From Clostridiales bacterium DTU070 (GTDB lineage: Bacteria > Bacillota > Clostridia > DSM-8532): DNA of 33,840 nucleotides. The notes below the pieces were generated by a model that was not told the DNA's origin, did no database searches, and was given only the letters and a program-made list of their open reading frames with translations. Positions 1-33,840 of this stretch are shown here, piece after piece; within the stretch, counting starts at the first letter, position 1, and every line of letters starts with the position of its first letter. The stretch spans positions 1 to 33,840 of the forward strand of contig LFSH01000012.1 in NCBI GenBank assembly GCA_001513105.1. Reading direction: 5' to 3'. A program made the translations under genes and the position numbers.

Positions 1-81
1 TTATGGGAGTCAGTCCAATAAATTTAAAACAATTTTGCCGACATTTATTGACTAACTGAACGATATTAACATTCGCCCTAA

Positions 82-177
82 GTTTTGAGCCTACCTATAA
101 GGAATTGAAACTTGGTGATCCTCTTTTATTAAATAAACTTTTGCTTTGTTTTGGGCCTACCTATAAGGAAGAGAAAA
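82..177 (+). CRISPR. Two-repeat CRISPR relic or mini-array
   Basis: A 30-nt CRISPR-type repeat at 82-111 starts GTTTTGAGCCTACC and ends GGAATTGAAAC, the typical 3' end of clostridial I-B/III repeats. A 36-nt spacer (112-147) follows, then a second repeat copy at 148-177 that starts GTTTTGGGCCTACC and diverges at its 3' end (GAAGAGAAAA). Divergence of the last repeat is usual at the leader-distal end. No further repeat is visible in the 81 nt to the left or in the DNA to the right. The repeat is unrelated in its 5' half to the array at 33187, so it would need another Cas6. It may be a relic, a minimal array, or a crRNA-like regulator. Confidence 0.8.
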
Positions 178-573
178 ACAAGCGGCGCACTTCCCTCTTA
201 TCATGCTGGTCTTACACCTGCCTGCATGAATATGAAACGATACATATTTTTCACCTGCTGGGAACTGCTATAAGAAAATGAGGCAATGCTGACGATTAAT
301 ATTTTATGATGACACCTAAGTTTGAGCTGTTTATAAGAGCTGTAAGGCTGGTAAACTCAGGTGTCTTTATTTGCCTTATAATTTTCGGCTGCCTGTGAAG
401 CCGGAATAATCTGAGCAAATAAAATGACTGACAGATTCCCATTCAGCAGTTTGGAATCCATTAAGTCTGAAGTCAGATAACTATGAAACATGTGAAATAT
501 GCCTGGCATAAATAAATTGACAAGGGCGGTAAGAGCTGATTACGCCGCCTGGCAGAATATTATTTATAGAAGG
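178..573. other. Long non-coding stretch with three hairpins
   Basis: No credible coding frame is seen here. Three inverted repeats are visible. The first is 311-323 with 353-365 (12 of 13 positions pair). The second is 425-435 with 466-475, stacked on an inner perfect 6-bp stem 434-439/453-458. The third is 525-532 with 540-549, a 5-bp GC stem plus 3 bp around a 2-nt bulge. The first is followed by a short T-rich run and could terminate an upstream gene. The series could also be a structured RNA. No known riboswitch class was recognised. Confidence 0.4.
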
Positions 574-602
574 TGCACAAAGAGGTAAGAACGTGGTATA
601 AT
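574..602 (+). promoter_or_regulatory. Sigma-A promoter of the SAM riboswitch transcript
   Basis: TGCACA at 574-579, a 17-nt spacer, then a perfect TATAAT at 597-602 preceded by TGG (extended -10). It lies about 20 nt upstream of the P1 stem of the riboswitch, the expected distance for its transcription start. Confidence 0.7.
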
Positions 603-622
603 ATACCTAAAATCTAATACTA

Positions 623-710
623 CTTATCAAGAGCAAGGGAGAGATTTGGCTCTGTGAACTTGCAGCAACCTGCCGTAGGCGGTAAGGTGCTAATGCCAAA
701 AGCGATAAGG
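623..710 (+). promoter_or_regulatory. SAM-I (S-box) riboswitch aptamer
   Basis: All core elements are present in order: CTTATCAAGAG at 623-633, the GGGAGA segment, TGTGAACTTGCAGCAACC, and GGTGCTAATGCC, closed by GATAAG at 704-709 pairing with CTTATC at 623-628 (P1). An antiterminator can form at 707-732, with AAGG and TAATG pairing to CATTA and CCTT. Its 5' arm uses the 3' strand of P1, so SAM binding should free the terminator at 728-759. The predicted behaviour is off when SAM is plentiful. Confidence 0.92.
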
Positions 711-727
711 ATTTAATGTGAAGCATT

Positions 728-759
728 ACCTTCCTGTCGCTGAGGCAGGAGGTTTTTTT
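728..759 (+). terminator. Riboswitch-controlled intrinsic terminator
   Basis: ACCTTCCTG (728-736) pairs with CAGGAGGT (746-753) with one bulged T, followed by a run of seven T. It sits between the SAM-I aptamer and the next gene and competes with the antiterminator at 707-732. Confidence 0.88.
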
Positions 760-803
760 ATTCTCTCCCGCACTCAAAATGAAATATGGAGAGGAGAATT
801 TGC

Positions 804-1130
804 ATGAACACACAAGGCTGGATAAGAGGTTTGATGGCTAAGAATATGGAGGACGATAAGTTTGTAAGGCATGTGGCTGATTGCCTGTCAATGGAGTTTG
901 AGCTGCCGGTGGAAGTAATTGAGGGATATACAATAAGGCTTGGGCAGTATGAAATTGCTGTTACAAAAGAAGAGGCTAAAAATTTGAAGAACAGCGGGGC
1001 ATACGAACTTGATAAGGTGCTTATGGAGAAACTGAAGGAAAAAGGATTCGGGTTTGACAACGAGAGAAGCCAATACGTGAGATATTGCTACAGTATATTT
1101 TACAAGGATTCTAAAGGCAGATTATATTAA
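804..1130 (+). CDS. Uncharacterised 108-aa protein under SAM-I control
   Basis: The product is a small soluble protein with no signal peptide or membrane segment that I can see, and I do not recognise its family. It is rich in charged residues and likely mixed alpha/beta, with a helical charged middle (EEAKNLK to MEKLKEK). It has two Cys (in VADCLS and VRYCYS) and no metal-binding pattern. The start is set at 804 because GGAGAGGAG (788-796) lies about 7 nt upstream; an in-frame ATG at 786 overlaps that site and is less likely. It is the only gene between the SAM riboswitch and the next promoter (1156-1185). It should therefore be made when SAM is low, which suggests a role near methionine, cysteine or SAM metabolism. 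That role is inferred only from the regulation. Confidence 0.8.
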   Translation: MNTQGWIRGLMAKNMEDDKFVRHVADCLSMEFELPVEVIEGYTIRLGQYEIAVTKEEAKNLKNSGAYELDKVLMEKLKEKGFGFDNERSQYVRYCYSIFYKDSKGRLY

Positions 1131-1155
1131 CATTGCGGCTAACGCTCCGCGGGCA

Positions 1156-1185
1156 TTGCAAAAGCAGTTTTCTGTCGGTTATAAT
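1156..1185 (+). promoter_or_regulatory. Promoter of the SLH-domain gene
   Basis: TTGCAA (1156-1161), an 18-nt spacer, and TATAAT (1180-1185). It gives a leader of about 65 nt before the start at 1258, so the SLH gene need not depend on the SAM riboswitch. Confidence 0.65.
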
Positions 1186-1257
1186 TAATACACAGGGAAT
1201 TTTTATCCGAAATTGGGATTAATTTTTTAATTGGTGTGGAATGGGGGTGTTGTGTTT

Positions 1258-3027
1258 ATGAAAAAAATCTGCTTTTTGCTCGCAGCGGCTTTGTTTTTAT
1301 CAGTCCCTGCATATGCGGTGCAGTTGGAAAATACCCATGCTGCATATTGCGTAGTTTATTCTGAAAACGTGAACAATGACCCGGAAGCCCAGGCTGAGAT
1401 GATTGTAAAACTCGGCCTGATGCATGGACCGGTTGATCCGAACCGGTTATATAAGAATATATACCGGTGTGATGCGGCAGTTCTAATTGTCCGTTTTCTG
1501 GGCGCCGAGGAACAGGTAAAAGAGAAGCGGTGGGAGCATCCGTTTACCGATGTCCCCGCGTGGGCTGACAGGTATGTGGGATGGCTGTATCAAAACGGTC
1601 TGACCAGGGGAGTAGGAGACGGCAGGTATGGCTCCTGGCAATACATAACCTATCGCCAGTTTGCCGCAATGTTAAGCCTTGCAATATCGGGAAACGATGA
1701 CTTTATAGCCTCCGGCATCGGAACTGAAGATGAACTGAATACGGCGGAGGCAAATAACTCATTTCTGCTTGCCGAAGCAATAGGATTGTTTGTACGCACC
1801 CTTTCATGCAAATATGAAAAGGGCGGAGAGGATTTAACTGTAGCACAGTACCTGGTGCAAAGCGGTGCCTTCACTACAGGGCAGCTTTGCTATGCAGCAT
1901 GGGGCGTGCTGCCGTCGGAGTATGAAAATGTCGTCGAAAACGAAAACACCAGGCTGTATCGTTTTGTTGCAGGCGTGCCCGTTGCCGGGTGCAGTGAACC
2001 GAATATAAACCCAGACCCGAATTCAGTAAAAAGCCATTTGGACTACCTGTACGCAAGCCGGGTGATTGATGATAAAATCGTACAGCTCTTCAGAATAGAT
2101 GCCAGAACAATGAATGTATTAATTTCCGGCCAGTTCGAAAGCACCACCTGCAAAGGCCTGGACTATCTTGGAACAGTCAACGGCGTTGATTATCTCATGG
2201 AGGAATTTGTGGATTACAGCGGTGACGGAGTGCTGCATCGCGGGGCATTATGGAAATATGACGGTGAACTTGCCGTGGCATTATCACAGTCGGAACTGTG
2301 GCAGGAGAATGAACCCTATGCCAATGAGCATGTTTTCATTGCAGCCGAGAACAGCCTCGCAATTACGGGGACAGGCAGGATTTTTGTTTTCCTTGAAGAC
2401 GGGCTGCATATCCATGATTGCGATACAGGATCAAAATTGCTTTACTTCGACGGGAAAACCATTATCCTGCAGAATACGGCCGAAGACGAAACCGTTATAT
2501 CATGCATGGATTCGGCAAGCGGCAGCCTGTACGACGAGTATAATGTGCCGAACTATGCCGGATACGTCGGAAGAACGATCAGCTTTGACGGATATAACAA
2601 GTTTTACGGCAGCGCAGGTTTGTATGTCCTTGATACAGAAACACAACGGTTAAGGCAGGTCACATCGCGCCCTGTGAGGGATGTGGCATATTTCATGATG
2701 GATTCAAGACCCGTTGTTTTAACTTATGAATATAACTCCGCAGGGGAAGAATACGCGGGAGACCGGGTTATCCAGGTTGATGACGACGGAACTGAAATCG
2801 TACTGCTTGACAATAATCCTCCGCACGGGATTTGTTTTTCCAGGTTCGAAAGCAGCTTAAGTTCATATGTTATTTTAAGCAGTGATGTGGAGGATTTCAC
2901 GATATATTACCTTCTTGGGCGGGATGGATCACTCCAGGTAATTGATGATCGCAACGAGGATACACCCGAAAACAGGAGAGAGTATATTGAAAAAGAGAAA
3001 GCACGCCTTGAATCCCTTGGATATTAG
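1258..3027 (+). CDS. Exported S-layer homology (SLH) domain protein
   Basis: 589 aa. The N-terminus has a classical signal peptide (MKKICFLLAAALFLSVPAYA, then VQ), with cleavage expected after about residue 20. Residues of about 45-140 contain an SLH region: the ITYRQFAAML-like and YRCDAAVLIVRFLG helices surround the FTDVP-W-Y-LYQNGLTRGVGDGRYG core typical of SLH repeats, which bind secondary cell-wall polymer. A second, weaker SLH-like stretch follows to about residue 200. The remaining 380 residues are beta-rich with repeated short strands (LYASRVIDDK, YVLDTETQRL) and could be a propeller-like domain, but I do not recognise a family. The start is placed at 1258, after GGGGGTG; an upstream in-frame TTG or GTG would spoil the signal peptide. 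The gene is single, bounded by a promoter at 1156 and a terminator at 3077. It probably acts on the cell surface. Confidence 0.85.
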   Translation: MKKICFLLAAALFLSVPAYAVQLENTHAAYCVVYSENVNNDPEAQAEMIVKLGLMHGPVDPNRLYKNIYRCDAAVLIVRFLGAEEQVKEKRWEHPFTDVPAWADRYVGWLYQNGLTRGVGDGRYGSWQYITYRQFAAMLSLAISGNDDFIASGIGTEDELNTAEANNSFLLAEAIGLFVRTLSCKYEKGGEDLTVAQYLVQSGAFTTGQLCYAAWGVLPSEYENVVENENTRLYRFVAGVPVAGCSEPNINPDPNSVKSHLDYLYASRVIDDKIVQLFRIDARTMNVLISGQFESTTCKGLDYLGTVNGVDYLMEEFVDYSGDGVLHRGALWKYDGELAVALSQSELWQENEPYANEHVFIAAENSLAITGTGRIFVFLEDGLHIHDCDTGSKLLYFDGKTIILQNTAEDETVISCMDSASGSLYDEYNVPNYAGYVGRTISFDGYNKFYGSAGLYVLDTETQRLRQVTSRPVRDVAYFMMDSRPVVLTYEYNSAGEEYAGDRVIQVDDDGTEIVLLDNNPPHGICFSRFESSLSSYVILSSDVEDFTIYYLLGRDGSLQVIDDRNEDTPENRREYIEKEKARLESLGY

Positions 3028-3076
3028 TGCGGTGAATGCACCGAATAACTGAAAAGGTACCCTCATACTGAAGTAT

Positions 3077-3109
3077 AATTTTCCGGTTCGGCCGGAAAAT
3101 TTTTTTTTT
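3077..3109 (+). terminator. Intrinsic terminator after the SLH gene
   Basis: AATTTTCCGG (3077-3086) pairs with CCGGAAAATT (3092-3101) around a TTCGG loop and runs into nine T. The region 3110-3264 beyond it holds no gene that I can support. Confidence 0.92.
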
Positions 3110-3264
3110 GCGTTTAGTGCTCTGATTTTCCCAGGAACGAAGAAACAGGCTCCCTCCAGGAATGTAATTATGAAGCATGGAATTTTGCACAAAAAAATCT
3201 GGCCAATTTACGAAAAGATTGTATAAAAACAGGGCAAAATAATAGTGATAAATTTTTAACAATG

Positions 3265-3304
3265 TGGTAATATAAAAGTGTAACACAATGTTAATTATTT
3301 AACA
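3265..3304 (+). promoter_or_regulatory. Extended -10 promoter and palindromic operator candidate
   Basis: TGG followed by TAATAT (3268-3273) is an extended -10 box with no convincing -35. Downstream, TGTTAA (3289-3294) and TTAACA (3299-3304) form a perfect inverted repeat with a 4-nt centre. It sits where a repressor would cover the transcription start of the SDR gene. The binding protein is unknown. Confidence 0.45.
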
Positions 3305-3327
3305 AAGTTTTATATGGGGGGCATACC

Positions 3328-4101
3328 ATGGAAAATAGGAATATATTTGATTTAACAGGAAGAGTGGCAGTAATAACAGGTGCATCGTCCGGGCTTGGCG
3401 CACAAATGGCAAAGGCTTTTGCAAGGCAGGGTGCTGACGTGGTTATAATGGCAAGACGCCTTGAAAGACTTGAAAAACTTGCTGAAGAAATAAGGGAAAT
3501 GGGCGTAAGATGCCTGCCGGTCCGCTGCGACGTTACGGATACCGAAGCTGTTAAAAAGGCCGCTGAAACGGTAGAAAAGGAATTCGGCAGGGCAGATATA
3601 CTTGTGAACAATGCCGGAAGCGGTAGCGTAGGTCCTTTAGAAGAAACCACCGACGAACTGTGGGCCGGTGTTGTGGAGCTTGATCTGAACAGTGTGTTCA
3701 AGGTTACCCGTGAGTTCGGGAAATTAATGATAAAGAACAAGTATGGACGCATAATAAACATTTCGTCAATGTACGGACTTGTTGGAAACACTGCTCTTCC
3801 AAGCGCAGCATATCATGCGGCGAAGGGCGGGGTTGTCAATTTTACCAGGGCTCTTGCTGCTGAGTGGGCGAAGTACGGGATTAACGTCAACTGCATCTGC
3901 CCGGGATATTTCGCAACAGAGTTGACCGCTGATACTCTCAACACCGAGTCTTTTACGAACTACATGAAAGCCACGGTGCCGCTGGGACGTTACGGAAAAG
4001 AAGGGGAACTGGATTCCACCGCAATATATCTTGCATCCGATGCATCAAGCTATGTAACCGGGGTTGTCATCCCCGTTGACGGCGGGTATACCTGCGTATA
4101 A
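3328..4101 (+). CDS. Short-chain dehydrogenase/reductase (SDR)
   Basis: 257 aa, the usual length of classical SDRs. It is an NAD(P)-dependent oxidoreductase with a single Rossmann domain. Visible motifs are TGASSGLG (residues 17-24, cofactor loop), NNAG (94-97), the catalytic Ser in NISSMYG (about 146-147), and Tyr162/Lys166 in YHAAK. The ICPGYFATELT stretch after the active site resembles gluconate 5-dehydrogenase and 3-oxoacyl-ACP reductase relatives. An Arg pair after the second strand (ARRLERL) suggests NADP. The substrate cannot be decided from sequence. The start follows ATGGGGGG at about 3313-3319. The gene is monocistronic, with its own promoter and a terminator shared with the convergent polymerase gene. 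Confidence 0.88.
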   Translation: MENRNIFDLTGRVAVITGASSGLGAQMAKAFARQGADVVIMARRLERLEKLAEEIREMGVRCLPVRCDVTDTEAVKKAAETVEKEFGRADILVNNAGSGSVGPLEETTDELWAGVVELDLNSVFKVTREFGKLMIKNKYGRIINISSMYGLVGNTALPSAAYHAAKGGVVNFTRALAAEWAKYGINVNCICPGYFATELTADTLNTESFTNYMKATVPLGRYGKEGELDSTAIYLASDASSYVTGVVIPVDGGYTCV

Positions 4102-4106
4102 AACAA

Positions 4107-4135
4107 ATAGTATAAGGTTTTTGGCTTTATACTAT
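4107..4135. other. AT-rich hairpin after the SDR gene
   Basis: ATAGTATAA (4107-4115) pairs perfectly with TTATACTAT (4127-4135) around an 11-nt loop. There is no T tail, so it is more likely an mRNA 3'-end stabiliser or chance than a terminator. Confidence 0.4.
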
Positions 4136-4169
4136 ATCATGTTTATAAATTTCCGCTTTTACCAAAGGC

Positions 4170-4197
4170 AAAAAGCTCACCGTAAGGTGGGCTTTTT
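4170..4197. terminator. Bidirectional terminator between SDR and dinB
   Basis: AAAAAGCTCACC (4170-4181) pairs with GGTGGGCTTTTT (4186-4197) with one G-U pair around a GTAA loop. The A and T flanks give a T tract on either strand, so it can end both the SDR transcript and the convergent polymerase transcript. Confidence 0.9.
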
Positions 4198-4208
4198 GCT
4201 TGGATTTT

Positions 4209-5453
4209 TTACAGGAGGGCGGACATCATCTTGAAGTCCTCGGTGACTCCCCCGGTGATTGGAGCCAGGCCCGAATTGATAAAAACAGATCTGACCACCG
4301 ACTTCGGCCCGTATTTCATCCGTATTTCGTCAATGGACTGGTTCAAACGTTTTCTTCTCTCGTTTGGAACATCAAACACCGATATCTGAAGCAGATCATT
4401 CGGAACCAGCTCCGAAACGTGAACACCCATTCCGCGCAGTGTTTCTCCCGTCCACATTTCCTCCATCAGTTGCAAAGCAAGGCGGAATATTTGATATGTG
4501 TCATCGGTGGCGCCGATATATTTCCTTTGGTGGGATCTGCCCTTCAGGTCGGTATTCCTGAGATATACAGAAACCAGTTTTGCACAGTAGCCGGCCTGGC
4601 GCAGCCTCATGCCGACCATTTCACACAGCGACAAAAGCACTTTCCTGGCTTCATCCATTGAATCAACATCAAAGGGGATTGTGGTTGAATTTCCGATGCC
4701 CTTGATCGGCGGGCGGGCATCCTCGGAAACCGGACTGCTTTCTATGCCGTTGGCATAGTCCCGGATCAGCTTGCCCCAGCTTTTGAGATGATACGTCAGT
4801 AAATCAGGGTTTGCCCGCGCCAAATCCCCGATTGTGAAAATATTAAGGCGGTACAGCTTCGGTGCGGTGGCAGGACCTACCATAAAAAGCTCGCGAACGG
4901 GCAGCGGCCACATTTTTTCCCTTATTTCGCAGGGGAACAGGGTATGGACCATATCGGGCTTTTTCAATTCACTGGCCATTTTGGCCAGAAGTTTGTTGGT
5001 GGATATGCCCACGTTAACGGTGAACCCCAGTTCCTTCTTTATCCTGTCTTTCAGCTTATGGGCCGCCTCCACGGGATCGCCGTGGACGTGCTCCATGCCC
5101 GTATAATCAAGGAAGGCCTCGTCAATACTGTATACCTGTATATTTGGCGAGAAATCACGCATGATGTTTATCATCGCGTTATGGCACATCATGTAGAGCT
5201 CGTATCGAACGGGAACCACGGTCAGGTTGGGGCATTTTTTTCGGGCAGTATACAGGGCTTCACCGGTTTTTATCGAATATTTTTTTGCAGGAATGCTCCT
5301 GGCCAGTACAATACCATGACGGCTCTGCTCGTCCCCGCCGACAACCGACGGTATGTCACGCAGGTCGACAGTATCGCCCCTTTGAAGGCGATACGCAGCT
5401 TCCCAGCTTAAATAAGCGCTGTTGGCGTCAACATGCATTATAATTCTGTCCAT
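4209..5453 (-). CDS. dinB: Y-family DNA polymerase (Pol IV/DinB type)
   Basis: 414 aa, typical for Y-family translesion polymerases. It copies past DNA lesions with low fidelity. The first catalytic Asp is Asp9 in HVDANSAY, and the second acidic pair is Asp111-Glu112 in YSIDEAFLDYTG. The helix-hairpin-helix 'thumb' part follows (RELFMVGPATAPKLYRLNIFTIGDLA), then the little-finger domain (KGIGNSTTIPFDVDS onwards). HVDANSAYLSWEA differs from the usual FASVE steric-gate region and is of a form common in clostridial paralogues. No beta-clamp peptide was identified with confidence at the C-terminus. A GGGGGG site lies upstream of the ATG. A perfect LexA box lies inside its promoter, so it should be SOS-induced. 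The gene is single and convergent with the SDR gene. Confidence 0.93.
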   Translation of the reverse strand: MDRIIMHVDANSAYLSWEAAYRLQRGDTVDLRDIPSVVGGDEQSRHGIVLARSIPAKKYSIKTGEALYTARKKCPNLTVVPVRYELYMMCHNAMINIMRDFSPNIQVYSIDEAFLDYTGMEHVHGDPVEAAHKLKDRIKKELGFTVNVGISTNKLLAKMASELKKPDMVHTLFPCEIREKMWPLPVRELFMVGPATAPKLYRLNIFTIGDLARANPDLLTYHLKSWGKLIRDYANGIESSPVSEDARPPIKGIGNSTTIPFDVDSMDEARKVLLSLCEMVGMRLRQAGYCAKLVSVYLRNTDLKGRSHQRKYIGATDDTYQIFRLALQLMEEMWTGETLRGMGVHVSELVPNDLLQISVFDVPNERRKRLNQSIDEIRMKYGPKSVVRSVFINSGLAPITGGVTEDFKMMSALL

Positions 5454-5475
5454 GTTACACTACCCCCCAAGTCTT

Positions 5476-5505
5476 ATTTTAAAACAGAACATATGTTCTT
5501 GTAAA
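5476..5505 (-). promoter_or_regulatory. dinB promoter with embedded LexA (SOS) box
   Basis: On the minus strand TTTACA (5500-5505) and TAAAAT (5476-5481) are separated by 18 nt. The spacer holds GAACATATGTTC (5487-5498), a perfect palindrome that fits the Gram-positive LexA/DinR consensus GAAC-N4-GTTC. It extends to 14 bp as AGAACATATGTTCT. LexA bound here would block RNA polymerase directly. Confidence 0.9.
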
Positions 5506-5668
5506 TATTATTATATGGAAAAAAAGATACTTCTATTCCAGTCCGGCCGGCAGAACACAACCCGGGCCGGAGCGCCGTGCGGCGGGAAAAGTCGCGTAAG
5601 GCTTGAAATATGTTGAAACGGTATTATATAATTACATAAAACATTTTGCCTGACTGTTTTATAAATTA

Positions 5669-5677
5669 TGGTATAAT
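5669..5677 (+). promoter_or_regulatory. Extended -10 promoter of trpS
   Basis: TGG directly precedes a perfect TATAAT (5672-5677), about 40 nt before the trpS start; the -35 is weak. The leader is too short for a T-box, so T-box control of trpS looks unlikely. Confidence 0.6.
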
Positions 5678-5717
5678 TATTAAGGCTGATTTGAATGATT
5701 ATGGAGGCATGAATATA

Positions 5718-6803
5718 ATGAAAAAAGTGATTTTAACCGGCGACAGGCCAACCGGAAGACTGCATCTTGGTCATTATGTAGGCTCACTGAGACAGAGAAT
5801 TGAGCTGCAGAATTCCGGGGAATATGATGAAATCTATATTATGATAGCTGACGCCCAGGCTCTTACCGATAATATGGAAAACCCCGAAAAGGTACGCCAG
5901 AATATCGTGGAAGTGGCGCTGGATTACCTGTCATGCGGGCTGGACCCGGAAAAGTCAACTATTCATATTCAGTCACAGATACCCGAGCTGTTTGAGCTGA
6001 CGGCATACTACATGAACCTTGTCACGGTTTCAAGGCTTCAGCGGAATCCAACGGTTAAGGCCGAAATCCAGTTGAGAAATTTTGAGGCAAGCATTCCTGT
6101 CGGTTTTCTGGCATATCCCATCAGCCAGGCTGCGGACATAACCGCTTTCAAAGCCACAACCGTGCCTGTCGGTGAGGACCAGCAGCCAATGCTGGAGCAG
6201 ACAAGGGAAATTGTAAGGAAGTTCAATTCAATATACGGCGAGACGCTGATCGAGCCTGAAACCCTGCTTCCCGACAACAAGGCCTGCCTGAGGTTGCCGG
6301 GCATCGACGGCAAGGCGAAAATGAGCAAGTCGCTGGGCAACTGTATTTACCTGTCTGATTCCGAAGAGGAAGTAAGGAAAAAGGTTATGAGCATGTTCAC
6401 AGATCCGAATCACCTGAGGGTGTCGGACCCCGGCCAGGTTGAAGGGAACCCGGTGTTTATCTACCTTGACGCTTTTTGCCGGGACGAGCAGTTTGAAAGA
6501 TACCTTCCCGAGTACAAGAACCTTGACGAGATGAAGGCGCATTACAGGAGGGGCGGCCTTGGCGATGTAAAGGTCAAGAAATTCCTGAATGCCGTTCTGC
6601 AGGAGGAACTCGAGCCAATACGGAAAAAAAGAAGGGAATTTGAAAAAGACATACCGTATGTTTATGAAATCCTGAGAAAAGGAACCGAGAAAGCCAGGGA
6701 AGTTGCGGCATCCACTCTTGCCGACGTAAAAAGGGCAATGAAAATAAATTATTTTGAAGATGCAGAGCTTATTAATGAACATATAAGGAAATTTTCAAAA
6801 TAG
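5718..6803 (+). CDS. trpS: Tryptophanyl-tRNA synthetase
   Basis: 361 aa. This class Ic enzyme charges tRNA-Trp with tryptophan in the cytoplasm. The N-terminus reads [21 protein letters not shown], with the HIGH-type motif HLGH at residues 16-19. The KMSKS loop is residues 201-205 in [11 protein letters not shown]. The YPISQAADI and [11 protein letters not shown] segments of the Trp and ATP pocket are present. It is slightly longer than the roughly 330-aa bacterial type, with a helical C-terminal anticodon-binding part. The start at 5718 is preferred because GGAGG (5703-5707) is 10 nt upstream; an ATG at 5709 lies only 1 nt from that site. The GDRPTG form may indicate the second TrpRS subgroup (indolmycin-resistant type), but this is a guess from memory. 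Confidence 0.93.
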
Positions 6804-6947
6804 CGCGTATCTTCAGGATAAAGAGGCCAGGATTATTTTCATATATGTTTGTTAAAAATCTGACATATGATAAGTCCGCGTGCCTCCGGAAAACGGACAG
6901 ATTACGGGAAAGGCACATGAATAAAGCGAAATGAGCATTATGTACTA

Positions 6948-6976
6948 TTGATTAACCGTGATAATTATCCTATAAT
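6948..6976 (+). promoter_or_regulatory. Promoter of the acyl-CoA synthetase gene
   Basis: TTGATT (6948-6953), exactly 17 nt, then TATAAT (6971-6976). The leader of about 65 nt contains GTACTT (6977-6982) and AAGTAC, which can form a small hairpin of unclear meaning. Confidence 0.8.
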
Positions 6977-7048
6977 GTACTTATCCTGCAGTTCTGAAGT
7001 ACGGTAGGAAAGCAAATCATATAACGGGTAGAACGGGAGGATGGTAGA

Positions 7049-8683
7049 ATGCCTATCACAGAGTTTTTGGAGCGTAACGCCAGGCTTTATGGTAACGAGA
7101 AATGCCTGACGGAAATAAATATGGACCTCCAGGAAGGGGATAACGTTACCTGGCTTGATTATGAACTTATAGAGAACAATCCTGCAGGTGAATACCGCAG
7201 GGACATGACTTGGCGGGTATTTGACGAAAAGGCGAACCGGCTTGCCAACTTGCTGATTAAGAGAGGGATAAAGAAAGGGGACAAGGTGGCCATTCTGCTG
7301 ATGAACTGTCTCGAATGGCTCCCTATCTACTTTGGAATACTGAAAGCCGGTGCAATAGCGGTGCCGCTGAATTTCAGGTATACGGCCGAGGAAATAAAGT
7401 ATTGCCTTAACCTGTCGGACACCGTTGCATTGATTTTTGGCCCGGAATTTATCGGGCGCATTGAAACGATATATCATGAAATACCGAATGTAAGAATGCT
7501 TTTTTACGCGGGGGAAAACAGGCCGTCTTTTGCCGAAAGTTATGACAGGCTTACGGCAAATTGCTCATCCGAAGCCCCGGGCGTTGAAATAACCGATGAT
7601 GACGATGCGGTTATTTACTATTCATCGGGTACAACGGGGTTTCCGAAGGCAATACTGCACACGCACAGGAGCCTTATGTCGGCATGCTACACCGAGCAGA
7701 ATCATCATGGCCAGACACGGGAGGACAACTTCCTCTGCATACCTCCGCTTTACCATACCGGCGCGAAAATGCACTGGTTCGGAAGTTTGATATCGGGAAG
7801 CAAGGCCGTTCTGCTACGCGGCGTGAAGCCCGAATGGATTTTAAAGACTGTGTCCGAGGAGAAAATCACAATTGTCTGGCTCTTGGTTCCGTGGGCACAG
7901 GACATACTTGACGCCATCGAGAGAGGGGATGTTGATTTAAGGAATTACGACCTGTCGACATGGCGGCTTATGCACATCGGCGCCCAGCCGGTACCGCCCA
8001 GCCTGATACACAGGTGGAAGAAGCATTTTCCGAATCACCTTTATGACACGAACTACGGGCTCAGTGAATCAATCGGCCCGGGATGCGTGCATTTGGGTAT
8101 TGAAAATATACATAAAGTCGGTGCTATAGGGAAACCGGGATACAACTGGGAAGTTAAAATAATCGGCGAAAACGGTCAGCCGGTGCCCCAGGGTGAAATA
8201 GGCGAACTGGCTGTCAAAGGCCCCGGGGTTATGAAATGCTATTACAAGGATCCCAAGGCAACCGAGGCAGTATTGAAAGACGGCTGGCTTTTGACCGGCG
8301 ATATGGCACGAATGGACGAAGACGGGTTTATTTACCTTGTTGACAGGAAGAAGGACGTTATCATCAGCGGCGGCGAAAATATTTATCCTGTACAGGTTGA
8401 AGACTTCTTACGTTCCCATGACGGTATCAAGGATGCTGCGGTTATCGGGCTGCCCGACAAAAGACTTGGAGAAATAGCCGCGGCAGTAATTGAAACCAAG
8501 CCGGGCGTAACGTTGACCGAGGAGGAGATAATGGAGTTTTGCCGGCCGTTGCCGCGTTATAAGCGTCCAAGGAGAATTATTTTTGACAAGGTGCCGAGAA
8601 ACCCGACAGGCAAGATTGAAAAACCCAGGCTCAGGGAAAAGTATGGAGCGGCATGCCTTGTTGCCGCCCAGACCCAGGCATAG
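7049..8683 (+). CDS. AMP-forming acyl-CoA synthetase (ANL superfamily)
   Basis: 544 aa, the usual size. The enzyme activates a carboxylic acid with ATP to an acyl-adenylate and transfers it to CoA. The P-loop is YYSSGTTGFPKA (SSGTTGFPKA at residues 192-201). Further motifs are the YGLSES acyl-AMP loop, the TGDMARMDEDGFIYLVDRKKD adenylate/ribose motif with the hinge Asp, and the C-terminal NPTGKIEKPRLR with the catalytic Lys. The FNFRYT-like NFRYTAEEIKYCL stretch resembles medium- and long-chain fatty acid CoA ligases and related aryl or crotonobetaine ligases; the chain length cannot be told. The start follows GGGAGGATGG. The gene stands alone between its own promoter and a hairpin at 8694-8745. 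Confidence 0.88.
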   Translation: MPITEFLERNARLYGNEKCLTEINMDLQEGDNVTWLDYELIENNPAGEYRRDMTWRVFDEKANRLANLLIKRGIKKGDKVAILLMNCLEWLPIYFGILKAGAIAVPLNFRYTAEEIKYCLNLSDTVALIFGPEFIGRIETIYHEIPNVRMLFYAGENRPSFAESYDRLTANCSSEAPGVEITDDDDAVIYYSSGTTGFPKAILHTHRSLMSACYTEQNHHGQTREDNFLCIPPLYHTGAKMHWFGSLISGSKAVLLRGVKPEWILKTVSEEKITIVWLLVPWAQDILDAIERGDVDLRNYDLSTWRLMHIGAQPVPPSLIHRWKKHFPNHLYDTNYGLSESIGPGCVHLGIENIHKVGAIGKPGYNWEVKIIGENGQPVPQGEIGELAVKGPGVMKCYYKDPKATEAVLKDGWLLTGDMARMDEDGFIYLVDRKKDVIISGGENIYPVQVEDFLRSHDGIKDAAVIGLPDKRLGEIAAAVIETKPGVTLTEEEIMEFCRPLPRYKRPRRIIFDKVPRNPTGKIEKPRLREKYGAACLVAAQTQA

Positions 8684-8693
8684 TTAAATAGTG

Positions 8694-8745
8694 AACGGGG
8701 TTCTTGCTCCCCCCCCTGTCCGAAAAGGACATTTAGAGCCCCGTT
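8694..8745 (+). terminator. Probable terminator after the acyl-CoA synthetase gene
   Basis: AACGGGG (8694-8700) pairs with CCCCGTT (8739-8745); an inner hairpin TGTCC/GGACA lies within. Only a weak T-rich tail follows, so termination efficiency is uncertain. Confidence 0.6.
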
Positions 8746-8764
8746 TATCTATATATTTATTTAA

Positions 8765-8794
8765 TTAGGTTGTTATTCAAAAATAACAACCTAA
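8765..8794. terminator. Perfect 13-bp hairpin, possible terminator
   Basis: TTAGGTTGTTATT (8765-8777) and AATAACAACCTAA (8782-8794) pair without mismatch around a CAAA loop, followed by ATTATTTT. It may be a second terminator after the acyl-CoA synthetase gene. Confidence 0.55.
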
Positions 8795-8928
8795 ATTATT
8801 TTAACGGCAAATACAGCATGCATATATACATTTTTCAGGGAGACAGTGCGGAATTATGTTCTCCCTGCGGCATTCCGGCAAAATGGTTAATGGGGGACGG
8901 GCAAATACGAAAACTTTCCTTTGGAATA

Positions 8929-8937
8929 TGGTATACT
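8929..8937 (+). promoter_or_regulatory. Extended -10 promoter of the flavoprotein operon
   Basis: TGG then TATACT (8932-8937), 32 nt before the start at 8970. The -35 region is poor, as at other extended -10 sites in this window. Confidence 0.5.
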
Positions 8938-8969
8938 AAACACCAGGAAGAAGATATCGGGGGATTTAT

Positions 8970-10199
8970 ATGGCAAACAGGGTAGTGGTCGTCGGCGGCG
9001 GAGCAGCGGGAATGATTGCCGCAATCTCGGCAAAAAGGGCAGGAGCCGACGTTACAATTCTTGAAAGAAATCCACGGATAGGGAAAAAGATACTTGCAAC
9101 AGGGAATGGCCGCTGCAATTTTACCAATATTTACGCTGACGAGAATTATTATTACGGCAGGAACCCGGGATTTGTGCGCGGAGCATTGTCGGCCTTCACC
9201 GTCAATGATACCATCCGTTTTTTCGAGCAGCTGGGAATTGAGCATAAGGTTGAGGAAAAGGGAAAAGTTTTCCCGATGTCTGACCAGGCTTCAAGTATCC
9301 TTGATGTGCTTTTGCATGAAATAAATGACCTGGAAATAAATGTGGTCTGCGACTGCCGTGTAACAGGCATATCGAAAAAAGGCGACAGTTTTTCAATAAC
9401 CACTGAAAAAGGCGAGACTTTCACTGCCCGCAGCGTTATAATCGCAACCGGCGGCAAGGCAATGCCGTCCACCGGCTCGGACGGAAACGGCTATGACCTG
9501 GCCGGAAAACTTGGACACAGAATTACAGAAATATTCCCCGCACTGGTCCAGGTTATGCTTGAAGGCCCGTTCTTCAAGCGCATAGAAGGTGTAAAAATTG
9601 TCGGCACCGCCGAGGTTATATGCAACAACAGGTCGATGGCAAGGGACAGCGGGGACATTCTTTTTGCAAACTACGGGGTATCGGGACCGCCGATACTGCA
9701 GATAAGCAGAAAGGCGGCGGAGTTTTTTCACAAGGGCAGGGAGGTATATATCAAAATAACCATGATGGATATGCCCGAAGAAAGGCTAAGAAACATACTG
9801 AACCGGAGGTTTGATGATCTGCGGAACAAACGCCTGGATTTCAGCTTTGTGGGGTTTATTAACAAAAGGCTGATCCCCGTTGTACTGCAGGAGGCAGGAA
9901 TAGATGACATAAAAAAACCCGTATCGGCGTTGTCTGAAAAGGAAAAGGAAAGCATAACAAGAATTCTGACCGACTGGAGAATGAAAGTACGGGGAACAAA
10001 GAGCTGGCCAAGCGCGCAGGTTACTGCCGGCGGCGTTGACACGGGCGGGATAGACGAAAACACGATGGAGTCGAAACTGGTTAAGGGCTTGTTTTTTGCA
10101 GGCGAAATAATGGATATAGACGGCTGGTGCGGAGGGTTTAACCTTCAGTGGGCGTGGTCGTCCGGGTATATTGCCGGGAAATACGCGGCTTTAAGGTGA
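8970..10199 (+). CDS. HI0933/YhiN-family FAD-dependent oxidoreductase
   Basis: 409 aa, the normal family length. It is a cytoplasmic flavoprotein. The N-terminal dinucleotide fold is RVVVVGGGAAGMIAAISA (GxGxxG at about residues 9-14), followed by the family signature KKILATGNGRCNFTN. The second FAD motif is IIATGGKAMPSTGSDGNGYDLA, and the C-terminal one is LFFAGEIMDIDGWCGGFNLQWAW with the conserved GGFN-Q-A pattern. The family includes BaiN-like and HI0933 proteins whose substrates are mostly unknown. GGGGGA about 6 nt upstream fixes the start. It is the first gene of a tight group with the next flavoprotein, 5 nt away, and RNase Z. Confidence 0.9.
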   Translation: MANRVVVVGGGAAGMIAAISAKRAGADVTILERNPRIGKKILATGNGRCNFTNIYADENYYYGRNPGFVRGALSAFTVNDTIRFFEQLGIEHKVEEKGKVFPMSDQASSILDVLLHEINDLEINVVCDCRVTGISKKGDSFSITTEKGETFTARSVIIATGGKAMPSTGSDGNGYDLAGKLGHRITEIFPALVQVMLEGPFFKRIEGVKIVGTAEVICNNRSMARDSGDILFANYGVSGPPILQISRKAAEFFHKGREVYIKITMMDMPEERLRNILNRRFDDLRNKRLDFSFVGFINKRLIPVVLQEAGIDDIKKPVSALSEKEKESITRILTDWRMKVRGTKSWPSAQVTAGGVDTGGIDENTMESKLVKGLFFAGEIMDIDGWCGGFNLQWAWSSGYIAGKYAALR

Positions 10200-10204
10200 A
10201 TATC

Positions 10205-11815
10205 ATGGTAAGGGTTTCGAATATAAAGATCAGGTTGGGTGAAATTACCGATCCGAGGGACGAAATACCGGTACTGAAGCAGAAACTTCTGCTGAAGCTG
10301 AAAATTTCCGAAAAAGAGCTGAATCATTTCAGGATTTCGAAAAAATCGGTTGATGCAAGGAAAAAGAATGATATCTGCCTTGTTTATACGGTGGATGCGG
10401 ACGTAAAGGATGAGTTGAGAGTTCTTCGCAGAAGTGACACGAAAAATGCGGCACCGTCCCCGGACATGGAGTATAAAAGGGTTACGTACGGCAGCGAAAG
10501 GCTGGCCGAACGTCCTGTTATTGTCGGAATGGGCCCTGCCGGGCTTTTTGCCGGACTTCTCCTGTCAAGGCACGGATACAGGCCAATCCTTATGGACAGG
10601 GGAGACGACGTTGATTCAAGGGTTGAGAGAATAAACAGGTTCTGGAACGAAGGCATTCTTGACACCGAAAGCAATGTCCAGTTTGGCGAAGGAGGCGCCG
10701 GAACTTTTTCGGACGGGAAACTTACAACCTTAATCAGTGACAAAAGATGCGCCGTTGTCCTTGAGGAGTTTGTTAAAGCGGGTGCCCCGGAAGAGATTCT
10801 TTATTTTTACAGGCCTCATATTGGAACCGACAGGCTCAGAAATACCGTCAAAAATATAAGGCGGGAAATCGTCGCGAACGGCGGTGAAGTAAGATTCAGG
10901 GCGAAAGTTACCGATATTGTGGTGAAGTACGGAAGAGTTCATGCAGTAAGGATTAATGATTCAGAAATCCTCCGGTGCGGTGTTGTTTTACTGGCATTGG
11001 GGCACAGCGCAAGGGATACGTATGAAATGCTCAAAAGACGCGGCGTTGAAATGAAGCCGAAATCTTTCTCGGTGGGTGTGCGTATTGAACACCCGCAAAA
11101 ATTGATTAATACGGCCCAGTACGGTGACGCAGCGGAACATCCCATGCTGGGTGCGGCCGACTACAAGCTGGCGTATCATTCGAAAAACGGAAGATCGGCC
11201 TATACATTCTGTATGTGCCCGGGAGGGTATGTTGTTGCGGCCGCTTCGGAATATAACGGTGTCGTGACAAACGGTATGAGCGAGTATAAGCGGGACGGCA
11301 GGAATGCAAATGCAGCGCTGCTTGTAGGCGTTTCGCCTTCGGATTTTATGAGTGATGATCCCCTTGCAGGGGTTGAATTTCAAAGGAAATGGGAAAGACT
11401 TGCGTTTCAGTCCGGCGGTGAAAACTACATGGCCCCGGCGCAGCTTACCGAGGATTTCCTAAACGACCGCAGGAGCACAGGTTTTGGCAGGGTCACTCCG
11501 ACATACAGACCCGGAGTGGCGTTGTCCGGGCTCAGGGACTGCCTGCCCGGATATGTTGTTGAAACAATGAAGGAGGCAATTTTGTATTTCGATACAAAGC
11601 TGAAGGGTTTTGCGATGCCCGACGGCGTTCTGACCGGTGTTGAAACCAGGAGTTCTGCCCCGGTACGGATTAACCGGAGCGAAAACTTTACCGCAAACAT
11701 AGACGGCCTGTATCCTGTCGGGGAAGGAGCTGGCTATGCGGGAGGCATAATGTCATCCGCGGTTGACGGGATAAGGACCGCAGAAAAGGTAATGGAAAGG
11801 TATTCACCGCTGTGA
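10205..11815 (+). CDS. COG2509-type FAD-dependent dehydrogenase, uncharacterised
   Basis: 536 aa. It has a family-typical N-terminal domain of about 95 residues (VRVSNIKIRLGEITDP onwards) that looks like a small alpha/beta fold. This precedes the FAD-binding Rossmann motif PVIVGMGPAGLFAG (Gly108 in GMGPAG) and the segment NVQFGEGGAGTFSDGKLTT characteristic of COG2509. The C-terminus carries YPVGEGAGYAGGIMSSAVDG, which closes the FAD site. The reaction is unknown. The start at 10205 is chosen over upstream in-frame GTG codons because AAGGTGA lies about 7 nt before it and because it clears the stop of the preceding gene. Pairing with the HI0933-type gene suggests a shared redox role (inference). 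Confidence 0.87.
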   Translation: MVRVSNIKIRLGEITDPRDEIPVLKQKLLLKLKISEKELNHFRISKKSVDARKKNDICLVYTVDADVKDELRVLRRSDTKNAAPSPDMEYKRVTYGSERLAERPVIVGMGPAGLFAGLLLSRHGYRPILMDRGDDVDSRVERINRFWNEGILDTESNVQFGEGGAGTFSDGKLTTLISDKRCAVVLEEFVKAGAPEEILYFYRPHIGTDRLRNTVKNIRREIVANGGEVRFRAKVTDIVVKYGRVHAVRINDSEILRCGVVLLALGHSARDTYEMLKRRGVEMKPKSFSVGVRIEHPQKLINTAQYGDAAEHPMLGAADYKLAYHSKNGRSAYTFCMCPGGYVVAAASEYNGVVTNGMSEYKRDGRNANAALLVGVSPSDFMSDDPLAGVEFQRKWERLAFQSGGENYMAPAQLTEDFLNDRRSTGFGRVTPTYRPGVALSGLRDCLPGYVVETMKEAILYFDTKLKGFAMPDGVLTGVETRSSAPVRINRSENFTANIDGLYPVGEGAGYAGGIMSSAVDGIRTAEKVMERYSPL

Positions 11816-11879
11816 ACGCTGTAATGCAGGGCAGTTTGGCATGGGGACCTGAAAAAAGTGCGTTTCGGGATGATATGAA

Positions 11880-12794
11880 ATGATTGATGTATGCCTTTTG
11901 GGAACAGGCGGTGTAATGCCGCTTCCGGGCAGATGGCTGTCATCTGCGCTGATCAGGTATAACGGGAGAATGATATTGATTGACTGCGGCGAAGGAACCC
12001 AGGTTCCGCTCAGGATGGCAGGATGGGGTTTCAAGGCAATTGATGCCGTGCTGTTTACGCATTACCATGGCGATCATGCCGCAGGCCTGCCCGGTTTGCT
12101 TTTAACGATAGGAAACTCGGAGCGAACCGAACCGCTGACATTAATCGGGCCGCCCGGCCTGGGGGAAGTGGTTGAAGGATTGACGGTGATAGCCCCTGAA
12201 CTTCCCTATAATCTTAAGCTGATTGAGCTGTCGGGCACGGAACGGGATGAAATACGCCTGAACGGCTTGATAATCGGAAGCATACCGGTGGATCATACGA
12301 TAACATGCCTTTGCTATTCTCTTTATCTGAAAAGGCAGGGCAAATTTGATATTGACATGGCAGAGAAGCTGAACATTCCGGTCCAGTATTACAGGCAGCT
12401 GCAGAACGGCTGCAAGGTGGAAGCGGACGGCAGGGTTATAAAGCCCGAAATGGTACTCGGGCTTGAAAGAAAGGGTATAAAAATCTGTTATTGCACCGAC
12501 ACAAGACCAACCGAAGCTCTTGTGGATTTTGTGCGGGAGTCGGACCTTTTTATATGCGAGGGGATGTACGGCAGTAACGAGGATTTGGAAAAGGCGGTTC
12601 AGAAAAAGCATATGACATTTACCGAGGCTGCTGAAATTGCGAAAAAGGCGAGGGTTAAGGAATTATGGCTTACTCATTACAGCCCGTCGTTAACCGAACC
12701 CGAAAAATACATCGATGAAACCGAAGCGGTTTTCCCAGGCACCAGGACCGGTACCGATTTGCTTGCGAAAACATTGAAATACAATCAGGAATGA
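11880..12794 (+). CDS. rnz: Ribonuclease Z (tRNA 3' endonuclease), metallo-beta-lactamase fold
   Basis: 304 aa, the size of the short bacterial form. It cuts the 3' trailer from tRNA precursors. The zinc site is seen in THYHGDHAAGLPGLL (His61, His63, Asp65, His66), in PVDHT (His in the middle), in YCTDTRP (bridging Asp) and in LWLTHYSPS (last His). The exosite-like insertion lies between about residues 150 and 190. LLGTGGVMPLPGRW replaces the more usual GTGAGVP N-terminus, a variant I associate with clostridial RNase Z; a general hydrolase of the fold cannot be fully excluded. The ribosome site is weak (GGGATGAT). It follows the COG2509 gene by 64 nt and is probably co-transcribed. Confidence 0.85.
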   Translation: MIDVCLLGTGGVMPLPGRWLSSALIRYNGRMILIDCGEGTQVPLRMAGWGFKAIDAVLFTHYHGDHAAGLPGLLLTIGNSERTEPLTLIGPPGLGEVVEGLTVIAPELPYNLKLIELSGTERDEIRLNGLIIGSIPVDHTITCLCYSLYLKRQGKFDIDMAEKLNIPVQYYRQLQNGCKVEADGRVIKPEMVLGLERKGIKICYCTDTRPTEALVDFVRESDLFICEGMYGSNEDLEKAVQKKHMTFTEAAEIAKKARVKELWLTHYSPSLTEPEKYIDETEAVFPGTRTGTDLLAKTLKYNQE

Positions 12795-12870
12795 CAGGTT
12801 TACATCCTGCCGGTGTAACCGGATTTGGAGCAAATTGTTTAATATAAATATGGAACGAAAGAAATATTTA

Positions 12871-12879
12871 TGGTATTAT
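12871..12879 (+). promoter_or_regulatory. Extended -10 promoter of the transglutaminase-like gene
   Basis: TGG followed by TATTAT (12874-12879). It gives an untranslated leader of about 90 nt before 12978. A hairpin at about 12798-12823 (GGTTTACA/TGTAACC) may end the rnz transcript but lacks a T tract. Confidence 0.45.
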
Positions 12880-12977
12880 ATCAAGGGTTAAAATGGCTGA
12901 AATGCAGAAAAATTAAGGCATTAACAGAAAAATATACAATTAATTAATGACACCTGTTGCATTGGAGGAGATTACAA

Positions 12978-14633
12978 ATGAGCGGAAACAGAAAAAAACT
13001 TTTTGGAATCCTGGCAGTTGTTTTGGGTGTATGCATTGTTATCGGTGCAGCATTTTTTATATCCGATGCCGTAAGAAGGAACAAGGTGGCTGATGTAGTG
13101 ACCGTTGAAGCAGGCACGCTTATGCCCGATGCAAGTATGTTTTATAACGGCACGGCAAAGAAAATTACATATGCTTCCGATATTTCAACTATCCCGCTGG
13201 ATGTACCGGGGATATACGATATAGAAATAAATGTTAACGGAAGGGTATACAAGTCCAGGGTTGAGGTTAAGGATACCACGCCCCCCGCGGGAATAGTCAA
13301 ACCCCTGGATCTGTATGAAGGAGAGACCGCTTCGGCAGAGGACTTTTTTGAAAGCATTACCGATGTTACCGATGTTACCGTGGCTTTTAAGACAGAACCT
13401 GATTTTTCAAAACGGAACTCCCAGGTTGTTTCATTGATCCTTACCGATACATCGGGAAATACATCCGAGTATGAAACAACCCTCTGGATTTCAAGGCTGC
13501 AGGAAGTGGTGCAGGTTGAAGCAACAACCGGGCCCTTAGAACTTGAGAAATTCTTAAAGCCGAATGTGACAGCAAGGTCCTTATCCCTTGTAAGCGGCCC
13601 TGAATCGTATGACAAGGTTGGCAGATACCCTGTCAGGATCAGTGTCGACGGTGAGATCTATGAATCGAACGTTGAAGTTATAGATACGATACCGCCGAAA
13701 GGTACTGCTGAACCGCTGACGTCCTGGGCAGGGGATTACGTTGAACCTGAAAGGTTCATAACTGAAATTGACGATATCACCACGGTGACGGTCAGTTATA
13801 AGGAAGAGCCTGATTTTGACTTTGTGGGCGAGCAGACCGTAAGCCTTGTATTGACCGATGAAGGCGGAAATGAGACAGTTGTCATGACAACGCTGACCAC
13901 CGAGCTTGATACCGAACCGCCGAAGATATACGGTGCGAAAAAGGCAACAGCCTATATCGGAATACCTTTTTCATATAAGAAGGACGTTTATGCTGAAGAC
14001 AACAGGGACGGCGAAGTTCCGATTGTTGTCGACAGCAGCGGGGTGAACCTGAAGGTGGAGGGTGAGTATACGGCAATTTACTCAGCTACCGACTCATCGG
14101 GAAATACAACCACCGAAGAGGTTACGATAACGGTCAAGCAACAGAGCGTCACAATGGAAGAATTGGAAAAACTCGCGGATGAAGTACTTGCACAGATAAC
14201 AACCGAGGACATGACTATTAGGGAAAAGGCACGGCAAATTTATGAATATGTAAATACCCGCGTAACGTACACCGGGTACTCCGATAAAACAGACTGGATG
14301 AAAGAGGCTTACAATGGTATTGTGAAAGGTGTAGGGGACTGTTTTACATACTATTCCATGTCGCAGCTCCTTTTGAACAGGATCGGAATACAAACCCTCA
14401 GCGTGGAACGGGCTTCTTTGCCGGGCGAAACAAAGCACTACTGGCACCTGGTGAACTATGGCGAAGGATGGTACCATTTTGACGCATGTATACACAGACC
14501 GCCCTTTGATTCATTCATGGTCACCGACGAAGAGCTGGAAGCATATTCGAAACGGCATAGGAACAGTTACTATTACAGGTTTGACATGGATAAATACCCG
14601 CGCACACCTACAAAAGCAGAGAAATCCAATTAA
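12978..14633 (+). CDS. Membrane-anchored protein with Ig-like repeats and transglutaminase-like domain
   Basis: 551 aa. Residues of about 7-28 (LFGILAVVLGVCIVIGAAFF) form one uncleaved membrane anchor, so the rest is extracellular. Three or so beta-sandwich repeats follow. Two long ones each end in DTTPPAG or DTIPPKG and contain 'VSLILTDTSGN' or 'VSLVLTDEGGN' motifs; the next unit (DTEPPKIYGAKK to SATDSSGNTTTEEVTITV) is a DUF5011/Ig-like module. The C-terminal transglutaminase-like papain fold has Cys455 (GVGDCFTYY), His490 (KHYWHLVN) and Asp502 (YHFDACIHR) as triad. Such proteins may be proteases or peptide-transfer enzymes of the wall. GGAGGAG at 12965-12971 fixes the start. It precedes the racemase gene by 28 nt. 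Confidence 0.87.
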   Translation: MSGNRKKLFGILAVVLGVCIVIGAAFFISDAVRRNKVADVVTVEAGTLMPDASMFYNGTAKKITYASDISTIPLDVPGIYDIEINVNGRVYKSRVEVKDTTPPAGIVKPLDLYEGETASAEDFFESITDVTDVTVAFKTEPDFSKRNSQVVSLILTDTSGNTSEYETTLWISRLQEVVQVEATTGPLELEKFLKPNVTARSLSLVSGPESYDKVGRYPVRISVDGEIYESNVEVIDTIPPKGTAEPLTSWAGDYVEPERFITEIDDITTVTVSYKEEPDFDFVGEQTVSLVLTDEGGNETVVMTTLTTELDTEPPKIYGAKKATAYIGIPFSYKKDVYAEDNRDGEVPIVVDSSGVNLKVEGEYTAIYSATDSSGNTTTEEVTITVKQQSVTMEELEKLADEVLAQITTEDMTIREKARQIYEYVNTRVTYTGYSDKTDWMKEAYNGIVKGVGDCFTYYSMSQLLLNRIGIQTLSVERASLPGETKHYWHLVNYGEGWYHFDACIHRPPFDSFMVTDEELEAYSKRHRNSYYYRFDMDKYPRTPTKAEKSN

Positions 14634-14661
14634 TTAACCAAACACGGTTTATTATTGCAGA

Positions 14662-15417
14662 ATGAGATATATACGCAGCACCGGTGAAGGAGGAAAAACT
14701 ACGAAAACATTAGGAGTAATCGGAGGTCTGGGTCCGCTGGCAACCGCATGTTTCATTGAAATGGCCGTAAAAATGACAGACGCCCGGACCGACAGCGAAC
14801 ATATACCGATGATAATATACAACTGGCCCGGGATACCCGACAGAACAGGTTATATCCTGGGAAAAAGCAGTGAAAACCCGTTTATTGAAATGGCCAGGAT
14901 TGGGAAGACTCTATCAGGGCAGGGAGCGGACTATATAGCCATTCCCTGCGTAACAGCGTATTTTTTCTATGAACAGCTGTGCAAAGAGGTTGATGTGCCG
15001 ATAATCGACATGATAGGGGAAACTGCACGCCACCTGCGGGACAACGGAGTCCGAAGGGCGGGTTTAATGGCTACTGACGGCACCGTTACCGGCGGGTTTC
15101 TCAGAAAAGGCCTTGAACAACAGGGGATAGAGGTGGTTCAACCGTCTGCAGGCGGGCAGAAACTCCTTATGGATATAATCTACAAAGGTGTTAAGGCCAA
15201 TATGCCCTTTGCGATGGATGATTTCAACGCTGTTAAAAAAGAACTCCTTGATGCAGGGGCGGAGGTTATAATACTGGGATGCACCGAGCTGTCGGTAATT
15301 CACCGGGACCATGATATAGGCCCGGGTTTTCTGGATGCAATGGAGGTACTGGCGCAAAAATCGGTATTATTATGCGGAGGGCGTCTTAAAAAGGAGTTTT
15401 TAAACCTTATAACCTGA
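14662..15417 (+). CDS. Aspartate/glutamate racemase family protein
   Basis: 251 aa from the ATG at 14662, 238 aa if initiated at the ACG at 14701. It is a PLP-independent racemase fold with two Cys acting as acid and base: Cys96 (AIPCVTAYF) and Cys207 (LGCTELSVI), numbered from 14662. The start is TLGVIGGLGPLATACF, as in the aspartate racemase branch. The ATG at 14662 has no ribosome site, whereas AAGGAGG (14687-14693) lies 7 nt before ACG-AAA-ACA, exactly where family members have Met-Lys-Thr. Either ACG is used, or a T-to-C change weakened the start. It lies just before a dlt-like gene set, so it may supply a D-amino acid to it (inference). Confidence 0.88.
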   Translation: MRYIRSTGEGGKTTKTLGVIGGLGPLATACFIEMAVKMTDARTDSEHIPMIIYNWPGIPDRTGYILGKSSENPFIEMARIGKTLSGQGADYIAIPCVTAYFFYEQLCKEVDVPIIDMIGETARHLRDNGVRRAGLMATDGTVTGGFLRKGLEQQGIEVVQPSAGGQKLLMDIIYKGVKANMPFAMDDFNAVKKELLDAGAEVIILGCTELSVIHRDHDIGPGFLDAMEVLAQKSVLLCGGRLKKEFLNLIT

Positions 15418-15498
15418 CTGTCCGAAACGCCTGCAATGCAGCATTTGAATTTGCCGAGGAAGTATTTTCCCGGTATGGATTTATTGAAATATACAATG

Positions 15499-15504
15499 TA
15501 TAAT
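15499..15504 (+). promoter_or_regulatory. -10 box candidate before the dlt-like genes
   Basis: TATAAT preceded by TG, only 14 nt upstream of the dltA-like start region. The -35 is weak (TGGATT-like). It may start a short-leader transcript of the dlt-like genes, separate from the racemase. Confidence 0.4.
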
Positions 15505-15523
15505 TAAACACGAGGTGCAAATG

Positions 15524-17056
15524 ATGACCAGGCAGAACAACATTCTTGAGTACTTGGAAAACATTGTTGATGTATGTCCCGACAAGGTCTGCTATGCAAA
15601 CGAGTCGGAGGAATTTACATTCAGGCAGGTTTACAGCTGCGCAAGGGCGATAGGGACATTCCTGTACCGGCAGGGCCACTACAAAAAGCCGGTGGTTGTT
15701 TTCATGAAAAAACACCCGAAGATGATCATTACGTTTCTGGGCGTTGTTTATGCAGGGGACTATTATGTTCCTATTGATGAAGAAATGCCTGTTCACAGGA
15801 TAGAGCTGATATTCCGGAATCTGTCACCCGAAGCAGTTATCTGTGATGAAACCACGAAGGATAAGATCAGGTCTTTCAATTACGATAAGGATGTTTATTT
15901 ATATGATGAAATAATAAAAACAACCCCTGATGACGCGGTTTTGCAGTATGTTTTTGACAAGGCCATAGATACCGACCCAATATATGTGGTTTTTACCTCG
16001 GGATCGACGGGAGTGCCCAAGGGCGTTGTTGCCTGCCACCGTTCGGTTATCGACTACATTGAAAGTTTCTCGGATGTCCTCGGAGTAAGCCCGGACACCG
16101 TTTTCGGGAACCAGACCCCTCTTTATGTGGACGCGTCGCTGAAGGAAATCTACCCGACATTGAAATTCGGTGCAACGGCGTATATTATTCCGAAGGAACT
16201 GTTCATGTTCCCGATGAAACTGGTTGAGTTTCTGAACGAAAAGAAAATCAACACGATATGCTGGGTGGTTCCGGCACTTACAATGATATCGGGCCTCGGC
16301 GTGTTTGAAAAAGTAAAACCCGAATACCTGCATACAATAGCCTTCGGAAGTGAAGTTTTTCCTATGAAGCAGTTTTTGATCTGGAGGAAAACGCTGCCCG
16401 ATGCGAAATTCATAAACCTTTACGGGCCTACTGAGGCAACGGGTATGTCGTGTTACTATACAGTTGACCGTGAATTCTCCGAAGACGATGTTATACCAAT
16501 TGGCAGGCCGTTCAGGAATACCGATATTATTCTTCTGAACGAGGAAAACAAGCCTGCCGGGCCAGGTGAGCCCGGTGAAATCTGCATACGCGGAACTTCA
16601 TTGACGCTGGGCTATTACCGTGACTTTGAAAGGACAAATGAAGTGTTCGTGCAGAACCCGCTGAACGACCTTTACCCCGAACTTATATACCGTACCGGGG
16701 ATATAGGGAAGTACAATGAACGGGGAGAACTCGTATTCCTTTCAAGAAAGGATCACCAGATAAAACATATGGGTCACAGGATTGAGCTTGGCGAAATAGA
16801 GGCCGCCGTCGGCAGGATGAACGGTATAATAAATGTATGCTGCATCTTTGATGAGGACAAGAAAAAGATCATACTTTACTATACCGGTGACTGCCAGAAA
16901 ACCGAAGTAATAAACTACGCCCGGGAAAAACTTCCCAGGTATATGGTCCCGCATGTTGTTGAAAAGCTGGATGTCATGCCGTTGACAACGAACGGCAAAA
17001 TAAACAGGTTGCTTTTGAAAGAGAAATATATGAACCGGAAAAAGGAGTCGGAATAA
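15524..17056 (+). CDS. DltA-like amino-acid adenylation enzyme (carrier-protein ligase)
   Basis: 510 aa, the size of stand-alone DltA enzymes. It uses ATP to activate an amino acid and load it on the carrier protein made by the next gene. Motifs are the P-loop FTSGSTGVPKGVV (residues 157-169), LYVDASLKEIYP with the substrate-binding Asp, NLYGPTEATG, YRTGDIGKYNERGELVFLSRKDHQIKHMGHRIELGEIE, and TTNGKINR with the C-terminal catalytic Lys. In B. cereus DltA, as I recall it, the residue that selects D-alanine is Cys in FLFCGEVLP. Here the aligned stretch is IAFGSEVFP with Gly275 at that place, so D-alanine specificity is doubtful. GAGGTG (15512-15517) supports ATG 15524, with 15521 nearly equal. 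Confidence 0.85.
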   Translation: MTRQNNILEYLENIVDVCPDKVCYANESEEFTFRQVYSCARAIGTFLYRQGHYKKPVVVFMKKHPKMIITFLGVVYAGDYYVPIDEEMPVHRIELIFRNLSPEAVICDETTKDKIRSFNYDKDVYLYDEIIKTTPDDAVLQYVFDKAIDTDPIYVVFTSGSTGVPKGVVACHRSVIDYIESFSDVLGVSPDTVFGNQTPLYVDASLKEIYPTLKFGATAYIIPKELFMFPMKLVEFLNEKKINTICWVVPALTMISGLGVFEKVKPEYLHTIAFGSEVFPMKQFLIWRKTLPDAKFINLYGPTEATGMSCYYTVDREFSEDDVIPIGRPFRNTDIILLNEENKPAGPGEPGEICIRGTSLTLGYYRDFERTNEVFVQNPLNDLYPELIYRTGDIGKYNERGELVFLSRKDHQIKHMGHRIELGEIEAAVGRMNGIINVCCIFDEDKKKIILYYTGDCQKTEVINYAREKLPRYMVPHVVEKLDVMPLTTNGKINRLLLKEKYMNRKKESE

Positions 17057-17287
17057 ATGGAACAGTTATTGAGAATACTTGAAGAACTGCATCCCGAGGT
17101 GGATTTTAAAACGAGCAAATCGTTGATTGACGACAAAATACTGGATTCTTTCGATATTATTACACTGATTGCAGAGATTAACGAGGAATTTGATGTCCGG
17201 ATTCCTGTGGACGAGATAGTGCCTGAGAACTTTAACTCGGCAGAATCTTTGTACAGGCTGATTCAGAAATTGCAGGATGAGGATTAG
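17057..17287 (+). CDS. DltC-like acyl/aminoacyl carrier protein
   Basis: 76 aa, acidic and helical, the size of DltC and ACP. Ser31 in ILDSFDIITLIAEI is the expected 4'-phosphopantetheine site (DSFD in place of the DSL of ACP, as often in DltC). It should carry the amino acid activated by the preceding enzyme as a thioester to the membrane transferase encoded next. The ATG follows the stop of the adenylation gene directly (TAA-ATG, no gap), and AAAGGAG lies inside the preceding coding end. This points to translational coupling and fixed stoichiometry. Confidence 0.9.
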   Translation: MEQLLRILEELHPEVDFKTSKSLIDDKILDSFDIITLIAEINEEFDVRIPVDEIVPENFNSAESLYRLIQKLQDED

Positions 17288-17292
17288 GAGCC

Positions 17293-18882
17293 ATGCTTTT
17301 TACGTCATATAATTTTATTCTGTTTCTGCTTGCATTGTTTGTCCTGTACTATATAACACCTAAAAAATACCAGTGGTTGCTTTTACTTGCGGCAGGCTTT
17401 TTTTTCTACAGTTTTTCGGGGTGGGACAATGTTGCGTATATTACCGTAACCATTGCCGCCACATATTTTACTGCCGTCAAAATCGGGCAGCTGTATGAAA
17501 AACAGGAATCCTACCTCAGGGAAAACAAGGCAAGCCTTACAAGGGAAGAGAAAAAGGCGTACAAGGAAAAGATTAAGGCATATCAGAAGAAATACCTGCT
17601 TCTGTGCCTTTTCTTCGACCTTGGCATTCTGGCGGTACTGAAATATACCAACTTCATGATATCGAACATTAATTCCGTATCAAGGCTGTTTAACGGGCGG
17701 GAAATATCCTTCCTGGACATTGCCCTTCCGATGGGTATTTCCTTCTACACGTTTCAGGCAGTGGGCTACCTTGTGGATGTGTACCGCGGCAAATACCCGC
17801 CTGAGAAAAACATAGGGAAGTTTGCCCTTTTCGTATCCTTTTTCCCGCAGCTCATACAGGGGCCGATAAGCCGCTTTGACGATTTGGGGAAGCAGTTGTA
17901 CTCAGGGCACAGCTTTGATTTCAGGAATGTTTCCTTTGGCATTGAAAGGATATTGTGGGGCTTTTTCAAAAAACTTGTTATAGCCGATCGAATCCTTGTC
18001 GGGGTAAAAACCATTACCCAGGACCCCGAAACCTACCAGGGGATTTACGTATTAATCGGTATGATATTTTATGCAGTTCAGTTGTATGCCGATTTCACCG
18101 GCGGCATTGACATAACGATAGGCATAGCCGAAGTCCTGGGCATTAAGCTGAAAGAGAACTTCGAAAGGCCGTTTTTCTCGAAATCCACCGCCGAATACTG
18201 GAGAAGGTGGCATATTACGATGGGAACATGGTTCAGGGACTATGTTTTCTATCCCGTTTCAATAAGCAATGTTATGATGAAGGTTTCAAAGTTCTCAAGG
18301 GAGAAATTCGGCGAGAAGATAGGGAAAAGGGTTCCGGTATACCTGTCATCGATTATTGTCTGGTTCGCAACGGGGATATGGCACGGCGCAAGCTGGAACT
18401 TCGTTGTATGGGGCCTTCTGAACTGTCTCGTGATTGTCGTATCGCAGGAGTTTGAACCCTTTTATGCGTGGTTTCACAATAAATTCAACGTGCGGGACAA
18501 GTTCCTGTTCAGGGTGTTCCAGGTCGGGAGGACTTTTCTTCTGATGTCGGCAATAAGAATGCTTGATGTTTACAGAAACGTCCGCGTAACGTTTCAGATG
18601 TACGGCTCGTTGCTTACGAAATGGAATATTGGAGAAGTGTTCAACGGTGCGCTTATGAAACTGGGACTTGATAAATCCGATTATATTGTTCTTGTTTTTG
18701 GTATAATTATAATGATAACCGTAAGCCTTGCCCAAAGAAGCGGAAGCGTACGGGAAAAACTATATGCAAGGCCTGATATCATCCGCTATGCGGCATATGT
18801 CGGCCTGTTTGTCTCAATTATCGTATTTGGGGCATACGGTATTGGTTACGACAGCAACCAATTTATTTACAATCAGTTTTAA
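17293..18882 (+). CDS. DltB-like MBOAT-family membrane acyltransferase
   Basis: 529 aa, polytopic, with about ten or more hydrophobic segments starting at LFTSYNFILFLLALFVLYYI. It belongs to the membrane-bound O-acyltransferase family. The conserved parts are the amphipathic SAEYWRRWHITMGTWFRDYVFYPV region (here STAEYWRRWHI) and the catalytic His364 in GIWHGASWNFVVWG. In dlt systems DltB moves the amino acid from the carrier protein across the membrane; in alginate and similar systems relatives transfer acetyl. The carrier protein gene 5 nt upstream and an SGNH gene downstream favour the dlt-like role. It is longer than typical DltB (about 400 aa) and nearer the alginate-O-acetyltransferase (AlgI) length, so the polymer acceptor may not be teichoic acid. 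Confidence 0.88.
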   Translation: MLFTSYNFILFLLALFVLYYITPKKYQWLLLLAAGFFFYSFSGWDNVAYITVTIAATYFTAVKIGQLYEKQESYLRENKASLTREEKKAYKEKIKAYQKKYLLLCLFFDLGILAVLKYTNFMISNINSVSRLFNGREISFLDIALPMGISFYTFQAVGYLVDVYRGKYPPEKNIGKFALFVSFFPQLIQGPISRFDDLGKQLYSGHSFDFRNVSFGIERILWGFFKKLVIADRILVGVKTITQDPETYQGIYVLIGMIFYAVQLYADFTGGIDITIGIAEVLGIKLKENFERPFFSKSTAEYWRRWHITMGTWFRDYVFYPVSISNVMMKVSKFSREKFGEKIGKRVPVYLSSIIVWFATGIWHGASWNFVVWGLLNCLVIVVSQEFEPFYAWFHNKFNVRDKFLFRVFQVGRTFLLMSAIRMLDVYRNVRVTFQMYGSLLTKWNIGEVFNGALMKLGLDKSDYIVLVFGIIIMITVSLAQRSGSVREKLYARPDIIRYAAYVGLFVSIIVFGAYGIGYDSNQFIYNQF

Positions 18883-18899
18883 CGGAAAGTGGTTGGTAT

Positions 18900-19982
18900 A
18901 TGAAAAAGGCAAAAAAACCTGTTAAATTGGCTGTTACCGCCATAATTACAATTGCAATACTGGCTTTGCTTCAGAATCTGCTGATGCCCAAGTATATGAC
19001 CGAGATACTTGAGGGGGCGCTAATAACCGAATATTACCGTGAAGAGAACAGGAATCACGATGTTATATTCATCGGTGACTGTGAAGTATATGAGAATTTT
19101 TCGCCTGTTACCCTCTGGCAGGAATACGGCATAACCAGCTTTATCCGCGGCAGCGCCCAGCAGCTGATTTGGCACTCGTACTACCTGCTTGAGGAAACCC
19201 TGAAGTATGAGAAGCCGAAAGTTGTTGTTTTCAATGTGCTGTCGATGAAATATGACAAGCCGCAGAAAGAGGCGTACAACCGCATGGCGCTGGACGGCAT
19301 GCCCCTGTCGCTTACAAAGATAAAGGCAATACAGGCTTCAATGATGGAGGATGAAAAGTTTATTACCTACATCTTTCCGATTTTAAGGTATCACTCAAGA
19401 TGGAGCGAGCTCACATCAGAAGATTTCAAATACCTGTTCAGGAAGGACAAGATTACGCACAACGGGTACCTGATGAGGGTTGATGTAAAGCCGGTTACGA
19501 CAATACCGCAGGCAAGAAAACTTGCAAACTACGAGTTCAGCGATATCTGCTATGAATACCTTGACAAAATGACCCGGCTTTGCAAAGAAAACGGCATTGA
19601 GCTTGTTCTGATAAAGGCTCCGACGCTTTATCCACACTGGTACGATGAGTGGGATAAGCAAATGGAGGACTATGCAGAAGAAAACGGTCTTTTATATATT
19701 AACTTTTTGAAGTATACTGATGAAATAGGAATAGATTATCAGACAGATACCTACGACGCCGGGCTGCACCTGAACCTGTCGGGGGCAGAGAAGCTGTCCA
19801 GGTACTTCGGCAGGATACTTAAGGAGAAGTTCAGCCTTCCCGATCACAGGACCAATGAAGAATTAAGCAGGGGTTGGGCTGCAAAGGGAGTCCGTTACGC
19901 TGAAGAGATCGAGAAACAGTATGCCGAACTGGAAGAATACGGTTATCTCAAGGCCTTTAACAGCAGAAGGGACGAGGAATAG
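18900..19982 (+). CDS. DltD/AlgJ-like membrane-anchored SGNH-type protein with Cys nucleophile
   Basis: 360 aa. One N-terminal membrane segment (about residues 9-27, AVTAIITIAILALLQNLL) anchors an extracytoplasmic domain. The SGNH block I reads FIGDCEVYENFSP, with Cys61 at the place where SGNH enzymes have the nucleophile Ser (GDS or GSS). The C-terminal block has Asp286 and His290 in DAGLHLNLSG, and an Asn/Arg-containing IRGSAQQLIW segment is present. DltD-type proteins assist the final transfer to the polymer on the outside. Whether Cys61 is catalytic is unknown; I believe related clostridial proteins share GDCEVYEN, so it is not a private mutation. It follows the MBOAT gene by 17 nt, in the same operon. 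Confidence 0.85.
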   Translation: MKKAKKPVKLAVTAIITIAILALLQNLLMPKYMTEILEGALITEYYREENRNHDVIFIGDCEVYENFSPVTLWQEYGITSFIRGSAQQLIWHSYYLLEETLKYEKPKVVVFNVLSMKYDKPQKEAYNRMALDGMPLSLTKIKAIQASMMEDEKFITYIFPILRYHSRWSELTSEDFKYLFRKDKITHNGYLMRVDVKPVTTIPQARKLANYEFSDICYEYLDKMTRLCKENGIELVLIKAPTLYPHWYDEWDKQMEDYAEENGLLYINFLKYTDEIGIDYQTDTYDAGLHLNLSGAEKLSRYFGRILKEKFSLPDHRTNEELSRGWAAKGVRYAEEIEKQYAELEEYGYLKAFNSRRDEE

Positions 19983-20055
19983 TCCCGGGTTTCAGCCTGC
20001 TGAATGAACATCTGTTCCAACGTATACAAAAATGACATGAAATGAGGGTTATGAT

Positions 20056-20667
20056 ATGAAAAATGGAAAAATTATACTTATTGCAGCAGCAGTAGTGATA
20101 ATAGCCGCAGTGGTTATGGTGGCGGTATTCGGCAGCGACAGGGGGAATCTGCCCGATAATCCCGGTAATGTTAATGCCGACAGCAGCAATAATGCGGCGG
20201 ATAATAACAATGAAAACGGCGGAAATGATAAAGAGCAGGATGCTCCAAAGGAAAGAACGGGGTACTTTTTCGAGTACAAGGGTGTCCAGATAGGCATAAA
20301 CGATGAGGCGGCCTCGATACTCGAAGCACTTGGCGAGCCGATGCACTATTTTGAAGCACCCAGCTGTGCCTTTGAAGGCATGGACAAAATATATTCATAC
20401 AGCGGTTTTGAATTCACAACATACACGAAGGACAACGTGGACTACATTGCATCCATTGTTTTTCTTGACGATACCGTAACCACAAGGGAAGGCATAACCC
20501 TGAATGCTTCCCTGGAAGATATCGAGACTGCATACGGAAACGACTACGAAAAATCCTTCAACAGGTATTCCTACAGCGATGGCAATTGTGTCCTTTCCTT
20601 TATAGTTGAGAACAATGAAGTTGTATCGGTTGAATATGCACTGCCGGCAGATGACCAGGAGGGATAG
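20056..20667 (+). CDS. Membrane-anchored small extracytoplasmic protein, unknown
   Basis: 203 aa. Residues of about 5-26 (KIILIAAAVVIIAAVVMVAVFG) are a membrane anchor without a lipobox Cys. A 45-residue Asn/Asp/Gly-rich low-complexity linker follows, then a compact domain of about 130 residues (YFFEYKGVQIGINDEAASILEALGEP to the end). The domain looks like a two-repeat beta-alpha fold, since GVQIGINDEAASILEALG and GITLNASLEDIETAYG are similar and recall the repeats of small-protein A/BamE or beta-lactamase-inhibitor-like (PepSY/DUF) modules. I do not recognise a named family. It follows the SGNH gene by 73 nt and may belong to the dlt-like operon. Confidence 0.78.
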   Translation: MKNGKIILIAAAVVIIAAVVMVAVFGSDRGNLPDNPGNVNADSSNNAADNNNENGGNDKEQDAPKERTGYFFEYKGVQIGINDEAASILEALGEPMHYFEAPSCAFEGMDKIYSYSGFEFTTYTKDNVDYIASIVFLDDTVTTREGITLNASLEDIETAYGNDYEKSFNRYSYSDGNCVLSFIVENNEVVSVEYALPADDQEG

Positions 20668-20687
20668 TATTCAGTTACTATCCTCCT
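20657..20687. terminator. Shared hairpin overlapping two convergent stop codons
   Basis: AGGAGGGATAGTA (20657-20669) pairs with TACTATCCTCCT (20676-20687) with one bulged G. The plus-strand stop TAG (20665-20667) and the minus-strand stop (20671-20673) both lie within the hairpin. It lacks a clear T tract on either strand but is the only terminator candidate for either gene. Confidence 0.55.
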
Positions 20688-21051
20688 CTAACTTGGCCCT
20701 TACATCGTTGATCTTTTTTATGTTCTCGAGGTAATCTTCCTTCATAATGAATTTATTCCTGTAAAACTCTTCAAGTTCATATTCAAAGGCATTTAATGCC
20801 TTTGTTACTGTGTCAACTTTTTCTGAATATGCCTTGTTGATAATTTCTATTTGCTTTTCATAGTCAGCCCTGAGTTCATCAAGCTTCCTCTGATTCTCTG
20901 CCTTAAGTTCGTTTATTGTATTTTCGAGCTCATATATTCTTGTCAGCTGTTCATTAAGCTCGAAGGTATTTTTAACAAAATAAAGGTTGGACAGAACCAG
21001 TCCGAGAAAAATAATACCAACCAGCAGAATAGATATACTGTTTTTATTCAT
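20671..21051 (-). CDS. Membrane-anchored coiled-coil protein, unknown
   Basis: 126 aa. An N-terminal membrane segment (about residues 5-23, SISILLVGIIFLGLVLSNLYF) is followed by a long charged heptad-like helix rich in Glu, Lys and Leu (LNEQLTRIYELENTINELKAENQRK onwards). This suggests a coiled coil that reaches into or out of the cell. No catalytic motif is seen. The start at 21051 is chosen because AAAAAGGAG lies about 9 nt upstream; an in-frame ATG 13 codons earlier has no site. On the minus strand a TATAAT at 21094-21099 lies 43 nt before the start. It is a single gene, convergent with the dlt-like group. Confidence 0.75.
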   Translation of the reverse strand: MNKNSISILLVGIIFLGLVLSNLYFVKNTFELNEQLTRIYELENTINELKAENQRKLDELRADYEKQIEIINKAYSEKVDTVTKALNAFEYELEEFYRNKFIMKEDYLENIKKINDVRAKLEEDSN

Positions 21052-21093
21052 ATGTATAACTCCTTTTTCTCCTTTGAAGCTGTTTATCAACTC

Positions 21094-21099
21094 ATTATA
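21094..21099 (-). promoter_or_regulatory. -10 box candidate for the coiled-coil gene
   Basis: A perfect TATAAT on the minus strand, 43 nt before the start at 21051. No good -35 at the right distance. Confidence 0.35.
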
Positions 21100-21305
21100 T
21101 TTTATCGGTAAAATCGATGGATTTCTATATTTTAATAACAGAATTAAGACTTTTGGTTTATGGCTCCGTATTTTATTATGGCATGGCGATTTACCGGAAT
21201 TTATCCAGTTATTATCCTGAAATTACGGGTAAATTATTGTAGAAGGCTTTTAGGCAGTATTCGCGGTATGCCGGAAAACTAAAAACGGAACAGGAGAAAT
21301 GAAAC

Positions 21306-21512
21306 ATGAGAAAGGGAGCAATTGTAATAATCGTATTGGTTGCAATTTTGGCCATTATTGTATTTTCGGTGATAGGTGCTTATAATAAACTTGTGGCACT
21401 TAACGAGGAAGTTGAGACTACGCTCAGTGAAATTGACAATCAGCTTCAGAGAAGAAACGACCTTATACCTAACCTTGTTTGTATCAATCGGCGACAGAAT
21501 GTCAAGGATTGA
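21306..21512 (+). pseudogene. lemA: LemA-family protein, truncated N-terminal fragment
   Basis: The first 58 residues or so match the start of LemA: a membrane helix (AIVIIVLVAILAIIVFSVIGAYN), then KLVALNEEVETTLSEIDNQLQRRNDLIPNLV, which in full-length LemA (about 185 aa) leads into the helical bundle. Here the frame continues for only ten unrelated codons and stops at 21512. The DNA beyond about 21474 codes in another frame for the C-terminal half of a TPM-domain protein, the gene that commonly follows lemA. A deletion has therefore removed the end of lemA and the start of the next gene. The ribosome site (CAGGAGA) is intact, so a 68-aa membrane peptide might still be made. Confidence 0.85.
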
Positions 21513-21954
21513 GGTGGGCTATGGCCTTGAAGGAGCGCTTCCTGATGCAAAGACAGGCAGAATACAGGATAACTCTATGATTCCGTTCTTCAGGGACGGA
21601 GGGTATGGAATCGGTATTTACAGCGGTTTTCTTGCAATAGTTAAAGAGGTATATGCCGAGTATGGTATTGAGTATGAACCGGCCGGATATAATTATTATA
21701 ATGATGGCAAATACGCGGAAAGCGATTCAGATGCGGGCGGCGTTCTGCTTTTCATATTTGTACTTATTTTGGTTATTATAGATCTCGTATTCTTTAAGGG
21801 AAGGTTAACAAGGTTTTTAATAATATCTTCCGGCAGCAGGCATTACAGGAGCCACAGCGGAGGTTTTTACAGCGGCGGAAGAAGCAGCCGCGGAGGAGGC
21901 TTCTCGGGCGGCGGCGGAAGAAGCGGCGGAGGCGGCAGCTCAAGAAAATGGTAA
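21475..21954 (+). pseudogene. TPM-domain (YgcG-like) protein, C-terminal remnant
   Basis: In the +1 frame relative to lemA, the sequence reads LFVSIGDRMSRIEVGYGLEGALPDA, the end of a TPM domain. A transmembrane segment (GGVLLFIFVLILVIIDLVFF) follows, then a Gly/Ser/Arg-rich tail (SGGFYSGGRSSRGGGFSG and onwards) typical of YgcG-like proteins paired with LemA. The signal peptide and first half of the TPM domain are missing, and no start with a ribosome site exists in this frame; the ATG at 21376 only opens the shadow frame of lemA. The junction lies at about 21473-21481 in CCTTGTTT. The long, well-kept remainder suggests a fairly recent deletion. Confidence 0.87.
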
Positions 21955-21994
21955 AAATATTTTATTAAAATACAGATTATATTTACATTATAAA

Positions 21995-22023
21995 TTGAAA
22001 ACAGCATATATTTAAATTAGAAT
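21995..22023 (+). promoter_or_regulatory. Promoter of the mgtC-CoA-disulfide-reductase operon
   Basis: TTGAAA (21995-22000), a 17-nt spacer, then TAGAAT (22018-22023). It starts a leader of about 107 nt before the TTG start at 22138. Confidence 0.65.
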
Positions 22024-22039
22024 AATTATATAGAGGGAA

Positions 22040-22100
22040 ACTTTGATAAACGAAGTCACATTATGCGAAAATTGCTGTAAAATTGAATGTGACTTTTTTT
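22040..22100 (+). terminator. Attenuator-like terminator in the mgtC leader
   Basis: AAGTCACATT (22053-22062) pairs perfectly with AATGTGACTT (22086-22095), followed by T5 and ATATT. Upstream, ACTTTG (22040-22045) can pair with CGAAGT (22051-22056), and that 3' arm overlaps the terminator's 5' arm. The two structures exclude each other in part. The hairpin lies after a good promoter and before mgtC, so it probably regulates read-through. No known riboswitch class was recognised. Confidence 0.65.
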
Positions 22101-22137
22101 ATATTAAACATGGCTAAGCGGGAGGAGGTAAACTGAC

Positions 22138-22794
22138 TTGACTCTTGGTGATATTGCATTGCGTTTGCTTGCGGCGGCTTTGCTTGGTGGTTTTGTAGGC
22201 ATAGAGAGAGAGAACAAAAAACGGGCAGCGGGTCTGCGAACCCACGTGCTTGTAACTTTGGGCTCTTCCCTTGTTATGGTGTTGTCTGAATATTTGTTCC
22301 TTGAGTATCGCGGTTTAACGAATATTGATCCTGCAAGGCTTGGAGCCCAGGTAATAAGCGGTATTGGTTTCCTTGGCGCTGGTACTATAATAAAACAGGG
22401 GGTCAGTGTACGGGGGCTGACTACGGCAGCCAGCCTCTGGGCGGTAGCGTGTATTGGCCTTGCAGCAGGCTCGGGGTTTTACGCAGCTGCCGTAATCGCG
22501 GCTGCTATTGTGTTTATAACGCTCAGGGTTTTAGGCAAGTTTGAAAACGTCTTGATTGAAAGAGAAAATGTTCTCACCGGGATTAGTGCAAAAATAGAAA
22601 ACAAGCCCGGCAGACTTGGAGAAGTAGCATCTTTTATCGGCAAAACCGGTGCAAATATCAATAACGTGGAAATAGAAGAAGATGAGGAAGGCTTTATGGT
22701 CGTACGTTTTACTCTGAAACTTTCAAAAGGCCAGACAAAAAGCGATCTTATAGCACAGTTGAAAACACTGAACGGTGTTACTGTCGTGGAATAA
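22138..22794 (+). CDS. mgtC: MgtC/SapB-family membrane protein with ACT-like domain
   Basis: 218 aa from a TTG start; GGAGGAGG at 22121-22128 lies about 9 nt upstream and no ATG is nearer. The N-terminal 135 residues hold about four membrane helices with the family signatures FVGIERE-KRAAGLRTHVLVTLGSSL and GIGFLGAGTIIKQ-GLTTAASLW. The C-terminal part (about 145-218, GISAKIENKPGRLGEVASFIGKTGANINNVE) is an ACT-type regulatory domain. MgtC proteins modulate the F-ATPase or adapt cells to low magnesium; transport is not proven. The gene lies behind an attenuator-like leader and 31 nt before the CoA-disulfide-reductase gene, with no promoter seen between them. Confidence 0.9.
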   Translation: MTLGDIALRLLAAALLGGFVGIERENKKRAAGLRTHVLVTLGSSLVMVLSEYLFLEYRGLTNIDPARLGAQVISGIGFLGAGTIIKQGVSVRGLTTAASLWAVACIGLAAGSGFYAAAVIAAAIVFITLRVLGKFENVLIERENVLTGISAKIENKPGRLGEVASFIGKTGANINNVEIEEDEEGFMVVRFTLKLSKGQTKSDLIAQLKTLNGVTVVE

Positions 22795-22825
22795 ACCGGC
22801 AATAAAAATACGGGGTGATTTTACT

Positions 22826-24475
22826 ATGAGAAAAAAAGTACTGATTGTGGGCGGGGTAGCCGGAGGAGCCTCTGCTGCTGCAAGGCTCAGAAGGTTGGAT
22901 GAACATGCAGAGATAATAATATTTGAAAAGGACCGTTACATATCATATGCCAATTGCGGGTTGCCATATTACATAGGTGAAGTAATAAAGGACAGGGACG
23001 ATCTTATCGTACAGAGCGCTGAAGACATGAAAATACGGTTCAATATTGATGTAAGAACAGAAAGCGAAGTTACAGGCATAAATCCCGGTGACAGGAATGT
23101 CACGGTAAAAAATAAATCAGGAGATCTTTACACTGAAAATTATGACTATCTGATCCTTTCACCGGGGGCAAGGGCGTTTAAACCCGCCATTCCCGGGATA
23201 AACAGTGATAAAGTCCTGAGTTTAAGGAATATCTCCGACACAGATGCCATTAAGTCGCTGGTGGACGAAAAGGGCATGAAAAGTGCGGTTGTCATAGGCG
23301 GCGGGTTTATCGGCGTTGAAATTGCCGAAAACCTCATACAAAGGGGAGTGGCTGTAACACTTGTTGAGCTTGCCGGTCAAGTACTCGCCCAGTTTGACGA
23401 GGACATGGCTGCCATACTGGAAAATGAGCTGGCTAAAAACGGTGTTAATCTTATGCTGAATACATCGGTAACAGCTGTTGATGAAAAGGGAGACGGCCTT
23501 GAACTTACTTTATCGACCGGTGAAAAGATTAGCGCCGATTTTGTTGTGGTTGGAGCAGGCGTGATACCCGACACCGATTTCCTGAAAGGCAGCGGAATTG
23601 AGCTTGGCCTAAGAGGGCATATAATTGTAAATGAGAAGATGCAGACGAATATCAGGGATATTTACGCAGTCGGCGATGCCATTGAAGTGGTTGATTTTGT
23701 CAACGGCAAAAAGACCGCAATACCCTTGGCCGGACCTGCAAACAAACAGGGCAGGATAGCCGCTGATAATATAGCAGGGCTGAATTCAGTGTATAAAGGT
23801 TCCCAGGGCAGTTCAATAATCAAGGTATTCAACCTTACCGCCGCTTGCACCGGCAATAACGAAAGGACGCTGAAACGCCTTGATATGCCCTATAAAGCAA
23901 TTTACGTACATCCCATGTCCCATGCTTCCTATTATCCCGGTGCAACGCAGATGACTGTAAAGCTGCTGTTCGATGATCAGGGCAAAGTTCTGGGTGCGCA
24001 GGCAATAGGCCATGAAGGAGTGGACAAAAGAATTGACGTTATCGCAACGGTCATACGCCTGAACGGTACCGTTAACGATATGGCAGAGCTGGAGCTTTCA
24101 TATGCACCTCCGTATTCTTCCGCAAAGGATCCTGTCAACGTTGCGGGATTTGTCGCACAGAACTGTCTGAACGGGATATCGCACCTTATAACCTGGGATG
24201 ACTTCGAAAAACTTAATAGAGAGGATTACGTACTCGTTGACGTAAGAACCCGTTCGGAATACAGAAGAGGACACATCGAAGGAGCCATTAACATACCTGT
24301 TGACGAGTTAAGGGAAAGACTTGATGAACTTGACAGGGAGAAGACAATTGTCGTATACTGCCAGGTTGGTTTCCGCGGTTACCTTGCCGACAGGATACTC
24401 AGCCAGAACGGCTACAATGTGTTGAATATAACAGGAGGATTCAGGTCAGAACTTGCAAGGCGCGTGAAAAAATAA
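22826..24475 (+). CDS. CoA-disulfide reductase with C-terminal rhodanese domain
   Basis: 549 aa, the usual size of CoADR-rhodanese fusions. The FAD motif is VLIVGGVAGGASAAARLRRL (residues 5-24). The redox-active Cys44 in SYANCGLPYYIG is diagnostic for CoA-disulfide reductase and persulfide reductase. The NAD(P)H motif is SAVVIGGGFIGVEIAENL, and the second FAD motif is DIYAVGDAIEV. The rhodanese part starts at about residue 465 (YVLVDVRTRSEYRRGHIEGAINIP) and has active Cys512 in CQVGFRG. It reduces CoA disulfide or CoA persulfide and handles sulfane sulfur, serving thiol balance or polysulfide use. CGGGGTGA upstream supports 22826. The 3' end is 12 nt from a repeat-like element discussed below. 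Confidence 0.93.
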   Translation: MRKKVLIVGGVAGGASAAARLRRLDEHAEIIIFEKDRYISYANCGLPYYIGEVIKDRDDLIVQSAEDMKIRFNIDVRTESEVTGINPGDRNVTVKNKSGDLYTENYDYLILSPGARAFKPAIPGINSDKVLSLRNISDTDAIKSLVDEKGMKSAVVIGGGFIGVEIAENLIQRGVAVTLVELAGQVLAQFDEDMAAILENELAKNGVNLMLNTSVTAVDEKGDGLELTLSTGEKISADFVVVGAGVIPDTDFLKGSGIELGLRGHIIVNEKMQTNIRDIYAVGDAIEVVDFVNGKKTAIPLAGPANKQGRIAADNIAGLNSVYKGSQGSSIIKVFNLTAACTGNNERTLKRLDMPYKAIYVHPMSHASYYPGATQMTVKLLFDDQGKVLGAQAIGHEGVDKRIDVIATVIRLNGTVNDMAELELSYAPPYSSAKDPVNVAGFVAQNCLNGISHLITWDDFEKLNREDYVLVDVRTRSEYRRGHIEGAINIPVDELRERLDELDREKTIVVYCQVGFRGYLADRILSQNGYNVLNITGGFRSELARRVKK

Positions 24476-24486
24476 TAAGTTATTTG

Positions 24487-24598
24487 CATATGAATCTAAT
24501 CATTTATGGAATGTAAATTAATAGTTTTTTATTAATTCCCGATTCTTAAATCTATCCATCATGGAAAGCAAATACATTGAAAATGTATTTGCTTTTTT
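24487..24598 (+). ncRNA. Candidate crRNA-like regulatory RNA (CreR/CreA type)
   Basis: A degenerate copy of the 30-nt array repeat lies at 24487-24518 (26 of 30 repeat positions kept, 2 nt inserted; the 3' end TGGAATGTAAAT is intact). A 25-nt spacer-like segment (24519-24543) follows. A weaker copy at 24544-24573 keeps 19 of the last 25 positions, beginning AATCTATCC and ending AAAT. Cas6 cutting of the first copy would leave the 8-nt handle ATGTAAAT plus a guide. The guide starts TAATAGTTTTTTATT. The minus strand of the cas leader reads TAATAATTTTTAATT after CCA, so only positions 6 and 12 differ in 15. The RNA would end at the terminator at 24565-24598. It has no clear promoter of its own and may come from the 3' end of the preceding mRNA. 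Confidence 0.72.
24565..24598 (+). terminator. Intrinsic terminator after the CoA-disulfide-reductase gene and crRNA-like element
   Basis: AAAGCAAATACATT (24565-24578) pairs perfectly with AATGTATTTGCTTT (24582-24595), followed by T3. Its 5' arm shares 24565-24573 with the second degenerate repeat. Confidence 0.92.
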
Positions 24599-24660
24599 AT
24601 TTAGGCTGCCGTAATCTGACCGACCATTGTGTTAAAATAAAACAAAAAAGATAAAAAATA

Positions 24661-24689
24661 TTGACAGCCAAGAAAATATATATTAAAAT
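24661..24689 (+). promoter_or_regulatory. Promoter of the cas operon
   Basis: Consensus TTGACA (24661-24666), exactly 17 nt, then TAAAAT (24684-24689). Transcription should start near 24696 and give a leader of about 53 nt to cas6. It is one of the strongest promoters by sequence in the window, which fits a need for repression. Confidence 0.85.
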
Positions 24690-24691
24690 TT

Positions 24692-24727
24692 ATTTTAGAT
24701 TAAGTCCTGAATTAAAAATTATTATGG
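24692..24727 (-). promoter_or_regulatory. Proposed Cascade target site in the cas leader
   Basis: The minus strand reads CCA (24725-24727, PAM-like, as in clostridial I-B systems) followed by a protospacer-like stretch from 24724 leftwards. It matches the spacer-like segment at 24519 in 13 of the first 15 positions. The mismatches are at 6 and 12; beyond that the match is patchy. Bound Cascade would cover the transcription start just after the -10 box. Confidence 0.65.
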
Positions 24728-24748
24728 CATGAAGGAGGTGAAAAAGTA

Positions 24749-25462
24749 ATGAGATTTAAACTGAAATTTGAACTGGGAAAGAATGAAATCCCCTGCGACT
24801 ACAGGCCTTTTGTTTTATCATTTCTGAAATACTCCATATCCCACTATGACCGGACATTATATCAAAGCCTTTATGAAAGTGGCACAATACCTAAAAAATA
24901 TACTTTTTCTGTTTGGCTGGATACACCTGTTTTTCAGGCAGAAGCAATACAACTGGGTAACAATCGGCTGTATATTCAGTTTTCAACCGGGGATACAGTT
25001 CTTGGCATACATATGTACAATGCATTTGTAAAAATGAAAAAGAAAGAATTCAGCATACCGTTTGATAACACGCTTCTGCTAAAAGAAATCCAGCTTATAC
25101 CTGAAAAAATCATCACAGACAGAAAAATATTCGCTCAGTTTATTTCACCGCTGATTGTTCGTTCACATACAGAAAATAAAGACTTTTATTACAGCGTTGC
25201 TCACTCTGAATTTAAAGAGGAACTAATGAAAACACTCCATTATCAGCTTGAAATACTAAACGACCTGCCATTGTCTATACTGGAAGATTTCCGAATAACT
25301 CCAATTAAGCCACAAAAGACAGTGGTACAGTTTTATGGTCAGTACATGGAAGCAACATTGGGAACCTTTGAGATGGAAGGGGATCCTGTTTTGTTGGATT
25401 ACTTCTATAAGCATGGGATAGGCAGCAAACGCAGCTGCGGGTTTGGCATGCTCGCCATTTGA
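24749..25462 (+). CDS. cas6: CRISPR repeat endoribonuclease Cas6
   Basis: 237 aa, standard for Cas6. It cuts the array transcript within repeats to give crRNAs with an 8-nt 5' handle. The C-terminus shows the diagnostic Gly-rich loop GIGSKRSCGFGMLAI. The N-terminal ferredoxin-like half contains candidate active-site residues (His33 in YSISHYDRTLYQ, Tyr nearby), which cannot be assigned without alignment. AAGGAGGTG (24732-24740) lies 8 nt before the ATG. It is the first gene of the cas operon and overlaps the start region of cas8b. It is the likely processor of the repeat-like element upstream. Confidence 0.93.
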   Translation: MRFKLKFELGKNEIPCDYRPFVLSFLKYSISHYDRTLYQSLYESGTIPKKYTFSVWLDTPVFQAEAIQLGNNRLYIQFSTGDTVLGIHMYNAFVKMKKKEFSIPFDNTLLLKEIQLIPEKIITDRKIFAQFISPLIVRSHTENKDFYYSVAHSEFKEELMKTLHYQLEILNDLPLSILEDFRITPIKPQKTVVQFYGQYMEATLGTFEMEGDPVLLDYFYKHGIGSKRSCGFGMLAI

Positions 25463-25479
25463 GAGAGGAGGTGAAATTG

Positions 25480-27168
25480 TTGGCATTGGAACATGTAACC
25501 ATAACACTGAAAGATTTCTTGTTCAACGCAGGAATATGCGGGTTTGTTAAGGTATTGCAGCAGGAAGGTTTTGATCTTGAAGAGCAGGATAAAGGCAATG
25601 CAATACAGGTTCCTGTATCATTGCTTGAAAACTTCCACGATGCATACATAAAGACAATGCTGAATAGTTTCCAGAAAGATACATTATATCAAAGCCTTAT
25701 TAATCAGTATGATCAATTCGCCAGATCAAAACCTGAAGATATATCTCCGGAGGATTATAATGATTTTATAAAAAAATTATGCAACAAACTAACAAGTGCA
25801 AGCTACAAATCAGGATATCATATAATATCCGAAAACGGCGACAACTTTGATGTTCTTACCCGCGTGAAAGAGTTGAAAGAAGAAAAAGAAATCATCAAAT
25901 CGCTGAATGTTTGCCATGACTTAATTCAATATATGAAAAAGCATCGTGAGACTCTTTGCATGAAAGATATCATATATACAAAGATAAATCTGTTTTGGCA
26001 GGGTATTGCTTTTTTAAACAGCTCAAATTCTAAAAAGGACATAAAAGAATGCTATTACAAGGACTTTGTTAAGCCTGCATTAGATTATCTGGAAAAAAAG
26101 AATAAAGGTTCAATGCAATGCATTCAATGCGGGAACCCGATAAATACATCCATTGGAAGGGGTATGTCATGGCTTAACGATGTGGGTATTGATATAGCAC
26201 GAAAACGGTCTCATTATTGGAATTTCAATCCGGATACTTATATATGCCCAATATGTGCATTGGTATATTCGTGCGTTCCGCTTGGATTTACCATAGTTGG
26301 TTCAGAAGCAATCTTTATTAACAACAACGAAAGCATCCATGAGTTGATTGCTGAAAAAGATATTTTTGAACTTGGCGGAGAGAAATACAGCACATTGAAC
26401 CAACTATACTATGAGGTTTTGTATTCATTTATTGATGATGCAGCCCAGGAACAAACAAAAGAAATTCAAAACATTCAGATTATAAGAAGAATTCCTTACG
26501 ATCAAGAATCCTGGAAGTATGCTTTCAACACACTTTCAAAGCCCTTGTTGGAGGTACTTCGTGCATGCAGGAGAAATTTCAGGCATTTACTGAAATGGTC
26601 ATTTAAAAAAGACAAGGACACCTATGTTAATGTGTACCAGGAAGTTGCAGATAATTTCTTTTCAGGCAGAAATCAGTATTCACTGGTACATCTTATTCTG
26701 CAAAAAGTTTTCACTGATAATCTAAAAGCTCCGTATGTAAAGGACATTCTGGAAATTCAAAGACGCAGAATGAGAAGATTTTATTCAGAAGAAGGAGGTA
26801 GTGCGGTAATGTATATAAGCGATAAGGAATTTAATGCTACCTATGCAGAAGGTACAAGAATTCGCGAACAGTATGCAAGGACAATTTCTGAAGAAAAAGA
26901 CAAAGACGCAAAAATCAATGATAGTTTACGCTCCTTTGTTTATCCTTTGCTGCTCTCATTAAAAACCAAAGATAAGGCAAGATTTAATGACACAATGTTC
27001 CGCTTCTATGTAGGCAGAAGTGAATCAATTCCCAGGATCCTTATTGAAATGCAGCAGAATGATGAAAAATTTCAGCTACTGGGTTATACATTTATAGCGG
27101 GTCTCTATGGTAAAAACCTGGATTCTGAAAAAAACAATGAAACACAAATAAATGAGGAGGTAAAATAA
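25480..27168 (+). CDS. cas8b: Type I-B Cascade large subunit Cas8b (Cst1 family)
   Basis: 562 aa from TTG at 25480. AGGAGGTG (25466-25473) lies 6 nt upstream; TTG at 25477 and longer in-frame starts that overlap the cas6 end are less likely. The protein is the PAM-reading large subunit of the Tneap-type I-B complex. Visible features are a zinc-ribbon pair, Cys214-x2-Cys217 (CIQCGN) and Cys256-x2-Cys259 (CPICAL), conserved in Cst1, followed by VPLGFTIVGSEAIFINNNES. A basic helical part (RACRRNFRHLLKWSFKK) and the helix-rich C-terminal half come next. Cas8b proteins diverge strongly; the assignment rests on length, the zinc motif and position between cas6 and cas7. Confidence 0.88.
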   Translation: MALEHVTITLKDFLFNAGICGFVKVLQQEGFDLEEQDKGNAIQVPVSLLENFHDAYIKTMLNSFQKDTLYQSLINQYDQFARSKPEDISPEDYNDFIKKLCNKLTSASYKSGYHIISENGDNFDVLTRVKELKEEKEIIKSLNVCHDLIQYMKKHRETLCMKDIIYTKINLFWQGIAFLNSSNSKKDIKECYYKDFVKPALDYLEKKNKGSMQCIQCGNPINTSIGRGMSWLNDVGIDIARKRSHYWNFNPDTYICPICALVYSCVPLGFTIVGSEAIFINNNESIHELIAEKDIFELGGEKYSTLNQLYYEVLYSFIDDAAQEQTKEIQNIQIIRRIPYDQESWKYAFNTLSKPLLEVLRACRRNFRHLLKWSFKKDKDTYVNVYQEVADNFFSGRNQYSLVHLILQKVFTDNLKAPYVKDILEIQRRRMRRFYSEEGGSAVMYISDKEFNATYAEGTRIREQYARTISEEKDKDAKINDSLRSFVYPLLLSLKTKDKARFNDTMFRFYVGRSESIPRILIEMQQNDEKFQLLGYTFIAGLYGKNLDSEKNNETQINEEVK

Positions 27169-27169
27169 T

Positions 27170-28797
<1,628 letters not shown>

Positions 28798-28821
28798 AAA
28801 AATAAGAACAGGTGATAGTAT

Positions 28822-31173
28822 ATGGATAACTTGTTTCTTGCAAAATCATACCCCAGCCAGATAACACTATCTCAACATACCAATGAAATGCTTAAACTTG
28901 TAGATGAGTTGAGACAGTGTTTTCCTGAAATCCTGTCTGACAAGGAATGGGATATACTAAAACTTGCAATTATTCATCATGATATTGGAAAGATAAATGC
29001 CACATTCCAAAATAAGATTTATAAAAAAATAAAGAGAGACATTTTGTTAAAGGATGTGTTTGACGGATCCTTTGAAATACCACATGGATATTTAAGCACA
29101 TGCATGATTGATTATGAGAGGATAGAAAGAGAGTATGGTTTCTCAGGGGATGAAATAATGCTCCTTGCCAATTCCATATACTATCACCACTACAGAAAAG
29201 TGGAATATAATGACAATCAGTTAAGAAAGACACTGGAAGAAAATATTAAACCATATATCCCCAAGTTCAAGAATGATTTTGAGTTTGGTTTCATTGCCGA
29301 TGAGCCTGATTTTGAGAATGTAAATACAAAAGTGGATTTAGAAAGGCTGGCTAAGGCTAAGGATAAGGAGTTATATAATAAGTATATATTAATAAAAGGA
29401 TTGCTGAACCGTATAGACTATACAGCCAGTGCCGGGATAACCGAGATTGAGAGAAAACCGTTTGACGGTAATAACGAATCTGTAGATCAAAAAGTGATTA
29501 ATAAATATACAACAGGCGGTAATTCACTGGCAGATGTACAGAAGTATTTATATGAAAACAGAGACAAAAATATTATTCTTACCGCTTCTACAGGAATTGG
29601 AAAGACTGAGGGAGCTTTGCTTTGGATAGGACCGAACAAAGGATTTTATACTTTACCCTTAAGGGTAACAATTAATGCTATATATAACCGGATAAAGAGC
29701 GATACTGAAGAAAACTCATTGAATTATTCTCCGGTCGCTTTGCTGCATTCAGATTCATTGAGTGTTTATCTTGAAGAAACAGATTCTTACGAAACATCAA
29801 TTTATATGGATAGCGAGGCAAGGTTGTTTACAGCACCGTTGACTATTACCACCGTGGATCAGCTTTTCCGCTTTGTATTCCGCTACCATGGGTATGAGAT
29901 GATACCGGCTACGCTAAAGTATTCGAGAGTTGTTGTTGATGAAATTCAAATGTACTCTCCACCCATAATAGCCTGTATTTTATATGGATTGAGAGAAATA
30001 TACCGTTTGGGCGGAAAATTTCTTATAATGACTGCTACCATGCCAAAGATATTTATAAAAATTCTTGAAGAAAAGCTGAAAATGAAGGTATCCGAAGCAT
30101 TTGAGCTTCCCGAACCTTTTTTAAGGGACAGTAACAGAACAGACAAAGCAAAGCATTTTGTTAAATTACATGAGTCAGAATTGGATATTGGACAGATCGA
30201 AAAGGACAGTTTAAATCATAAAGTTCTTGTGATTGTAAATACTGTGGCAAAGGCGCAGGAAATCTACCAAAAACTAAATATAGAAAATAAATGGATGCTT
30301 CACAGTTTATATACAAGGGAACACAGAAGTATTCTTGAAAATAAGATTCTGAATTTTTCAAAGGAAAAGAATGCAAAAGGGATTTGGGTGTCTACTCAAA
30401 TAGTTGAAGCAAGCCTTGATATCGACTTTGACATTCTACATACCGAAATGTGTACTGTTGATAGTCTTTTTCAGCGTATGGGAAGAGTATTAAGAGGGAA
30501 AAACAGATTTCTTACAGAAAAAAGCCCTAATATTCATATATATTCTGAAAATGTATCAGGATGTGGCCATGTTATTAATAAAGAGATATATGAATTTTCT
30601 TTAAATGCTTTGAAAAAGCATTTAGATTCAGAGGGAAAGCAGATATTAACTGAAGAAGATAAGCAAAACATAATACGGAATGTTTATGATCCGGAATTGA
30701 ATCCTAAAATATTGGAGTCAGAATATTACAATGATATTTTGAGGAATATTATCTATTTGCAAAACATTCAGAATAAGCCATATCAAATAGAGAAAAACGA
30801 AACAAGATTCCGCGACATTACAAGTGAACTTGTTATACCCAGATCTATATATGAAGAGTTGGATAGTAAAGGTATATTACAACAAATGGAAGACAAGTTT
30901 GAAAAAACAGACTCAGCCGGGAAGAGACAAATACTTGACGATATTTTAAAACATACCATTTCGGTTTCTCACTTTTATGATAAGGAACTGTTGTCCAAAA
31001 CTGATAATGTTTTGCTGAAGGAAGCAGGCAAACGGGCATTTGCAGAAACAGGTATAAAAATATGTGATTGTCCTTATGACTTTGATGAAGAAGAGAAAAG
31101 AGGTCTGGGGCTTCGGCGGAAATTAACCAAAGAGGAAAAGGACAGGATCCAGACAGAAAGTTCCATGTGGTAA
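28822..31173 (+). CDS. cas3: CRISPR helicase-nuclease Cas3 (HD plus SF2 helicase)
   Basis: 783 aa, a single-chain Cas3 that degrades target DNA after recruitment by Cascade. The N-terminal HD nuclease shows LAIIHHDIGKIN (His52-His53-Asp54) and a second His cluster SIYYHHYRKVE. The helicase has Walker A TASTGIGKTEGALL (Lys261), the DExx box VVVDEIQMYSP (Asp373-Glu374), motif III MTATMPK, and motif VI FQRMGRVLRG. DEIQ is of the DExH/D type seen in I-B Cas3. The C-terminal part from about residue 590 is the accessory domain. An AGGTGATAG site lies about 8 nt before the ATG. It is 24 nt downstream of cas5. Confidence 0.95.
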   Translation: MDNLFLAKSYPSQITLSQHTNEMLKLVDELRQCFPEILSDKEWDILKLAIIHHDIGKINATFQNKIYKKIKRDILLKDVFDGSFEIPHGYLSTCMIDYERIEREYGFSGDEIMLLANSIYYHHYRKVEYNDNQLRKTLEENIKPYIPKFKNDFEFGFIADEPDFENVNTKVDLERLAKAKDKELYNKYILIKGLLNRIDYTASAGITEIERKPFDGNNESVDQKVINKYTTGGNSLADVQKYLYENRDKNIILTASTGIGKTEGALLWIGPNKGFYTLPLRVTINAIYNRIKSDTEENSLNYSPVALLHSDSLSVYLEETDSYETSIYMDSEARLFTAPLTITTVDQLFRFVFRYHGYEMIPATLKYSRVVVDEIQMYSPPIIACILYGLREIYRLGGKFLIMTATMPKIFIKILEEKLKMKVSEAFELPEPFLRDSNRTDKAKHFVKLHESELDIGQIEKDSLNHKVLVIVNTVAKAQEIYQKLNIENKWMLHSLYTREHRSILENKILNFSKEKNAKGIWVSTQIVEASLDIDFDILHTEMCTVDSLFQRMGRVLRGKNRFLTEKSPNIHIYSENVSGCGHVINKEIYEFSLNALKKHLDSEGKQILTEEDKQNIIRNVYDPELNPKILESEYYNDILRNIIYLQNIQNKPYQIEKNETRFRDITSELVIPRSIYEELDSKGILQQMEDKFEKTDSAGKRQILDDILKHTISVSHFYDKELLSKTDNVLLKEAGKRAFAETGIKICDCPYDFDEEEKRGLGLRRKLTKEEKDRIQTESSMW

Positions 31174-31199
31174 TTTGATACCATTTATAAGGGATGAGA

Positions 31200-31691
31200 A
31201 TGATGAAGATTACAGGAGTTATGGTAGAATACTATTTCATTTGCAAGAAGAAACTATGGTATTTTGCCAATCAGATTCAAATGGAAAATGAGCATGAAAA
31301 TGTATTGATAGGCAGAATGGTAGATGAAACTTCGTATATCCAGGAGAAAAAGAATATCCTTATTGATGGGACAATTAATATCGACTTTATACGAAAACAC
31401 AAGCAAATTCATGAAGTCAAAAAATCAAAAAGTATTGAAGAGGCAACTATCTGGCAGGTCAAGTATTATCTGTATTACCTTAAAAAACTTGGAATGGAAG
31501 ACATCAAGGGGGTAATCGATTATCCTTTGTTACGGAGAAACCTGATTGTAGAATTGGATGAAAATGATGAAGAAAAAATTGAAGAAGTAATCCGGGATAT
31601 TGAAAATATTGTTGCCATGCCTTCACCTCCTGCTGCTAATAAAATGAAAATATGCAGCAAATGTGCTTATTATGAGCTGTGTTTTATTTAG
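31200..31691 (+). CDS. cas4: CRISPR adaptation nuclease Cas4
   Basis: 163 aa, typical for Cas4. It trims pre-spacers and checks PAM and orientation with Cas1-Cas2. The four iron-sulfur Cys are visible: Cys15 (YFICKKKLW) and Cys152, Cys155, Cys161 (CSKCAYYELC). The nuclease core has IDFIRKHKQIHEVKKSKS, with Glu and Lys of the PD-(D/E)XK motif, and ATIWQVKYYLYYLKK, the QhxxY motif. The start at 31200 is preferred because AAGGGA ends at 31194; an ATG at 31194 overlaps it, and 31203 is possible. It lies 26 nt after cas3. Confidence 0.93.
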   Translation: MMKITGVMVEYYFICKKKLWYFANQIQMENEHENVLIGRMVDETSYIQEKKNILIDGTINIDFIRKHKQIHEVKKSKSIEEATIWQVKYYLYYLKKLGMEDIKGVIDYPLLRRNLIVELDENDEEKIEEVIRDIENIVAMPSPPAANKMKICSKCAYYELCFI

Positions 31692-31726
31692 TCAGCACCT
31701 GAATCAGATTCAAAGGAGGTATTCTT

Positions 31727-32719
31727 TTGAAAAGAACCTATTACATATTCAATAATGGCGAATTGAAAAGAAAGGATAACACATTAGAATTTTATCTTGA
31801 AGACGGCGGGAGAAAATCAATACCAATAGAACAGGTTAATGACATATATTGCTTCGGACAAATAAGTGTAAACTCGGCATTGTTAAACTTCCTGGCTTCC
31901 TGTCACGTTGCTGTTCACTGGTTTAATTATTATGGCTATTATTCAGGGACATTTTATCCGAGGGAGTATCTTGTATCAGGAAAACTTTTAGTTAAGCAGG
32001 TTGAACACTATATAAACTCAGATAAGCGTATTGTATTAGCCAGGGCATTCGTTGATGGGGCTTCAGCAAATATTTATCGTAACTTACGTTACTATAAAAA
32101 CAGGGGCAAGGATCTTTCAGAGATAATGGAAGAAATAGAGTATTTCAGAAATCAAATAAATGTGAATAATAGCATAGAATCTCTGATGGGTATTGAGGGT
32201 AACATCAGAAAAGTTTACTATTCAGCATGGAATGAAATTATTAACCAGGATATCCAGTTTGAGAAGCGAGTAAAAAGACCACCCGACAATATGATTAACA
32301 CCTTAATATCTTTCCTGAACACCATGCTTTATACAAAAACATTAAGTGAAATCTATAATACGCAGTTAAATCCTACCATCAGTTATTTGCATGAACCGGG
32401 AACCAGTAGGTTTTCGCTTAGTCTTGACATATCAGAAGTATTTAAACCATTAATTGTCGACAGGCTGATTTTCTCGCTTCTTAACAAGAATCAAATAAAT
32501 GAAAACAGCTTTTACAAAGATACGGAATTATTGCAACTTAAGGAATCGGCAATAAAAACAATTGTTGCTGAACTGGATCTGCGTCTAAAACAGACAATAG
32601 AGCATCGGGAATTAAGACGCTCCGTTTCATACTTAAGATTAATCAGGCTTGAAGCATATAAACTTGTAAAGCATTTGCTGGAAGAAAAAATGTATGAACC
32701 ATTTAAAATCTGGTGGTGA
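31727..32719 (+). CDS. cas1: CRISPR integrase Cas1
   Basis: 330 aa. It integrates new spacers at the leader end of the array. The start is a TTG at 31727, as AAAGGAGG (31712-31719) lies 7 nt upstream and no ATG is in frame nearby. The N-terminal beta domain (KRTYYIFNNGELKRKDNTL, IEQVNDIYCFG, HVAVHWFNYYGYYSGTFYP) is classical. The metal ligands are Glu157 (MGIEGNIRKVYY), His222 (SYLHEPGT) and Asp234 (SLSLDISEVFKP), all intact. It is followed by cas2 after 9 nt. Confidence 0.96.
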   Translation: MKRTYYIFNNGELKRKDNTLEFYLEDGGRKSIPIEQVNDIYCFGQISVNSALLNFLASCHVAVHWFNYYGYYSGTFYPREYLVSGKLLVKQVEHYINSDKRIVLARAFVDGASANIYRNLRYYKNRGKDLSEIMEEIEYFRNQINVNNSIESLMGIEGNIRKVYYSAWNEIINQDIQFEKRVKRPPDNMINTLISFLNTMLYTKTLSEIYNTQLNPTISYLHEPGTSRFSLSLDISEVFKPLIVDRLIFSLLNKNQINENSFYKDTELLQLKESAIKTIVAELDLRLKQTIEHRELRRSVSYLRLIRLEAYKLVKHLLEEKMYEPFKIWW

Positions 32720-32728
32720 TATCATAAA

Positions 32729-33007
32729 ATGTATATTATACTTGTATATGACATTGTGTTGGATGAAACAGGTCCTGCTGTTTTAAGAAAGGTTTTTAAA
32801 GAATGCAAAAAATACCTTGTTCATATTCAGAATTCAGTATTCGAAGGAGAATTGTCAGAAGCTCAGCTTTTTAAGTTGGAAGTAGCGTTAAAGAAGCTTC
32901 TGAGAAAGGACAGAGATTCATTGATTGTGTTTAAGACGAGAAATGAAAAATGGCTGGATAAAGAATTTTGGGGTAAAGAAGATGATGCTACTTCGAACTT
33001 CATTTAA
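32729..33007 (+). CDS. cas2: CRISPR adaptation protein Cas2
   Basis: 92 aa, the normal size. It forms a dimer that bridges two Cas1 dimers. The beginning MYIILVYDIVLDETGPAVLRKVFKECKKYL holds the YDI strand with the conserved Asp, and HIQNSVFEGELSE is the family's second motif. It is the last cas gene of the operon, 9 nt after cas1, and its stop lies 180 nt before the first repeat of the array. Confidence 0.95.
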   Translation: MYIILVYDIVLDETGPAVLRKVFKECKKYLVHIQNSVFEGELSEAQLFKLEVALKKLLRKDRDSLIVFKTRNEKWLDKEFWGKEDDATSNFI

Positions 33008-33186
33008 TTTCTGTCGCTCATAAGTAACAGAAAAAACACAGGACATTGACAGAACGATCGAACCTTGAAAAATGAATACTTTTTATTATTTCCATCTGGT
33101 TTTTATATATATAATTCTTATAAAATGCAATCAAAGACAGAATTACAACTTATAAGCAACGAATTTCAAGCACTTAATAGAATCGC
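33008..33186 (+). promoter_or_regulatory. CRISPR leader
   Basis: A+T-rich, non-coding DNA between cas2 and the first repeat. It has TATAAT at 33110-33115 and TATAAA at 33119-33124, either of which could drive array transcription; no good -35 is seen. No terminator separates cas2 from the leader, so read-through from the cas operon is possible. Newest spacers should be next to 33187. Confidence 0.75.
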
Positions 33187-33840
33187 CATAGAATCTAACC
33201 AGTGTGGAATGTAAATAAAAATCACTTAAAATTAAATGATAATGGATATTTACATAGAATCTAACCAGTGTGGAATGTAAATGCATTAAAACTGAAGGAA
33301 GTAAAATTTATTTCAGACCATAGAATCTAACCAGTGTGGAATGTAAATACGCCCTTGTCAGCTTGGTCTACCTGGGATACAAGCATAGAATCTAACCAGT
33401 GTGGAATGTAAATGGCTTCCATCTCGGTCATTTGGTCTGGTTGCGTCACATAGAATCTAACCAGTGTGGAATGTAAATATCCACTTGCCTTTGCTATGTC
33501 GGCAGAACGTCTCCATAGAATCTAACCAGTGTGGAATGTAAATATATACGGAGCATACCTTTAAGATTACCGGGGCTGACATAGAATCTAACCAGTGTGG
33601 AATGTAAATGTAATAACAATATACACATAAGAACGGCTATAAGAACATAGAATCTAACCAGTGTGGAATGTAAATGTGTGCAAATACATTTAAGGCTATT
33701 GTGCCCTCTCCCCATAGAATCTAACCAGTGTGGAATGTAAATAATTTCCCATCCTGGATAGTAATTTTACTACCAAATCATAGAATCTAACCAGTGTGGA
33801 ATGTAAATGCGACTTGGATATGGAGAAATACTCATTAAGG
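33187..33840 (+). CRISPR. Type I-B CRISPR array, ten repeats, runs off the window
   Basis: Ten identical 30-nt repeats start at 33187, 33253, 33319, 33384, 33449, 33514, 33580, 33646, 33713 and 33779. Each begins CATAGAATCTAACCAG and ends TGGAATGTAAAT. The nine complete spacers are 36, 36, 35, 35, 35, 36, 36, 37 and 36 nt; a tenth is cut by the window end. The 3' octamer ATGTAAAT is the expected crRNA handle. Orientation is the same as the cas genes. No repeat is degenerate, so the trailer end lies outside. Confidence 0.99.

Follow-up and report, generated by a model that had tools for sequence, protein, structure and literature searches.

The window analysed, a stretch of 33,840 nucleotides making up contig positions 1 to 33,840 of LFSH01000012.1 from Clostridiales bacterium DTU070, carries a complete type I-B cas operon with a predicted promoter and a downstream CRISPR array (Table 1). 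The operon is presumed to be both the regulated operon and the source of Cascade in what follows. Between the operon and the gene upstream of it lies a unit of two degenerate array repeats, psiR1 and psiR2, that flank a short guide segment, psiS. An earlier note on this DNA had located the two repeats, the guide, a target in the cas leader and an adjoining CCA triplet, and all of its coordinates proved correct when rechecked in the sequence.

Table 1. Features of the cas locus and of the repeat unit upstream of it (window positions).
Feature	Position	Strand	Remarks
CoA-disulfide-reductase-like gene	ends 24475		identity from reading frame only
Promoter-like TTGACA-18-TATACT within the CoA-disulfide-reductase-like gene	24330-24359	+	11/12 match
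psiR1, degenerate CRISPR repeat	24487-24518	+	3′ 12 nt (24507-24518) identical to array repeat
5′ handle ATGTAAAT	24511-24518	+	left by predicted Cas6 cut in psiR1
psiS, 25-nt guide segment	24519-24543	+	of nt 1-15, all but positions 6 and 12 pair with cas leader
psiR2, second degenerate repeat	24544-24573	+	3′ end supplies the 5′ arm of the terminator hairpin
Predicted intrinsic terminator	24564-24600	+	15-bp stem, 3-nt loop, followed by T run
Predicted cas promoter	24661-24689	+	TTGACA 24661-24666, 17 nt, TAAAAT 24684-24689
Guide target in cas leader	24710-24724	-	between -10 box and Shine-Dalgarno sequence
CCA protospacer-adjacent motif (PAM)	24725-24727	-	adjoins target
Type I-B operon cas6-cas8b1-cas7-cas5-cas3-cas4-cas1-cas2	24749-33007	+	complete in window
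CRISPR array, 10 repeats of CATAGAATCTAACCAGTGTGGAATGTAAAT	33187-33808	+	reaches near contig end

The 3′ terminal 12 nt of psiR1, TGGAATGTAAAT, match the end of the array repeat exactly. The second copy, psiR2 (CATGGAAAGCAAAT), is more degenerate and is altered where psiR1 keeps these last 12 nt. The length of psiS falls short of that of the array spacers, which measure 35-37 nt. A stringent repeat pattern, ATCTAAYCAN{2,5}TGGAATGTAAA, identified the ectopic psiR1 as its sole match outside the array in the whole genome. The hairpin that begins in psiR2 was predicted by folding (z -2.8 for the whole RNA) but was not listed by a pattern scan, probably owing to its low G+C content; it is predicted to form the 3′ end of both the guide-bearing RNA and the mRNA of the upstream gene. 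No curated RNA family in Rfam was matched by the element at thresholds up to E=1.

The start of psiR1 lies 11 nt past the stop codon of the CoA-disulfide-reductase-like gene, which leaves no room for a separate intergenic promoter, and no clear promoter was seen in the window immediately 5′ of psiR1. The promoter-like site within the reductase gene belongs to a class of which two were found and about two were expected by chance; whether it drives the RNA, as an alternative to an origin in the 3′ UTR of the reductase mRNA, is uncertain.

The guide and its target covary in close relatives

The guide TAATAGTTTTTTATT (24519-24533) differs from the target TAATAATTTTTAATT only at positions 6 and 12, and the target sits about 20 nt downstream of the cas -10 box. 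The earlier note had called attention to this 13/15 match with its CCA triplet, while cautioning that part of it could be due to chance in A+T-rich DNA. The match held up against shuffling: about 0.1% of shuffled guides equalled the observed score in this leader (P ~0.001). In pattern searches, the PAM and seed together, CCN+TAATANTTTTTNATT, had an expectation of 0.00 in the window and occurred once in the whole 2.9-Mb genome, at the cas leader site. Moreover, none of 1620 dinucleotide-shuffled upstream regions joined a repeat end (≤1 mismatch) with a guide score of at least 13/14. Single pairs in sequences this rich in A+T are weak alone and the case is comparative; the caution is countered by genome-wide uniqueness together with covariation in more than 20 loci.

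The element is kept upstream of cas6 in G001 (locus L014) and G002 (L018), which belong to the same genus and have cas6 76% and 74% identical to that of the window, and in L017. Guides were compared as the sequence following the 8-nt handle. The guide of L017 is again TAATAGTTTTTTATT, with the target CCA-TAATATTTTTTGATT, and within the first 15 positions this target differs from the window's, CCA-TAATAATTTTTAATT, at positions 6 and 12 only. In G002 the guide ATAATAGTTTTTTATA faces CCA-ATAATAGTTTTATATA, and in G001 the guide ATAATAATTTTTTAT faces CCC-ATAATAATTTTTTAT. A G shared by these guides stands at position 7 in G002, where the target also has G, and at position 6 in the window and L017, whose targets carry A and T there, respectively, and leave it unpaired. 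Because the same G is paired at 7 and unpaired at 6, the guide register is read from the handle. G001 has A at position 7 in both guide and target, a compensatory change relative to the G/G of G002; the base that needs pairing thus covaries in the relatives, and is freed once the register puts it at position 6.

The earlier note had proposed aligning related genomes, on the view that loci retaining the repeats without the match would speak against a functional pair. Such cases were sought and the opposite was found, as three close relatives and about 20 distant I-B loci keep both repeats and match, with guide and leader covarying. A further member of the genus, G003, whose cas6 is distant (34%), has no element. 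In L017 the DNA upstream of psiR1 is different and contains a terminator-like hairpin and a TTGACA-18-TACCAT site, indicating that the element travels with cas rather than with the reductase gene.

A survey of type I-B loci

The wider survey drew on a Cas7 profile search with one genome per species, plus the relatives, and comprised the 76 loci that had 120 nt or more of sequence before cas6. An element was called where the repeat end TGGAATGTAAA occurred upstream of cas6 with ≤1 mismatch, and a target where at least 13 of the 17 nt that follow agreed with a site next to CC in the leader of that locus; the target search was anchored on the cas6 end. A repeat end was present in 27 of the 76 loci and was accompanied in 23 of these by a CCN-flanked target in the locus's own leader. 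By comparison, none of the 128 handle-bearing cases obtained with 60 scrambled repeat ends had such a target, and guides whose start was displaced by -4 to +8 nt yielded 0-2. The search for repeat ends upstream of cas6 revealed no recognisable element in the other 49 loci, so that this type of element is not universal.

Guides fitted their own leaders at 12.8/13 positions on average and foreign leaders at 6.4/13 (0 in 100000 permutations). When targets were chosen without regard to the PAM, CCN was found at 23 of 24 (CCA 15, CCT 7, CCC 1; P ~3e-34) against a background CC frequency of 3%. Mismatches at guide positions 1-12 numbered 0, 0, 0, 0, 0, 11, 0, 0, 0, 0, 2 and 14, which places 25 of 27 at position 6 or 12 (P ~9e-18). 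The loci share ancestry, so these P-values overstate independence and are to be read as strong evidence rather than as literal probabilities. Pairing fades beyond position 17. Compensatory changes were also seen between L055 and L061, at positions 8 and 17. DNA recognition by type I Cascade is characterised by a CC PAM and by tolerance of a mismatch at each sixth base. The earlier note had invoked both, taking positions 6 and 12 to be free and CCA to be an accepted PAM, and the family bears it out on each point. The assignment of the PAM rests on this survey and on type I-B data from C. difficile, where CCN/YCN was measured and the repeat likewise ends in AAT (PMC8406132).

The elements vary in placement. 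Eighteen of the 23 are oriented divergently from cas; the target lies on the plus strand in 14 of the 23, in several cases ending at the -35 box. In eight divergent loci (L041, L042, L044, L049, L051, L055, L061 and L065) TGG(A/G)ATG is preceded, at a distance of exactly 12 nt, by a -10-like TATAAT or TATACT, a spacing from which transcription probably begins inside psiR1, here a half repeat that appears to be fused to a promoter. In L047 the element is on the cas strand about 400 nt upstream of cas6, with psiR at 5117 and the target at 5235, and has a perfect 17/17 match with CCT. Further guide-target pairs were found in another family (L101, L103 and L106). The region upstream of cas6 in L108-L115, from Clostridioides-sized genomes with type I-B repeats similar to those here, held no comparable element.

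A probable CreR-type regulator and the alternatives

The segment very probably encodes a CreR-type RNA that guides the system's own Cascade to repress the cas operon without cleavage, a reading that combines the sequence with analogy to known regulators. Expression, processing, repression and feedback are modelled on the published CreR class. A transcript would span psiR1-psiS-psiR2, Cas6 would cut in psiR1 to leave the handle ATGTAAAT, and either the terminator or psiR2 would fix the 3′ end. The RNA would load into the type I-B Cascade, and some 15 paired nucleotides, in three blocks with breaks at 6 and 12, would direct it with the CCA PAM to the cas leader. Bound just past the -10 box, with a footprint that would extend from the target toward this box and cover the start site, Cascade would block transcription of the operon. 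As pairing ends at about 15-17 nt, Cas3 cleavage would not be triggered; a partial match of this length with a 25-nt psiS fits binding without cleavage, and in the type I-B system of Haloarcula, spacers of ≤24 bp repressed and gave no interference (PMC10989794). As long as free Cascade is at hand, cas expression would be kept low; competition from crRNAs for Cascade, or the absence or inhibition of Cas6 or Cascade, would raise it. Feedback of this kind, with cas up when crRNAs or inhibitors occupy Cascade, appears in two accounts of CreR (PMC12737573, PMC13131331).

Pairing of the RNA with the cas mRNA leader by the Shine-Dalgarno sequence could block translation with no need for Cascade. Indeed, in the clade of the window, guide and cas mRNA are complementary beside the ribosome-binding site, with predicted duplexes of -10 kcal/mol in the window and -16 kcal/mol in G002 at 37 C. 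Such direct antisense action is nevertheless very unlikely, as it does not account for the CCN motif, for the freedom at positions 6 and 12 or for a register set by the handle; for the plus-strand targets, guide and mRNA are of the same sense and cannot pair, and the targets that end at the -35 box argue against it as well. The degenerate repeats and the short, A+T-rich match might also suggest a decayed mini-array with a chance match. The uniqueness of the site in the genome and the covariation over more than 20 loci reduce this to a negligible probability, and the covariation in relatives led to its rejection.

The RNA might instead be the CreA antitoxin of a CreTA module, repressing a small toxin gene, with the match to the cas leader secondary. 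CreA keeps the handle in psiR1 and has lost it in psiR2 (PMC9458426). The psiR1-psiS-psiR2 anatomy, this asymmetry between the repeats and the Cascade-guided repression proposed here are all alike. The guide's sole genomic match with a PAM is, however, the cas leader rather than a toxin promoter, the stretch from psiR2 to cas6 contains no ORF of 80 aa or longer, and no toxin was found. CreTA is accordingly highly improbable and membership was rejected, although a variant may exist in which the toxin is an RNA encoded in the cas leader.

The earlier note termed the arrangement Crota-like; this label is wrong, and the published class that fits a Cascade-guided repressor of cas is CreR. CreR, a cas-regulating RNA, was reportedly described by Liu et al. 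2023 (Cell Host Microbe 31:1481). The element shares with this class a degenerate repeat-guide-repeat unit near the cas operon, a partial guide match, with PAM, to its own cas promoter or leader, and a pairing preserved through covariation in relatives. PMC12737573 and PMC13131331 likewise describe a crRNA-like RNA that comes from a degenerate mini-CRISPR next to cas and partially matches the cas promoter or leader, and the latter reports CreR RNAs for types I-B, I-E and V-A. Unlike CreR as described there, the system here is a clostridial I-B with Cas8b1, the target is downstream of the -10 box, and in the genus of the window an unrelated gene carries the element in its 3′ UTR, psiR2 being joined to the terminator. 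The kind of element is thus already known; judged from the sequences, its unusual aspects are the apparent 3′-UTR location, the predicted terminator in psiR2 and the six-base footprint, clean throughout the family.

In type II systems, tracr-L brings about cas autorepression through a natural short guide. Autorepression by Cas9 is also covered in PMC13131331. The likeness to the present element is the autorepression of cas, and the difference is the Cas9 effector and another RNA architecture. Racr, the solitary-repeat RNA anti-CRISPRs of phages (PMC10651486), are also ectopic repeat mimics that enter Cas complexes, as is predicted here. Racr membership was rejected: in place of a solitary repeat on a mobile element, the window has a host-encoded unit in the cas locus, with two repeats and a guide that matches the cas leader.

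Implications and other features of the window

RNA-guided self-repression of cas appears to be common among the type I-B systems of clostridia, at about 30% of the 76 loci in the survey, and the host group includes thermophiles of industrial interest. The natural pairs record an evolutionary footprint of the way Cascade reads DNA, strict at positions 1-5 and 7-11, free at 6 and 12 and lost after about 17, and this supplies a simple rule by which more CreR genes can be found and repressive, non-cleaving guides designed. Deleting cas, adding arrays, or editing with the endogenous I-B system in these bacteria should alter cas expression. We also considered, as a rather unlikely extension, that the CreR RNA derives from the 3′ UTR of the CoA-disulfide-reductase mRNA and that its processing by Cas6 sets cas repression, which would couple immunity to redox or sulfur state. 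Since L017 has other upstream DNA with its own promoter-like site, the link to the reductase would be specific to the lineage of the window.

Elsewhere in the window, a SAM-type-riboswitch-like leader followed by a terminator, judged by eye alone, was noted at 600-780. Two degenerate copies of another repeat, GTTTTGAGCCTACCTATAAGGAATTGAAA, separated by a 37-nt spacer, occupy positions 82-176 and may form an isolated mini-array. The core of this repeat also occurs in small arrays on contigs C7, C40 and C45 of the same genome, which probably has a second CRISPR system.
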